Assembly (NCBI GenBank): GCA_036377595.1
Contig: DASUYB010000023.1
Location: 1 to 54,781 of the forward strand
Direction: 5' to 3'
DNA: 54,781 nucleotides
Origin: Longimicrobium sp.
GTDB taxonomy: Bacteria > Gemmatimonadota > Gemmatimonadetes > Longimicrobiales > Longimicrobiaceae
Below the pieces are notes generated by a model that made no database searches, was not told the DNA's origin, and saw nothing but the letters and a program-made list of their open reading frames with translations. This document shows, piece by piece, positions 1-54,781 of the stretch. The translations under genes were made by a program, and so were the position numbers. Numbering within the stretch: position 1 is the stretch's first letter; each line of letters starts with the position of its first letter.

Positions 1-1
1 C

Positions 2-826
2 TGGTTCTACGACCTGGACCTCCTGTGGCGGCCGCTGTTCTGGTCGTCCAACGGCGGCACGCTGAGCTCGCTGTACGTGTTCCTGGGCGGCGGCGGTCTG
101 ACGTCGGACCCGGTGGGCCAGCGGCAGTGCGTGAACTACGCCCTGTTCATCCTCAACGGCGTGTGCGTGCCGGACAGCCCGAAGATCGGCACGGTGGGGC
201 AGGGTGTCGCGGGCCTGGGCCTCGACATCTTCCCGATCACGCCGGCCATCGGGATCTTCCTGGAGGCGGGCGTGCACGGCTACGACTCGCCCGCGCACGT
301 GGGCGAGACGTCGCAGAACGCGTCGGACAAGTTCGCCTTCACGCCGTACGGCGTGCTGGGGCTGAAGGTCGGGTTCGGCAACATCATTCCGCCGCCCCCG
401 CCCCCGCCGCCCCCGCCGCCGCCGCCCCCGCCGCCGCCGCCGCCCCCGCCGCCGCCCCCGGTGACGGAGCAGCCGGTGACCGTGTGCGTGGTGCAGAACG
501 GCGCGCTGAGCACGGTGACGGGCTCGTACAACCCGAGCACGGGTGACACCACCGGCCTGCCGGGGATGGAGGCCAACGCCCAGAGCGCGACCTGGTTCAT
601 CAACAACGAGCCGATCACGTTCAATGGTCACCGCTACGTGAAGTACGGCCTGCCGCGCGTGCTGAACGTGGGCGACGTGAACAACATCGGCACGTTCGAG
701 GGGGTGGCGGTGTTCGCGGAGCCGAGCGCAGCCACGCCGCAGGAAGTGATCTACGTGCCGGTCGGTTCGCGCTGCGAGTTCCAGCCGTACCAGATCGAGC
801 GCAAGGCGGGCGCGGTCCGCGGCTGA
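2..826 (+). CDS. C-terminal part of an outer-membrane beta-barrel-like protein with polyproline hinge (5' end outside window)
   Basis: The frame is open from base 2, so the gene begins before the window; an internal ATG at 77 is unlikely to be the start because coding-quality sequence precedes it. The visible part first has alternating aromatic and glycine stretches (VFLGGGG, GVLGLKVGFG) typical of the last strands of a small porin-like barrel. A run of 24 consecutive prolines at 389-460 follows, and then a roughly 120-residue soluble domain with two cysteines that ends at TGA 824-826. No enzyme motif is seen. By analogy with OmpA-like proteins the barrel would sit in the outer membrane, with the tail in the periplasm or at the surface, held off by the rigid proline rod. 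The tail is not the OmpA peptidoglycan-binding domain and I do not recognise it. A GNRA-loop terminator follows directly. Confidence 0.6.
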   Translation, partial: WFYDLDLLWRPLFWSSNGGTLSSLYVFLGGGGLTSDPVGQRQCVNYALFILNGVCVPDSPKIGTVGQGVAGLGLDIFPITPAIGIFLEAGVHGYDSPAHVGETSQNASDKFAFTPYGVLGLKVGFGNIIPPPPPPPPPPPPPPPPPPPPPPPPVTEQPVTVCVVQNGALSTVTGSYNPSTGDTTGLPGMEANAQSATWFINNEPITFNGHRYVKYGLPRVLNVGDVNNIGTFEGVAVFAEPSAATPQEVIYVPVGSRCEFQPYQIERKAGAVRG

Positions 827-856
827 CGCCGCAAGCCGCAACAGCCTGAGATCGAC

Positions 857-888
857 GGAAGGGCGTCCCCGCGAGGGGGCGCCCTTCC
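857..888 (+). terminator. Intrinsic terminator-like hairpin
   Basis: A 14-bp stem (857-870 with 875-888, one G-T pair) closed by a GCGA tetraloop lies 30 bases after the barrel gene. There is no U tract, as is common in very GC-rich genomes. Confidence 0.65.
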
Positions 889-922
889 GGCGTCTGGTGC
901 GTGAGTGTGTCGGAGTCCGTCG

Positions 923-1001
923 GAGTGCGTGAGTGCGTGAGTGCGTGAGTGCGTGAGTGCGTGAGTGCGTGAGTGCGTGAGTGCGTGAGTGCGTGAGTGC
1001 G
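923..1001 (+). repeat. 8-bp tandem repeat (GAGTGCGT)n
   Basis: About 9.9 near-perfect copies of GAGTGCGT sit between the terminator and rpiA. Degenerate copies of the same words continue on both sides (901-922, and in the inverse sense at 1020-1050). Being 8 bp long, it shifts frame each unit and is not coding. Confidence 0.9.
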
Positions 1002-1129
1002 CCGTCAGGGCGGTCGATGCGCACTGCCGCACTCACGCACTTCCGCACTTCTGTTCCATCCGCGTCCGCTCCCCGTACATTGTCGCGCGAGCGAAGACCG
1101 GACTTTCACATCAAACCGATGGCGATTGG

Positions 1130-1849
1130 ATGGAGACGGCGGCCGGCGGCGCGGAGGCGCTGAAGCGGAAGGCGGCGGAGCGCGCGGCGGAGTGGATCCG
1201 CGACGGGATGACGCTGGGGCTGGGCACCGGGTCCACCGTGCGCCATCTCCTCGACGTGATCGCCGAGCGGCGCGCCGCGGGCGAGTGGCGGGAGATCGTG
1301 GGCGTGCCCACCTCGGTCGACACCGAGCGGCGGGCGCGTGCGCTCGGCATCCCCCTGGCCACGCTGGCCGAGCGGCCGCGCATCGACCTCACCATCGACG
1401 GCGCCGACGAGGTCGACCCCGAGCTGCGGCTGATCAAGGGGCTCGGCGGCGCGCTGCTGCGCGAGAAGATCGTGGCCGCCGTCAGCGCGCAGCTGGTCAT
1501 CGTCGCCGACGAGTCGAAGGTGGTGGAGAGGCTGGGGACCAGGGCGCCGCTCCCCGTCGAGGTCGATCCCTTCGGCGAGCCGGTCCAGCCCGATTTCCTG
1601 CGCTCGCTCGGCTGCGAGCCGGTGCGGCGGACGGGCGGCGACGGCGGCCCGTTCGTCACCGACGGCGGCAACCACGTGCTGGACTGCCGCTTCGCTCGCG
1701 GGATCGGCGACCCCCAGGGGGTGGAGCGCGCGCTGGCGATGCGGCCGGGGATCGTGGAGTCCGGGCTGTTCCTGGGGATGTCGACCGCGGCGGTGATCGC
1801 CGCGGCCGGCGGCGTGCGCGTCCTCCGGCGCGGGGAGGTGGCGTCGTGA
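1130..1849 (+). CDS. rpiA: Ribose-5-phosphate isomerase A
   Basis: The enzyme interconverts ribose-5-phosphate and ribulose-5-phosphate in the non-oxidative pentose phosphate pathway, in the cytosol. The 239-residue product has the RpiA signatures in order: GLGTGSTV at 30-37 (phosphate loop), DGADEVD at 90-96 (catalytic Asp and Glu region), KGLGGALLREK at 103-113 (catalytic Lys) and ADESK at 126-130. Length is normal for the family (about 220-235). The start is ATG 1130, because upstream in-frame starts would translate the tandem repeat and the conserved region begins soon after. Its TGA overlaps the GTG of rpe, so the two genes are translationally coupled; both act on pentose phosphates (rpe supplies xylulose-5-phosphate from the same ribulose-5-phosphate). 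Confidence 0.95.
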   Translation: METAAGGAEALKRKAAERAAEWIRDGMTLGLGTGSTVRHLLDVIAERRAAGEWREIVGVPTSVDTERRARALGIPLATLAERPRIDLTIDGADEVDPELRLIKGLGGALLREKIVAAVSAQLVIVADESKVVERLGTRAPLPVEVDPFGEPVQPDFLRSLGCEPVRRTGGDGGPFVTDGGNHVLDCRFARGIGDPQGVERALAMRPGIVESGLFLGMSTAAVIAAAGGVRVLRRGEVAS

Positions 1850-2526
1850 GGCAGGTGAAGCTGGCCCCGTCGATCCTCTCCGCCGACTTCACCCGGCTGG
1901 GGGAGCAGGTCCGCGAGGCCGAGGAGGGCGGCGCCGACTGGATCCACGTGGACGTGATGGATGGGCACTTCGTCCCCAACATCACCATCGGACCGCTGAT
2001 CGCCGCCGCGGCCAAGCGGTCGACGTCGCGGGTGATCGACGTGCACCTGATGATCGAGCACCCGGAGCGCTACCTCGAGGCGTTCGCGAAGGCCGGCGCG
2101 GACCACCTGGTGGTGCACGTGGAGACCTGCCCCCATCTCCACCGCACCGTGCAGCAGATCCGCGAGCTGGGCGTGAAGCCGGGGGTGACGCTGAACCCCG
2201 CCACCCCCGCCGAGGCGCTGTCGGAGATCCTCTCCTACGTGGACCTGGTGCTGGTGATGTCGGTGAACCCCGGCTTCGGCGGGCAGTCGTACATCCCCAC
2301 CAGCACCGCCAAGATCGCGAAGATCCGGAGGATGCTCGACGAGCGCGGGCTGGTGGACGTGGAGCTGGAGGTGGACGGCGGGATCGTCCCCGAGAACGCG
2401 GCGGCCGTCGTCCGCGCGGGGGCGACGGCGCTCGTGGCGGGCTCGGCGGTGTACAACGCGCAGGCCTCCGTTGCCGAGAACCTGCGGCGGCTGCGCGCGG
2501 CGGCGGAGTCGGCCCTGCAGTCGTGA
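1846..2526 (+). CDS. rpe: Ribulose-phosphate 3-epimerase
   Basis: This TIM-barrel enzyme converts D-ribulose-5-phosphate to D-xylulose-5-phosphate. The 226-residue protein carries SILSADF at 9-15, the metal-site motif HVDVMDGHFVPN starting at residue 34, HLMIEHP near 67, the phosphate loop VNPGFGGQ and the C-terminal VDGGI, so the active site looks complete. The start is GTG 1846, overlapping the rpiA stop (GTGA), and gives the expected N-terminus directly before the first beta-strand. It forms a two-gene pentose phosphate operon with rpiA. The promoter of the downstream tRNA begins within a few bases of the stop. Confidence 0.95.
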   Translation: MRQVKLAPSILSADFTRLGEQVREAEEGGADWIHVDVMDGHFVPNITIGPLIAAAAKRSTSRVIDVHLMIEHPERYLEAFAKAGADHLVVHVETCPHLHRTVQQIRELGVKPGVTLNPATPAEALSEILSYVDLVLVMSVNPGFGGQSYIPTSTAKIAKIRRMLDERGLVDVELEVDGGIVPENAAAVVRAGATALVAGSAVYNAQASVAENLRRLRAAAESALQS

Positions 2527-2529
2527 CGG

Positions 2530-2558
2530 TGGACCGCTCCGCTGGCGCCGGTTATCTT
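2530..2558 (+). promoter_or_regulatory. Promoter of tRNA-Leu
   Basis: TGGACC (2530-2535), a 17-bp spacer and TATCTT (2553-2558). A start about 7 bases after the -10 would be at roughly 2565, three bases before the mature tRNA 5' end. Confidence 0.5.
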
Positions 2559-2567
2559 TGCACCGCC

Positions 2568-2650
2568 GCCGGGATGGTGGAACGGTAGACACAGGAGACT
2601 TAAAATCTCCCGGGCGCGAGCCCGTGCGGGTTCGAGTCCCGCTCCCGGCA
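2568..2650 (+). tRNA. tRNA-Leu (anticodon UAA)
   Basis: A full class II cloverleaf is readable. The acceptor stem GCCGGGA pairs with TCCCGGC (2643-2649) and the discriminator is A2650. The anticodon stem GGAGA/TCTCC encloses the loop CTTAAAA with anticodon TAA at 2601-2603. A long variable arm CGGGC-GCGA-GCCCG marks a Leu/Ser/Tyr type, and the T arm is GCGGG-TTCGAGT-CCCGC. UAA plus discriminator A identifies leucine. CCA is not encoded. It reads UUA and UUG codons, which are rare in this GC-rich DNA. Confidence 0.97.
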
Positions 2651-2664
2651 TCGCATCGACGACG

Positions 2665-2695
2665 AGCCCCCGCGAGCCGCGCGCCCGCGGGGGCT
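2665..2695 (+). terminator. Terminator after tRNA-Leu
   Basis: A 10-bp perfect stem (2665-2674 with 2686-2695, core GCCCCCGCG) lies 15 bases downstream of the tRNA. Confidence 0.7.
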
Positions 2696-2854
2696 TCGCC
2701 ATTTCAACGAATCCGACGAATCTGGAAATTGGGTCCGCAGGAGTGCGGAGCGGCCGTGCGGCCGACCATCGGGGCTCGGCAGGACCGTTGCGATGCGAAG
2801 CGGGAGCCGCGGAGTGGCGCAAAAGCGGTCCTGAGATCCAAGATCTGTCCTTTT

Positions 2855-2906
2855 GCAATCCCTGGCTGCCGGATTGCTTGACAGTGGTGCAAGGCTGCAC
2901 CATTTT
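2855..2906 (+). promoter_or_regulatory. Two palindromes around a TTGACA box
   Basis: GCAATCC (2855-2861) pairs with GGATTGC (2871-2877) across 9 bases. It is followed at once by TTGACA (2878-2883) and then by the palindrome TGGTGCA-aggc-TGCACCA (2885-2902). A weak -10, CATTTT, lies 17 bp from TTGACA. The layout is that of a promoter with two operator sites, about 400 bp upstream of the serine palmitoyltransferase gene. Which gene or RNA it would drive is unclear. Confidence 0.35.
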
Positions 2907-3026
2907 GCAGAAACCTTCAACATCAGTCTGAAAAGGGAATGAGCGCCTCGGGGGCGGGCAGGGGCCGGCCGCGGGGGGCGGGGTCCGTGCGGATGCCGTC
3001 CGCACGGGCGCACAGGCCGCGCGCAC

Positions 3027-3055
3027 TTGCCGGGCGCGGCCGGTTGGGCTACCTT
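3027..3055 (+). promoter_or_regulatory. Promoter of serine palmitoyltransferase gene
   Basis: TTGCCG (3027-3032), a 17-bp spacer and TACCTT (3050-3055), 250 bases upstream of the start codon. It matches the promoter pattern repeated elsewhere in the window. Confidence 0.5.
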
Positions 3056-3308
3056 CCGACCTGACGGACCCCCTGGCCACTTCCTGAGCCGCACCTGCAC
3101 TCCGCGCCTCTCCGGCCCGGTCCGCCTTCCGCCTGTCCTTCACTCGTAAAGCAGCAGCCGAATTGAAGTTACCGGCACTCTCGCAGGCTCGCTCCGGCCG
3201 CGCACCGGCCGCCGGCGCCCCGGCGCCCCGCCCCGGTGCCTCCGCGAGCCACGGCGGTGCGCCGCGCTCACCCCGCCCGCACCAGGGCACCGCCTCCCGG
3301 GAGGAGTG

Positions 3309-4490
3309 ATGGGTCTGATCGAGAAGTGCAGCCGCTACACGCGGGCCCGCGAGGTCCAGGCGTCGGGGTTCTATCCGTACTTCATCCCCATCGAGGCCAG
3401 CCACGACACCGAGGTGGTGATCGACGGCAAGACCAAGATCATGGTGGGCTCCAACAACTACATGGGGCTCACGCACCACCCGTACGTGCTGGAGCGGGCG
3501 AAGGAGGCGCTGTACCGCTACGGCACCGGGTGCACCGGCAGCCGCTTCCTGAACGGCACGCTCGACCTGCACGTGGAGCTGGAGGAGAAGCTGGCCGAGC
3601 TGATGGGCACCGAGGCGGCGCTCGTGTTCAGCACCGGCTACCAGACCAACCTGGGCGTGATCTCCACCCTGGTGGGGCGCGGCGACCACCTCTTCCTCGA
3701 CAAGCTGAACCACGCCAGCATCGTCGACGGCGCGTCGCTGGTGTACGGCACCGTGCACCGCTACGCGCACGGCGACCTGCGCGTGCTGGAGCGGCAGCTG
3801 CAGGCGGTGCCCGACACGGCGCACAAGCTGGTGGTGACCGACGGCGTGTTCAGCATGGAGGGCGACATCGCCGACCTGCCGGCGCTGGTGAAGCTGGCGG
3901 AGCAGTACGGCGCCGAGCTGATGGTCGACGACGCGCACTCGATCGGCGTGCTGGGCCCCGACGGCGCGGGAACGGCGGCGCACTTCGGGCTGACCGACAA
4001 GGTGCTGCTGACGATGGGCACCTTCTCCAAGAGCTTCGCCTCGATCGGCGGGTTCGTGGCCGGGCCGGAGCCGATCCTGCACTACCTGCGGCACCACGCG
4101 CGCTCGCTGATCTTCAGCGCCAGCATGCCGCCGGCCTCGGTGGCCACGGTGCTGGCGGCGCTGGAGGTGATGAAGCGCGAGCCGGAGCGGCGCGACGAGC
4201 TGTGGCGGCTGACGCGGCGCATGCAGGAGGGGCTGAAGTCGCTGGGCTTCGACATCGCCGGGAGCGAGACGCCCATCATCCCCGTGGTGATCGGGGAGAT
4301 GGAGGACACCTTCGTGATGTGGAAGGCGCTCTTCGACGCCGGCGTGTTCACCAACCCGGTGATGCCGCCCGCGGTGCCCGAGAGCCAGTGCCGCCTGCGC
4401 ATCTCGCTGATGGCCACGCACACCGACGACCACATCGACGCCGTGCTCGAGGCCTTCGCCACCGTCGGCCGCGCGATCGCGGTGATCTGA
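3309..4490 (+). CDS. spt: Serine palmitoyltransferase-like alpha-oxoamine synthase (PLP)
   Basis: The protein is a 393-residue fold-type I PLP enzyme of the alpha-oxoamine synthase family. It condenses an amino acid with an acyl-CoA, releasing CO2. The schiff-base lysine is K241 in GTFSKSFAS, the cofactor-contacting Asp and His lie in VDDAHSIG (about 206-213), and GTGCTGSRFLNG is near 72-83. From memory the sequence follows the Bacteroides/Porphyromonas serine palmitoyltransferase much more closely than BioF or Kbl (e.g. YPYF near residue 22, and LRHHARSLIFSAS). The first step of sphingolipid synthesis is therefore the best call; KBL or AONS activity cannot be excluded. The start is ATG 3309, served by GGGAGG at 3298-3303; an in-frame GTG at 3306 lies too close to that site. 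The gene is monocistronic, with its own promoter and a strong terminator. Confidence 0.8.
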   Translation: MGLIEKCSRYTRAREVQASGFYPYFIPIEASHDTEVVIDGKTKIMVGSNNYMGLTHHPYVLERAKEALYRYGTGCTGSRFLNGTLDLHVELEEKLAELMGTEAALVFSTGYQTNLGVISTLVGRGDHLFLDKLNHASIVDGASLVYGTVHRYAHGDLRVLERQLQAVPDTAHKLVVTDGVFSMEGDIADLPALVKLAEQYGAELMVDDAHSIGVLGPDGAGTAAHFGLTDKVLLTMGTFSKSFASIGGFVAGPEPILHYLRHHARSLIFSASMPPASVATVLAALEVMKREPERRDELWRLTRRMQEGLKSLGFDIAGSETPIIPVVIGEMEDTFVMWKALFDAGVFTNPVMPPAVPESQCRLRISLMATHTDDHIDAVLEAFATVGRAIAVI

Positions 4491-4522
4491 TCGCCCTCGA
4501 CAACTGCGGCAGGACAACGGCA

Positions 4523-4555
4523 AAGAGCCGCCGGACCCCGGGTCCGGCGGCTCTT
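4523..4555 (+). terminator. Strong terminator after spt
   Basis: A perfect 15-bp stem (4523-4537 with 4541-4555) with a 3-base loop begins 32 bases after the stop codon. Confidence 0.85.
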
Positions 4556-4577
4556 CGCTTGGATCCAGAACAGAAGG

Positions 4578-4650
4578 TCTCTCACAGAGGACACAGAGAA
4601 CACAGAGGTCGACATCTTTTCTCCGTGGCCTCCATGCCCTCTGTGAGAGA
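4578..4650 (+). repeat. Hairpin-family element, copy A
   Basis: The outer arms TCTCTCACAGAGG (4578-4590) and CCTCTGTGAGAGA (4638-4650) are perfect inverted repeats. The inner arms repeat ACAGAG-type words. This is the ACAGAG-armed member of the family described in the findings. Confidence 0.8.
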
Positions 4651-4690
4651 ATCAAGGGATTCGAGGATCCGCGACGCAGGCGGCTTCACG

Positions 4691-4727
4691 GTGAGTTTCT
4701 CCGCGCCTCCGCGGCTCCGCGTGAGAC
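4691..4727 (+). repeat. Solo right arm of the hairpin family
   Basis: A single right arm runs from GTGAGTTTCTCCG to CCGCGTGAGAC with no matching left arm nearby. Confidence 0.65.
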
Positions 4728-4858
4728 TCATGGGTATCCGTACAGTGAGACGAAGGTGCGGCACGGCGCGGCGCACGGTATCTTCCGCAGGCTGCGGCCC
4801 GGCGTCGCACGGGGATTGCTCTGGCGACGGCGCGGCCGGGACGAGGAGGAGCTGAGGC

Positions 4859-5761
4859 GTGACGATGGACGACGACGATCTGGCGGCGGGGAGCAACGGC
4901 GCGGGCGGCGAGGGCGGCGACGCGGCGGCGGTCGCGGAGATGGTGGCCGAGGCCGAGTCGCTGGGCGCCGAGGACCGCTGGGAGGACGCGCGCGAGCTGC
5001 TGCTGGAGGCGCTCCCCGACCACGAGAACGACGCGCTGCTGCTCTGCTGGCTGGGGATCGCCTCGGAGCGGCTGGGCGACGAGGGCGAGGCCTACGAGTT
5101 CTTCCGCCGCTCGCTGGCGCAGGCGCCCACCGATCCGTTCGTGCTGGCGGCGGCGGGGACCGGCGTGTCGGTGTACGACGACCCCGACGCGGAGGGCGCG
5201 CTGCGGCTGGCGGCCATCACCGCGCCGCAGTTTCCCTTCGCGCGCTCGGCGTACGGCGCCTACCTGGCGCGCGAGGGGCTGTTCGACGACGCGCTGCGCG
5301 AGCTGGAGGCCGCGCGCGACCTGGCGCCCGACGACGCGGCCATCCGCGCCGAGCTGGGGGTGACGATGCTGCTGGCGGGGCGCACGGCGGGCGGGGTGGA
5401 CGAGCTGGAGGAGGCGCTGTCGAAGATCGACGAGCCGTGGCTGCGCGGGCTGTACGGCCTGGCGCTGCTGGAGACGGACCGCCGCGAGGAGGGCGCCGAG
5501 CAGCTCCACCGCGCCTCGAACGAGCGTCCCGAGGACGTGGAGATCCACCTCCTTTCCGCCCTGGCTTCCGCCGTGGAGGGGTGGGAGGACGAGGCGTGGG
5601 CGGCCATCGCGCGTGCCGAGCTGGCCGCCGAGGCGCTGGACGCCGACCTGATCCGCGAGGTGGAGGAGGCCGTGGAAGACGGCCCCGAGGCCGCGCGCCT
5701 CCTCCTGCGAGAGCACCTGGGCCCCTCGCTGCTGCGCGAGCGGCTCCACCAGCGCGACTGA
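4859..5761 (+). CDS. Tetratricopeptide repeat protein
   Basis: The 300-residue acidic protein consists of helical pairs spaced about 34 residues apart with TPR-like small and large positions (for example LGIASERLGDEGEAYEFF, YLAREGLFDDALRELE). It has no signal peptide, so it is probably a cytosolic scaffold; its partner is unknown. The start could be GTG 4859 or ATG 4865: the upstream GGAGG at about 4845 favours GTG, while TGAGG at 4853 favours ATG. The next gene lies in the same frame after its TGA, separated by 156 bases of proline- and arginine-rich, coding-like sequence, which suggests the two are co-transcribed and that the next gene's true start may be nearer. Specific function cannot be assigned. 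Confidence 0.8.
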   Translation: MTMDDDDLAAGSNGAGGEGGDAAAVAEMVAEAESLGAEDRWEDARELLLEALPDHENDALLLCWLGIASERLGDEGEAYEFFRRSLAQAPTDPFVLAAAGTGVSVYDDPDAEGALRLAAITAPQFPFARSAYGAYLAREGLFDDALRELEAARDLAPDDAAIRAELGVTMLLAGRTAGGVDELEEALSKIDEPWLRGLYGLALLETDRREEGAEQLHRASNERPEDVEIHLLSALASAVEGWEDEAWAAIARAELAAEALDADLIREVEEAVEDGPEAARLLLREHLGPSLLRERLHQRD

Positions 5762-5917
5762 GACACGACCCTGGCTCCGCTCTTTTCCCCCGGCCCCGGC
5801 GCGCCGCCGCCCGACGACGACCGCACGCTGGCGTACGGCGAGCCGCCGCCCGCGCCCGCCCCGCGCCCCGAGCCGCGCGCGCGCCGGCGCGACCGACGGC
5901 CGCGTGCGCCGCTGCCG

Positions 5918-6502
5918 GTGCGGCTGGTGCGCGGGGTGCTGCGCCTGCTGCTGATCCTGGTGGCCATCTGGGCGCTGCTGCTGGCGGCCATCGCCGTGTA
6001 CGGCCGGCGCGACGAGGCGCGCGCGGCGGACGCCATCGTCGTCCTCGGCGCGGCGCAGTACAACGGCCACCCGTCGCCGGTGCTGGAGGCGCGGCTGGAG
6101 CACGCCCTGGAGCTGTACCGCGCGGGGCACGCGCAGGCGCTGATCATGACCGGCGGCCAGGCGCCCGGCGACACGGTGAGCGAGGCCGTGGTCTCGCGGC
6201 GCTGGGCCGTGCGGCACGGCGTGCCGCGCGGCGCCATCCTGGTGGAGACGTCGGGGATGACGACGCGCGAGTCGATGCGGGCGGTGTCGCGGCTGATGCG
6301 GTCGCGCGGGATGCGGAGCGCGGTGCTGGTGAGCGACCCGTTCCACATGCTACGGCTGAAGCTGCTGGCCAGGCAGATGGGGGTGCGGGGCTTCACCTCG
6401 CCCACGCACACCAGCCCGATTTCGCGCAACCCGGCGCAGGAGCGGAAGTTCCTGCTGCGCGAGAGCATCGGGCTGCCGCTGGCGCTGCTGGGGATGGCGT
6501 AG
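5918..6502 (+). CDS. YdcF/SanA-like DUF218 membrane protein
   Basis: The product is about 194 residues. One N-terminal membrane helix (LLLILVAIWALLLAAIAVY region) precedes a DUF218 domain with the family hallmarks AIVVLGA, LEARLEHALELY, LIMTGG, an SEA motif and ETSGMTTRESM. DUF218 proteins are linked to envelope integrity and vancomycin sensitivity (SanA) and bind S-adenosylmethionine (YdcF), but the reaction is not settled. GTG 5918 is the first usable start. The frame remains open back to the upstream TGA and encodes a plausible Pro/Arg-rich cytoplasmic tail without any ATG, GTG or TTG, so an unusual start (CTG 5771 or similar) is possible. Confidence 0.8.
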   Translation: MRLVRGVLRLLLILVAIWALLLAAIAVYGRRDEARAADAIVVLGAAQYNGHPSPVLEARLEHALELYRAGHAQALIMTGGQAPGDTVSEAVVSRRWAVRHGVPRGAILVETSGMTTRESMRAVSRLMRSRGMRSAVLVSDPFHMLRLKLLARQMGVRGFTSPTHTSPISRNPAQERKFLLRESIGLPLALLGMA

Positions 6503-6510
6503 GGGGATGC

Positions 6511-6543
6511 AGGGGACAGGGGACAGGGGACAGGGGACAGGGG
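6511..6543 (+). repeat. 7-bp tandem repeat (AGGGGAC)n
   Basis: About 4.7 perfect copies start right behind the YdcF-like gene. The same heptamer appears inside coding sequence at 49663-49683 and 54543-54582. Confidence 0.9.
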
Positions 6544-6732
6544 CGGACGGTCGGCGACGCAGGTCTCGGCCGGGCAGGGGATTGCCGGGCCGGAGAGATG
6601 CCGGGGCGAATGAATTCGCGGCAACAACCACACGAAGTCCGCCTTCGCGGACTACAGGCTCGGGCGCGGGTGAGATGGCGGTGCGCGCGGCAGGACTCGC
6701 CGCTGGGCTTGAGGATCTCCCCCCGCGCCGAC

Positions 6733-6899
6733 GCGTGAGGGATGCGCGCCCGGAGGGCCGGGACACCGCCGCGCGTGACGGGATGCCGGGGGTCCGCATC
6801 GATGCCTGGCGCGGCGGGGGCCCGGCGCGGTTGGGCACAGTCGTATCGTGCCCTACCGCGCGCGCAGCCCGGCCCGGAGCGCAGCGGAGGGACACGCCC
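6733..6899 (+). repeat. Dispersed repeat M, copy 1 (upstream of M16 pair 1)
   Basis: This roughly 167-bp segment runs from GCGTGAGGGATGCGCGCC to GCGGAGGGACACGCCC. It closely matches 33630-33796 in sequence and orientation. Both copies precede an M16 peptidase operon. Confidence 0.85.
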
Positions 6900-6979
6900 G
6901 CATCACGCAGTTGCAGTTGCTGTTGCTGTTCTCCCGACGACGCAGAGACCGAGAACGAGAGCGAGAGAGCACGGACGGA

Positions 6980-8263
6980 ATGCAGATCCCGATCGAACGA
7001 TACGAGCTGGACAACGGGCTGAAGGTGGTGCTGAGCGAGGACCACTCCACGCCCGTGGTCGCGCTCAACATCTGGTACGACGTGGGAAGCCGGAACGAGC
7101 TGCCGGGGAAGACCGGGCTGGCGCACCTGTTCGAGCACATGATGTTCCAGGGCACCGTGCACGTTCCCGGCACCAACCACATCGCGCACGTGGAGCGCGT
7201 GGGCGGCTCGCTGAACGCGTCGACCTACCTGGACCGCACCAACTACTACGACACGGTGCCGTCGGACCGGCTGGAGCTGGTGCTGTGGCTGGAGAGCGAC
7301 CGGCTGGGGTTCTTCCTTCCCGCGCTGACGCAGGAGAAGCTCGACCTGCAGCGCGACGTGGTGAAGAACGAGCGCCGCCAGCGGGTGGACAACCAGCCCT
7401 ATGGCGACTGGGACGAGCGGCTGCAGGCGCTGCTCTATCCCCCCGACCACCCGTACCACCACCCCGTGATCGGCAGCATGGCGGACCTGGACGCCGCCAG
7501 CCTGGACGACGTCGCCGACTTCTTCCGGACCTACTACGCGCCCGACAACGGCGTGCTGACGCTGTGCGGCGACTTCGACCCCGACGAGGCGCGGCGGCTG
7601 ATCGAGCGCTGGTTCGGCCCCATCCCCCGCGGGCCGGGCGTGCCCCCGATTCCCGGGCGCCCCGTGCTGGAGCCGTTCAAGCTGGGGCGCGAGGTGCGCG
7701 AGACACGCGGCGGCGTGCCCCTCCCGCGCGTGTACCTGGCGTGGCGCGTGCCCGCGTACGGCACCCGCGACTACTACGTGGGCGACGTGGCCAGCGAGCT
7801 GCTGGCGGGCGGGAAGTCGGCGCGGCTGTACCGCTCGCTGGTGCGCGAGCGGCGCATGGCGCGCGGCATCGCCGCGTTCCTGCTGCCGGTGGTGACCGGC
7901 GCCAGCTCGCTGATCGCCCGCGGCAACGTGCCCGACGGCGAGGACCCCGCCGTGCTGGAGCGCGCCATGCGCGACGAGGTGGCGCGGCTGGCGTCGGGCG
8001 ACATCACCGCCGCCGAGGTGGAGCGCGCGGTGACGGGGATCGAGGCGCGGCACCTGTTCGACCTGCAGAAGGTGAACGAGCGCGCCGACCAGATCTCGCA
8101 GCTCACCACCTTCTTCGACGATCCCGGCCTGATCAACACCGAGCTCGACCACTACCGCGCCATCACCGCCGACGACGTGCGGACCTTCGCGGCCGAGTAC
8201 CTGACCGACGACAACCTCGTGGTGCTGACCTACATTGCCGACGGGCAGGAGGCGGGCTCGTGA
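6980..8263 (+). CDS. M16 family zinc peptidase, catalytic subunit
   Basis: The 427-residue protein is an inverse zincin. HLFEH at residues 49-53 gives two zinc His and the catalytic Glu, and the distal Glu lies in VKNERRQR near residue 129. The usual M16 landmarks RTNYYDTVP and YG...HPY follow, and the second domain contains AWRVPAYGTRDYY. No signal peptide is visible, unlike the paralogue at 33970, so this copy may be cytosolic. The start ATG 6980 is placed where homology begins; a longer open frame runs back into dispersed repeat M and is rejected. The gene overlaps the next by 4 bases (GTGA), giving the common M16B pair of active plus inactive subunit. Likely role: degradation of short peptides or processing of precursors. 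Confidence 0.9.
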   Translation: MQIPIERYELDNGLKVVLSEDHSTPVVALNIWYDVGSRNELPGKTGLAHLFEHMMFQGTVHVPGTNHIAHVERVGGSLNASTYLDRTNYYDTVPSDRLELVLWLESDRLGFFLPALTQEKLDLQRDVVKNERRQRVDNQPYGDWDERLQALLYPPDHPYHHPVIGSMADLDAASLDDVADFFRTYYAPDNGVLTLCGDFDPDEARRLIERWFGPIPRGPGVPPIPGRPVLEPFKLGREVRETRGGVPLPRVYLAWRVPAYGTRDYYVGDVASELLAGGKSARLYRSLVRERRMARGIAAFLLPVVTGASSLIARGNVPDGEDPAVLERAMRDEVARLASGDITAAEVERAVTGIEARHLFDLQKVNERADQISQLTTFFDDPGLINTELDHYRAITADDVRTFAAEYLTDDNLVVLTYIADGQEAGS

Positions 8264-9633
8264 GCGCCGTCGACCGCGCGCTCGCGCCGCCGCGGGGGCC
8301 GCTGCGCCCCTTCCGCTTTCCCCCCGTGCACCGCCGCCGGCTGGCCAACGGGGTGAACCTGCTGGTGGCGGAGATGCACAGCTTTCCCGTGGTCACCGTC
8401 GACGTGGTGTTCGACGCGGGCGGGCTGACCGAGAACCGCGAGCACGCCGGCGTGGCCGCGATCACCACCGCGCTGCTGGAGAGCGGGGCGGGGGAGATGG
8501 ACGCCGACGAGATCGCCGAGCGGGTGGACGGGCTGGGGATTTCGCTCGATTCGGGCGTGTCGTGGGACACCGGGCAGAGCGGCTTCACCTGCCTGCGCGC
8601 GCGGCTGGAGCCCGCGTTCGGGGTGCTGGCCGACATCCTCCGCCGCCCCACCTTTCCCGAGCGCGAGGTGGAGCGCGCGCGCGACGAGCGGATGGCCACC
8701 ATCCAGCAGCGCCGCGGCACGCCCAGCACGCTGGCCGACGAGGCGGAGAGCCGCTGGGTGTTCGCGCCGGGCTCGTCGTTCGGGCGGCCGCTGGGCGGGC
8801 TGCTGCGCACCGTGGCCGAGGTGTCGCGCGACGCGGTGGCCGCCTTCCACGCCGCCCGCTACCGCCCCGCGGGCGCCACCCTCGTGGCCGCGGGCGACGT
8901 GACCGCCGACGAGGTGCAGGCGCTGGCCGAGCGCTGGTTCGGCGACTGGGAGGGCGCCCCGGACCCCGTGGCCCCCGCCGACGTGCGGCCCCGGCTGGAC
9001 CGCACGACGATCATCGTGGTCGACCGCCCCGGCTCGGTGCAGAGCGAGATCCGCGTGGGGCACGTGGGGATCGAGCGCGCGGCGCCCGACTACTTCGCGG
9101 TGTCGGTGCTGAACGCCATCCTGGGCGGCACCTTCTCGTCGCGGATGAACCTGAACCTGCGCGAGCGGCTGGGCTACACCTACGGCGCCTCGTCGTCGTT
9201 CGCCTCGCGCCGCCAGCCGGGGCTGTTCACCATGTCGACGGCGGTGCAGACGGAGGTGACCGCGCACTCGGTGAGCGAGATGCTGCGCGAGATGCGGGAG
9301 CTGCAACACGAACCGGTGACCGGTGCGGAGCTCGACGACGCGCGCAACTTCCTGGCGGGCGTCTTTCCCCTGGGCCTGCAGACGACGGACGGGGTGGCGT
9401 CGAAGCTCAGCACCATCGTCACCTACGGGCTGCCGGACGACTACTACGACGGCTACCGCGACGGCCTCCTCTCGGTGACCGCGGCCGAGGTGCAGGAGGC
9501 CGCCCGGCGCCGCCTGTGGCCCGACCGCGCCGCCGTCGTCATCGTCGGCGACGCGGAGAAGATCCGCGGCGAGCTGGAGGCACTGGACGTGGGCCCCGTG
9601 CAGGTGGTCGGCGCGGAGGAGATGGAGGCCTGA
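8260..9633 (+). CDS. M16 family peptidase-like partner subunit (no zinc motif)
   Basis: The 457-residue protein has the two-domain M16 fold, but the HxxEH position reads TENREHAGVA, so zinc binding and catalysis are lost. It keeps the substrate-side elements of the non-catalytic half: FSSRMNLNLRERLGYTYG (Arg/Tyr pair) and the AGATLVAAGDV strand. It starts at GTG 8260, overlapping the stop of the catalytic subunit, which fits stoichiometric coupling into a heterodimeric clam-shell. The same arrangement occurs in M16B pairs of many bacteria and in the mitochondrial processing peptidase. The opening residues are Pro/Arg-rich without a signal peptide. Confidence 0.9.
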   Translation: MSAVDRALAPPRGPLRPFRFPPVHRRRLANGVNLLVAEMHSFPVVTVDVVFDAGGLTENREHAGVAAITTALLESGAGEMDADEIAERVDGLGISLDSGVSWDTGQSGFTCLRARLEPAFGVLADILRRPTFPEREVERARDERMATIQQRRGTPSTLADEAESRWVFAPGSSFGRPLGGLLRTVAEVSRDAVAAFHAARYRPAGATLVAAGDVTADEVQALAERWFGDWEGAPDPVAPADVRPRLDRTTIIVVDRPGSVQSEIRVGHVGIERAAPDYFAVSVLNAILGGTFSSRMNLNLRERLGYTYGASSSFASRRQPGLFTMSTAVQTEVTAHSVSEMLREMRELQHEPVTGAELDDARNFLAGVFPLGLQTTDGVASKLSTIVTYGLPDDYYDGYRDGLLSVTAAEVQEAARRRLWPDRAAVVIVGDAEKIRGELEALDVGPVQVVGAEEMEA

Positions 9634-9635
9634 TA

Positions 9636-9810
9636 CGAAATCCGGGAATTTGGTTGATGCACCCGGACCGATCCCACGCTGACGTCATCCTGAGGCCAGC
9701 CAGACCGTAATCAGCGTCTGTACAAGCGTTTGCAGGCCGAAGGATCTATAATCGCGGCAGCACGAGGTTCGGTCGGACGCACCAATACTTCACCCGGATT
9801 CGGTATGACG
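9636..9810 (+). repeat. Dispersed repeat R, copy 1
   Basis: A roughly 175-bp copy starting CGAAATCCGGGAATTTGG, with the central block GACGTCATCCTGAGGCC...GCAGGCCGAAGGATCTAT. The central ATCCTGAGGCC and GGCCGAAGGAT form an imperfect inverted repeat. Related copies are at 24027-24187 (inverted), 39413-39484 (partial) and 52529-52702. Confidence 0.85.
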
Positions 9811-9842
9811 CGGCTTTCGCACGCGGCCGGGAGACGGATCGA

Positions 9843-9892
9843 TCTCACGCGGAGGCGCGGAGACGCGGAGGCGCACGCCGCGTCTCCGCGCC
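9843..9892 (+). repeat. Hairpin-family element, copy C (right arm shortened)
   Basis: The left arm begins TCTCACGCGGAGG. The right arm retains CGTCTCCGCGCC but lacks the outer GCGTGAGA. It has ACGCGGAG-type arms like copies G and K. Confidence 0.65.
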
Positions 9893-9933
9893 AGGCGATC
9901 TCCGCTCCTGCTGGGCAATTAGCATTGAGTTAA

Positions 9934-9978
9934 CGTTCGTTCGAACGGGTTGAGCGGGGGCCGCTCGACCCGCATCTT
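9934..9978 (+). promoter_or_regulatory. NUDIX gene promoter with adjacent palindrome
   Basis: TTGAGC (9950-9955), a 17-bp spacer and CATCTT (9973-9978) end 16 bases before the ATG. The perfect inverted repeat CGTTCG-TT-CGAACG (9934-9947) abuts the -35 and looks like an operator. Confidence 0.4.
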
Positions 9979-9994
9979 CTTCCCGTAAGGTGAC

Positions 9995-10568
9995 ATGAGC
10001 GACACGCACGGCCCGGCCGGCGCGGGGATGGTCTCGCGCCGGCCGGTGCACAGGGGGCCGGTGGTGGACCTGGGGATCGACACCGTGCGCTTCCCCGACG
10101 GCTCCGTCGGCGAGCTGGAGATGGTGCGGCACTCGGGCGCCGCGGCGGTGCTCCCCGTCCTGAGCGACGCGGACGGGCCGGACCCGCAGGTGATGCTGAT
10201 CCGGCAGTACCGCTACGCCACCGGCGGCTGGCTGTACGAGGTCCCCGCCGGGCGCCCCGACCGCCCCGGCGAGCCGTGGGACGACTGCGCGCGGCGCGAG
10301 CTGCTGGAGGAGACGGGGCTGGTCGCGGGCGAGCTGCGGTACCTCACCACCATCTGGACCACGCCGGGCTTCACCGACGAGCAGATCCGGCTCTACCTGG
10401 CCACGAATCTTTCCGGGGGGCCAGACCTCGTACGATCAGGACGAGTTCGTGGAGCTGGTGCCGATGCCGCTCTCCCGCGCGCTGGAGATGGTGCGCGACG
10501 GCGGGATCAGCGACGGAAAGACGATCTGCACGCTCCTCTACGCCGCCGGGTTCGTGTTCGGGATGTAG
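9995..10568 (+). pseudogene. NUDIX hydrolase (ADP-ribose pyrophosphatase-like), frameshifted
   Basis: The first 140 residues are a good NUDIX domain: MLIRQYRYATGGWLYEVPAG and the NUDIX-box half E-x7-RELLEETGL near residues 90-110, as in ADP-ribose or nucleoside-sugar pyrophosphatases. At the G6 run 10415-10420 the frame is lost. Removing one G restores a normal C-terminus (SYDQDEFVELVPMPL...AAGFVFGM) ending at TAG 10566-10568, about 190 residues in total and right for the family. As written, translation would run on in the wrong frame to about 10822, into the sigma-factor gene. Either the base count of this homopolymer is wrong in the assembly or the gene is freshly inactivated; the downstream part shows no further decay, favouring an error or a very recent event. 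Confidence 0.8.
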
Positions 10569-10806
10569 GCGTGTCAGACTGCCACGGCCGGGCGCGTTCA
10601 AGGGAGCAGGACGGCGGCCGGTGTGTCTTCCGGCGACGCACCGCGTCCCCCGCGGTGGACAGCCGCGCGACAGGGGCGGATGGGGCGGGCGGGAAAAAAC
10701 GAGGCAGAATCAGGGCTTCAGCGCCTGCGGCCGCCGGGTACGACCCGTGCCTTTCCTCCGCATCCGGAAGCCTGCCACACAAGCGGTTCCTCACGAAGGG
10801 GGTTCC

Positions 10807-11430
10807 ATGTTCGAAGTGCTGACCCACAGCCACTCGCCGCCCCGGCGCGGCCTCAAGACGCTGGACGACAGCGAGGTGGTGGCCGCGTTCCTGGCGGGGA
10901 ACCGCCGCGCCTTCGACGAGCTGGTCGAGCGCTACCAGAACCGGCTGCTGAACTTCGTCTACCGCACCACCGGCGACCGCGAGCGCGCCGAAGACCTGGT
11001 GCAGGAGACGTTCATCCGCGTGTACCGGCACCTGCACCGCTTCGACCAGACCAAGAAGTTCTCGACCTGGATCTACACCATCGCCAGCAACCTGGCCAAG
11101 AACGAGCTGCGCAACCGCTCCCGCAACCCGCTGGTGCTGTTCCAGACGATCCTGAAGAACCGGCAGGAGGACCAGCGCCCGCTGGAGTGGGAGGACAACA
11201 CCTACCGCCCCGACGATCTGTTCCGGAAGCGCGCGCTGAAGGCCCAGGTGGACGCCGCGGTGGACCAGCTTCCCGAGCATCACCGCACCGTCTTCATCCT
11301 GCGCGAGATGGAGGGGAAGACGTACGAGGAGATCGCCGACATCACCGACACCAACCTGGGCACGGTGAAGAGCCGCCTGAACCGCGCGCGCAACAGCTTC
11401 GCGCGGATCATCGCCCCGCTGCTGGACTGA
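10807..11430 (+). CDS. ECF sigma factor (RpoE/SigW type)
   Basis: The 207-residue protein has sigma region 2 (FDELVERYQNRLLNFVYR through AEDLVQETFIRVYRHL, core-binding and -10 recognition) and region 4 (LPEHHRTVFILREMEG through GTVKSRLNRAR, helix-turn-helix for the -35), with a short linker and no regions 1.1 or 3, as in ECF sigma factors. The start is ATG 10807 after a G5 Shine-Dalgarno-like run. It is followed, after a 353-bp gap, by a zinc-finger anti-sigma gene, so it should control an envelope or redox stress regulon. An ECF-type promoter sequence lies in front of the anti-sigma gene, suggesting feedback. Confidence 0.93.
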   Translation: MFEVLTHSHSPPRRGLKTLDDSEVVAAFLAGNRRAFDELVERYQNRLLNFVYRTTGDRERAEDLVQETFIRVYRHLHRFDQTKKFSTWIYTIASNLAKNELRNRSRNPLVLFQTILKNRQEDQRPLEWEDNTYRPDDLFRKRALKAQVDAAVDQLPEHHRTVFILREMEGKTYEEIADITDTNLGTVKSRLNRARNSFARIIAPLLD

Positions 11431-11479
11431 CCCCCGGCAAGGAGACGCGTTAGCGACGCTACCTGGTCCGACGAACGAC

Positions 11480-11517
11480 GAGAGGGCGGGCTGCCGAGAC
11501 GGCGGCTCGCCCTTCTC
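11480..11517 (+). terminator. Imperfect terminator hairpin after the sigma gene
   Basis: GAGAGGGCGGGC pairs with GCTCGCCCTTCTC with one bulge, 50 bases after the sigma stop codon. Confidence 0.5.
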
Positions 11518-11544
11518 CGTCTCGGGCTATCTTGACAGAGAATT

Positions 11545-11616
11545 CTCACGCAGAGTCAGCAGGGTCAGCAGAGAACTGCGGTTTTTTAACTGCTAACCCT
11601 GCTGACTCTGCGTGAG
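11545..11616 (+). repeat. Hairpin-family element, copy D
   Basis: The 27-bp arms match at 26 positions: 11545-11571 begins CTCACGCAGAGTCAGCAG, and 11590-11616 is the inverse. The apex carries GAGAACTGCGG and a T6 run. The arms are of the CAGAGTCAGCAG type, as in copy H. Confidence 0.9.
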
Positions 11617-11703
11617 CCAATAGGGATGTATGGTCGGGCACGAGGTCAGGAGATCTCGCCGGAGCTCACGTCCACCCCATCTTCATCTTCCCCTAATCTC
11701 GCT

Positions 11704-11731
11704 GGAACTCCAGAACGGGGCGCGCGTACAA
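11704..11731 (+). promoter_or_regulatory. ECF-type promoter before the anti-sigma gene
   Basis: GGAACT (11704-11709), a 16-bp spacer and GTACAA (11726-11731). GGAAC is the classical ECF -35 and GTnnAA a common ECF -10. It lies 53 bases before the anti-sigma ATG and is a good candidate for autoregulation by the upstream sigma factor. Confidence 0.4.
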
Positions 11732-11783
11732 CGCAGCGTTGCCGGCCCACGGCGGGGCCGCACGGCCAACCAGCGGTGCTACC

Positions 11784-12359
11784 ATGATCGACTGCGATAC
11801 CTACCTGGCGCGCTACTCGGACTACCTCGACCACGACATGACCGTGGCCGAGCGCGACGAGATGGAGGCCCACGCCGACGAGTGCCCCCACTGCGCGCAT
11901 TACGACCGCGTGGTGCGCCGCGGCACCGACGTGCTGCGCGACCTCCCCGAGCTGGAGGTGTCGGAGGACTTCGCCGACCGGCTGCGCTGGCGCCTGTACG
12001 CCGCCGACGAGGAGGAGCGCCGCGGCCGCCGCCTGGCCACGCCGTCGCAGGCCGCCGGGACGCTCGTCATCGCCGCCGTGCTGGCCGTGGCCGCGTGGGT
12101 GCCGCTGATGCGCCCGCGCCCGCACGTGGGCCAGCTTCCCGCGGTGGCCGCCTCGGCGCCGCGCGAGGGGACGATCCTCCGCCGCCTGACCGCGGGGCCG
12201 CTGCATCAGGAGGCCACCAGCCTGACCTCGCGGCTGGCGCAGATCGGCGTGAGCGTGCGCGAGATGCCGTATCACGACGTGGTGTTCCGCACGCAGGGGC
12301 CGCTGGTGGGGCAGCTCGCCGTGTTCTCGCCGCAGGCCGCCGCGGCGCAGCAGCCGTAA
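11784..12359 (+). CDS. Anti-sigma factor with zinc finger (zf-HC2) and one membrane helix
   Basis: The N-terminal anti-sigma domain has the zinc motif H30-x3-C34-x2-C37 within EAHADECPHC, which holds ECF sigma factors inactive. A transmembrane helix follows at about 92-111 (AAGTLVIAAVLAVAAWVPLM), then an extracytoplasmic domain of about 80 residues of unknown fold, the likely sensor. Total length is 191 residues. The start ATG 11784 gives the standard zf-HC2 N-terminus (MIDCDTYLARYSDYLD). It should bind the ECF factor encoded at 10807; release by proteolysis (site-2 protease) or a thiol switch is the usual mechanism. holA begins 29 bases downstream and is probably co-transcribed. Confidence 0.9.
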   Translation: MIDCDTYLARYSDYLDHDMTVAERDEMEAHADECPHCAHYDRVVRRGTDVLRDLPELEVSEDFADRLRWRLYAADEEERRGRRLATPSQAAGTLVIAAVLAVAAWVPLMRPRPHVGQLPAVAASAPREGTILRRLTAGPLHQEATSLTSRLAQIGVSVREMPYHDVVFRTQGPLVGQLAVFSPQAAAAQQP

Positions 12360-12388
12360 CCCGTTCGCACTCCTCACGATCCACCGGC

Positions 12389-13411
12389 GTGCCGCAGATC
12401 TCCTACGACCAGCTGCAGCGCACTCTCCGCGACCGGGCCGCGGGGGGTGCGTTCTTCTTCCACGGCGACGAGGACTTCTTCCGCGAGGAGGCGGTCGGCC
12501 GGGTCGTGTCGACGTACCTGGACGAGGCCACGCGCGACTTCAACTTCGACCAGCTGCGCGGCGGCGACGTGGACGGCGACGCGCTGGCCTCCGTCCTCGC
12601 GACGCCGCCCATGATGGCCGAGCACCGCGTGGTGGTCGTCCGCGACGCGCAGGGGCTGGGGCAGAAGGCGCGCGAGGTGGTCGAGGCTGCGGTCAAGTCG
12701 CCCGAGCCGGGGCTGGTGCTCGTCATCTCCGCCTCGATCCCCTCGGGCTCGAAGGCCAAGTTCTACGACGAGCTGAAGAAGCACGCCACCTCCGTGGAGT
12801 TCAACCCGCTGGCCGCGGACGACGCGCCGGGGTGGCTGATGGAGGAGGCGCGCGGAACGCACGGGGTGGAGCTGGACGCCGACGCCGCCCGCGCCATCGT
12901 CGGCGCCATGGGGGTGGAGCTGGGGATGCTGGTGAGCGAGCTGAAGAAGCTGGCCGCCTACGCGGGCGACCGGAAGCGCCTCACCCTCGACGACGTGAAG
13001 GCGGTGGGCGGCGCCATCCCGCGGCAGGACCGCTGGGCCTGGTTCGACCTCGTCGCAGAACGCCGCTTCCGCGAGGCGCTGGACGCGCTTCCCGTCCTCC
13101 TCGAGCAGGGGGAGAACGGCGTGGGGCTGGTGATCGGGATGGGCGGGCAGCTGCTGAAGGTGGGGATCGTCTGCGCCGGCGGGCAGGGTGCGCTGGAGCG
13201 CGAGCTGAAGCCGTTCCAGCGGTGGATGGCGCGCCGCATCGTCCCCGTTGCTCGCAAGTGGACGCTGCCGGAGGTCGACGCCGCGCTAGCCGAGCTGCTG
13301 CGCACCGACCGCCTGCTCAAGTCCGCCTCCATGAGCGACCGCCAGGCCATGGAGGAGCTCCTCCTCCGCCTCTGGGCCATCCGCCCCGAGCGCGAGGGGC
13401 GCGCGGCGTAG
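12389..13411 (+). CDS. holA: DNA polymerase III subunit delta
   Basis: The 340-residue protein fits HolA: an N-terminal AAA-like domain beginning FFFHGDEDFFREEA, a central strand RVVVVRDAQ, the KSPEPGLVLVIS region, and a C-terminal helical collar domain with the LLEQGENGVGLVIGM and RTDRLLKSASMSDRQAMEELLL pattern typical of delta. It is the clamp-loader wrench that opens the beta clamp during DNA replication. It starts at GTG 12389 with no strong ribosome-binding site, 29 bases after the anti-sigma gene, so coupling to that operon is likely. Length is normal (about 340). Confidence 0.9.
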   Translation: MPQISYDQLQRTLRDRAAGGAFFFHGDEDFFREEAVGRVVSTYLDEATRDFNFDQLRGGDVDGDALASVLATPPMMAEHRVVVVRDAQGLGQKAREVVEAAVKSPEPGLVLVISASIPSGSKAKFYDELKKHATSVEFNPLAADDAPGWLMEEARGTHGVELDADAARAIVGAMGVELGMLVSELKKLAAYAGDRKRLTLDDVKAVGGAIPRQDRWAWFDLVAERRFREALDALPVLLEQGENGVGLVIGMGGQLLKVGIVCAGGQGALERELKPFQRWMARRIVPVARKWTLPEVDAALAELLRTDRLLKSASMSDRQAMEELLLRLWAIRPEREGRAA

Positions 13412-13441
13412 GGTGACCGCGAACACCACCTGGATGCAACG

Positions 13442-13473
13442 GAGCCCGTGTCGCCCCATGGCGGCACGGGCTC
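13442..13473 (+). terminator. Terminator after holA
   Basis: The stem GAGCCCGTG/CACGGGCTC (13442-13450 with 13465-13473) is continued inside by CGCC/GGCG, with loop CCAT. Confidence 0.75.
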
Positions 13474-13633
13474 GGTGCGAGTAGGAGACGCGCGTATCCG
13501 CCTAGTTCCCGTCGTTCACGGCGGCCCGGAATCCGGGGGCTCGCGTGCACCTACAGTTCCCACCTGGTGACGCAGTTGGCAGAAGCATCGGCCCGCGCCG
13601 GCGACGGGGGATTGAAGAAGCGCCTGTCCCAGT

Positions 13634-13669
13634 CCTCTGTGCCTCCGCGATCTCTGTGTCCTCTTGTGA
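13634..13669 (+). repeat. Solo right arm of the hairpin family (decayed)
   Basis: CCTCTGTGCCTCCG...CTGTGTCCTCTTGTGA is a right arm of the ACAGAG type with no left partner. Confidence 0.55.
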
Positions 13670-13780
13670 AAATTAAGATCGTCCGACGCCCGAACGATCT
13701 TTCGGATTGGGGGATGACGATCATCCTCAGGGATGATGCGCGGATCTGCTTGCTCTGTGCATCTCCAAGGTCGTCCGGAG

Positions 13781-13809
13781 TTGCCGTCCGGCGGCCGCAT
13801 GCGTAGATT
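13781..13809 (+). promoter_or_regulatory. mutS promoter
   Basis: TTGCCG (13781-13786), a 17-bp spacer and TAGATT (13804-13809). The predicted start of transcription near 13816 excludes the upstream in-frame starts and supports ATG 13880. Confidence 0.55.
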
Positions 13810-13879
13810 CCGGCCACTTCCCGCGACCGATTCGCAGTCCCTGCGCCGGGCCTCCGGCGCGCTCCCCTCGCCCCGCCCG

Positions 13880-16456
13880 ATGGCGTCCGACGACACTCCG
13901 CTGATGCTGCAGTGGCGCGAGGTGAAGGCGCGCCACCCGGATGCGCTCGTCTTCTTTCGTGTCGGCGACTTCTACGAGCTGTTCAACGAGGACGCGGTGG
14001 AAGGGTCGCGCCTCCTCGACCTGACGCTCACCTCGCGCAACAACGGCGGGTCGAAAGCGCCGCTCGCCGGCATCCCCGCGCACGCGCTGGACACCTATCT
14101 CCGCCGCCTCGTCGCGGCCGGCCGCCGCGTGGCCATCTGCGACCAGGTGGAAGACCCCGCGCTGGCCAAGGGGCTGGTCAAGCGCGCGGTCACGGAGATG
14201 GTGACGCCCGGCGCCATCTTCTCCGACACTCTCCTCGACGCGCGCCGCAACAACTTCCTGGCCGCCATCGCCGGGGATGCGGCGGGGGAGGGAAGCGTCG
14301 GCCTGGCGCTGGGCGACCTGACCACGGGGGAGATGACGGTGCGCCGCCTCTCCTGGGACGATCTCCCCGACGCGCTGGGGGTGTTCCAGCCGGCGGAGAT
14401 CCTGCTGCCGCGCACCTGGGAGCTCTTTCCCATCCCCGGCGCGGCGGAGGTGACGCGGACCTATCGCCCCGACTGGCTGTTCGACGCGCGGACGGCGGCG
14501 GAGGAGCTGGGGCGGCACTTCCGCGTGGCCAATCTCGCCGGCTACGGCTTCGAGCCGGGCGACGAGTCGCTAGTGGCCGCCTGCGGCGCGCTGGTCGCCT
14601 ACCTGGCCGAGGTGCAGCCGGCGGGGTTCGGGGGCCTGCGCCCCCCGCGGATCGAGCGGTCGGGGCACGTGATGGTGCTGGACGAGATGACGCGGCGGAA
14701 CCTGGAGCTGGTGGAGCCGATCCGCGGCGCGGGAACGCAGGGGACGCTGCTGGGGGTGCTCGACGAGGCGCTGACGCCGATGGGCGGCCGGCTGCTGCGG
14801 AGATGGCTCCTCGCCCCGCTGGTCGACGTCCCCGCCATCGACGCGCGGCTGGACGCGGTGGCCGAGCTGGTGGAGTCCGACGCCGTGCGCCGCGGCGTGC
14901 GCGACGCGCTGGGCGAGGTGCGCGACCTGGAGCGGCTGGCGGTGAAGGTGGGCTCCGGCCGCGCGAACCCGCGCGAGATGCTGGCGCTGGCCGCCTCGCT
15001 CGGCCGCATCCCCCTCCTTCGCGACGCGCTGGGGGACGTGCGGTCGCCGATGCTGCGCGGCCTGCTGGACGGGCTCGATCCGCTCGACGAGGTGAGGGAG
15101 CGGATCGAGTGCACGGTCGCGGCCGACACGCCCATCTCCACTGCGGAGGGCGGGGTGATCCGCGGCGGGTGCCACGCCGAGCTCGACGAGCTGCGCGGGG
15201 TGCGCGACGGCGCGGTGGACTTCATCGCCCGGCTGCAGGCGCGCGAGCGCGAGCGGACGGGGATTCAGACGCTGAAGGTCGGCTTCAACCGCGTCTTCGG
15301 CTACTACCTGGAGGTCACCCGCACGCACGCCGAGCGCGTCCCCGGCGACTACATGCGCAAGCAGACGCTGGCCAACGCCGAGCGCTACTTCACCCCCGAG
15401 CTGAAGGAGTGGGAGGAGAAGGTCCTGGGCGCCGAGGAGAAGATCAACGCGCTCGAGGCGCGCCTCTTTTCCGAGCTGCGCGAGGCCGCCGCGCGCGAGG
15501 TGCCGCGCATCCAGGCCGTCGCCGAGCGGGTGGCGGCGATCGACGTCCTCTCCGCGCTGGCCGAGGTCGCCGTCCGCCGCGACTTCGCCCGGCCGGAGGT
15601 GGACGGCGGCTTCACGCTGGAGGTGCGCGGGGGACGGCATCCCGTCGTCGAGACGATGATGCCGCGCGAGGAGTTCATCCCCAACGACGTGCGGCTGGAC
15701 CACGACGCGCGGGTGATGATCCTCACCGGGCCCAACATGGCGGGGAAGTCCACCGTCCTCCGCCAGGTGGGCCTAGTGGTCCTCCTGGCCCAGGTCGGCT
15801 CCTTCGTCCCCGCGCGCTACGCCCGGGTCGGCATCGTCGACCGCATCTTCACCCGCGTGGGCGCGTCGGACAACCTGGTCCGCGGGCAGTCGACGTTCAT
15901 GGTGGAGAGGAACGAGACGGCGGCGATCCTCCATGGCGCCACGGCCCGGTCGCTGGTGCTGCTGGACGAGATCGGCCGGGGGACGTCGACCTGGGACGGG
16001 CTCTCGGTGGCCACGGCCACGACGGAGCATCTCCACGACGAAGTCGGCGCGAAGACGATCTTCGCCACGCACTACCACGAGCTGACGCGGCTTTCCAACC
16101 GCTTGCCGGGCGTGGTGAACTTCTCCGTCGCGGTCCGCGAGGTGGGCGACGACATCGTCTTCCTCCGCCGCTTGGTCGCCGGCGGCGCGGACCGCAGCTA
16201 CGGCGTGGAGGTGGCGCGGCTGGCGGGGCTGCCCGAGAGCGTCGTGGCCCGCGCGCGGGAGATCCTGCGCGAGCTGGAGACGGCGGCCGCGCCGCAGCCC
16301 GAGGCGCCGCGGCACGAACCCGAGCTGCAGCTGGGGCTCTTCGGCCCGCCCATCCATCCCGCCGTGGAGAAGCTACGCGGGGTCGACGTGAACCGGCTGA
16401 CGCCGCTGCAGGCGCTGAACCTGCTGTCCGAGCTCACCGACGCGGCGAAGGCATAG
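13880..16456 (+). CDS. mutS: DNA mismatch repair protein MutS
   Basis: The 858-residue protein is a full-length MutS1. The mismatch-reading Phe-x-Glu is in VGDFYELF near residue 34, followed by connector, lever and clamp domains. The C-terminal ATPase has Walker A GPNMAGKST (about 617-625), the signature region GQSTFMVE, Walker B LVLLDEIGRGTSTWDG and the FATHYHEL motif. The C-terminus (PLQALNLLSELTDAAK) is the dimer/tetramer helix region. The start is ATG 13880: homology begins here, and the promoter sits 70 bases upstream. It recognises mismatches and small loops and recruits MutL, which is not in this window. The gene appears to stand alone. Confidence 0.97.
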   Translation: MASDDTPLMLQWREVKARHPDALVFFRVGDFYELFNEDAVEGSRLLDLTLTSRNNGGSKAPLAGIPAHALDTYLRRLVAAGRRVAICDQVEDPALAKGLVKRAVTEMVTPGAIFSDTLLDARRNNFLAAIAGDAAGEGSVGLALGDLTTGEMTVRRLSWDDLPDALGVFQPAEILLPRTWELFPIPGAAEVTRTYRPDWLFDARTAAEELGRHFRVANLAGYGFEPGDESLVAACGALVAYLAEVQPAGFGGLRPPRIERSGHVMVLDEMTRRNLELVEPIRGAGTQGTLLGVLDEALTPMGGRLLRRWLLAPLVDVPAIDARLDAVAELVESDAVRRGVRDALGEVRDLERLAVKVGSGRANPREMLALAASLGRIPLLRDALGDVRSPMLRGLLDGLDPLDEVRERIECTVAADTPISTAEGGVIRGGCHAELDELRGVRDGAVDFIARLQARERERTGIQTLKVGFNRVFGYYLEVTRTHAERVPGDYMRKQTLANAERYFTPELKEWEEKVLGAEEKINALEARLFSELREAAAREVPRIQAVAERVAAIDVLSALAEVAVRRDFARPEVDGGFTLEVRGGRHPVVETMMPREEFIPNDVRLDHDARVMILTGPNMAGKSTVLRQVGLVVLLAQVGSFVPARYARVGIVDRIFTRVGASDNLVRGQSTFMVERNETAAILHGATARSLVLLDEIGRGTSTWDGLSVATATTEHLHDEVGAKTIFATHYHELTRLSNRLPGVVNFSVAVREVGDDIVFLRRLVAGGADRSYGVEVARLAGLPESVVARAREILRELETAAAPQPEAPRHEPELQLGLFGPPIHPAVEKLRGVDVNRLTPLQALNLLSELTDAAKA

Positions 16457-16482
16457 GCGCGCCGCTTCCATCCCCCCAGTGA

Positions 16483-16830
16483 CAAAAACCCGCCGGCCGC
16501 GGCGAGCATGGGACGCTCGCCGCGGCCAACGCCGCCCTGGGGTGGAGCGCGCCGGCGGTGTTCGCCAACGCGCTGGGCGTGGGCGTGCTTGCCGGCGCCG
16601 ACACCCTCCGCATCGAGCATCGCCCGGACGAGGCGGTGGAGGTGCTGGCCAGCGGCTCGCACGGCGGCGTACGGGGCCGCGGCGGCGCGCGCCGCCGGGT
16701 GGCGGGAAGCAGCTTTGCCGCGCCGGTCGTCACCGGGATCGTCGCCCTCCACCTGCAGCGCCATCCCGGCGCCCCGGCGGCCGGGGTGCACGACCTGCTC
16801 TCCCGCCTCGCCGTCCGTTCCGCGCCGTGA
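16483..16830 (+). pseudogene. Remnant of a subtilisin-like (S8) serine protease
   Basis: The frame after the TGA at 16480 encodes about 115 residues resembling the last third of an S8 protease. VAGSSFAAPVVTGIVALHLQRHPGA matches the catalytic serine block (G-T/S-S-x-A-x-P), and the preceding part resembles the beta strands before it (VFANALGVGVLAGADT). The Asp and His blocks and any signal sequence are missing; the mutS gene occupies the place where they should be. It is best read as a truncated, dead gene left by a deletion. A small functional protein starting at GTG 16555 is possible but unlikely. Confidence 0.6.
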
Positions 16831-16875
16831 GCCGGGAGCGCCGGCCCGGGGGGCGGCGCGGCGGAGAGCGGCGGG

Positions 16876-16904
16876 TTGCTGGGACCGGCCGTCCGCGCCA
16901 TCTT
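16876..16904 (+). promoter_or_regulatory. Promoter of the TonB-domain lipoprotein / cbs operon
   Basis: TTGCTG (16876-16881), a 17-bp spacer and CATCTT (16899-16904), 54 bases before the start codon. Confidence 0.4.
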
Positions 16905-16957
16905 CCCGCGGAGATCGCCGCAGCGGCCCGCTGCGGCCTACCCGCACGCCGCAGCCG

Positions 16958-17362
16958 ATGCTCGGACACGCCGCCCGCACCACCGCCCTGCTCGCCGCCG
17001 GACTGCTGCTCGCCGCCTGCGAGCGCGGGCCGGTGCCCGAGACGCCGCCGCGCCAGGTCTCCGCGTCGCCGTTCCAGTATCCCGAAGAGCTGTGGGACGC
17101 GCAGGTCGAGGGACAGACCACGCTCAAGCTCTTCATCTCCGAGCGCGGCACGGTGGACACGTCGAAGGTGGACCGCAGCAGCGGCTACCCGGCGTTCGAC
17201 TCGGCCGCGCTGGCGGGAAGCCGCGAGCTGCGCTTCCGGCCGGCCACGCGCAACGGCCGACCCGTGGCCGCGTGGTTCCTCCTTCCCGTGCAGTTCGAGC
17301 TGAACGCGGCCGACTCGGCCGCCGCGCCGGCGACGGCGCCCGATACGCAGAGCCGGCAATGA
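16958..17362 (+). CDS. TonB C-terminal-domain lipoprotein
   Basis: The 134-residue protein has a lipoprotein signal (LLAAGLLLAAC, lipidated Cys21). It then has a small domain with the TonB C-terminal pattern: EGQTTLKLFISERGTVDTSKV, then FDSAALAGSRELRFRPATRNGRPV and a final FQFEL-like strand, as in the energy-transducing TonB family. There is no proline rod and no ExbB/ExbD nearby, so it is more likely a periplasmic or outer-membrane domain protein than a complete TonB. The start ATG 16958 gives a compact lipoprotein leader. Its stop overlaps the cbs ATG (ATGA). Confidence 0.75.
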   Translation: MLGHAARTTALLAAGLLLAACERGPVPETPPRQVSASPFQYPEELWDAQVEGQTTLKLFISERGTVDTSKVDRSSGYPAFDSAALAGSRELRFRPATRNGRPVAAWFLLPVQFELNAADSAAAPATAPDTQSRQ

Positions 17363-18783
17363 GCGCCACCGAGAGCTTCACCGCGGCCGTGATGGCCGCG
17401 CCGCGCCACCAGCGGCCGTACGACAACGTGATGGCCACCATCGGGTGGACGCCGCTGATCCGCCTGAACCGCGTGGCCGCCGGGATCCGCACGCCGGTGT
17501 ACGGCAAGGCCGAGTTCATGAACCCCGGCGGGAGCCTGAAGGACCGCATCGGCCCCGCCATCATCGAGGCGGCCGAGCGCGAGGGGCGGCTCCGGCCCGG
17601 CGGCACCGTCGTCGAAGGCACCAGCGGCAACACCGGCGTCGGCCTCGCCATCGCCGCCGCCATCAAGGGGTACCGCTGCATCTTCACCCTCTCCGACAAG
17701 TTCAGCCAGGAGAAGGTGCGGCTGCTGAAGGCGTTTGGCGCCGAGGTCATCGTCACCTCCGCCGCGCTCGCGCCCGACCATCCCGACAACTACGTGAACC
17801 TGGCCAAGCGCATCGCGCAGGACACGCCCAACGCGGTGCTGGCCGACCAGTTCTACAACCTGGCCAATCCTGAGGCGCACTACCGCACCACCGGGCCGGA
17901 GCTCTGGGAGCAGACGGAGGGGCGGATCACCCACTTCGTCTCGGGCTCGGGGACGGGGGGGACGATCAGCGGCGTCGGGCGATATCTGAAGGAGCGCAAC
18001 CTGGCGGTCCGCGTCATCGGCGCGGACCCCGTGGGCTCCATCGTCAAGCAGTTCGCCGAGACGGGGGAGATGGGCGAGAGCGCGCCGTACAAGGTGGAGG
18101 GGATCGGGCAGGACAAGATCCCCGGCACGCTCGACCTCTCCGTGGTGGACGAGTGGCGCAACGTGGACGATCGCTCGGCGATGCAGCTGACCCGGCGGCT
18201 GACCCGCGAGGAGGGGCTGTTCGTGGGCGGATCGACCGGCCTGATCGCCCACGTCGCCCTGCAGGTGGCGCGGGAGGTGGACGACCCCGACGCGTGCGTG
18301 GTCTTCGTCCTCTGCGACACCGGCGAGCGGTACCTGAGCAAGGTCTACAACGACGAGTGGATGCGCGAGAACCGGCTGATGGACCCCGCGCGCCTCTCCG
18401 CCGACGACGTGGTGCGCGGGAAGAGCGAGACCTCGCCGCCGCAGCTGATCGCGGTGGCGCCCGAGACGCCGGTGCGGCAGGCGCTGTCGTTCATCACCCA
18501 GCACAACGTCTCGCAGCTTCCCGTGGTGTCCGAGGGCGACTGCGTGGGGCACGTGGGCGAGACCAGCCTGATGGGGAAGGTGCTGGAGAACACGGCCGTG
18601 CTCGACCAGTCGGTGCAGCACGTGATGGACGCGCCGCTCCCGGTGGTCGACGGGCACATCGAGCTTCCCGCGGTCACGCGCCTCCTCTCGCGCAACCCGG
18701 CGGTGCTGGTGCGCCGCGGCGGCCGGCTGGAGGGGATCGTCACCCGCTTCGACGTGATGCGCTACGTGACGAACGGCGCCTGA
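17359..18783 (+). CDS. cbs: Cystathionine beta-synthase (PLP, with CBS-domain pair)
   Basis: The 474-residue enzyme belongs to the fold-type II PLP family. The schiff-base Lys61 is in NPGGSLKDR, the asparagine loop is EGTSGNTG (85-92), and the glycine-rich phosphate loop is SGSGTGGTISG. After residue 350 two CBS domains follow (QALSFITQHNVSQLPVVSEGD; LLSRNPAVLVRRGGRLEGIVTRFDVM), the Bateman module that regulates CBS enzymes through adenosyl ligands. The reaction is serine plus homocysteine to cystathionine (or a cysteine-synthase variant giving H2S). Translation is coupled to the preceding lipoprotein, although no functional link is evident. Cysteine-synthase activity is the main alternative. 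Confidence 0.88.
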   Translation: MSATESFTAAVMAAPRHQRPYDNVMATIGWTPLIRLNRVAAGIRTPVYGKAEFMNPGGSLKDRIGPAIIEAAEREGRLRPGGTVVEGTSGNTGVGLAIAAAIKGYRCIFTLSDKFSQEKVRLLKAFGAEVIVTSAALAPDHPDNYVNLAKRIAQDTPNAVLADQFYNLANPEAHYRTTGPELWEQTEGRITHFVSGSGTGGTISGVGRYLKERNLAVRVIGADPVGSIVKQFAETGEMGESAPYKVEGIGQDKIPGTLDLSVVDEWRNVDDRSAMQLTRRLTREEGLFVGGSTGLIAHVALQVAREVDDPDACVVFVLCDTGERYLSKVYNDEWMRENRLMDPARLSADDVVRGKSETSPPQLIAVAPETPVRQALSFITQHNVSQLPVVSEGDCVGHVGETSLMGKVLENTAVLDQSVQHVMDAPLPVVDGHIELPAVTRLLSRNPAVLVRRGGRLEGIVTRFDVMRYVTNGA

Positions 18784-18825
18784 TCTCGAGTCCCGGGGAA
18801 TCGTTCGGGGCCGGCGGTCGTTTGA

Positions 18826-18906
18826 TTTCACGCGGAGGACACGGAGATCACGGAGGCACGGAGGACCACGGTGAGTTCTCCGTGCCTCCGTGTCCTCCGT
18901 GTGATG
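18826..18906 (+). repeat. Hairpin-family element, copy F
   Basis: The left arm starts TTTCACGCGGAGGACACGGAG and the right arm ends CCTCCGTGTCCTCCGTGTGATG. The apex reads GTGAGTTCTC, the inverse of GAGAACTCAC. The arms are of the CACGGAGG type. Confidence 0.8.
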
Positions 18907-19091
18907 ATTCTTTCCAGGGACGGTCCAGGGCGATGTCGGCACCGTCGGCGACCTGACGTAAGTGCGCGTAAGTGTCACCCGGAGAGTGCACCCGCGGGTT
19001 CGCGAGGGCGCGTGGGGAGCGCGCCGGGAGCGGGGCCGCGGCGAGGTGTGGCGCAATCGTCCAGACGTGGCGCGGAAGGACGACGAAGTCC

Positions 19092-19119
19092 TTGCAACAA
19101 ATTACCTAACAGTTACATT
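19092..19119 (+). promoter_or_regulatory. Promoter candidate for the TonB-dependent receptor
   Basis: TTGCAA (19092-19097), a 16-bp spacer and TACATT (19114-19119), in a conspicuous AT-rich island about 100 bases before the start codon. Confidence 0.4.
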
Positions 19120-19215
19120 TTCGGCGTCCCCCGGGGTACTCTGATACGCTAGGTTGGCGCAGGACCTCCATACGGGGACGGATCCCCCATCATCACCACT
19201 CCAGAGGTACACTCG

Positions 19216-22200
19216 ATGAAACGAGTTTCGCAGGCGGCAGCCTGGCTGCTGTGCGCGTTCCTGCTGGCGTTCGGCGCCGCGGGCACCGCGCACGCGCAGG
19301 CGGTCACCACGTCGGCGCTGGCCGGGCGCATCACCAACGAGCAGGGAGCCGGCGTGCCCGGCGCCACCGTGCTGGTGGTGAACACGGCGACGGGGACCAC
19401 GAACCGCGGCGTGACCGCGGCCGACGGCCGCTACTCGGTGCAGGGGCTGCAGCCGGGCGGGCCGTACCGCGTGACCGTGAGCGGGCTGGGGCTGGCCACG
19501 CAGACGCGCGAGAACCTCCGCCTGGCGCTGGGTGCCACGCAGGAGCAGAACTTCCAGATGGCCGGCCAGGCGGTGGCGCTGGCGGGGATCACCGCCACCG
19601 CCGAGCGCGGGGCCGTGATCTCGCCCACCCACACCGGCGCGGCCGCCACCATCAGCGACTCGGCCATCAGCCGCATGCCGACGCTGACCCGCGACTTCAC
19701 CGACTTCACCCGCCTGGTGCCGCAGGTCAGCACCAGCGGCGCGGGGACGAACGGCGGCGGGCGCAACAACCGCTTCAACAACATCCAGATCGACGGCGCG
19801 GTGAACAACGACCTGTTCGGCCTGGCGGCCAGCGGCACGCCGGGCGGGCAGGCGGGCACCAAGCCCATCACCCTGGAAGCCATCCAGGAGTTCCAGGTGG
19901 TGCTGGCGCCCTTCGACGTGCGCCAGGGCGGCTTCACCGGCGTGGGGATCAACGCGGTGACCAAGTCGGGGACCAACAAGTTCGACGGCACCCTGACGTT
20001 CTTCGGCCGCAACCAGGACCTCACCGGCCGCTACCGCTTCACGCAGGGCGACAGCTCGGCCATCTCGCCGCGCTTGGCCGACTTCAAGAACTACGAGACG
20101 GCCTTCTCGCTGGGCGGCCCGATCGTGCGCAACCGCGCCTTCTTCTTCGTGGCGGGCGAGCTGGCCCGGCGCAACGCGCCGATCGGCACCTTCATCGGCG
20201 GCCCCGGCATCACGCTGCGCCAGACGGCGGTGGACTCGGTGGTCAACTACCTGTCCACGCTGGGCCTCGACCCGGGGACCACGGCCGACGTGAACCTGCG
20301 CCGCCAGAGCAACAACGTGTTCGGGCGCCTGGACTTCAACCTGGGTGGAAGCAACCGCCTGACGCTGCGCCACAACTACGTGGACGCGTGGGACGACAAC
20401 TTCGCCACCCGCACCGACGCGTTCTACCAGCTGACCAACGGCGGCTACCGCTTCAACAGCAAGACGCACGCGACGGTGGCGCAACTGAACAGCACCTTCT
20501 TCGGCACGCTGTTCAACGAGTTCCGCGCCGGCTTCACCACCGTGCGCGAGAGCCGCGACGTGGGGCAGTCGCCCTTCCCGCGCATCGAGGTGCTGATCCC
20601 CGGCGGCTGCTCGGGCGGCACCTGCCTGGTCACGGCCGGGCCCGAGAACTCGTCGGTGGCAAACGCGCTGGACCAGGACATCCTGGAGATCACCAACGAC
20701 GTGAACTTCTCGCTGGGCGCGCACAACCTGACCATCGGCACGCACGACGAGTTCTTCAAGTTCAGCAACCTGTTCGCGCAGAACATCTACGGCCTGTACC
20801 GCTTCACCAACCTCGACTCGCTGAGGGCGGGGCGGCCGCAGCGCTACGACTTCACCTTCTTCAACGACTCCACGCCGGGCGCCAGCCGCCGCGCCGAGTT
20901 CCCGGTGCGCAGCTACTCGGTGTACACGCAGGACAAGGTGGCCTTCGGCAACCTGAACATCACCGCGGGCGTGCGGCTGGACTGGACCACCCTGCCGAAG
21001 AACCCGGGCGACAACGTGCGGTTCGCGCAGCGCATGGACAGCGCCTTCACGGCCAACGGGTTCCAGTGGGGCGGGCGCCGCACCAGCCAGATCCCCAGCA
21101 ACAACTTCCTGATCAACCCGCGCATCGGCTTCAACTGGGACGCCATGGGCGACGGCTCCACGCAGGTGCGCGGCGGCGTCGGCCTGTTCTCGGGGCGCAC
21201 GCCGTACGTGTGGATCTCGAACGCCTACGGCAACACGGGGCTCGACTACACCAGCTTCGCCTGCACCACGGCGGCGCAGGCGCCGAACTTCTCGTCGGAC
21301 CCGTTCAACCAGCCGCACGGCTGCCGCACGTCGGGCGGCGGGATCTCGCTTCCCTCGCTGGCGCCGAACAACATCAACACGGTCGACCCCGACTTCAAGA
21401 TGCCGCAGGTGCTGCGCTACTCGCTGGCGCTGGACCGCGAGCTTCCGCTGGGGCTGATCGGCACGCTCGAGGGGCTGTACACCAAGAGCATCAACGACGT
21501 GACCTACCGCGACCTGACGGTGGTGGGCTTCCGCACCACCGCGGCCGGGGCCGACTCGGTCATCGAGGGCCGCCGGGTGATCCGCCGCATCACGGCGCCG
21601 GGCTTCGGCAACGTGTACGACGTGACCAACACCGACAAGAACTACAGCTACAGCCTGACGGCGCAGCTGCAGCGGCCGTTCAGCAACGGCTGGAGCGGGT
21701 CGCTGGCGTACACCTTCGGGCACGCGTACGACCTGAACGCCACGCGCTCGAGCACCGCGCGCAGCCAGTTCCGCTTCAACCAGGTGCCCGAGAACCCGAA
21801 CGACCCGCCGCTGGCGCGCTCGGACTACGACGTGCGGCACCGCATCGTGGCGGACTTCTCGCGGCAGTTCATGTTCATCCGCCGCGCGCCGCTGGACCTC
21901 TCGCTGATCTACGTGGGCGAGAGCGGCCGTCCGTACTCGTACACCTACTTCGGCGACGTCAACGGCGACAGCCAGGACTCGAACGACCTGATCTACGTGC
22001 CGGCGTCGCAGAGCGAGGTGCGCTTCGCCGGCACCTCGGCGATCTCGGCGGCGCAGTCGTGGCAGAACCTGAACGACTTCATCGAGCGGGTGGACTGCCT
22101 GCGCGAGAACCGCGGCAAGGTGCTGAAGCGCAACGCCTGCGAGCAGCCCTGGAGCAACCGCCTGGACGTGCGCGTGGCACAGACGCTGCCCACCATCCGC

Positions 22201-22437
22201 GGCCAGGGGCTGCAGCTGACGATGGACATCCTGAACTTCGCCAACCTGATCAACTCGGAGTGGGGGCGGAGCCAGTTCATCAACAACCAGTCCGAGACGC
22301 TGCTGTCGCGCTCGGGCACCACGGACACCGGCGGCCACGTGCTGCTGAACGCCTTCGCGGCCAAGCCGGGCGTGTTCCAGAACAGCGACCTGAGCTCGCG
22401 CTACCAGATCCAGGTCGGCATCAAGTACAGCTTCTGA
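19216..22437 (+). CDS. Oar-like TonB-dependent outer-membrane receptor
   Basis: The 1073-residue protein starts with a signal peptide (MKRVSQAAAWLLCAFLLAFG, cleaved near AHAQA). A carboxypeptidase-regulatory-like domain follows at about 30-110 (LAGRITNEQGAGVPGATVLV). Next comes the TonB plug (TLTRDFTDFTRLVPQV, NNIQIDGAVNN, EAIQEFQVV, GVGINAVTKSGTN) and a beta-barrel ending in aromatic IKYSF, the usual outer-membrane assembly signal. This architecture is that of Oar/OmpA-related receptors common in Gemmatimonadota, Acidobacteriota and myxobacteria. The substrate cannot be read from sequence; large oligosaccharides or peptides are typical. The gene is monocistronic with a strong terminator and is followed by a secreted metalloprotease, which may suggest peptide use. 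Confidence 0.92.
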   Translation: MKRVSQAAAWLLCAFLLAFGAAGTAHAQAVTTSALAGRITNEQGAGVPGATVLVVNTATGTTNRGVTAADGRYSVQGLQPGGPYRVTVSGLGLATQTRENLRLALGATQEQNFQMAGQAVALAGITATAERGAVISPTHTGAAATISDSAISRMPTLTRDFTDFTRLVPQVSTSGAGTNGGGRNNRFNNIQIDGAVNNDLFGLAASGTPGGQAGTKPITLEAIQEFQVVLAPFDVRQGGFTGVGINAVTKSGTNKFDGTLTFFGRNQDLTGRYRFTQGDSSAISPRLADFKNYETAFSLGGPIVRNRAFFFVAGELARRNAPIGTFIGGPGITLRQTAVDSVVNYLSTLGLDPGTTADVNLRRQSNNVFGRLDFNLGGSNRLTLRHNYVDAWDDNFATRTDAFYQLTNGGYRFNSKTHATVAQLNSTFFGTLFNEFRAGFTTVRESRDVGQSPFPRIEVLIPGGCSGGTCLVTAGPENSSVANALDQDILEITNDVNFSLGAHNLTIGTHDEFFKFSNLFAQNIYGLYRFTNLDSLRAGRPQRYDFTFFNDSTPGASRRAEFPVRSYSVYTQDKVAFGNLNITAGVRLDWTTLPKNPGDNVRFAQRMDSAFTANGFQWGGRRTSQIPSNNFLINPRIGFNWDAMGDGSTQVRGGVGLFSGRTPYVWISNAYGNTGLDYTSFACTTAAQAPNFSSDPFNQPHGCRTSGGGISLPSLAPNNINTVDPDFKMPQVLRYSLALDRELPLGLIGTLEGLYTKSINDVTYRDLTVVGFRTTAAGADSVIEGRRVIRRITAPGFGNVYDVTNTDKNYSYSLTAQLQRPFSNGWSGSLAYTFGHAYDLNATRSSTARSQFRFNQVPENPNDPPLARSDYDVRHRIVADFSRQFMFIRRAPLDLSLIYVGESGRPYSYTYFGDVNGDSQDSNDLIYVPASQSEVRFAGTSAISAAQSWQNLNDFIERVDCLRENRGKVLKRNACEQPWSNRLDVRVAQTLPTIRGQGLQLTMDILNFANLINSEWGRSQFINNQSETLLSRSGTTDTGGHVLLNAFAAKPGVFQNSDLSSRYQIQVGIKYSF

Positions 22438-22460
22438 TGGCTTCGGCCTGACGGAGTGAC

Positions 22461-22497
22461 GAAGCGGGGGCGGCGCCAGCCGCCCCCGCTTCTTTTG
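22461..22497 (+). terminator. Strong terminator after the TonB receptor
   Basis: A perfect 14-bp stem (22461-22474 with 22479-22492), loop GCCA, followed by TTTTG. Confidence 0.9.
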
Positions 22498-22512
22498 TAT
22501 GAGTAGATTCCT

Positions 22513-22588
22513 CTCACGCGGAGACGCGGAGGCGCGGAGAAACCAACCGTACGCTGAGTTCTCCGCGTTCTCCGCGTCTCCGCGTGAG
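22513..22588 (+). repeat. Hairpin-family element, copy G
   Basis: The arms are CTCACGCGGAGACGCGGAGG... and ...CTCCGCGTCTCCGCGTGAG. The apex contains GCTGAGTTCTC (inverse of GAGAACTCAGC). It lies 16 bases behind the receptor terminator. Confidence 0.9.
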
Positions 22589-22767
22589 GCAAAATCGGTT
22601 CTTGAGAAGTACGGAAGTCCGCCGTTGGTGGTGGGGCGATTGCGCGTTTTGCCAAGTATACATACGTTTACAGACGATAAATAGATGTAGATCGAATCCC
22701 GCAAGGCTGGCCTTCCGTGTCGCCGGGGGATCGGGCTGCCTCTCGTCCGCTTCACGACAGGAGGACC

Positions 22768-24021
22768 ATGTCCGCCAGACGTACACGTCTTGCCGCCGGC
22801 GCCGTGGCGGCCCTCTTCCTTGCCGCCTGCGGCGACCAGCGCTCGCCGGTGGCGCCCGCGGACGAGGTTCCGGCCGCCGATCTTGCCGCGCTGCGGACGC
22901 TCGGGTTCTCGGACGCCGGCGTCGTCGACCACGGTGACTACTACGTGGTCGAGGGCGACGTCGAGGTGAGCAAGAGCACTCTCCGCGCCACTCCGTCGAT
23001 GCAGCCCGCCCGGCGCATCGTGCTGCGCGGCGACGTGGCGGCGATGATCAACCCACCCGTGACCGGGGCCACGCGCGGTTGGAGCTGGCACGCGCCGCGG
23101 CTCAGCGCGGCCCCCGGCGATCCGCGCATGCAGTGGCAGACCTGGGCCATCGTGTCGGCCTCGCGGGCGCGGACGATCCACGTGGACCTGTCGGCGATCG
23201 CCTCGTCGACGGACTGGCAGGACGCCGCCCGGTCGGCGCTGCAGAACTGGACGAACATCCTGGGTTCGGCGGTCACGATGGTGGAGGGCGGGGGCGCCGA
23301 CATCACCATCCGCTTCGAGAATCTCAACGACACCACCGAGATCGCCCGGGCCTCGTGGCCCAGGGACGCCACCGGCGGCGGCCCCGGCCCGCTCATCCGC
23401 ATCAACACCTACTTCCTCAACGGGCTGTCGGTCTCGCAGATGGAGCGTGCAATCACCCACGAGCTGGGCCACACGATCGGCTTCCGGCACAGCAACTGGC
23501 AGGCGCGCGGCGAGACGAACGGCGATCCCGGCGCCGTGCGCATCGGCGACACGCCCGCGACCGACGCGGCCTCGGTGATGAACGCGGTCAACACCTTCTG
23601 GAACGGCTTCAGCCCCAACGACGAGCGCGCCGCCATCATCCTCTATCCCGACACCACGCAGGTGACGGTGACGAACTCCGCGGGGCAGCCGTTCCTTTCG
23701 TGGAACGCGCTCACCGGCGCCACGAGCTACGGGGTGATGGTGGTGTGGCAGGGCGAGGAGAGCTGGACCGACCCCAACGACCGCGAGAACTCGTACACCA
23801 CCTGGGTGGTGGACGGGATGGAACTGGTGAGCTCCACGACCGCGACCACGTTCCTCGACACGGTGACGCCGTGGACCGGCACCAGCACCTGCTGGCGCAC
23901 GAGCTCCACCGATCCCGCGTGGAGCGGCGGCGAGAAGACCTCGAGCTACTGGGTCAGCGCCGCCTTCCAGAACGGGACCACCAACACCAGCGTGGTGGCG
24001 CCCGTCTGCCAGAGCAACTGA
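22768..24021 (+). CDS. Secreted lipoprotein metalloprotease (HEIGH/M57-like)
   Basis: The 417-residue protein has a lipobox (VAALFLAAC, Cys21). The zinc-protease motif is HELGHTIGFRH at 231-241 (HExxHxxGxxH, zinc ligands H231, H235, H241; base E232), the metzincin-type signature seen in M57 dual-action HEIGH proteases. The upstream region has the matrixin-like pattern of a mature domain with ALQNWTNILG and ADITIRFEN. After a SxMNAV Met-turn-like segment, the last 120 residues form a fibronectin III-like domain (VTVTNSAGQPFLSWNALTGATSYGVMVV). The start ATG 22768 follows AGGAGG at 22759-22764. It is probably anchored to the outer membrane and acts on extracellular protein. Confidence 0.88.
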   Translation: MSARRTRLAAGAVAALFLAACGDQRSPVAPADEVPAADLAALRTLGFSDAGVVDHGDYYVVEGDVEVSKSTLRATPSMQPARRIVLRGDVAAMINPPVTGATRGWSWHAPRLSAAPGDPRMQWQTWAIVSASRARTIHVDLSAIASSTDWQDAARSALQNWTNILGSAVTMVEGGGADITIRFENLNDTTEIARASWPRDATGGGPGPLIRINTYFLNGLSVSQMERAITHELGHTIGFRHSNWQARGETNGDPGAVRIGDTPATDAASVMNAVNTFWNGFSPNDERAAIILYPDTTQVTVTNSAGQPFLSWNALTGATSYGVMVVWQGEESWTDPNDRENSYTTWVVDGMELVSSTTATTFLDTVTPWTGTSTCWRTSSTDPAWSGGEKTSSYWVSAAFQNGTTNTSVVAPVCQSN

Positions 24022-24026
24022 TGGCA

Positions 24027-24187
24027 GGTCCGGATGAAGTATTGGTGTGCCCGACCGGTTCTCGTGCTGCCGCAGTTATAGATCCTTCGGCCTGCAAGCG
24101 CTTGCGCAGACGCTGATTGCGGTCTGGCCGGCCTCAGGATGACGCCGGCGTGGGATCAGTCGGGATGCATCAACCAAATTCCCCGGA
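24027..24187 (-). repeat. Dispersed repeat R, copy 2 (inverted)
   Basis: A roughly 160-bp inverted copy of the element at 9636-9810, beginning directly behind the metalloprotease stop codon. It contains ATAGATCCTTCGGCCTGCA and CCGGCCTCAGGATGACG. Confidence 0.85.
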
Positions 24188-24200
24188 GTACGTCGCGAAC

Positions 24201-24242
24201 GGCGAGCGGGCATCCTTCCCTGGGGGAGGATGCCCGCTCGCC
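24201..24242 (-). terminator. Bidirectional terminator between convergent genes
   Basis: A 16-bp perfect stem extended to about 20 bp (24201-24220 with 24223-24242) lies between the metalloprotease (+) and the LytTR regulator (-), whose stop is 8 bases away. Confidence 0.8.
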
Positions 24243-24250
24243 TCTTCGCG

Positions 24251-25096
24251 CTACCGTCCGACGCCCATCCTGCGCTCCAGCTCCTCGACGCGGGTGCGGC
24301 TGACCTTGAGCTTCACGCCGTTCTTCAGACGCACCGCGTAGTCGCCGCCGCCGCCGCGCAGGAGGGTGTCGATGGTGTCGAGCCGGACGATGATGGAGCG
24401 GTGGATGCGCAGGAAGCGCGCGGGGTCCAGCCGCTCCTCCAGCGCCTGCATCCGCTCGCGGATGACGTAGCCGCGCTCGGACGTGTGCAGCTCGGCGTAG
24501 GGGCCGCTGGCGGTGATGTACTCGATCTGCTCCACCGGCACCACCCGCACCTGCCCCCGCATCTCCACCGCGATCCGCTCGGTCCACGGCGACGGAGACT
24601 TCGTCGCGGCCGGACGCGGCTCCGTTGCGGGAATCGCATCCGCCGCAGGCGTGGGAGACGGCGCGCCGTCTCCGCCGAGGAGGGCGCGGAGGCGGCCGGC
24701 CAGGCGGCCGACCTCGGAGAGCTCGGCGATCTTCTGCGCGCGGCGGAAGGCCTGCTCGAAGCGCTCGTCGTCGTACGGCTTCAGCAGGTAGTCCACCGCG
24801 GCCACGTCGAACGCCTGCAGCGCGAACTGGTCGTACGCGGTGACGAACACGGTTGCGGGCATCCGCTCGGGGCCGATCTCGCGCACCACCTCCATCCCCG
24901 TCTTCCCCGGCATCTGCACGTCCAGGAAGACGAGATCGGGGCGGAGCGTGCGGATCGCCTCCACCGCCTCGTCGCCGTCGGCCGCCGTCCCCACCAGCTC
25001 GGCGCCCTCCTCGCGGGCGAGCAGGTCTTCCAGCCGCTGGCGGGCGAGCGGCTCGTCGTCGACCACCAGGACGCGGAGCGGCGGGGCGCCCATCAT
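24251..25096 (-). CDS. LytTR-family response regulator
   Basis: The 281-residue regulator has an N-terminal receiver domain (LVVDDEPLAR, phospho-acceptor Asp59 in VFLDVQMPG, the TAYD strand and LLKPYDDERF). A linker of about 45 residues rich in Pro and Ala follows, then a C-terminal LytTR DNA-binding domain (VEQIEYITASGPYAELHT, RIHRSIIVRLDTIDTL). LytTR proteins bind imperfect direct repeats and control virulence, autolysis or bacteriocin genes; targets are unknown here. The ATG 25096 overlaps the TGA of the sensor kinase gene (ATGA), so the pair is translationally coupled. Confidence 0.93.
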   Translation of the reverse strand: MMGAPPLRVLVVDDEPLARQRLEDLLAREEGAELVGTAADGDEAVEAIRTLRPDLVFLDVQMPGKTGMEVVREIGPERMPATVFVTAYDQFALQAFDVAAVDYLLKPYDDERFEQAFRRAQKIAELSEVGRLAGRLRALLGGDGAPSPTPAADAIPATEPRPAATKSPSPWTERIAVEMRGQVRVVPVEQIEYITASGPYAELHTSERGYVIRERMQALEERLDPARFLRIHRSIIVRLDTIDTLLRGGGGDYAVRLKNGVKLKVSRTRVEELERRMGVGR

Positions 25097-26295
25097 CACC
25101 CCACCACGCCCACGCCGGCGGCGTGCAGGTCGCCGGCGGTGTGGTAGGGGAGGACGACCTCGGCCTCCACGCCGCCGCCGTCCGCCGGCCGGAGCACGAG
25201 CGCCTGCGCATCGCCGTACAGCTGCTCCAGGCGCTGGCGGGTGTTGCGCACGCCCACGCCCTCGCGCGGCGTCTCCGCGCCCAGCCCCGGCCCGTTGTCG
25301 CGGACGGAGAGGACCACGCGGCCATCGTCGCGCCGCGCGGAGATGTGGATGCGGCCGCCGGACTTCATCCGGCTGACGCCGTGCTTCACCGCGTTCTCCA
25401 CCAGCGGCTGCAGCACCAGGTTGGGCACCAGCGCGTCCATCACCCCGCCCTCCACCTCCGTCTCCACCTCGAGCGTGCCCTGAAAGCGGATGCGCATGAT
25501 CTCCAGGTAGCGCTCCACGAACTCCATCTCCTTGGCCAGCGTCACCTCCGCATCCCCCGCGCCCTCCAGCGAGTGGCGCAGGAGCTCGCTCAGCCGCGCG
25601 ATCATCCTCCTCACGCCCTTCGGGTCCCGCTCGACCAGCGCGGAGACGGCGTTCAGGGTGTTGAAGAGGAAGTGGGGATCGACCTGGCTGCGGAGCGCGG
25701 AGAGGCGCGCCTCGGCCAGCTGGGCGCGGAGCTGCGCGGTCTCGGCCTGCAGGCGCGTGGCCTCGTCCTGCCGCTGGCGGTAGCGCAGCGAGTAGTCGCG
25801 CGCCACGCCCGCCGCCACGATGCCGCAGTAGACGACCATCTCCCGCAGGAACCAGAGGTGGGTAATGGCGCGCAGCGGGTCGGAGAAGAAGTTGTGCCGC
25901 TGCGGGAGCCCGAGCAGCCACCAGCGGGTGACGTCGAGCACCAGGTCCACCAGGATCGACGCCGCGACGCCGGTGACGGCCAGCGCCGCCACCAGCGTCC
26001 AGCGCCGCTCGCGCGCGGTGAAGAAGCGGCGGCTGAGCAGGAAGATCGCGCAGGTGACCACCGCCCAGACGAGCGACTCGGCGAAGGCGAGCGCCACCGG
26101 GGCGGAGGGGAAGGTCGGCTGGATTCCCGGCGGGCGGCGCGGGTCGAGCAGGCGGTTGGCGGCGGTCAGCACCGCCATGAACAGCCAGAACGCGAAGATG
26201 GCCAGCACCTCGCCGCGCGTGAGCCGGGCGCCGTGGGACGCCGGCTCGTGCGCGGCGGCAGCGCCGGCGGAGCTCGCGGGATTCGGATTCACCAT
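25096..26295 (-). CDS. LytS/YehU-like sensor histidine kinase
   Basis: The 399-residue membrane kinase starts at ATG 26295. Four hydrophobic helices lie between about residues 28 and 165 (VLAIFAFWLFMAVLTAA, LAFAESLVWAVVTCAIFLL, VAALAVTGVAASILVDLVL, EMVVYCGIVAAGVA). A short coiled coil then leads into the His_kinase domain with the phospho-His208 in SQVDPHFLFNTLN. The ATPase domain retains the N box (NAVKHGV) and G boxes (DNGPGLG, GVGVRNTRQRL). It pairs with the LytTR regulator overlapping its stop. The stimulus is unknown; related kinases sense small metabolites such as pyruvate. A more upstream start (to 26373) would add charged sequence with no homology and is not preferred. Confidence 0.92.
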   Translation of the reverse strand: MVNPNPASSAGAAAAHEPASHGARLTRGEVLAIFAFWLFMAVLTAANRLLDPRRPPGIQPTFPSAPVALAFAESLVWAVVTCAIFLLSRRFFTARERRWTLVAALAVTGVAASILVDLVLDVTRWWLLGLPQRHNFFSDPLRAITHLWFLREMVVYCGIVAAGVARDYSLRYRQRQDEATRLQAETAQLRAQLAEARLSALRSQVDPHFLFNTLNAVSALVERDPKGVRRMIARLSELLRHSLEGAGDAEVTLAKEMEFVERYLEIMRIRFQGTLEVETEVEGGVMDALVPNLVLQPLVENAVKHGVSRMKSGGRIHISARRDDGRVVLSVRDNGPGLGAETPREGVGVRNTRQRLEQLYGDAQALVLRPADGGGVEAEVVLPYHTAGDLHAAGVGVVG

Positions 26296-26528
26296 CGGAC
26301 AGCATCTCTTCCGTGCGCGCGCGGGAATGCGCGTGTACGGCGAAACGATGTGTCCCGTCCTTATTCCGCGCAAACTGTGGCGGCACGAACTGCACCGGCA
26401 CCACTCTCACCTGCACCTCGCGCGCACGAACTCTCGGAGAGCACAGGGACGACGTCTCCCGGCCGCTACGCGGTCCTCAATGCGAGGGAGTGAGATTTAC
26501 GTAATCCCAACGGCGCCGGTGGACGCGC

Positions 26529-27869
26529 TCACGCGACGCTCGAGATTTCGTCCAGGATCGCGGGGATCTCCGGGAAGTAATTAAACCAGATGACGTTCAG
26601 GCCAAGCGTATTCGCGTCCTGCTCCTCCAACAGCTTCGCAACTCTGTCGAGTCCGTCTCCGTTGGACATCCGTGGAATCTCCCTAAGGATGTAATGAGAC
26701 GGGGTCTTATCGACACGCCTGCGCATCGCTACGTCCAACAACCGGCGCAGGTTCGGGTCTTTCAAACTGATCCCGACGAGCAGACAGGTGGTGTGTGTCA
26801 GCTTCGTAAGCTGGATCAGATTCGACCAACTGAATGGATCAATGAATTGGCTGTGATACGCATCTTCGCTGAACACGATGTTGGACGTTTCCGGGATTTT
26901 CGCTTGTCGCGGAAGGTATCCGTGAACGTGATAGATCGGAATCTCATCGGACTTGTGGGTGAGCTCTTCCGAATAGATCGGACATGCCTTGGTACCATTC
27001 GAGCGCAACGTCTCCTCGATCAGGTCGTCGAAATTGAAGGTAATGATCGAATCGAAGGGTAGGCGGTCACGTTCAGGCTTCACCATGCGGCCGATGCACT
27101 CGAGCAACTTGGAGGATCCAGGTGGGGCTGCATAGAGTGCATCGCGTAACTCCCGAAGGAATTCGTTACCAAGCGTGTTCTTCAGGTACTTTCCAACGAT
27201 CAGCGATGACGAGCCATGCCTCCGGTCGAACTCATCTGCGGCTTCGTCGTCCAACGTCAGTGCATGTGTCTCCGCAATCCGGTGCATCATACTGCGGAGG
27301 AGTCTGACCAAGAGTTTGCGCCAGGACGGAATTCCTGCTTCTACCGATACACCAGCGCCGCATACGAGGGTGAGACGACCGCGACCGAATGCTTCGCGCA
27401 ACTTCCGGATCTGCGCGCCACGTCCATCTTTCCCTGGAGTGGCTCCGGTACTGATATCAGCGCCTCCTGATTCCGTGATGCCGTCCAAGGTTGTGGTCAA
27501 GGTGGCTAGCCCGGACTCGAAGTCACCAGCCATGTCGATGTACACGTGCGTAGGCAAGTATCCAGGAAACTCGCTGTGATCAATTCGGACAAGAATGATC
27601 CGCAGCTCGCGGTTGGATACCTGCTGAAAAGCGATTGCGGAGAATTGGCGCTGGACGTCCGCGGAGCGAAACGAATTCTTACTCGCGACGAGAATTACAG
27701 CGTCCACACTTACACGTTCGAAGAGTAGCCTGATCTCTCCAATGATGTTTTCCTCCGAAGCAGGTTTGAACCAATCAACCCAAACGTTGTGACCGTGGCC
27801 TATCAGATGTTGCGCAATCTCCCCAACGACCGGGCTATCTTTGGGACTATAGCTCATGAGGATGCGCAT
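26529..27869 (-). CDS. TIR-SIR2 fusion protein, probable NAD-depleting defence protein
   Basis: The 446-residue protein has two NAD-related domains. Residues 1-130 look like a bacterial TIR domain (ILMSYSPKDSPVVGEIAQHL, NVWVDWFKP, DAVILVASKNSFRS), but the position of the catalytic Glu (usual W-x3-E) reads DVQRQF, with Gln75 in its place. Residues 155-446 are a SIR2-like NADase: nucleotide loop CGAGVSVEAGIPSW (170-183), FNFDDLIE with Asn279, HVHG with catalytic His316, and VGISLKDPNLRRLL (365-378). SIR2 and TIR domains deplete NAD+ in anti-phage systems such as Thoeris, which makes abortive infection the likely role (inference). The start is ATG 27869, with GGAGG seven bases upstream. GC content is near 53% against about 70% around it, and the gene is an orphan between unrelated operons, indicating transfer. 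Confidence 0.85.
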   Translation of the reverse strand: MRILMSYSPKDSPVVGEIAQHLIGHGHNVWVDWFKPASEENIIGEIRLLFERVSVDAVILVASKNSFRSADVQRQFSAIAFQQVSNRELRIILVRIDHSEFPGYLPTHVYIDMAGDFESGLATLTTTLDGITESGGADISTGATPGKDGRGAQIRKLREAFGRGRLTLVCGAGVSVEAGIPSWRKLLVRLLRSMMHRIAETHALTLDDEAADEFDRRHGSSSLIVGKYLKNTLGNEFLRELRDALYAAPPGSSKLLECIGRMVKPERDRLPFDSIITFNFDDLIEETLRSNGTKACPIYSEELTHKSDEIPIYHVHGYLPRQAKIPETSNIVFSEDAYHSQFIDPFSWSNLIQLTKLTHTTCLLVGISLKDPNLRRLLDVAMRRRVDKTPSHYILREIPRMSNGDGLDRVAKLLEEQDANTLGLNVIWFNYFPEIPAILDEISSVA

Positions 27870-27887
27870 AAGTCCGCCTCCAGGTTA

Positions 27888-27967
27888 ATGATATCCTCTC
27901 CATCGTGAGATCTGTGTCAACATCCACGAATTTAGGCCGGTGTGGACCGGTTTTCCAAGGATATCAT
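27888..27967. promoter_or_regulatory. Inverted repeat pair and promoter region upstream of the TIR-SIR2 gene
   Basis: ATGATATCCT (27888-27897) and AGGATATCAT (27958-27967) are a perfect inverted pair 60 bp apart. Between them lie a minus-strand TTGACA (27920-27915) and the small hairpin CCGGT-GTGG-ACCGG (27937-27950). No good -10 is spaced 16-18 bp from TTGACA. It could be a looping operator or the edge of the acquired segment. Confidence 0.4.
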
Positions 27968-28192
27968 ATCCCCGGTCGAAGGATGAGGATGAAAGGATGG
28001 GGCGGTCACGCCCGAGTGCCTCTGCCGGCTCGGCGCCCTTCGGTGCGCGCCCAGCTCTCCGCATCTCTGCTGCTCCGCGCGAGGGCTTCGGCGGTTAACT
28101 TGCGCGCGGGCGTTCGTGTCTCGCGAAGTGCAGTTCGGAACATCGCGGTGCAGGTGGAATCGGAAAGGGGACCGCGCTCGCGCGGCAGACGC

Positions 28193-28198
28193 TATACT
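28193..28198 (+). promoter_or_regulatory. -10 box of the macA operon
   Basis: TATACT lies 62 bases before the macA ATG. The -35 (GGGACC at 28168-28173, 19-bp spacing) is weak, so an activator or alternative sigma factor may be involved. Confidence 0.4.
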
Positions 28199-28260
28199 CG
28201 ACGTCGAAATCGCGAGGCCGCACGGCGCGGTCCCGCGGTTCGGAACCACCGAGGACGACC

Positions 28261-29574
28261 ATGAAGACCATCCGTATCGCCGCAGTGGCCCTGGTGCTGG
28301 TGCTTGCCACCGCAGCCTTCTTCTTCCTGCGCAAGTCCGGCTCGGACGAGAGCTCGGAGTTCCGCACCTCCGCCGTCACGCGCGGGAACCTGAGCTCCAG
28401 CGTGTCCGCGACGGGATCGCTCAGCGCGGTGACCACCGTGCAGGTGGGCACCCAGGTGTCTGGGCAGGTGTCGGCCATCTACGCGGACTTCAACGACCGC
28501 GTGAGGCGGGGGCAGCTGCTGGCGCGCATCGACCCCACGCTGGCCGAGCAAGCCGTGGCGGACGCGCAGGCGGGGCTCGAGCGCGCGCGCGCCGGGGTGC
28601 AGCAGGCGCAGGCCGACTACGAGCGCAATCGCCCGCTCTTCGACAGCAAGGTCATCACCGCCGAGGAGTTCCAGGGCTACCGCTACAAGCTGCAGGTGGC
28701 GCAGGCCGACCTGAAGTCGGCCGAGGTGACCATGCTGCGCGCCCGGCGCAACCTGGGCTACACCGAGATCTACGCGCCCATCGACGGCATCGTGGTCGAG
28801 CGCAACGTGGACGTGGGGCAGACGGTGGCCGCCTCGTTCTCGGCGCCGCAGCTGTTCCTGATCGCCAACGACCTGTCGCAGATGCAGATCCTGGCGTCGG
28901 TCGACGAGAGCGACATCGGCGACATCCACCAGGGGCAGCCGGCCAGCTTCACCGTGCAGAGCTACCCCGACCGCACCTTCCACGGCACCGTGCGCCAGGT
29001 GCGCCTGCAGAGCAAGACCACGGAGAACGTGGTGAACTACACGGCGGTGGTCGAGGTGGCCAACCCCGACGGCAAGCTGCTGCCGGGGATGACGGCCACG
29101 GTGGACTTCGAGACCGGCGCCGCGCAGAACGCGCTGCTGGTGCCCAACGCCGCGCTCCGCTTCACCCCGAGCGACGAGGAGCTGAAGAAGGCGGGGATCG
29201 ATCCCGACTCGCTGCAGGCCGCGCGCGCGCGACGTCAGGGCGCGAACGCGAACGCCCGCGCCGGCCAGGCCAACCAGGGCCCGTTCGGCGGCCCCGGCGG
29301 CGGCAACGCCGGCCTCCGCGCGGCGGGCGGGCGCGGCGGGCGCAGCAGCTTCGGACGGATCTGGGTGCAGGACTCCACCGGCAAGCTGTCGATGGTCCGC
29401 GTGCGCACCGGGCTGACCGACGGCAAGAACACCGTCGTCGAGGGCACCGGGCTGAAGGAGGGGATGAAGGTGATCGTGGGCTCCAACGTGGCCTCCACGG
29501 CGCAGACGCAGCAGACCAGCAATCCGCTGGGCGGGCAGCAGCGCGGCGGCGGCGGCCGCGGCCCGGGCTTCTGA
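28261..29574 (+). CDS. macA: MacA-like periplasmic adaptor (membrane fusion protein)
   Basis: The 437-residue protein starts with a membrane anchor (IAAVALVLVLATAAFFFL). It then has the adaptor layout: barrel-sandwich half (VGTQVSGQVSAIYADFNDRVRRGQLLARID), an alpha-hairpin with heptad pattern (residues about 95-165), the second half (YAPIDGIVVERNVDVGQTVAASF), beta-barrel and membrane-proximal domains. A Gly/Asn/Arg-rich insert at about 335-365 and a Gly-rich end are unusual for MacA and look disordered. It links the MacB transporter to a TolC channel. It heads a four-gene operon with the ATPase 14 bases downstream. Substrate unknown: macrolides, peptides or siderophores in relatives. Confidence 0.9.
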   Translation: MKTIRIAAVALVLVLATAAFFFLRKSGSDESSEFRTSAVTRGNLSSSVSATGSLSAVTTVQVGTQVSGQVSAIYADFNDRVRRGQLLARIDPTLAEQAVADAQAGLERARAGVQQAQADYERNRPLFDSKVITAEEFQGYRYKLQVAQADLKSAEVTMLRARRNLGYTEIYAPIDGIVVERNVDVGQTVAASFSAPQLFLIANDLSQMQILASVDESDIGDIHQGQPASFTVQSYPDRTFHGTVRQVRLQSKTTENVVNYTAVVEVANPDGKLLPGMTATVDFETGAAQNALLVPNAALRFTPSDEELKKAGIDPDSLQAARARRQGANANARAGQANQGPFGGPGGGNAGLRAAGGRGGRSSFGRIWVQDSTGKLSMVRVRTGLTDGKNTVVEGTGLKEGMKVIVGSNVASTAQTQQTSNPLGGQQRGGGGRGPGF

Positions 29575-29588
29575 GGCGGGAGCATACG

Positions 29589-30344
29589 ATGAGCGTCATC
29601 CACATCGAGAACGTGACCAAGGTCTACGGCCACGGCGAGAACGAGGTGCGTGCGCTGCGCGGCGTGGACCTGACCGTGGAGCCCGGCGAGATGATCGCCG
29701 TGATGGGCTCTTCGGGATCGGGAAAGAGTACGCTGATGAACATCCTCGGCTGCCTCGACGTCCCCACCAGCGGCACCTACCTGCTCGACGGGGTGCGGGT
29801 GGACGGGCTGGGGAAGAACGCGCTGGCGGACCTGCGCAACCAGAAGCTGGGCTTCGTCTTCCAGGGCTTCAACCTCCTCTCCCGCACCAGCGCGCTGGAG
29901 AACGTGGAGCTGCCCCTGCTCTACGACCGCAAGGGGCGGTGGAAGGACACGAAGGCGATGGCGGCCACGGCGCTGGAGCGGGTGGGGCTGGGGAAGCGGC
30001 TCGACCACCAGCCCAGCGAGCTCTCGGGCGGACAGCAGCAGCGCGTGGCCATCGCCCGCGCGCTGGTGACGCACCCCACGCTCCTGCTGGCCGACGAGCC
30101 CACGGGGAACCTGGACTCGCGCACCACCATGGACGTGATGGCGCTCTTCCAGGAGCTGAACGACCAGGGGATCACCATCCTGCTGGTGACGCACGAGCCG
30201 GAAGTCTCGCAGTACGCCAAGCGCATCGTGGAGGTGCGCGACGGCCGCATCCTGCGCGACCACCCGGTCGAGCGGCGGCGGAGCGCCGCGGCCGATCTCC
30301 GGGCGGCGCGCCAGGCCGAGGAGCTGGAGGAGGTGGCGGCATGA
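29589..30344 (+). CDS. MacB/LolD-type ABC transporter ATP-binding protein
   Basis: The 251-residue ATPase has Walker [11 protein letters not shown]-loop FVFQGFNLL, signature LSGGQQQR, Walker [13 protein letters not shown] and the H-loop VTHEP. The [13 protein letters not shown] region is characteristic of the MacB/LolD family. In classic MacB the ATPase is fused to the permease; here it is a separate gene whose stop overlaps the permease start (ATGA). It powers mechanotransmission of the permease dimer at the inner membrane. Confidence 0.95.
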
Positions 30345-31558
30345 AGAAGCAGACGCTGGTGCGCATTGCCGCGCAGAGCATCCTGAAGAACAAGATGCGC
30401 ACGCTGCTGACGATGCTGGGGATCGTGATCGGCGTGGGCGCGGTGATCGTGATGGTGGCCATCGGCCACGGCGCGCAGTCGACCATCGAGAAGCAGATCG
30501 GCAACCTGGGGACGAACCTGATCATGGTGACCCCCGGCGCCACCCAGCAGGGCGGCGTGAGCCAGGGCGCGCAGACCTTCAATCGCCTCACCGTCGACGA
30601 CGCGGAGAAGCTGCAGCGCGAGGCGACCCTCGTGGCCGGCGTGTCGCCCGTGATCTTCTCGCGCGGCCAGGTCATCGGCGGCGACGGCAACTGGCGCACG
30701 CAGATCCAGGGCGTGTCCACCGGCTACCAGACCATCCGCGGGTGGGAGACCACGAGCGGCGAGTTCTTCAGCGACGCCGACCTGGCCGCCAAGCGCAAGG
30801 TGGTGGTCCTCGGCGCCACCGTGGCCGAGAACCTCTTTCCCGGGCAGGACCCGGTGGGGCAGCAGGTGCAGGTGCGCAGCGTTCCCATGACCATCGTGGG
30901 CGTGCTGGCCAAAAAGGGGCAGACGGCCAGCGGCAACGACATGGACGACGTGGTGCTCCTCCCCTACACGACCATGCAGGCGCGGCTGTCGGGGGGGATG
31001 TTCATCGGGCAGATCCTGGCCAGCACCGCGTCGGCCGGCGAGCTCCCCGCGGCGCAGGACGAGATCCGCGCCATCATGCGCGAATCGCATCGCCAGAGCG
31101 ACGGCGAGCCCGACGACTTCACCGTGCGCAACCAGAACGACCTGGCGGCCGCGGCCACCTCGACCACGCAGGTGATGACGGCGCTGCTGGCGGCCATCGC
31201 CTCGGTCTCGCTGGTGGTGGGGGGGATCGGGATCATGAACATCATGCTCGTCTCCGTGACGGAGCGGACGCGGGAGATCGGGATCCGCATGGCCATCGGG
31301 GCGCGCGGCGGCGACGTGCTGCTGCAGTTCCTGGTGGAGAGCGTGGTGATGAGCCTGCTGGGCGGGATCATCGGGCTGGGGGTGGGCTTCGGCGCCGCGG
31401 CCCTGGTGGGGCGGCTGACCGGGTGGAGCACCTCCACCCCGCCGCAGGCGGTGGCCATCGCGGTGGGATTCTCGGCGGCCGTGGGCGTGTTCTTCGGGTT
31501 CTATCCGGCGCGCAAGGCGGCGGCGCTGAACCCCATCGAGGCCCTGCGCTACGAATGA
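30341..31558 (+). CDS. MacB-type ABC transporter permease
   Basis: The 405-residue permease has the MacB topology. One N-terminal helix ([20 protein letters not shown]) precedes a large periplasmic domain of about 220 residues (Mac[22 protein letters not shown]). Three C-terminal helices form the FtsX domain ([40 protein letters not shown]). It works with the separate ATPase and MacA to move substrates from the periplasm through TolC. Its start overlaps the ATPase stop. Confidence 0.93.
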
Positions 31559-31606
31559 CGCTCCGTCCCAGCGACGGACGTGGACGATAGAGGAAGAGAG
31601 GCACTG

Positions 31607-33016
31607 ATGTTCGACCGGAACGGAATCGCGCGGTGGGCGCGGCTCGCCATCGCCCTCGCGGCGGCGGCGGGCACGGCGCCCGCGCTGGCGGCGCAGACGG
31701 GGACGCCCCCGACGACGACGGCGGCGCAGGCGGCGGCGGGGCAGCCGCGCACCATCACCTTCGACGAGGCGGTGCGGATCGCGCTGCAGCAGAACGGCAC
31801 GCTGCGCCAGGCGGTGAACTCCGCGGCGCTCGACACCGTGGCCGTGCGGCAGTCGAAGTCGCAGTTCCTGCCGGACGTGCGCTTCAGCACCACGTCGACG
31901 GGAACGTACGACCGCGCGGCGGGCTCGGGGAACGGGTCGGGGACGGCGCTCAGCCGCACCAGCACGGCGCTGAACGCGGGCGTCAGCAGCTCGCTGGTGG
32001 TCTACAACGGCGGCGCCAACTCGGCCAACCTGCGCGCCGCGCGCCTCACCCAGCAGGCGGGCGCCAGCGACGTGGAGCGGACGCGGCAGTCCGTGGTCTT
32101 CACCGTGGTCTCCAACTACCTGACGCTGATCGAGGCGCAGGAGCAGCTGCGGGTGCGCAACGAGACGCTGGCCAGCGAAGAGGCGCAGCTGCAGCAGATC
32201 AGGGCGTTCGTGGACGCGGGACGCCGCCCGATCGCCGACCAGTACCAGCAGCAGGCGGCGGTGGCCGCGGCGCAGCTGGCGGTGGTGCAGGCGCGCGCCG
32301 CGGTGGAGCTGGCCAAGGTGGACCTGATCCAGACGCTGCAGCTGGACCCGCGCGGCGAGTACGCCTTCCAGGCGCCGCCGGCGGGAACGGGCACGGCCGC
32401 CGTGGGGTCGCTCGACGCGCTGCTGGACCAGGCGTTCGCGCGGCGGGTGGACCTTTCCGCGCGGCAGACGGACCTGGCCGCGGCGCAGCAGGGCGTGCGT
32501 GCCGCGCAGGCGGGAAGGCTCCCCACGGTGACGGTGAGCGCCGGCTACAACACCAGCGTGAACAGCAACCAGGACCTGGGGCTGTTCGACCAGCTGAACG
32601 AGCGGCAGGGCGGGTCGGTGTCCGTGGGCCTCTCGCTGCCGATCTTCGACCGCGGCAACACGGCGGCCGAGGTGCAGCGCGCCCGGATCCAGCAGGACAA
32701 CGCGCGGATCGCGCTGGAGAACCAGCGGCAGCAGGTGGGGCTCGAGGTGCGGCGCGCGCTCCTGGACTGGCAGTCGGCGCAGCAGCAGCTGGCCGCGGCG
32801 CAGGCGCAGGTGACCGCCGCGCAGCAGTCGCTGACGGCGACGGACCAGCGCTACCGCGCCGGCGTGGGCACGCTGGTGGAGCTGACGCAGGCGCGCGCCG
32901 TCCTGGCGCAGGCGCAGAGCCAGCTGGTGAGCGCGCGGTACAACCTCGTCTTCCAGCGCACGCTGGTGGATTACTACGTCGGGAATCTCGATCCGGACGC
33001 GGTGAGCATCGGGTGA
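31607..33016 (+). CDS. TolC-family outer-membrane efflux protein
   Basis: The 469-residue protein has a signal peptide ([20 protein letters not shown]). It then has the tandem outer-membrane efflux repeats of long helices ([54 protein letters not shown]; second half [26 protein letters not shown]), with a final YYVGNLD. It forms the trimeric channel of the MacAB-like pump encoded immediately upstream. The start ATG 31607 is served by AGAGAGG five bases before; the in-frame GTG 31580 has no such site. A heptamer array and a terminator follow. Confidence 0.92.
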
Positions 33017-33024
33017 GGACGGGG

Positions 33025-33083
33025 AGTCCTAAGTCCTGAGTCCTATGTCCTAAGTCCTGAGTCCTGAGTCCTAAGTCCTAAGT
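33025..33083 (+). repeat. 7-bp tandem repeat (AGTCCTR)n
   Basis: About 8.4 copies of AGTCCTA or AGTCCTG start directly behind the TolC-like gene. It has the same period and position as the arrays at 6511 and 39301 but a different sequence. Confidence 0.9.
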
Positions 33084-33102
33084 AATGGGAGCTGACGGAG
33101 AT

Positions 33103-33142
33103 ACGGAGGGCCGGGCGCGCGGATGCGTGCCCGGCCCTCCGT
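33103..33142 (+). terminator. Terminator of the efflux operon
   Basis: A perfect 14-bp stem, ACGGAGGGCCGGGC (33103-33116) with 33129-33142, and a 12-base loop. Confidence 0.8.
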
Positions 33143-33297
33143 GTGTTCGGCGGCGATGCGCCCTCTCCGGCTCGCTGGGGCTCGCCACCTCTCCCGTACC
33201 GGGAGAGGTCGCCGGACGGGCATTCGCGCTGGCGGGAGACATTGTGCCCCGCCCGGCTGGCTCTCTCCCCTGTCCTGCCGTTGACTCCGGTGGGCGT

Positions 33298-33489
33298 TCA
33301 GCCGCAGGGGCTGAAGTCGCAGGAATAGGTGATCGGCATGTCGGGGCAGAACCTGCACGGCTCGGTGTCCGCATCGGACAGGCCGCTGTCGTGGCCACGC
33401 ACCGTCCCACGCGCCGCGCCGACCGCCGGATCCGTCTGGAACTGCTCGACGCGGAGCTCCTCGACCTGCAGCCTGAGCTTCTTCTTCAT
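33298..33489 (-). CDS. Cys-rich small peptide, RiPP-precursor-like (lanthipeptide-type leader)
   Basis: This short 63-residue gene starts at ATG 33489 with GGAGAA five bases upstream. The N-terminal half has the leader pattern LRLQVEELRVEQFQT (L-x-L-x2-E-x-L-x-V-x2-F). It is followed by ARGTVRGH, and the C-terminal half has four Cys (45, 48, 57, 62) among Ser, Thr, Pro and Asp. From memory this resembles the natural-product precursors abundant in Longimicrobium and the pinensin-like precursors of Bacteroidota. No LanB/LanC, radical SAM, YcaO or dedicated transporter gene is in the window, so any modifying enzyme would be encoded elsewhere; the MacAB-TolC-like exporter next door is on the opposite strand. 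The core sequence and its modification are inference. A plain secreted or regulatory peptide is the alternative. Confidence 0.65.
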   Translation of the reverse strand: MKKKLRLQVEELRVEQFQTDPAVGAARGTVRGHDSGLSDADTEPCRFCPDMPITYSCDFSPCG

Positions 33490-33969
33490 TGCCGTTCTCC
33501 GAGCAAGGGTGGATTCCGGGCCTGAACGTTTGCCGGGTTTCCAAGAGTAATCCACCGATCATGAATGCGCCATCGCGAAGTAATCTGCTGTTTCTAAAGC
33601 GGCAATTGGATGCGCAAACTCGCACACCTGCGTGAGGGATGCGCGCCCGGAGGGCCGGGAACCCGCCGCGCGTGCACCGTCGCCGGCGAGCCGCGGAGAT
33701 GGCTGGCGCGGCGGGGGCCCGGCGCCGTTGGCAACAGCGGTATCGTTGCCTACGGCGCGCGCAGCCCGGCCCGGAGCGCAGCGGAGGGACACGCCCACGT
33801 CCTTCCGTTCATCATCCTCCGACCCGGCCGCGAAAGATCCTGCCCGGAAACGGAACATCCGGGGGTGAGCGGGGTTCACCCGGACGCTCTGGCGGCCCGC
33901 CGGGAGGAATGCTAACCTTTTAGCCTCCCGGTGCATGGAAAATCTCACCAAGCGAAAGGCGAGCCCCGC
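33490..33969. other. Gap between the small peptide gene and M16 pair 2
   Basis: It holds the 5' region of the Cys-rich peptide gene (minus strand) and dispersed repeat M copy 2. The 170 bases after it must hold the M16 promoter, which I cannot pinpoint. No further gene is seen. Confidence 0.5.
33630..33796 (+). repeat. Dispersed repeat M, copy 2 (upstream of M16 pair 2)
   Basis: Matches 6733-6899 in the same orientation, again between an unrelated gene and an M16 operon. The ends are nearly identical and the middle part (about 33675-33745) diverges. Confidence 0.85.
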
Positions 33970-35313
33970 ATGAAACGCCTCGTCGTGCCCCTCCTTCTGG
34001 CGGCGGCCCCGCTGGCGGCGCAGGAGGTCAACATCCCCCACTCCACCTTCACGCTGCCCAACGGGCTGAAGGTGATCGTGGCGGAAGACCACTCGACCCC
34101 CGTGGCCGCGGTCAACATCTGGTACAAGGTGGGCTCGGGGTACGAGCGCCCCGGCCGCACCGGCTTCGCGCACCTGTTCGAGCACGTGATGTTCATGGGG
34201 AGCCGCGACGTGCCCCAGGGACAGTTCGACGTGTGGCTGGAGAACGCGGGCGGCAGCAACAACGGCAGCACCACCACCGACCGCACCAACTACTACGAGA
34301 TCATGCCCTCCAACGCGGTGCCGCTGGCGCTGTGGCTGGAGGCCGACCGCATGGGCACGCTGCTGGACTCGCTCACCCAGAGCAAGCTCGACACCCAGCG
34401 CGACGTGGTGAAGAACGAGCGCCGCCAGCGCTACGAGAACCAGCCGTACGGGCTGATGTGGGAGACGGCGTACGACGCGCTGTATCCCGCCGGCCACCCG
34501 TACCACTGGACGACGATCGGCTCCATGGCCGACCTGTCGGCCGCGTCGCTCGACGACGTGAAGGGCTTCTTCCGCAACTACTACACGCCCAACAACGCCG
34601 TCCTCACCGTAGCAGGCGACGTGAACACCGCCGAGGTGCGGCGCTGGGTGGAGCAGTACTTCAGCTGGATCCGGCCCGGGCCCGCGGTCACCAAGCCGTC
34701 GGTGCCCATCCCCGCCATCGCCGCCACGCGCTACATCACCAAGGAAGACCGGGTCACGTTGCCGCAGATCTCCATGATCTGGCGCACCACCCCGCGCTTT
34801 TCGCGCGACGAGGCGGCGCTGACCGCGCTGGCGTCGATCCTGACCGACGGCAAGAGCTCGCGGCTGTACAAGCGCCTGGTGTACGACGCGCAGACGGCGC
34901 AGAGCACCAGCGCGTTCAACGACGGCAACCTCCTGTCCGGCGACTTCTGGGTGGTCATCCGCGGCAAGCCGGGGACGCACCTGGACAGCATGGAGGTGGC
35001 GGTGACCGAGGAGATCGCGAAGCTGGCCGCCACGCCGCCCACCGCCGAGGAGCTGCAGCGGGTGGTGAACCAGATCGAGACGGGCTTCGTGGCCGGGCTG
35101 GAGACGGTGGAGGCCAAGGCCGATCGGCTGAACGACTACGAGTACTTCGCGGGCGACCCCGGCTTCGCGGCGCGCGACCTGGCGCGCTACCGGGCGCTGA
35201 CCCCGGCCGACATCCAGCGGGTGGCGCGCGAGTACCTGCAGGGGAAGAACCGCATCGTCATGAGCTTCGTCCCCCAGGGGCACACGGAGCTGGCCGCCAC
35301 GGAGGCGCACTGA
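33970..35313 (+). CDS. Secreted M16 zinc peptidase, catalytic subunit
   Basis: The 447-residue protein has a signal peptide (MKRLVVPLLLAAAPLAAQ). The M16 zinc site is HLFEH at 68-72, with the distal Glu in VKNERRQRYENQPYG. RTNYYEIMPSNAV and HPYHWTTIGSM are further family landmarks. It is a clear paralogue of the protein at 6980 but exported, so it probably works in the periplasm. It overlaps the partner gene (TGATG). Upstream in-frame start at 33931 would place residues before the signal peptide and is not preferred. Confidence 0.93.
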   Translation: MKRLVVPLLLAAAPLAAQEVNIPHSTFTLPNGLKVIVAEDHSTPVAAVNIWYKVGSGYERPGRTGFAHLFEHVMFMGSRDVPQGQFDVWLENAGGSNNGSTTTDRTNYYEIMPSNAVPLALWLEADRMGTLLDSLTQSKLDTQRDVVKNERRQRYENQPYGLMWETAYDALYPAGHPYHWTTIGSMADLSAASLDDVKGFFRNYYTPNNAVLTVAGDVNTAEVRRWVEQYFSWIRPGPAVTKPSVPIPAIAATRYITKEDRVTLPQISMIWRTTPRFSRDEAALTALASILTDGKSSRLYKRLVYDAQTAQSTSAFNDGNLLSGDFWVVIRGKPGTHLDSMEVAVTEEIAKLAATPPTAEELQRVVNQIETGFVAGLETVEAKADRLNDYEYFAGDPGFAARDLARYRALTPADIQRVAREYLQGKNRIVMSFVPQGHTELAATEAH

Positions 35314-36746
35314 TGAACCGCAAGATCCTCACTCTGGGCGCCCTGCTGGCCGCGGTTCCCGCCGCCGGCGCCGCGCAGCAGTTTCCCACCACGCCGCCGC
35401 AGCTGGGCCCGGCGCCGGCCGTGCGCCCGCCCGCGCCCGTGCAGCGGCAGCTGGCCAACGGGATGAAGGTGCTGTACGTCCGCCAGCCCGAGCTTCCCGT
35501 CGTCAGCGCGGTGATGGTGGTCCGCGGCGCGGGGACCACGCAGGACCCGGCCACGCTCCCGGGGCTGGCGAGCTTCACCGCGTCGATGCTGGACGAGGGC
35601 GCGGGCGGGAAGAGCGCGCTGCAGATCGCCGACGCGCTGGACCTGCTGGGCGCCAGCCTGGGCACCTTCGCCAACTACGACGCGGCGCAGGTGAACCTGT
35701 ACGTGCTGAAGAAGAACTTCGGCCCCGCGCTGGGGATCCTGGCCGACGTGGTGACGCGCCCCGACTTTCCCGCCAACGAGGTGCAGCGGGTGCGCGAGGA
35801 GCGCATCACCAACCTCACGCGGGCGAAGGACGAGCCGGCGGCCATCGCCGGGAACGCGTTCCAGGCGCTGGTCTACGGGCAGCAGCACCCGTACGGCCGC
35901 TTCGCCACGGTCGAGGCGTCGCGCACGCTGGACCACGACAAGGTGACGGCCTTCCACCACGCCGCCTACCGCCCCGAGAACGCCACGCTGGTCCTGGTCG
36001 GCGACGTCGATCCGGCGTCGATGCAGGCGCAGATCGAGCAGGCGTTCGGCGCCTGGCGCGCGATGGGCGCCGCGCCCGCGATGGCCGGCACGCTCGCCGC
36101 GCCGCAGATCGGCAGCACCACCATCTACCTGGTCGACAAGCCCGGCGCGGCGCAGAGCGAGATCCGCATCGGCCACCCGGGCGTGGCGCGCAACACCCCC
36201 GACTACTTCGCGCTGCAGGTGCTGAACACGCTGCTGGGCGGCGCCTTCACCAGCCGGCTGAACCAGAACCTGCGCGAGACGCACGGCTGGACGTACGGCG
36301 CGCGCTCGGGATACAGCATGCGCGCCGGCGCGGGGCCGTTCACCGCGCAGGCGGCCGTCGTGACGGCGAAGACGGACAGCTCGCTGGTGGAGTTCTTCCG
36401 CGAGCTGAGCCGCATCCGCACCGAGCCGATCGCGGCCGAGGAGCTGGAGAAGGCCAAGCGCTACGTGGCGCTCGGCTTCCCGCAGCAGCTGGAGACCACG
36501 CAGGCGGTGTCGGCGCGGATGGCCGAGCTGGTGACGTACGGGATCGATCCCGCCTGGTTCGGCAGCTACGTGGGGCAGATCATGGGGGTGACCGCCGCCG
36601 ACGTGAAGCGCGTGGCCGAGCAGTACGTGCGCCCCGGCAACGCCGTGGTGGTGGTCGTGGGCGACAAGTCGCAGGTGGAGGCGGGGATCCGGGCGCTCAA
36701 CCTCGGCCCCGTGCAGGTCCGCGACGTCGGCGAGTTCGTGAAGTAG
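35313..36746 (+). CDS. Secreted M16 peptidase-like partner subunit (no zinc motif)
   Basis: The 477-residue protein has a signal peptide (ILTLGALLAAVPAAGAAQ) and two M16 domains. At the HxxEH position it reads DPATLPGLASF, so it is catalytically inactive. The substrate-side Arg/Tyr motif NLRETHGWTYGARSGY is kept. It pairs with the catalytic subunit encoded just upstream through an overlapping stop and start. The operon ends in a textbook terminator. Together with the pair at 6980-9633 it shows an old duplication of the whole two-gene unit. Confidence 0.93.
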   Translation: MNRKILTLGALLAAVPAAGAAQQFPTTPPQLGPAPAVRPPAPVQRQLANGMKVLYVRQPELPVVSAVMVVRGAGTTQDPATLPGLASFTASMLDEGAGGKSALQIADALDLLGASLGTFANYDAAQVNLYVLKKNFGPALGILADVVTRPDFPANEVQRVREERITNLTRAKDEPAAIAGNAFQALVYGQQHPYGRFATVEASRTLDHDKVTAFHHAAYRPENATLVLVGDVDPASMQAQIEQAFGAWRAMGAAPAMAGTLAAPQIGSTTIYLVDKPGAAQSEIRIGHPGVARNTPDYFALQVLNTLLGGAFTSRLNQNLRETHGWTYGARSGYSMRAGAGPFTAQAAVVTAKTDSSLVEFFRELSRIRTEPIAAEELEKAKRYVALGFPQQLETTQAVSARMAELVTYGIDPAWFGSYVGQIMGVTAADVKRVAEQYVRPGNAVVVVVGDKSQVEAGIRALNLGPVQVRDVGEFVK

Positions 36747-36767
36747 GGACGATTCGCGTCTGTGATG

Positions 36768-36800
36768 GAGAGCCCGGGCCCGTCCCGGGCTCTCTTTTTT
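36768..36800 (+). terminator. Strong terminator after M16 pair 2
   Basis: An 11-bp perfect stem GAGAGCCCGGG/CCCGGGCTCTC followed by T6 (36795-36800), which directly abuts hairpin copy H. Confidence 0.95.
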
Positions 36801-36871
36801 CTCACGCAGAGTCAGCAGAGTCAGCAGTTGAACTGCAGTTCCAGCTGCTGACTCTGCTGACCCTGCGTGAG
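36801..36871 (+). repeat. Hairpin-family element, copy H
   Basis: The 27-bp arms (CTCACGCAGAGTCAGCAG... and inverse) match at 26 positions. It begins immediately after the T6 of the terminator. The arms are like copy D. Confidence 0.9.
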
Positions 36872-36906
36872 CCATCAGGAGCATTTCGATCTGCACCCGA
36901 TTCCGC

Positions 36907-36935
36907 TTGACGCTCATGGAGAGGCGGGGTATTCT
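36907..36935 (+). promoter_or_regulatory. prs promoter
   Basis: TTGACG (36907-36912), a 17-bp spacer and TATTCT (36930-36935). The in-frame ATG at 36916 lies inside the spacer and so cannot be the start. Confidence 0.65.
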
Positions 36936-36978
36936 ACCGCTCCCGAACGACCACCCCGAACGGACGAAACTCAGGACG

Positions 36979-37938
36979 ATGTACGACGAGCATCTCGCCG
37001 ACGCCAACCTGATGGTCCTCTCGGGCCGCTCCAACCGGCCGCTGGCCGAGAAGGTGGCCGCGCGCCTGGGCGTGCAGCTGGGCGAGGTCACCGTCCGCAC
37101 CTTCTCCGACGGCGAGATCTTCGTCCGCATGGACGAGAACGTGCGCGGGCGCGACCTCTTCATCATCCAGAGCACCAATCCCCCCGCCGACAACGTGCTC
37201 GAGCTCCTGCTCCTGCTCGACGCGGCGCGGCGGGCCTCGGCGGCGCGCATCACCGCCGTGATCCCCTACTTCGGCTACGCGCGCCAGGACCGCAAGGACC
37301 AGCCGCGCGTGGCCATCGGCGCCAAGCTGATGGCCAACATGGTGGTCAGCGCCGGCGCCGAGCGCGTGCTCTCCATCGACTTCCACCAGCACCAACTGCA
37401 GGGCTTCTTCGACATCCCCGTCGACCACCTGTACGCCGCCCCCGTCTTCACCCGCTACTTCCGCGACAAGCATCTCGACAACCTCGTGGTCGTGGCGCCC
37501 GACGTGGGGAGCGCCAAGATGGCGCGCGGGTTCGCCAAGCGGCTGGGGGCCACCATCGGCATCATCGACAAGCGGCGGCCGGCGGCCAACGTCAGCGAGG
37601 TGATGAACGTGATCGGCGAGGTGGACGGGCGCGACTGCCTGCTCTGCGACGACATGATCGACACCGCGGGGACCATGGCGCAGGCCGCGCGCGCGTTGAA
37701 GGAGCGCGGCGCGAGGGACGTGTACGCCTGCGCCACGCACGCCATCCTCAGCGGCCCCGCGGTCGAGCGGCTGCGCGACGCGCCGTTCACCGAGATCGTG
37801 GTGACCGACACCATCGACATCCCCGCCGACAAGCACTTCCCGGCGCTCAAGGTGCTGTCGGTGGACGAGCTGGTGGCAAAGGCCGTGCGGTACACGCATT
37901 ACAACGAATCGGTGAGCTCCCTGTTCGAGGCGGTCTGA
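36979..37938 (+). CDS. prs: Ribose-phosphate pyrophosphokinase (PRPP synthetase)
   Basis: The 319-residue enzyme makes PRPP from ribose-5-phosphate and ATP for nucleotide, His and Trp synthesis, using the product of RpiA. It has VRTFSDGEIFVR, the flexible-loop ATP site YFGYARQDRKDQPR, the catalytic IDFHQHQLQGFFDIPVDH, and the PRPP-binding loop CLLCDDMIDTAGTM. ATG 36979 is chosen because an upstream start (36916) falls inside the promoter and this one gives the family's usual length (310-320). Its ribosome-binding site is weak. A hairpin separates it from rplY. Confidence 0.95.
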   Translation: MYDEHLADANLMVLSGRSNRPLAEKVAARLGVQLGEVTVRTFSDGEIFVRMDENVRGRDLFIIQSTNPPADNVLELLLLLDAARRASAARITAVIPYFGYARQDRKDQPRVAIGAKLMANMVVSAGAERVLSIDFHQHQLQGFFDIPVDHLYAAPVFTRYFRDKHLDNLVVVAPDVGSAKMARGFAKRLGATIGIIDKRRPAANVSEVMNVIGEVDGRDCLLCDDMIDTAGTMAQAARALKERGARDVYACATHAILSGPAVERLRDAPFTEIVVTDTIDIPADKHFPALKVLSVDELVAKAVRYTHYNESVSSLFEAV

Positions 37939-37949
37939 CCGGGTTTCCG

Positions 37950-37979
37950 GGCCCGGCGGGGAGACCTCGCCGGGCCTTT
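37950..37979 (+). terminator. Terminator or attenuator between prs and rplY
   Basis: Stem GGCCCGGCG/CGCCGGGCC plus inner pairs, ending in TTTC. rplY follows 27 bases later, so partial read-through is likely. Confidence 0.7.
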
Positions 37980-38005
37980 CTGTCTCTGTGAAAGGAGGTT
38001 CGAGG

Positions 38006-38650
38006 ATGGCGAACGCGACGCTCCGCGCCACCCGGCGCGACGGCGGCGGCAAGGGGATGGCCCGCAAGCTCCGCGGCACCGGCCAGGTGCCCGCCGTGCT
38101 GTACGGCCACGGCGACCGCACCGAGTCGCTCTCGGTGGACGCGCACGACCTGGAGCTGCTGCTGCACCACGTGAACCCCGAGAACACGCTGATCGGGCTG
38201 GACATCGACGGCCGCCGCACCGACGTGCTGATCCGCGAGATCCAGAAGCACCCGTACCGTCCCGAGTTCCTGCACGTCGACTTCCTGCAGGTGCACGGCG
38301 ACGAGGCGCTGAAGCTCGACATCCCCGTGCGCCTGAGCGGCGTTCCCGTGGGGGTGAGGGAGAACGGCGGGGTGCTGGACCAGGTGATCTACGACCTCCA
38401 CGTCGAATGCCTCCCCGGCAACATCCCCGAAGCGGCCGAGGTCGACATCTCGGGGCTGAACATCGGCGAGAGCGTGCGCGTGGGCGACATCTCCCTCCCC
38501 AACGTCACCATCCTGATGGACGCGGAGCTTCCCGTGGCCTCGGTGCTGGCGGCGCGCGTGCACGAGGAGGAGGAGGCCGCCGAGGCCGCCGAGCCGGCGC
38601 CCGAGCCCGAGGTGCTGCGCGGGCCCAAGGGCGGCGAGGACGAGGAGTAG
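38006..38650 (+). CDS. rplY: Ribosomal protein bL25 (CTC family)
   Basis: The 214-residue protein has the L25 5S-rRNA-binding domain (ATLRATRRDGGGKGMARKLR, VPAVLYGHG, HPYRPEFLHVDFLQV). A C-terminal TL5/CTC domain follows (LDIPVRLSGVPVGVRENGGVLDQV, LPGNIPEAAEVDISGLNIGESVRVGDI), ending in an acidic Glu/Ala tail. CTC-type proteins sit on the 50S central protuberance and are often stress-linked. The start ATG 38006 follows AAAGGAGGTT, the best ribosome-binding site in the window, fitting high expression. It is commonly grouped with prs and pth, as here. Confidence 0.95.
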   Translation: MANATLRATRRDGGGKGMARKLRGTGQVPAVLYGHGDRTESLSVDAHDLELLLHHVNPENTLIGLDIDGRRTDVLIREIQKHPYRPEFLHVDFLQVHGDEALKLDIPVRLSGVPVGVRENGGVLDQVIYDLHVECLPGNIPEAAEVDISGLNIGESVRVGDISLPNVTILMDAELPVASVLAARVHEEEEAAEAAEPAPEPEVLRGPKGGEDEE

Positions 38651-38728
38651 CGGTTGTGGCCGGCCCGGCTGCGCGCGCTCTTCCACCGCCCTGACGCGTC
38701 TTCGGATTCCGACGGCGAGGAGGGCGGC

Positions 38729-39301
38729 GTGGCCGGGCTGAAGGTGATCGTGGGGCTGGGGAACCCCGGCCGCGAGTACGCGCTCACGCGGCACAACGTG
38801 GGGTGGTGGCTGCTCGACGACCTCGCCGCCGAGTGGGGGATCGGGCGCTTCCGCCCCGACAAGGTCGCGGCGACGGCGACGGGGCGCGTCGATCCCTGGG
38901 CGATCCGGCTGGTGAAGCCGATCACCTTCATGAACCGCAGCGGCTCCGCGCTCCTCCCCTACAAGCGGATGAACGCGATCGACATCACCAGGGATCTCCT
39001 GGTGATCGTCGACGACGTGGCGCTGGAGCCCGGCCGCATCCGCTTCCGCCCCAACGGGAGCGCGGGCGGGCACAACGGCCTCAAGTCCATCGAGCAGGCG
39101 CTGGGGATGCGCGACTATCCCCGCCTGCGCATCGGCGTGGGCGCCAAGCCGCCGCAATGGGACCTGGCGGACTGGGTGCTCTCGCCGATGCCGAAGAAGG
39201 ACGCGGAACTGGTCCGCGAGCGCTTCCCCGACTGCATCGCCGGCATCCGCCTGTGGATGGAGCAGGGGATCGAGGCGGCGATGAATCGCTACAACGCGTG
39301 A
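38729..39301 (+). CDS. pth: Peptidyl-tRNA hydrolase
   Basis: The 190-residue esterase recycles peptidyl-tRNA that drops off ribosomes. It shows VGLGNPG with the conserved Asn, the catalytic His in TRHNVGW, FMNRSG, the catalytic-site Asp in VDDVALEPG, and GGHNGLKSI. The start is GTG 38729 with GAGGAGGG four bases upstream; this yields the normal length. An in-frame TTG at 38654 would add a charged 25-residue extension and has no ribosome-binding site. The stop codon TGA lies inside the first unit of the heptamer array that follows. Confidence 0.93.
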   Translation: MAGLKVIVGLGNPGREYALTRHNVGWWLLDDLAAEWGIGRFRPDKVAATATGRVDPWAIRLVKPITFMNRSGSALLPYKRMNAIDITRDLLVIVDDVALEPGRIRFRPNGSAGGHNGLKSIEQALGMRDYPRLRIGVGAKPPQWDLADWVLSPMPKKDAELVRERFPDCIAGIRLWMEQGIEAAMNRYNA

Positions 39302-39389
39302 GTGCTGAGTGCTGAGTGCTGAGTGCTGAGTGCTGAGTGCTGAGTGCTGAGTGCTGAGTGCTGAGTGCTGAGTGCTGAGTGCTGAGTGC
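39301..39389 (+). repeat. 7-bp tandem repeat (AGTGCTG)n
   Basis: About 12.7 perfect copies; the first unit includes the last base of the pth stop codon. The array ends before a TATAAA at 39405-39410 and dispersed repeat R copy 3. Confidence 0.95.
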
Positions 39390-39412
39390 GGCGGGTCTCG
39401 GGGGTATAAAGG

Positions 39413-39484
39413 AGACGTCATCCTGAGGCCGGCCAGACCGCAATCAGCGTCTGCGCAGGAGCGTGCAGGCCGAAGGATCTATCG
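39413..39484 (+). repeat. Dispersed repeat R, copy 3 (central part only)
   Basis: GACGTCATCCTGAGGCCGGCC...GCAGGCCGAAGGATCTAT. Only the central inverted-repeat block is present. Confidence 0.8.
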
Positions 39485-39555
39485 CCGACACGGCACATCG
39501 CCTGGGACCTCGCTGCGCCGCATCTCCCGCTCTTTCCTCTCTCCTGACCAATCCC

Positions 39556-40057
39556 ATGGCCGACACGAGCGATCCGCGCGTCGAGGAGATCATCGCCCGG
39601 CAGGAGGTGATCGAGGCCATCGACGAGCTCTTCGTGGCGACGGACCGCTAAGGACTGGGGGGCCGTCCGCGCGGTGCTGGCGCCGCGCGTGCGCTTCGAC
39701 ATGGCGTCCGCGGGCGGCGGCCCGGCCAGCGAGCTGAGCGGCGAGGAGATCGCCGCCGCGTGGGAGCAGGGCCTCGCGCCGATCCAGGCGATCCACCACC
39801 AGGCCGGCAACTACCGCGTCCGCGTCCACGGCAACCGCGCGGAGGCGTTCTGCTACGGCGTAGCCTGGCACTACCGCCCCAACGCGTCGGGGCAGAACAC
39901 GCGCGTGTTCGTCGGCAGCTACGATTTCGAGCTGGAGAAGATGGACAGCGGCCCCGCGATGTTGGACGCCTGGAGCTCGCCCCGGTGGCGCATCACCGCC
40001 TTCCGCTACAACCTCAAGTTCATCGACGGCAACCGCGAGTTGGAGAAGGATCACTAG
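39556..40057 (+). pseudogene. SnoaL/NTF2-like protein, frameshifted
   Basis: ATG 39556 opens a helix (VEEIIARQEVIEAIDELFVATDR) that is interrupted by TAA 39649-39651. One base later the frame continues as KDWGAVRAVLAPRVRFDMA... to the stop at 40057, giving about 166 residues with the NTF2-like cone pattern (HQAGNYRVRVHGNRAEAFCYGVAWHY, WRITAFRYNLKFIDGN). Removing a single T near 39649 restores one frame. Such proteins are small cyclase or ligand-binding folds of varied role. Either an assembly error or a recent inactivation; there is no further decay. The gene lies at the edge of a low-GC segment. Confidence 0.7.
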
Positions 40058-40101
40058 CGACTGTCGAGATTTGTGAAAGCCCGACTAGGCGCATTTAACC
40101 A

Positions 40102-40779
40102 ATGTCTCAAGAGAAGCAGCCTTCGACAGAACTGGAGCAATTGCATTCCAGCGTCGAATCATTGCGTGCAGTAGTAACCAACGCTTCCGTGGGCGCTTTG
40201 AACGCGGTGCCGCTCTTCGGAGGACTCCTTGCTGCATGGATTTCTCAGTTCCAGCAGCGAGAACTGCTCAAACGTCTGCTGGCCGTCTTGGATGATGCAG
40301 TCGCCCGTATTCACCAACTCGAAGAATCGGGACGAGAAATAAGAATCGACGACGAGTACATCGAGTTTGTTGGCGAAGCAGGCATTCTGGCTGCTCGGAC
40401 ACGTAGTGAGCAGAAGCGTCGATATTTTTCCGGTCTAATCGCCTGTGGTGCTGTGGAGTTTCGTTCGGGTGAAAGAGATCGTGGCAGAATGATGGCAACG
40501 ATTCTTAACCAAATGGATGATGCTGCCTTGAATCTGTTTATTATGATCATGATAAGGCCACATACCCAGAACGTTCATGGATTTTGGGGTGCTTCCCGCC
40601 CGATGAGCATCAAGCTCAGTGATTTCCCAAGCGGTAGTGGGCGTGATCTTTCTATTTTGGTTGCCCACGGGTTGGTTGAATTAGGCGCAACCCGCGGCGC
40701 ACGTGGCGATACGGTTCAAATGACTGTCACGCACTTAGGAATTTCTTTCTTCGAGTGGATTTCTACCGGGAACAAGTAA
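40102..40779 (+). CDS. Unknown protein, low GC, possibly Abi-alpha (DUF4393)-like
   Basis: The 225-residue protein has an N-terminal helical part with a short hydrophobic stretch (VGALNAVPLFGGLLAAWISQF). A long helix pair (LLKRLLAVLDDAVARIHQLEESG) and a segment (ILAARTRSEQKRRYFSGLIACGAV, ILNQMDDAALNLFIMIM) recall the layout of DUF4393 abortive-infection proteins. The end looks like a winged helix (SILVAHGLVELGATRG...MTVTHLGISFFEWIS). That match is from memory and weak. GC is near 50% against about 70% in neighbours and codon use is unlike theirs, so it was acquired recently. It stands alone between a broken gene and ychF, with no clear ribosome-binding site. Function is unproven; a defence or membrane-regulatory role is a hypothesis. 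Confidence 0.6.
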   Translation: MSQEKQPSTELEQLHSSVESLRAVVTNASVGALNAVPLFGGLLAAWISQFQQRELLKRLLAVLDDAVARIHQLEESGREIRIDDEYIEFVGEAGILAARTRSEQKRRYFSGLIACGAVEFRSGERDRGRMMATILNQMDDAALNLFIMIMIRPHTQNVHGFWGASRPMSIKLSDFPSGSGRDLSILVAHGLVELGATRGARGDTVQMTVTHLGISFFEWISTGNK

Positions 40780-40824
40780 GTTCGACTACACTTCCTGAAG
40801 ATGCGGCCTTCTGAACTCATGGAA

Positions 40825-40853
40825 TTGAACTGGGCCGGATGCTTCGTTAGATT
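40825..40853 (+). promoter_or_regulatory. ychF promoter
   Basis: TTGAAC (40825-40830), a 17-bp spacer and TAGATT (40848-40853), 83 bases before the start codon. Confidence 0.55.
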
Positions 40854-40936
40854 CATCGTCGCTGGGCCGGGCTCCCGCTGGGGCGCCCGGCCTGTTCGTT
40901 TGCCGAAATCGCCATCCGATCAGGATCGTTGGAGAT

Positions 40937-42037
40937 ATGCTGAAGCTGGGGATCGTCGGGCTGCCGAACGTGGGGAAGAGCACGCTGTTCAACGCGCTGA
41001 CCGCGGCCGGCGCCGACGCGGCCAACTACCCGTTCTGCACCGTGGAGCCGAACGTCGGCATGGTGGAAGTGCCCGACCGCCGCGTGGACCTGCTGTCCGA
41101 GAAGGTGAAGCCGCAGCGCACCGTGCGCGCGGTGGTGCAGTTCGTCGACATCGCCGGGCTGGTGAAGGGCGCCAGCGAGGGCGAGGGGCTGGGGAACCAG
41201 TTCCTCAACAACATCCGCGAGACCGACGCGGTGGTGCACGTGGTGCGCTGCTTCGACGACGCCGACGTGGTGCACGTGATGGGGAGCGTGGACCCGGTGC
41301 GCGACCGCGAGGTCATCAACCTGGAGCTCGTCCTCTCCGACCTGGCGGTGGCCGAGAAGCGGCTGGAGCGCGTGCGCAAGGCCGCCAAGGGCGGCGACAA
41401 GGACGCGCAGGCCGAGGTGTCGCTCCTCGAGCGGCTCGTGGCCGCGCTGGGCGAGGGGCGCGCCGCGCGTACGGTCGACGCGAGCGACGACGAGTGGAAG
41501 CTGATCAAGGGCTTCAACCTGCTGACCAGCAAGCCCGTGCTCTACCTGGCCAACGTGGCCGAGGACGACCTTCCCGAGGGCGACAACGCGCACGTGCGCG
41601 CGCTCCGCGAGGCCGTGGCGGAGAGCGGCGAGGTGGCGGAGGTCATCCCCATCTCCAGCAAGATCGAGAGCGAGCTGGCCGAGCTGCCGCCCGAGGAGCG
41701 CGAGGAGTTCCTGCACTCGCTGGGGCTGGAGGAGCCGGGGCTGCACCGGTTGATCCGCGCGGGCTACCGGCTGCTGGGCCTGCAGGTGTACTTCACCGCG
41801 GGCGAGAAGGAGGTCCGCGCCTGGGAGATCCCCGTCGGCGCGAAGGCGCCCGAGGCGGCGGGGGTGATCCACAGCGACTTCGAGCGCGGCTTCATCCGCG
41901 CCGAGACGGTGGGATGGGACGACTTCGAGAAGACCGGCTCGGTGAAGACCGCCCGCGAGCAGGGGCTGATGCGCAGCGAGGGGAAGGAGTACGTGGTCAA
42001 GGACGGCGACATCCTTCTCTTCCGCTTCAACGTCTGA
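40937..42037 (+). CDS. ychF: YchF/OLA1-family ribosome-binding ATPase
   Basis: The 366-residue P-loop protein has G1 GLPNVGKST (8-16), G2/G3 with FVDIAGLVKGASEGEGLGNQFL and a G4 position (VLYLANVAEDD) without the usual NKxD, as in YchF, which prefers ATP. A coiled coil and the C-terminal TGS domain (YFTAGEKEVRAWEIPVG...IHSDFERGFIRAETV) complete it. The final VKDGDILLFRFNV is the family's invariant end. It binds ribosomes and affects translation and oxidative-stress response. The start ATG 40937 follows GGAGA. It is monocistronic, with its own promoter and terminator. Confidence 0.96.
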   Translation: MLKLGIVGLPNVGKSTLFNALTAAGADAANYPFCTVEPNVGMVEVPDRRVDLLSEKVKPQRTVRAVVQFVDIAGLVKGASEGEGLGNQFLNNIRETDAVVHVVRCFDDADVVHVMGSVDPVRDREVINLELVLSDLAVAEKRLERVRKAAKGGDKDAQAEVSLLERLVAALGEGRAARTVDASDDEWKLIKGFNLLTSKPVLYLANVAEDDLPEGDNAHVRALREAVAESGEVAEVIPISSKIESELAELPPEEREEFLHSLGLEEPGLHRLIRAGYRLLGLQVYFTAGEKEVRAWEIPVGAKAPEAAGVIHSDFERGFIRAETVGWDDFEKTGSVKTAREQGLMRSEGKEYVVKDGDILLFRFNV

Positions 42038-42056
42038 CCGCTCGGTCCGGACGCAT

Positions 42057-42091
42057 GAAGAGCCGCGGGGAAGCCATCTCCGCGGCTCTTC
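42057..42091 (+). terminator. Terminator after ychF
   Basis: A 12-bp perfect stem GAAGAGCCGCGG/CCGCGGCTCTTC, 20 bases after the stop codon. Confidence 0.85.
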
Positions 42092-42187
42092 GTCATTTCA
42101 TCTCACGTTCGACTGATCTTTTTTTGTCTCTCCTGCTGCTTCCGCCTATCGGCTGTGCATTCCCACGCCGGTCTCAAAAGCAATGAA

Positions 42188-42250
42188 TCACACGGAGGGA
42201 ACGGAGGACTGACGTGGTATCCTCCGTTTCCTCCGTTCCCTCCGTGTGAG
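42188..42250 (+). repeat. Hairpin-family element, copy I
   Basis: TCACACGGAGGGAACGGAGG pairs with CCTCCGTTCCCTCCGTGTGA across a short apex (ACTGACGTGGTAT). The arms are of the ACGGAGG type; the apex lacks the usual GAGAACTCA core. Confidence 0.8.
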
Positions 42251-42346
42251 ACTTCTTTCAGGGCTTCGAATGCACAGTGACTCCTCCGATCGGGTATCAC
42301 TGAGGCCATAGAGGAAACGAACGGCCGATCGGGACACGCCGCTATT

Positions 42347-42378
42347 CCTCTGTGACCTCCTGCGCCCTCTGTGAGAGA
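42347..42378 (+). repeat. Solo right arm of the hairpin family
   Basis: CCTCTGTGACCTCC...CCCTCTGTGAGAGA, the same right arm as copy A, without a left partner. Confidence 0.6.
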
Positions 42379-42534
42379 CCTCTTCTCTTTTCCCCGTAAG
42401 GGTCGCGGCCAGCGGAGTGGGACGCTGCCCCGATCTCCCGCACACGGAAGGGGCGCGGGGGACACGGCGCGGCCCGATGCAAACGGTGGCGTCGCAAGCG
42501 GTTTGCGATGCGGGGCCGCTTCGCATCTCCGGCC

Positions 42535-42562
42535 TTGCGCCGGGCGCGGCACGCATTATCCT
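42535..42562 (+). promoter_or_regulatory. Promoter of the HD-GYP regulator operon
   Basis: TTGCGC (42535-42540), a 16-bp spacer and TATCCT (42557-42562), leaving a leader of about 145 bases. Confidence 0.5.
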
Positions 42563-42712
42563 GTTAGCGGGTCGATCCACAATCTGTGCCGCTCTCGCCA
42601 TCTCCCCACCCCAACCCGTCGTGCTGCACCCGCCGCACGTGGGGTGAACCGACGGCGCGGCGGCACGGGCCGATCATCACCGCAGCTCCTTTCCCCCCGC
42701 GCGCGAGAGATC

Positions 42713-43807
42713 ATGGTTGCACCCCACCCGCAGGACCGCCGCCCGTACTCCCGCATCCTGATCGTCGACGACGAAGACAGCCTGCGCAAGGTGCTCCGCC
42801 TGGGCCTTTCGCAGGACGGCTACGACGTGCGCGAGGCGGAGAACGGCCAGGTGGCGCTGGATCTGATGACGCGCTGGGCGCCGGACGTGATCGTCTCGGA
42901 CCTGCTGATGCCCGAGGTGGACGGGATCGAGCTGCTGCGGCAGGCCAAGGAAGCCGACGACACCATCGGCTTCATCGTGCTGACCGGCGTGGGAACGACC
43001 AGGCAGGCGGTGCAGGCGCTGCGGCTGAGCGCCGACGACTACCTGCTCAAGCCGTACGACGTGGACGAGCTGTCGATCTCCGTCGGACGTGCCCTCGAGC
43101 GGCGCGCGCTGGTCAAGCAGAACCGCTTCTACCAGCAGTGCCTGGAGATGCGGGTGTCGCAACTGGGCCAGCAGCTGGAGAAGCTGACCGCCGAGGCGCT
43201 GATCTCCCTCGCGGGCGCGGTGGAGGCGCGCGACGGGTACACGGGCGCGCACCTGGAGCGGGTCACGCGCTACGCGCAGGCGGTGGGGATGGCGCTGGAG
43301 CTGGACCGCGACCGGCTGCGCACGCTGTGGATCGGCGCGCTGCTGCACGACATCGGCAAGATCAGCGTTCCCGACAGCGTGCTGAACAAGCCGTCGGCGC
43401 TCAGCCCGCACGAGCTGACGGTGATGCGCGAGCATCCCAAGCTCGGGGCGGCCATCCTGGAGCAGAGCTCCTTCCTTTCCACCGCGGTTCCCGCCGTCCT
43501 CCACCACCACGAGCGGTGGGACGGCGACGGCTATCCGTATGGGCTGCGCCGGGGCGAGATCCCCATCGAGGCGCGGGTGCTGGCGGTGGCAGACACCTAC
43601 GACGCCATCATCACCGACCGCGCGTACCGTCCGCGCCGGCCGGAGGAGGCGGCCATCGCCGAGCTGCAGCGCTGCAGCGGCTCCCAGTTCGACCCCGAGG
43701 TGGTGGACGCGTTCGTCGAGGCGCGCCACCACGGCTTTCCCGAGCCGGTGGCGCCGCGCTTCTGGCAGAGCGACGCCATGCTCCTTCCCGAGCCGGCCCT
43801 GGCATGA
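42713..43807 (+). CDS. Response regulator with HD-GYP cyclic-di-GMP phosphodiesterase domain
   Basis: The 364-residue protein joins a receiver domain (ILIVDDEDS, phospho-acceptor Asp63 in VSDLLMPEVDG, switch Lys113 in LLKPYD) by a coiled coil to an HD-GYP domain. H212-D213 lie in LLHDIGK, and HHERWDGDGYPYGLRRGEIP (265-284) carries the GYP signature with metal His residues. The active site looks complete, so it should hydrolyse c-di-GMP when phosphorylated, lowering biofilm formation or changing motility, as in RpfG. The start ATG 42713 is the first in frame after the promoter. It overlaps a GAF/HisKA protein (ATGA), its probable input partner. Confidence 0.93.
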   Translation: MVAPHPQDRRPYSRILIVDDEDSLRKVLRLGLSQDGYDVREAENGQVALDLMTRWAPDVIVSDLLMPEVDGIELLRQAKEADDTIGFIVLTGVGTTRQAVQALRLSADDYLLKPYDVDELSISVGRALERRALVKQNRFYQQCLEMRVSQLGQQLEKLTAEALISLAGAVEARDGYTGAHLERVTRYAQAVGMALELDRDRLRTLWIGALLHDIGKISVPDSVLNKPSALSPHELTVMREHPKLGAAILEQSSFLSTAVPAVLHHHERWDGDGYPYGLRRGEIPIEARVLAVADTYDAIITDRAYRPRRPEEAAIAELQRCSGSQFDPEVVDAFVEARHHGFPEPVAPRFWQSDAMLLPEPALA

Positions 43808-44664
43808 GCCCCGTGCGCGAGCCGCCCCCGGCCCAGTCCGCCGCGTTCGCCATCTTCTGCGGCGAGCTGGCCGACACGCTGGCGCGGCCGGCCGAGCGCA
43901 AGCGCAACCTGGTGCGGCTGGCCGAGGCGCTGGGCGCGCTGGCCGGCGGCTCGGCCGTGGTGCTCTTCACCCCCGCGCCCGACGGCGTGCTGCAGTGCGA
44001 CGTGGGCACCGCCGCGCTGGCCCACCTGGAGGGCGATCTCGTCCCCGCCGACGGCACGCTCGAGGGCGAGGCGTTCACCAGCCGCGAGGCGCGCACCTCG
44101 CCCAACCTGCGCGCCGACCCGCGGGCCTTCCTCCCCGTGCAGCGCGCGCTTCCCAACGCGCCGGCGCTGGCCACTCCTCTCCTCTCGGCGAGCGGATGCG
44201 CGGGCGTGGCGCTGCTGGCCAAGCCGCGCCGCGACACCGAGTTCGCGCCGTCGGAGATCGCCACGCTGCAGCTGGCGGCCACGCTGGTGGGCGGCGCGCT
44301 GCAGAGCTTCGGCGAGCACGAGCGGGTGCGCGCCAGCCGCGCGGTGATCGAGATGTGGCGCGCCGGGCGGAAGGAGAGCGAGGGCGACGCCGATGCCGCG
44401 CGGAGCGTGCTGCGTGCCGTGCGCCACGAGCTGAACACGCCGGTGGCGGTCATCTCCAGCAATCTCCAGCTCTGCGCCTCGCCCGACCCGGCGGACTGGA
44501 AGCTCCCCGCGCCCGAGCTCTGGCAGGCCATGCGCGCCGGCGCCGCGCGGCTGGAGGAGGTCAGCCGCCTCCTGCGCGCGCTGGACGAGAGCGACGGGCC
44601 CATCGCGCTGGACGAGCAGGGGCGCTTCATCCTCCCCGGCAGCACGAACGGGCACCCCAAGTAA
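43804..44664 (+). CDS. GAF-HisKA protein lacking a kinase ATPase domain
   Basis: The 286-residue protein has a GAF-like sensor domain (about 30-170: LAEALGALAGGSAVVLFTP, SPNLRADPRAFLPV, GVALLAKPRRDTEFAPSEIATLQLAATLV). A HisKA dimerisation helix follows with an intact phospho-site motif VRHELNTPVAVISSN (His208) and a second helix. The protein then stops: no N, G1 or G2 boxes of an HATPase domain follow in any frame. It may serve as a dimeric His phosphotransfer or scaffold protein for the receiver of the overlapping HD-GYP gene, or be a truncated kinase. Its sequence shows no decay. The stop is followed closely by hairpin copy J. Confidence 0.8.
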   Translation: MSPVREPPPAQSAAFAIFCGELADTLARPAERKRNLVRLAEALGALAGGSAVVLFTPAPDGVLQCDVGTAALAHLEGDLVPADGTLEGEAFTSREARTSPNLRADPRAFLPVQRALPNAPALATPLLSASGCAGVALLAKPRRDTEFAPSEIATLQLAATLVGGALQSFGEHERVRASRAVIEMWRAGRKESEGDADAARSVLRAVRHELNTPVAVISSNLQLCASPDPADWKLPAPELWQAMRAGAARLEEVSRLLRALDESDGPIALDEQGRFILPGSTNGHPK

Positions 44665-44673
44665 GAGAGTGGT

Positions 44674-44735
44674 TTCACGCAGAGCAGCAGAGGCAGCAGA
44701 GAACTCACTCCGCTGCCTCTGCTGCTCTGCGTGAG
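44674..44735 (+). repeat. Hairpin-family element, copy J
   Basis: TTCACGCAGAGCAGCAGAGG and CCTCTGCTGCTCTGCGTGAG are perfect arms apart from the outermost base. The apex is GAGAACTCACTCC. It begins 10 bases after a stop codon. Confidence 0.9.
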
Positions 44736-44844
44736 CCAGATCTTTTCAGGATTTTGGATCGGCGCTGTCGGCGGATGCCCGCGAGGCGGTATTTTCGCCC
44801 GCGTGGGTGTGGGGATGACGATCGAGCGTGGAGATGGAGCGCGG

Positions 44845-45738
44845 ATGGCGACGGGAGACGGCGGGGCGGGGGAGACGCTGGGGATGCTGCTGGAGCTGCT
44901 CGACCTCGAGCGACTCGACCTGAATCTCTATCGCGGGCAGAACCGCGACATCGGCTCGGGGCGATTGTTCGGCGGGCAGGTGCTGGCGCAGGCGCTGGTC
45001 GCCGCCGGGCGCACGGTGGAGGAGGGACGGAGCGCGCACTCGCTGCACGGCTACTTCATGCTCGCGGGCGACCTCGACATCCCCGTGGTCTACCAGGTCG
45101 ACCGCATCCGCGACGGGCGCAGCTTCACCACGCGGCGCGTGCTGGCCATCCAGGAGGGGCGCGAGATCTTCACCATGACCTGCTCGTTCCACGTGGCCGA
45201 GCAGGGGATCGAGCACGCCGCCCCGATGCCGGACGTGCCCATGCCCGAAGATCTCCCGCGCGAGCTGGACCTGGTGCGCGCGATGGCCGAGCGCATCCCC
45301 GAGCCCGTGCGCGAGATCTACACGCAGGACCGACCGATCGACTTCCGCACCGTCAGCCCCGTCGATCCCTTCGCGCCGGAGGTGCGGCCTGCGGTGAAGC
45401 ACACCTGGTTCCGCGTGGACGGCCGCCTCCCGGACGACGCGATCCTGCACCAGGCGGTGCTGGCGTACGCGTCGGACTACGGGCTGCTGGGCACGGCGCT
45501 GCTGCCGCACGGGCTGTCGTTCATGATGCGCCGGGTGCAGGCCGCCAGCCTGGACCACGCGGTGTGGTTCCACCGCCCGTTCCGCGTGGACGAATGGCTT
45601 CTCTACGCGATGGACGCCCCCGCCGCCGCCGGCGCCCGCGCCTTCACCCGCGGCTCGCTCTTCACCCGCGACGGCGCCCTCGTCGCCAGCACCGCGCAGG
45701 AGGGGCTCATCCGGCTGCGGAGCGGCGGGCAGGCTTGA
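44845..45738 (+). CDS. tesB: Acyl-CoA thioesterase II
   Basis: The 297-residue double hot-dog protein matches TesB: LYRGQNRDIGSGRLFGGQVLAQAL near the N-terminus, HSLHGYFMLAGD, YQVDRIRDGRSFTTRRV, and in the second hot dog HQAVLAYASDYGLLGTALLPHG (catalytic Asp) and WLLYAMDAPAA with the final Gln-containing ASTAQEGLIR. It hydrolyses medium- and long-chain acyl-CoA. The start ATG 44845 (GGAG five bases before) gives the same short lead as E. coli TesB; an in-frame ATG at 44815 is possible. A TATTTT at 44790-44795 may be its -10. Confidence 0.9.
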   Translation: MATGDGGAGETLGMLLELLDLERLDLNLYRGQNRDIGSGRLFGGQVLAQALVAAGRTVEEGRSAHSLHGYFMLAGDLDIPVVYQVDRIRDGRSFTTRRVLAIQEGREIFTMTCSFHVAEQGIEHAAPMPDVPMPEDLPRELDLVRAMAERIPEPVREIYTQDRPIDFRTVSPVDPFAPEVRPAVKHTWFRVDGRLPDDAILHQAVLAYASDYGLLGTALLPHGLSFMMRRVQAASLDHAVWFHRPFRVDEWLLYAMDAPAAAGARAFTRGSLFTRDGALVASTAQEGLIRLRSGGQA

Positions 45739-45791
45739 CGGAGGGGTGCGGCGCGAGGATCTGGAACTGTGCGATACCATCACCATCTGCA

Positions 45792-46220
45792 ATGGAGGTG
45801 ATCGTGTACCCCACGCTTGATGAGCTCACGGAGGGAGGTCAGCTGGTCGTCGACGAAGCGACGGATTGGGAGGTCGGCCGCTGGTGGGCCAAGGCGAGCG
45901 AGTTCCGCCGCGCGTCCGATTTGCTTCAGGAAGATCCGGACAATGCTTTTCTGCTTGGCTACATCGCTGCGGTACAGGCCGCGACCGCAATCGTCCGGGC
46001 GGGTGGATATCGGGCCGTTGGGCGGACGCTGCATCACAACACCTTCGCTGGTGCAGTTGCGCTCAGTGGAGGACGATTGTCGAAAGCCGGTAGAATGTTG
46101 GACCGGTTAGGGCCCGTCTTCGGCTCAGTGGATCGGGGTGAGCCGAATGTGTCGAGACGAGATCTCGAGTTGCTGCGTGCGGCGTCGGACAGCCTGTTCC
46201 GCGAGGTCGGTCGCGACTGA
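45792..46220 (+). CDS. HEPN-like orphan protein
   Basis: The 142-residue protein is mostly helical. The block FRRASDLLQEDPDNAFLLGY IAAVQAATAIVRAGGYR followed by RTLHH resembles small HEPN domains, including an R-x6-H spacing (Arg, AVGRTL, His) like the HEPN ribonuclease motif. In toxin-antitoxin pairs HEPN proteins partner with MNT nucleotidyltransferases, but none is adjacent. GC content is lower than that of the neighbours, suggesting acquisition. ATG 45792 has no strong ribosome-binding site. The identification is by pattern only; it could be an unrelated helical protein. Confidence 0.5.
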   Translation: MEVIVYPTLDELTEGGQLVVDEATDWEVGRWWAKASEFRRASDLLQEDPDNAFLLGYIAAVQAATAIVRAGGYRAVGRTLHHNTFAGAVALSGGRLSKAGRMLDRLGPVFGSVDRGEPNVSRRDLELLRAASDSLFREVGRD

Positions 46221-46241
46221 GTGGGAGAGAGCACACGCACG

Positions 46242-46273
46242 AAAAGCCCGCCGACCTCGAGGGTCGGCGGGCC
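46242..46273 (-). terminator. Terminator of rpsT (bidirectional with the HEPN-like gene)
   Basis: A perfect 11-bp stem GCCCGCCGACC/GGTCGGCGGGC. On the minus strand it is followed by TTTT (complement of 46242-46245). Confidence 0.9.
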
Positions 46274-46300
46274 TTGTGCTGGCCTGTCGGTGCCGGGCGC

Positions 46301-46558
46301 TTACGCGCCGAGCTTGCCGATGAAGGCGGTCAGGCGGCTCTTGGCGCGGGCGGCCTTGTTGGGATGCACGATGCGCTTGCGCGCCGCGCGGTCCAGCAGC
46401 GAGGTGGCCTCGCGGAGCGCCGTGGCGCCCTCGCCGGCGTTGGCGGCCGTGCGCACCTTCTTCAGCGCGCTGCGCAGCCGCGAGCGGAAGGCCCGGTTGC
46501 GGGCGGCACGGATCTCGTTGGTCCGCATCCGCTTCTCGGCGGACTTGACGTTCGGCAA
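46301..46558 (-). CDS. rpsT: Ribosomal protein bS20
   Basis: The 85-residue basic helical protein of the 30S subunit has PNVKSAEKRMRTNEIRAARN at the N-terminus and the C-terminal VHPNKAARAKSRLTAFI, the typical S20 pattern. It starts at TTG 46558, with GGAGG six bases upstream. A UUG start is also known for E. coli rpsT, where it takes part in autogenous control, so the rare start is probably functional. It has a perfect promoter, a leader hairpin and its own terminator. Confidence 0.96.
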   Translation of the reverse strand: MPNVKSAEKRMRTNEIRAARNRAFRSRLRSALKKVRTAANAGEGATALREATSLLDRAARKRIVHPNKAARAKSRLTAFIGKLGA

Positions 46559-46579
46559 GGCTGGCCTCCGGAAAACATC

Positions 46580-46598
46580 GGCGCCCTGCACGGGCGCC
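46580..46598 (-). promoter_or_regulatory. Leader hairpin before the rpsT ribosome-binding site
   Basis: A perfect 7-bp stem, GGCGCCC (46580-46586) with GGGCGCC (46592-46598), ends 10 bases upstream of the GGAGG (46569-46565). It is a candidate for S20 autoregulation of translation. Confidence 0.45.
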
Positions 46599-46653
46599 CG
46601 ATCGGGTTGATACGGTTGACGTACTGCTGATTGCCCGGAAAACGGGAAGCCGA

Positions 46654-46682
46654 ATTATACCCGAACTGCCCGGTGGTGTCAA
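46654..46682 (-). promoter_or_regulatory. rpsT promoter, perfect consensus
   Basis: Minus-strand TTGACA (46682-46677), a 17-bp spacer and TATAAT (46659-46654). It is the only perfect sigma-70 type promoter in the window, and the leader is about 90 bases. Confidence 0.9.
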
Positions 46683-46701
46683 CCCCGCGCCACGGCTCGT
46701 T

Positions 46702-46730
46702 TTGACAAGCAATCACCCCGCGTCTAACTT
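46702..46730 (+). promoter_or_regulatory. Promoter of the M50-scp operon, predicting a leaderless mRNA
   Basis: TTGACA (46702-46707), a 17-bp spacer and TAACTT (46725-46730). The ATG is at 46738, exactly where transcription should begin. Confidence 0.7.
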
Positions 46731-46737
46731 GGCCGGC

Positions 46738-47403
46738 ATGGATCCCCAGCGCCTGCAGGACGTCCTGCTCAGCCTTCCCGTTCTGCTCCTGGCCTTCTCC
46801 GTCCACGAGTTCATGCACGCCTACGTGGCCCTCAAGCAGGGCGACGACACCGCGTACATGCTGGGGCGGGTGACGCTGGACCCGCGCGCCCACATCGACC
46901 CCATCGGCAGCCTGCTCTTTCCGCTGATCGGGGCCATCTCCGGCGCGCCGCTGATCGGCTGGGCCAAGCCCACGCCCACCACGCCGCGCAAGTACCGCAA
47001 GTACGTGCAGGGCGACATCCTGGTCTCCCTGGCCGGGATCTTCGGCAACTTCCTGCTGATCCTGCTCTTCGCCGTCCTCTTCGCGCTGGCGGCGTTCGCG
47101 TTCCGCGCCAGCGGCGGGAGCGACGTGGCGGTGACCGCCGCGCGCCTGTTCGAGAAGGGCGTGCAGCTGAACTTCTTCCTCATCATCTTCAACCTCATCC
47201 CCGTGCCGCCGCTGGACGGGTCGCGCGTGCTCTACCACCTCCTCCCCGCCAACCTGGGGAGCGCCTACCGGCAGCTCTCCTCCTTCGGCTTCGTCATCCT
47301 CTACGCGCTGATCTTCACCGGCGCGCTCAACCGGCTGTTCTACGCGGTGGCCGACGTGCCGCGCTGGTTCCTGGTCCCCGGGCTGATGGTGCTGGGGGGA
47401 TGA
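46738..47403 (+). CDS. Site-2 protease-family (M50) membrane metalloprotease
   Basis: The 221-residue polytopic protein has the zinc motif HEFMH at 23-27 inside the first membrane helix. The second zinc-site motif lies in NLIPVPPLDGSRVL near residues 152-166 (the Asp ligand of LDG). Between them are IGWAKPTPTTPRKY and a helix SLAGIFGNFLLILLFAVLF. It belongs to the short S2P group (YwhC/RseP-like without PDZ), which cleaves membrane proteins, including anti-sigma factors. ATG 46738 lies at the predicted transcription start. The last bases overlap scpA (ATGA). Confidence 0.9.
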   Translation: MDPQRLQDVLLSLPVLLLAFSVHEFMHAYVALKQGDDTAYMLGRVTLDPRAHIDPIGSLLFPLIGAISGAPLIGWAKPTPTTPRKYRKYVQGDILVSLAGIFGNFLLILLFAVLFALAAFAFRASGGSDVAVTAARLFEKGVQLNFFLIIFNLIPVPPLDGSRVLYHLLPANLGSAYRQLSSFGFVILYALIFTGALNRLFYAVADVPRWFLVPGLMVLGG

Positions 47404-48182
47404 GCGTGCAGCAGACGCTGGAGGTGCCCGCGGCGGGGGCCCGCGACCCCTTCGAGATCGACCTGGAGCGCTTCCACGGGCCGCTGGACCTGCTGCTGCA
47501 CCTGATCCGCAACCAGGACATCGACATCTTCGACATCCCCATCTCGCGGATCACCAAGCAGTTCCTGGAGGCGATCCGCGGGGTGGAGCGGCTGGAGCTG
47601 GAGCGCGCGGGCGAGTTCCTGGAGATGGCGGCCACGCTGGTGCGCATCAAGGCGCAGATGCTCTTCCCCCGGCGCGGCGACGAGGAGGAGGAGGGCGAGG
47701 ACCCGCGCGCCGACCTGGTGCGGCGGCTGCTGGAGTACGAGCACTTCCGCGAGGCGGCGCGGCTGCTGGAGAAGGCCGAGCGGATGCGCGCGCGCCTCTT
47801 CGCCCGCGGCTTCGTGGAGGTGCGGCCGCAGCCGAAGCTCTCGGAGCTGCCGCTGGAGACGACGTGGGAAGACGTGTGGGATGCGGCGCTCAGGATGGGC
47901 GAGCGCCTGGCCGAACAGGCGGCGGTGCACACCGTGCAGGGGCGGCAGGTGCGGATCGAGGAGAAGATGAGCGAGGTGGTGGACGCGCTGGCCGAGCGGA
48001 AGCGGGTGGAGTTCGCCTCGCTGGTCGAGCGCTGGGGGACGCGGATCCACGCGGTGGCCACCCTGCTCGCCTGCCTGGAGCTGGGGAAGCGCAACGTCGT
48101 TCGCCTGCGCCAGAACCTCCCCTTCGACCCGCTGTGGATCTACCGCGCCCGGGAGCGGCGCGAGCAGGAGGCCGAGGCGTGA
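47400..48182 (+). CDS. scpA: Segregation and condensation protein A
   Basis: The 260-residue kleisin of the SMC-ScpAB complex has the N-terminal helix-turn block FHGPLDLLLHLIRNQDIDIFDIPISRITKQFLEAI. Next comes AGEFLEMAATLVRIKAQMLFPR and an acidic linker, and the C-terminal winged helix is near VEFASLVERWGTRIHAVATLLACLELGKRNVVRLRQ. It bridges the SMC heads for chromosome condensation and segregation. It overlaps the M50 gene at its start. scpB follows after 160 bases occupied by hairpin copy K. Confidence 0.95.
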   Translation: MSVQQTLEVPAAGARDPFEIDLERFHGPLDLLLHLIRNQDIDIFDIPISRITKQFLEAIRGVERLELERAGEFLEMAATLVRIKAQMLFPRRGDEEEEGEDPRADLVRRLLEYEHFREAARLLEKAERMRARLFARGFVEVRPQPKLSELPLETTWEDVWDAALRMGERLAEQAAVHTVQGRQVRIEEKMSEVVDALAERKRVEFASLVERWGTRIHAVATLLACLELGKRNVVRLRQNLPFDPLWIYRARERREQEAEA

Positions 48183-48204
48183 CGTCCGGCATCGCCAACT
48201 GCCT

Positions 48205-48284
48205 GTCTCACGCGGAGGCGCGGAGGACGCGGAGAACTCAGCGCGGGACGAACTTCTCCGCGTCTCCGCGTCTCCGCGTGAGAC
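48205..48284 (+). repeat. Hairpin-family element, copy K (between scpA and scpB)
   Basis: The arms GTCTCACGCGGAGGCGCGGAG... and ...CCGCGTCTCCGCGTGAGAC enclose the apex GAGAACTCAGCGCGGGACGAA. It lies in the operon, 22 bases after the scpA stop. Confidence 0.9.
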
Positions 48285-48342
48285 CTGCCGTTCTGGGGAT
48301 GGGGAATTTGTCCATCCTCCGGCCGAATCGGGGGGGGCAGGG

Positions 48343-48909
48343 GTGAGGGCGAGCCGCATGGTCGAGGCGCTGCTCTTCGCCAGCGAGGCGCCGCTGAGCG
48401 CGGCCGAGCTGGCGCGGGCGGACGAGTCGCTCGACGAGGAGCAGGTGGAGGCGGCCATTGCCGAGCTGCGCGCCGAGTACGACAACGAGGAGCGCGCGTT
48501 CGGCATCTTCGAGGTGGGCGGGGGCTACCAGATCCTCACCCGGCCGGAGTTCGCGCCGGTGCTGGAGCGCTTCGACACCGTCCCCTCCTCGCAGCGCCTG
48601 TCCGGCCCGGCGCTGGAGACGCTGGCGATCCTGGCCTACCGCCAGCCGGTGGGCCGCGCGGAGGTGGAGGACATCCGCGGGGTGGGCGCCGGCGCGGTGC
48701 TCAAGACGCTGCAGGAGCGCGGGCTGATCGAGGTGGTCGGCCGCGGCGAGGGGCTGGGGCGGCCGCTGCTGTACGGCACCACGCAGTTCTTCCTGCAGCA
48801 CTTCGGCTTCCGCTCGCTCGACGACCTTCCGCGCCCCGAAGACCTGCCCGTGGTGCTGGCGCGCCGCGAGCCACCCGACCCCCAGCTGCCGCTCGGCGAT
48901 GCCGCGTAA
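48343..48909 (+). CDS. scpB: Segregation and condensation protein B
   Basis: The 188-residue protein has two winged-helix domains: MVEALLFASEAPLSAAELARA, then the second with LSGPALETLAILAYRQPVGRAEVEDIRGV and LLYGTTQFFLQHFGFRSLDDLP, all typical of ScpB. It dimerises on ScpA in the SMC complex. GTG 48343 is used as the start; ATG 48358 (residue 6) is an alternative. It overlaps rluB by 11 bases. Confidence 0.94.
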   Translation: MRASRMVEALLFASEAPLSAAELARADESLDEEQVEAAIAELRAEYDNEERAFGIFEVGGGYQILTRPEFAPVLERFDTVPSSQRLSGPALETLAILAYRQPVGRAEVEDIRGVGAGAVLKTLQERGLIEVVGRGEGLGRPLLYGTTQFFLQHFGFRSLDDLPRPEDLPVVLARREPPDPQLPLGDAA

Positions 48910-50779
48910 GAACCCGCAGCACCATCCCCACGGCGAGGCGGTGCGCCTGCAGGCGTTCCTGGCGCACTCGGGCGTGGCCTCGCGGCGCCACGCCGAGGAG
49001 CTGATCGCCGGCGGGCGCGTGTTCGTGAACGGCGTGAGCGTCACCGCGCCGGGGACGAAGATCACGCCGGGGGTGGACCACGTGGAGGTCGAGGGTCAGC
49101 CGGTGGAGGTGCAGCCCATCACCTGGATCGCCCTGCACAAGCCCAAGGGCTACGTCACCAGCCGCGACGACCCGTACGGCCGCAAGACCGTCTACGATCT
49201 CCTCCCCGAGAAATTCCACGGGCTCTTCCACGTGGGCCGGCTGGACCGCGACAGCGAGGGGATCCTGTTGCTGACCAACGACGGCGTGCTGGCCAACCGC
49301 ATGCTGCACCCGTCGTTCGGGGTCACCAAGGAATACTGGGCCGACGTGGAGGGGAAGCCCACGGCGGAGCAGATGCACCGCATCGTGGAGGAGGGGGTGG
49401 AGGACGAGGGCGAGCACCTGCGCGCCGAGTCCATCCGCCGCCTGCACCAGACGGGCGAGAACGAGCACCGCCTCTCCGTCGTGCTGCGCGAGGGGAAGAA
49501 GCGCGAGGTGCGGCGGATGCTGGCCGCGCTGGGCCACCCCGTGCACCGGCTGATCCGCCGCCGCTTCGGCCCGATCTCGCTCGGCGAGCTGAAGCCCGGC
49601 AAGTGGCGGGTGGTGACGGAGGCGGAGCTGGCCACGCTGCGAAAAGGACGTGGAGACATGGCACAGGGAACCGGGGACAGGGCGATGGGCGGCGAGCGCC
49701 CCCCGCGCCGCAGGCCCGCCGAGCCGGACACGGCCGATGCGGCTCCGCCTCGCCAGTCCACGGAGCGGAGGGCGACGCACGGGAAGTACGCGCGCGCCGA
49801 CAAGTCGCCGCGCGAGACATTCACCCGCTTCGAGAAGCTCCGCCGCGGCGACCAGCCCGCGCGCGACGAAACGCCCGCTCGCGGCGGCGGGCGCGCGGAG
49901 AAGCCCGAGCGCGGCGCGAAGCGTGGGGAGCGTGCCGCCAGAGGCGAGAAGCCGGAACGCGGTGCGAAGCGCGCGGAACGCGTCCCCGGCGGCGAGAAAC
50001 CGGAACGCGGCGGGAAGTCCGCTCGCGCGGCGAAGCCGGGAGATCGCACCCGCAAGCCGGCGGAGCGCGCGACCGCCTCTCGCCGCGGCGACGACAAGCC
50101 GCGGCGCGCCAGCCAGCGCGGCGACGACGAGCAGCGGCCGTGGGAGGCGCCGAAGCCGCGGAAGCGTCCGGCGCCCGGCAAACCGTCCCCGCGGCGCGAG
50201 CGGGACGAGGAGGAGACGCCGGCGCGCGGTCCCGGTGGCGAGCGTGGCCCGGCCGGCCGCGGTAGATCGGGCGATGAGCGCCCTCGCGCGCGGCGTGATC
50301 GGGACGAGGAGACGCCGCGATCGCAGAAGCCGCCGCGAACAGGCAGGCCGTCGCCGCGCCGCGATCAGGACGAGGAGACGCCGCGCCGCGGGCGGGGCGA
50401 GCGGGACGCGGATCGCCCCGCGAAGCCGGGGAAACCGCGCGGCGCCGCGCCTCGCAGCGAGGCGGAGGACGATGTACGCGGGCCGGGTTACGGCCGCCGC
50501 GGCACGACCAAGCCGGGCGTGCGCGCCGCCCGCGACCGCGAGGAGGAAGAGGCGCGGCGTCCGTCCCGTCCCTCTGGCGGCGGACCCCGCGGCGGATCGC
50601 GTCCCGGCGGCCGCGGCGGCGCGGCGAAGGGCGAATCTCCCGCACGCGGGGGTGGAAAGCCCGGTGGCGCGCGTCCCCCGCGCGGCGCATCCATGCGCGA
50701 CGACGACGAGGGCGCGTCTCCGCGAGGCGGAGGTGGGCGGCCGCCGCGCAAGGGCGGCCCCCCGCGCGGGCGCCGCTGA
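48899..50779 (+). CDS. rluB: RluB-like 23S rRNA pseudouridine synthase with long disordered tail
   Basis: Residues 1-250 form a normal RluB/RsuA-type enzyme: an S4 RNA-binding domain (RLQAFLAHSGVASRRHAEELIAGGRV) and the catalytic domain with GRLDRDSEG (Asp116) and TKEYWADV, REGKKREVRRML. The remaining 375 residues are low-complexity Arg, Gly, Asp, Glu and Pro (repeats such as EKPERGAKR and RDRDEETP) with no fold. Long basic tails occur in this family but rarely at 60% of the protein. The junction (residues about 254-262) is built from three heptamers of the ACAGGGG type seen in intergenic arrays, so the tail may have been gained by repeat expansion or fusion. Coupled to scpB, the usual scpA-scpB-rluB order. 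Confidence 0.92.
   Translation: MPRKNPQHHPHGEAVRLQAFLAHSGVASRRHAEELIAGGRVFVNGVSVTAPGTKITPGVDHVEVEGQPVEVQPITWIALHKPKGYVTSRDDPYGRKTVYDLLPEKFHGLFHVGRLDRDSEGILLLTNDGVLANRMLHPSFGVTKEYWADVEGKPTAEQMHRIVEEGVEDEGEHLRAESIRRLHQTGENEHRLSVVLREGKKREVRRMLAALGHPVHRLIRRRFGPISLGELKPGKWRVVTEAELATLRKGRGDMAQGTGDRAMGGERPPRRRPAEPDTADAAPPRQSTERRATHGKYARADKSPRETFTRFEKLRRGDQPARDETPARGGGRAEKPERGAKRGERAARGEKPERGAKRAERVPGGEKPERGGKSARAAKPGDRTRKPAERATASRRGDDKPRRASQRGDDEQRPWEAPKPRKRPAPGKPSPRRERDEEETPARGPGGERGPAGRGRSGDERPRARRDRDEETPRSQKPPRTGRPSPRRDQDEETPRRGRGERDADRPAKPGKPRGAAPRSEAEDDVRGPGYGRRGTTKPGVRAARDREEEEARRPSRPSGGGPRGGSRPGGRGGAAKGESPARGGGKPGGARPPRGASMRDDDEGASPRGGGGRPPRKGGPPRGRR
49663..49683 (+). repeat. Three in-gene heptamers (ACAGGGA, ACCGGGG, ACAGGGC)
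   Basis: They lie exactly at the switch from the RluB catalytic domain to the disordered tail and match the intergenic heptamer arrays at 6511 and 54543. Confidence 0.7.
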
Positions 50780-50815
50780 CCGATCCAGATCGAATCACCC
50801 TGACGTAACGTTCTC

Positions 50816-52519
50816 TTGGATATCCGCGACACGCGCATCGTCATCCTCGGCGGCTCCGGGCTGGTGGGGATGGCCATCGCCCGCGAGCTGCTGCCCATGC
50901 GGCCGGCGCTGCTCGTCATCTCCGCCCTCACTCGCCGCGAGGCCGACAACGGCGTGGAGGAGCTGCGCCGCCACGCGCCCGACGGGGTGGAGATTGTCGG
51001 TGAGTGGGGGAACCTGTTCGTCCCCGCCGCGCTGAAGGACGAGCGCCGCGACACGCTGCTCGACGACTCCGCCGCGCGCGCCGCCATGCTCGATGAGCTG
51101 TACGGCCCGCTCGACGAGTCGGCGCTGCAGCGCTCCGCGCTGGGTGACTTGGTCCTCCGCCATCGTCCCGACGCGGTGATCGACTGCATCAACACGGCGA
51201 CGGGGTTCGCGTACCAGAACGTGTTCAAGAGCGCGTCCGCCATCCGCGAGGCGGCGCGCGGCGGGCCGGTGGACCTGGAGATGGTGGAGAAGCACCTGGC
51301 CACCATCACCCTGCCGCACCTGATCCACCACGTGTGGGTCGCCCTGCACTCGATGCAGGCGGTGGGCACGCGCGTGTACCTGAAGATCGGCACCGCGGGC
51401 ACGGGCGGGATGGGGCTCAACATCCCCTTCACCCACAGCGAGGACCGGCCGAGCCGGCAGCTCCTTTCCAAGTCCGCCGTCGCGGGCGCGCACACGCTAC
51501 TGCTGTACCTGATGGCGCGCACGCCGGGCGCGCCGGCGGTGAAGGAGATCAAGCCGACCGCCGCCATCTCGTGGAAGGGGATCCGCTCGGGCGACGTGGT
51601 GTGGCGCGGCGCGCCGATCACCCGCGTGGACGCGGTGGCCCCCGTGCCGCTCGCCGAGGCGTTCGTCCCCCACGCGGAGCCGGGGAAGAACGGCGAGCGG
51701 CGGCGGGCGAAGAAGGAGTTCGGCCGCGACACGCTCTGGCGCGACAGCGGCCAGGTGCTGCAGGGCGTCTACCTCGACTCGGGAGAGAACGGCCTGTTCA
51801 GCCCCGACGAGTTCGAGGCCATCACCTCGCTCGGGCTGATGGAGTTCATCACCCCCGAGGAGATCGCCCGCGACGCGGTGCGCGAGATCGTCGGCCACCC
51901 GACGGGGCGCGACGTGGTCGCCGCGCTGGACGCGTCCACGAGCGGGCCGACCTATCGCGCGGGCGTGCTGCGGCAGAGCGCGCTGGCGTACATGGAAGAG
52001 CTGGAGGCCAGCGCCGAGCACCGCAGCGTGGGGTTCGAGATGCTGGGCCCGCCGCGGCTGACCAAGCTGCTGTTCGAGGGCGAGATCCTGCGGCGGATGT
52101 GCGGCGGCCGGCTGGAGTGCGCCGCCCAGCTCGACCCGGCGAAGGCCGCCTGCGACGCCGGCGCGCTGGTGCAGGCCGACGCCGACCTGCGCACGCGCGT
52201 CCTCTCCGCCAACCTGGCCATCCTCCTCCCCGACGGCGAGCGCCTGCTGCGCGGCCGCAAGGTGGAGATCGAGCCCGCGCCGGGCGAGGGGGTCGACGAG
52301 ACCGCGTGGAAGGGGTGGGTGGACCTGCGCGCGGCCAACTGGGAGGCGTGGCGCGACCGCGCCGTCAGCGTGCTCGCGCGCATCGGCGGCGAGCCGGGGC
52401 CGGAGGGCGGGAGCCAGTGGGACATGGAGCCCTGGCACCGCGAGCGCACCATCCGCCCCGGCGCCCTGGCCGCGTGGATCTTCCGGTACGAGGACGAGGG
52501 GGAGCGGATCAAGCGCTGA
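50816..52519 (+). CDS. Rossmann-fold NAD(P)-binding protein of unknown function
   Basis: The 567-residue protein begins with a dinucleotide-binding fold (RIVILGGSGLVGMAIARELL, the GxxGxxG pattern), followed by DAVIDCINTATGFAYQNV and HHVWVALHSMQAVGTRVYLKIGTAGTGGMGLNIP, as in extended short-chain dehydrogenase/epimerase-like proteins. The later 300 residues are not a family I recognise. The catalytic YxxxK of classical SDRs is not apparent, so it may be a binding or regulatory protein. The only start at the right place is TTG 50816, without a clear ribosome-binding site. It is probably a lineage-conserved protein, judging by its intact, well-composed sequence. Confidence 0.75.
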   Translation: MDIRDTRIVILGGSGLVGMAIARELLPMRPALLVISALTRREADNGVEELRRHAPDGVEIVGEWGNLFVPAALKDERRDTLLDDSAARAAMLDELYGPLDESALQRSALGDLVLRHRPDAVIDCINTATGFAYQNVFKSASAIREAARGGPVDLEMVEKHLATITLPHLIHHVWVALHSMQAVGTRVYLKIGTAGTGGMGLNIPFTHSEDRPSRQLLSKSAVAGAHTLLLYLMARTPGAPAVKEIKPTAAISWKGIRSGDVVWRGAPITRVDAVAPVPLAEAFVPHAEPGKNGERRRAKKEFGRDTLWRDSGQVLQGVYLDSGENGLFSPDEFEAITSLGLMEFITPEEIARDAVREIVGHPTGRDVVAALDASTSGPTYRAGVLRQSALAYMEELEASAEHRSVGFEMLGPPRLTKLLFEGEILRRMCGGRLECAAQLDPAKAACDAGALVQADADLRTRVLSANLAILLPDGERLLRGRKVEIEPAPGEGVDETAWKGWVDLRAANWEAWRDRAVSVLARIGGEPGPEGGSQWDMEPWHRERTIRPGALAAWIFRYEDEGERIKR

Positions 52520-52528
52520 GTGCTGATT

Positions 52529-52702
52529 CGAAATCCGGGAACTTGGTTGATGTACCCGGGCCGATCCAACGCTGACGTCATCCTGAGGCCGGCCAGACCC
52601 TAACCAGCGTCTGCGCAAGAGCTTGCAGGCCGAAGGATCTATCATCGCGTCAGCACGAGATTCGATCGGACGCGCCAATGCTTCACCCGGACCTGGTATG
52701 AG
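52529..52702 (+). repeat. Dispersed repeat R, copy 4
   Basis: A full-length copy from CGAAATCCGGGAACTTGG to CACCCGGACCTGGTATGA, close to copy 1 at 9636-9810 in the same orientation. It starts 10 bases after a stop codon. Confidence 0.85.
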
Positions 52703-52738
52703 AGGGCTGGCCGGTTGTGACGGACGCCCCCCGCGCGA

Positions 52739-52935
52739 ATGTCATTCCGAGTGGGGCCGCTGCTCCGGACCCTCGTCCGCGTTGATTTCGAGCGGCCCCC
52801 GAGGAATCCATAGCCAGCGTCCGAGCGAAAATCCGGGCGTTCGCGCGGAAGCGTGTTATAGATTCCTCGGGAGCCGCGCGGATGACGGTGCAGGGGAGGC
52901 TTCGGCGCAGCGGCTCCTCTCGGAATGACATACCC
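52739..52935 (+). repeat. Long imperfect inverted repeat with TCATTCCGAG ends
   Basis: The outer words ATGTCATTCCGAG (52740-52752) and CTCGGAATGACAT (near 52919-52931) and the inner words CCGAGGAATCCATAG and TATAGATTCCTCGG form a nested inverted repeat of about 190 bp that follows dispersed repeat R copy 4. Confidence 0.75.
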
Positions 52936-52982
52936 GTGCATCACCGGGCAGTCTGGTCGAATCTCGTAGCATCGCCACACCG

Positions 52983-54614
52983 ATGAGCGGATCGAAGACC
53001 GTCTCGCAGATCGTCGTCGACCTCGCCAAGGGGCACTCCCTGAGCGAATTCTATCCGCTCGTCCATCCCACCCTCGTCACCCAGCTCCACAAGCTCGAAG
53101 AGAACCTGCAAGCGTACGGCGACGACCTCGTCATCAACGTCGCGCCCGGCGGGCTGGCGGTGGCGGGCGAGACGATGGCGCGGCGGTCGCCGCACGTGCA
53201 GCGGCTGGCGTCCAAGCTCAGCGAGCACGGCGTCCGCGAGGTCGTCCTCCAGCACCACGTGCTGGCCGAGTCGCTGGGGCGCTTCCTCTCCGGCGTCGCC
53301 CTGCCGCCGCGCGTGGTCGCGGCCGCGGGCGGGCTGGACGCGGCGCTGTCGGCGGCGGGCGTTTCGCGCGTGGCGGTGAACGGGCAGACCATCACCCCCG
53401 CGCCGATCGTGGTGGCCGCCGCGGGGCCGGCGCTCCCCGTCCCCGGATCGGCGAAGAAGGAGAAGGGCGTCTTCGACGACGTGGCGCTGTGGAGCACGCA
53501 CGACATGTATCAGCAGGTGCAGCTCTCGGCGCGGCGGGTGGAGACGGAGGACCTGGAAGAGCTGCGGAAGATGCTGCGCGAGGGGGCCGACAGCGAGCGC
53601 GTGGAGGCGCTGCAGCGGCTGGAGTACGTGGCCCAGTGGTGCCTCGAGCGGGCGATGGTGGACCGGGCCATCGGCGTGCTGGCCGACCTCCGCCGCGACG
53701 CTGACACCATCGCCAAGCGCAACCCGGCAACGCGCGGCAGCATCATGATGGCCATGCACCGCATCGCCAACCGCCACATCATCGAGGAGATGGTGGAGCG
53801 GCTGGGCCGCAGCAAGACCGAGGACGACCGCGCCGCCATCCGCGGCGTTCTCCTCGCCCTCGGCGCCGAGGTGGTGACGCCGCTGGTCCGCAGCCTCGTC
53901 GCGGCGAGCGACCTCTCGGCACGCCGCGCCTACCGCGACGCGCTGGTGGAGCTCGACCGCGTGGGAGTGCCCCTGCTCGAGGACATGATCGGCGACGAGC
54001 GCTGGTTCGTGGTGCGCAACATGGTGGGGATCCTGGGCGAGATCCGCAGCGCCGACGCGCCCGAGCACTTCGCGCGCACCATCCGCCACCCCGACCTGCG
54101 CGTGCGCCGCGAGACCATCATCGCGCTCAGCAAGTTCGGCGGCGACGAGGCGGTGCAGCAGCTGATCGTGGGGCTGGGGGATGCGGAGCCGTCGCTGCGG
54201 TCGGCGGCGGCGCTGGGGCTCGGGCTCACCAAGGCGGGGACGGCGGTGAACCCGCTGATCAAGCGCCTGGGCGAGGAGACCGACCAGGAGACGGTGATCG
54301 AGATCCTGCGCGCGCTGGGCCGCATCGGTGACGCGCGCGCGGTGGCGCCGCTGGCCGACCGGGCGAGCGGCGGCAGCCTCTTCTCGCGCGTCCCCATCCC
54401 CATCCGCGTCGAGGCCATCCGCGCGCTCGGCGACATCGGCGGCGAAGCCGCGCGCACCGTGCTCCAGCGCCTCATGCGCGACCGCAACGACGCCGTGCGC
54501 GACGCGGCCGTCGCCGCGGCGAACGTGGTCGTGGGGGACCAGACAGGGGACAGGGAACAGGGGATAGGGGACAGGGGACAGGAGTCAGAGGAAAGCGAAC
54601 CGCCGGCGGAGTAG
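52983..54614 (+). CDS. HEAT-repeat protein
   Basis: The 543-residue protein has an N-terminal domain of about 170 residues (VVDLAKGHSLSEFYPLVHP, LVINVAPGGLAVAGETM). A helical array follows from about residue 190, with clear HEAT/PBS-lyase repeats in the second half (VRNMVGILGEIRSADAPEHF, VRRETIIALSKFGGDEAVQQL, LRSAAALGLGLTKAGTAVN, VRDAAVAAANVV). No signal peptide or catalytic motif is seen; it is likely a cytosolic scaffold. The last 25 codons (QTGDREQGIGDRGQE) are a translated heptamer array of the AGGGGAC type, so the C-terminus has been extended by repeat sequence. ATG 52983 is the first start; the terminator follows the stop. Confidence 0.85.
   Translation: MSGSKTVSQIVVDLAKGHSLSEFYPLVHPTLVTQLHKLEENLQAYGDDLVINVAPGGLAVAGETMARRSPHVQRLASKLSEHGVREVVLQHHVLAESLGRFLSGVALPPRVVAAAGGLDAALSAAGVSRVAVNGQTITPAPIVVAAAGPALPVPGSAKKEKGVFDDVALWSTHDMYQQVQLSARRVETEDLEELRKMLREGADSERVEALQRLEYVAQWCLERAMVDRAIGVLADLRRDADTIAKRNPATRGSIMMAMHRIANRHIIEEMVERLGRSKTEDDRAAIRGVLLALGAEVVTPLVRSLVAASDLSARRAYRDALVELDRVGVPLLEDMIGDERWFVVRNMVGILGEIRSADAPEHFARTIRHPDLRVRRETIIALSKFGGDEAVQQLIVGLGDAEPSLRSAAALGLGLTKAGTAVNPLIKRLGEETDQETVIEILRALGRIGDARAVAPLADRASGGSLFSRVPIPIRVEAIRALGDIGGEAARTVLQRLMRDRNDAVRDAAVAAANVVVGDQTGDREQGIGDRGQESEESEPPAE
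54543..54582 (+). repeat. Heptamer array inside the end of the HEAT gene
   Basis: About 5.7 copies of ACAGGGG-type units, translated in the last residues of the HEAT protein. The same unit is at 6511-6543. Confidence 0.85.
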
Positions 54615-54642
54615 CCGTCGGCACGAGGATGCCGATGCAGCT

Positions 54643-54674
54643 GCCCTCCGCCGGGATTCCGGGGGAGGCTTTTT
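54643..54674 (+). terminator. Terminator after the HEAT gene
   Basis: Imperfect stem GCC-TCC-CCGG / CCGG-GGA-GGC with small bulges, followed by T5. Confidence 0.6.
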
Positions 54675-54722
54675 GCGTTTCAGGCGGGCGTCTTCGCGGC
54701 CGCGGGCGGCCCCCTCCCCCGG

Positions 54723-54758
54723 CCCCTCCCCCGCTGCGCAGGGGAGGGGAGAACTCAG
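54723..54758 (+). repeat. Hairpin-family relative at the window end
   Basis: CCCCTCCCC (54723-54731) pairs with GGGGAGGGG (54741-54749) and is directly followed by the GAGAACTCAGC core found at the apex of the hairpin elements. Its outer part may lie beyond the window. Confidence 0.5.
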
Positions 54759-54781
54759 CGCTGCGACCGGGGTGGCGTGGA

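Follow-up and report, generated by a model that had tools for sequence, protein, structure and literature searches.

The gene at 26529..27869 on the minus strand of the window (the whole 54,781-nucleotide stretch of Longimicrobium sp. DNA analysed here) encodes a single chain in which a TIR domain is followed by a SIR2 domain, and the protein belongs to a TIR-SIR2 fusion family that is widespread and apparently undescribed. Bacterial immunity has two main modules that consume NAD, namely TIR and SIR2, which normally occur on separate chains or one at a time. We think it probable that the fusion is a horizontally acquired single-gene abortive-infection effector that depletes NAD+, with the TIR domain serving as sensor or assembly module and the SIR2 domain as NADase. 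Supporting this explanation, the SIR2 part has its matches among defence NADases (ThsA, KomC, DSR2, and Avs5), the gene is a lone insertion, prophage copies lie by CI, and another copy lies in an island with ThsB. NADase defence by TIR or by SIR2 is already known; here there is a one-chain family of one apparent origin, present in prophages and across many phyla, in which the TIR active site has been lost naturally more than once, and such a family allows a direct test of whether TIR can be a pure sensor for a SIR2 NADase. We found no published TIR-SIR2 fusion in open PMC papers and no full-length model in PADLOC 2.0.0, which gave matches only to ThsA, TIR, and Dsr1 parts.

Domain architecture and insertion site

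The open reading frame has an ATG start and 446 codons plus a stop, it has ~49 full-length relatives, and a ribosome-binding site (GGAGG, 27877-27881, minus strand) lies 7 nt before the ATG. The initial annotation had proposed that TIR and SIR2 share this 446-residue chain, and both the Pfam profiles and the predicted structure back the two assignments. The TIR domain (residues 1-134; 27468..27869, minus strand) matched TIR_2 over residues 3-124 with 57 bits vs a cut-off of 28, and the SIR2 domain (residues 148-446; 26532..27428, minus strand) matched SIR2_2 over residues 274-397 with 64.3 bits vs a cut-off of 24.5 and the PADLOC ThsA profile over residues 269-444 with 71.5 bits. Between them lies a low-confidence linker (residues 135-147; 27429..27467, minus strand; pLDDT <50 at residues 136-148). 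In an AlphaFold2 model built from a 45-row family alignment (pLDDT 82.4), structural searches with residues 1-134 returned solved TIR domains (SPARTA TIR, Z 14.9; Cat1, Z 14.0), confirming the proposed N-terminal fold; a misaligned or chance TIR match was ruled out by Pfam, by a profile search against the PDB, and by the fold. Residues 145-446 matched the solved SIR2 domains of BcThsA (Z 21.1), KomC (20.5), and DSR2 (19.1), and the SIR2 part also matched Avs5 (Z 15.5) and human FAM118B (Z 14.7). The matched span of BcThsA is residues 2-280, and since the fusion protein terminates at the end of the ThsA SIR2 it has no SLOG domain.

Homology by blastn to a contig from the same genus (G323:C52) extends up to 26399 and begins again at 28110, with flanks that are 85% identical, so that the inserted segment (26400..28109) measures 1,710 bp here vs 140 bp at the counterpart locus (L115). 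The 1,710 bp contain only the TIR-SIR2 gene. Both flanks consist of core genes that are adjacent in G323, namely a LytTR-type response regulator and histidine kinase on one side (24251..26373, minus strand; kinase 85% identical) and a MacA/MacB/TolC-type efflux operon on the other (28261..33016, plus strand; MacA-like protein 81% identical). The empty site in G323 points to a one-gene insertion, and the view that the Longimicrobium TIR-SIR2 gene is a lone, horizontally acquired gene is supported. The low GC content in a background of about 70% and the lack of a partner gene, both remarked on earlier, hold at this locus: the gene measures 54.4% GC vs roughly 70% in its surroundings, and G323 has the same flanks without the one-gene segment. 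The fusion was present in only one of ten Longimicrobium genomes searched. We found no promoter-like match upstream of the gene, and its vicinity showed neither mobile-element ends nor a tRNA or RNA-family match.

Two further features of this genome were observed. A second low-GC gene (40102-40779, plus strand; ~53% GC around it) is flanked by a small SnoaL-like ORF on one side and by the gene of a YchF-type GTPase on the other, and its 225-aa product had no Pfam match over the cut-off. The genome is also rich in NAD-defence domains, with SIR2_2 in 7 places and TIR_2 in 9 places, and its contig C1 has two adjacent ThsB_TIR ORFs.

Extent of the family and its neighbourhoods

Motifs from the SIR2 part, scanned against 84,980 genomes, gave 272 relatives, of which the best 80 were retained; the top half of these 80 were mostly full-length matches, three prophage contigs also matched over the full length, and four more fusions (L047, L058, L059, and L066) were added by Pfam and a family TIR profile. 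In all we collected ~49 TIR-SIR2 fusions, mostly 34-56% identical, and with them the reading of the gene as an orphan was ruled out. Apart from the prophages, the hosts fall in more than ten phyla, among them Acidobacteriota, Planctomycetota, Pseudomonadota, Bacillota, Bacteroidota, Chloroflexota, Thermodesulfobacteriota, Ignavibacteriota, and Armatimonadota. The family is rare, with one further genome carrying it among 397 other Pseudomonadota sampled, and no full-length match was found among plasmid or phage GenBank records.

When a tree was built from 94 SIR2 domains, all 49 TIR fusions lay inside one 52-row group (SH-aLRT 96). Its three remaining rows are L049, with no TIR gene in the vicinity, and two located at contig ends (L050 and L075). 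A single origin of the fusion is therefore supported by this tree but not proven, because the tree search was quick and the branches are long. The next of kin outside the group have other N-terminal domains. Sister proteins (L011, L081, and others) belong to the same SIR2 subfamily (30-40% identical) and have an N-terminus that is not TIR; in several it is a ~165-residue domain with a D..E-x-K pattern, the model of which weakly resembles the restriction-type nucleases EcoT38I and Can2 (Foldseek probability <=0.97, E >0.01), while L077 has Mrr_N at its N-terminus and L097 a weak AbiH match. These differences among kin suggest exchangeable N-terminal modules on a conserved SIR2 effector. The PD-(D/E)XK-like N-terminal domain, found in L003, L011, L060, L065, L081, and relatives, is apparently degenerate in some of them, and these sister proteins may be a second NADase class in which the sensor is nuclease-like.

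The three prophage copies (L094, L095, and L096, on viral contigs) lie directly downstream of a CI repressor, a position where exclusion genes expressed during lysogeny are commonly found. In Duganella sp. SG902 (L022, 2807-8240) the fusion is part of an integrase-flanked cassette; a tyrosine integrase lies on one side of it and a transposase on the other, and a single strand carries TIR genes, ThsB_TIR, the gene of a small membrane protein, TIR-SIR2, and ThsB. No separate SIR2 gene was found within 6 kb of this fusion, and the set is Thoeris-like, the fusion taking the place of ThsA. The Halomonas fusion (L036) has a ThsB-like TIR gene that ends 22 bp upstream of it. These prophage and island contexts make a defence role, which we take to be against phage, plausible for the family.

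The Duganella and Halomonas loci speak for the chief rival to our explanation, in which TIR is a receptor that replaces SLOG; its cue, either a signal of the ADP-ribose type or a ThsB TIR protein itself, would be produced from other genes. The two ThsB_TIR ORFs elsewhere in the Longimicrobium genome would fit such a receptor, as would the proposal that inactive domains of the TIR/SLOG class act as nucleotide-binding sensors (PMC9503650). However, there is no ThsB nearby at most loci and most TIRs of the family retain their catalytic residues, and we regard this receptor as unlikely, although it comes closest to competing with our explanation of TIR as sensor or assembly module in a single-gene system.

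An all-against-all comparison of 522 neighbour ORFs revealed no partner gene recurring across the family, and this candidate was set aside; sharing was confined to a clostridial subset, whose members have a small ORF upstream and the gene of a small membrane protein directly after the fusion. In L048, L053, L054, and L056 a conserved ~200-aa protein with an N-terminal membrane helix lies just downstream of the fusion (the one in L056 had no Pfam match), and a ~105-aa ORF lies upstream in L052, L074, and some of those four. At 43 loci the neighbours were mostly unrelated housekeeping genes, with scattered matches to ThsB, PbeA, PD-T4-6, and mads in raw counts from which we claim no enrichment in defence genes. 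This, like the lack of a promoter-like match upstream of the Longimicrobium gene, counts against our preferred explanation. A separate Thoeris-like arrangement was seen on Sinorhizobium americanum plasmid B (L012, 4632-7130), where a TIR gene, a SIR2 protein, and another TIR gene lie on one strand.

Active sites of the two domains

The active-site residues that had been read from the Longimicrobium sequence (Gln75, Asn279, His316, and the GAG loop at residues 171-173) are all as described when placed in the family alignment. Asn279 (27033..27035, minus strand) and His316 (26922..26924, minus strand) align with the NxD and HG motifs of ThsA and, together with Asp281, are invariant in the 46 aligned fusions; the loop (27351..27359, minus strand) is GAG in 45/46 and GSG in L027. 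The equivalents of Asn279 and His316 are ThsA Asn112 and His152, and the ThsA N112A and H152A substitutions each abolish NAD+ cleavage (PMC7272460). Columns conserved at >=90% number 82 in SIR2, of which the Longimicrobium protein retains 80, and only 6 in the whole TIR. With its invariant ThsA-type site the C-terminal SIR2 would be the NADase, and the N-terminal TIR, which evolves fast, would detect an infection cue, drive assembly, or do both, its response releasing the activity of SIR2.

Residue 75 of the Longimicrobium protein (codon CAA, 27645..27647, minus strand) falls by profile alignment in the column that holds the Glu of WxxxE, a motif of bacterial TIR NADases. This residue is Glu in 43/46 distinct aligned fusions and Gln only in the Longimicrobium protein and in that of Noviherbaspirillum aridicola (L029); prophage L096 has Lys. 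Position 4 (Leu4 codon, 27858..27860, minus strand), which by our own mapping would be the site of the catalytic Phe in strand beta 1 of staphylococcal ThsB2, is aromatic (F/Y) everywhere, including all 43 Glu-keeping fusions, except in the two Gln75 proteins, with Leu in Longimicrobium and Ser in L029 (joint loss of E75 and F4, Fisher p 0.003 over the 46 aligned fusions). The Longimicrobium copy is also without the BB-loop Gly39. Since the two Gln75 proteins lie in different branches of the tree, the coupled losses look independent, and TIR catalysis has probably been lost twice, in Longimicrobium and in Noviherbaspirillum. Judged from these residues, the absence of both Glu and Phe implies, short of proof, that TIR activity is lost.

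The suggestion of a dead TIR made in the initial annotation consequently stands for this copy (E75 to Q, F4 to L) and fails as a family trait, Glu being the usual residue among the homologues. The division of labour proposed along with it fared the same way: it fits this copy, in which the TIR residues are lost and the SIR2 site is intact, and as a general principle it fails, by the annotation's own criterion for refutation, because homologues retain Glu at position 75. An arrangement of TIR as sensor and SIR2 as effector brought about by catalytic loss would then be a lineage-specific state, reached at least twice.

Retention of Glu75 and the position-4 aromatic in 43/46 fusions makes the typical TIR look catalytic, as expected of a Thoeris system on one chain, in which cyclic ADP-ribose made by TIR would be the signal that switches on SIR2, whether of the same chain or of neighbouring ones. 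Against such signalling, SIR2 is not followed by SLOG or by any other domain known to bind signals, and the Longimicrobium copy and L029 lack both catalytic positions with SIR2 intact; we consider it slightly more doubtful than the receptor that replaces SLOG. Under our preferred explanation TIR in most family members probably also binds or cleaves NAD+, and in the Longimicrobium copy, because both TIR catalytic positions are lost, TIR is most likely a sensor or assembly domain only, with SIR2 performing all of the NAD cleavage. Precedent for non-catalytic TIR sensing comes from staphylococcal Thoeris, where ThsB1 binds a phage capsid protein and immunity persists when its catalytic residues are mutated, whereas in ThsB2 the E81Q change abolishes immunity (PMC12578639).

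The low GC of the gene in a high-GC genome, the loss of E75, F4, and BB-loop G39 from TIR, and the presence of the fusion in a single genome of the genus could also describe a decaying foreign gene, the TIR of which is a degraded remnant and the protein of which has no present role. However, the frame is open over all 446 codons behind a strong ribosome-binding site, the conserved SIR2 residues are nearly all in place, and the TIR branch is not elongated: on a fixed tree the ratio of TIR to SIR2 terminal branches, a coarse test of constraint, was 1.60 for Longimicrobium against a family total of 1.73 (29.5/17.0). The Longimicrobium TIR evolves no faster than its family and shows no sign of general decay; with its branch not elongated it probably still has a job, and decay is the least probable of the alternatives, at most an outside chance. 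The ratio for L029 was 3.85, and the TIR of that protein may be decaying. Going beyond our preferred explanation, and only tentatively, we propose that TIR-SIR2 is an undescribed defence family of single genes that crosses phyla; its TIR would be an exchangeable infection sensor serving a ThsA-type NADase and, in certain lineages including this one, a catalytically dead receptor, i.e., Thoeris logic on one chain with the enzyme and receptor roles exchanged.

Comparison with known systems

Thoeris, with ThsA (SIR2-SLOG) and ThsB (TIR), resembles the fusion in having the ThsA-type SIR2 fold and active site (Z 21) and in involving both TIR and SIR2. The fusion differs in carrying both domains on one chain, TIR first, and in lacking the C-terminal cyclic-ADPR-binding SLOG of type I Thoeris; at the Longimicrobium locus, a one-gene segment between core flanks, the separate ThsB gene of type I is absent as well, and in the Longimicrobium copy the TIR active site is lost. 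DSR1/DSR2, KomC, and Avs5 have the same SIR2 fold (Z 15.5 to 20.5) with large sensor parts fused or bound, but they are without TIR, their sensors being long C-terminal regions, STAND, or partner proteins. Human FAM118A/B, filament-forming SIR2_2 proteins, share the subfamily fold (Z 14.7) and have no TIR in the chain. The closest TIR folds are those of SPARTA TIR-APAZ and Cat1 CARF-TIR (Z 14.9 and 14.0), in which TIR is the NADase effector, whereas in the fusion this part would fall to SIR2 and the Longimicrobium TIR is without Glu. Catalytic TIR NADases and cyclases likewise share the TIR fold, but their catalytic Glu and facing Phe are absent in the Longimicrobium copy (Q75, L4). With the collected fusion family the Longimicrobium protein shares the N-terminal TIR and the SIR2 subfamily, and differs in the TIR Glu that is usual, non-universal, in that family; with the SIR2_2 defence sirtuins the fusion shares both the fold and the Asn and His of the NADase site.
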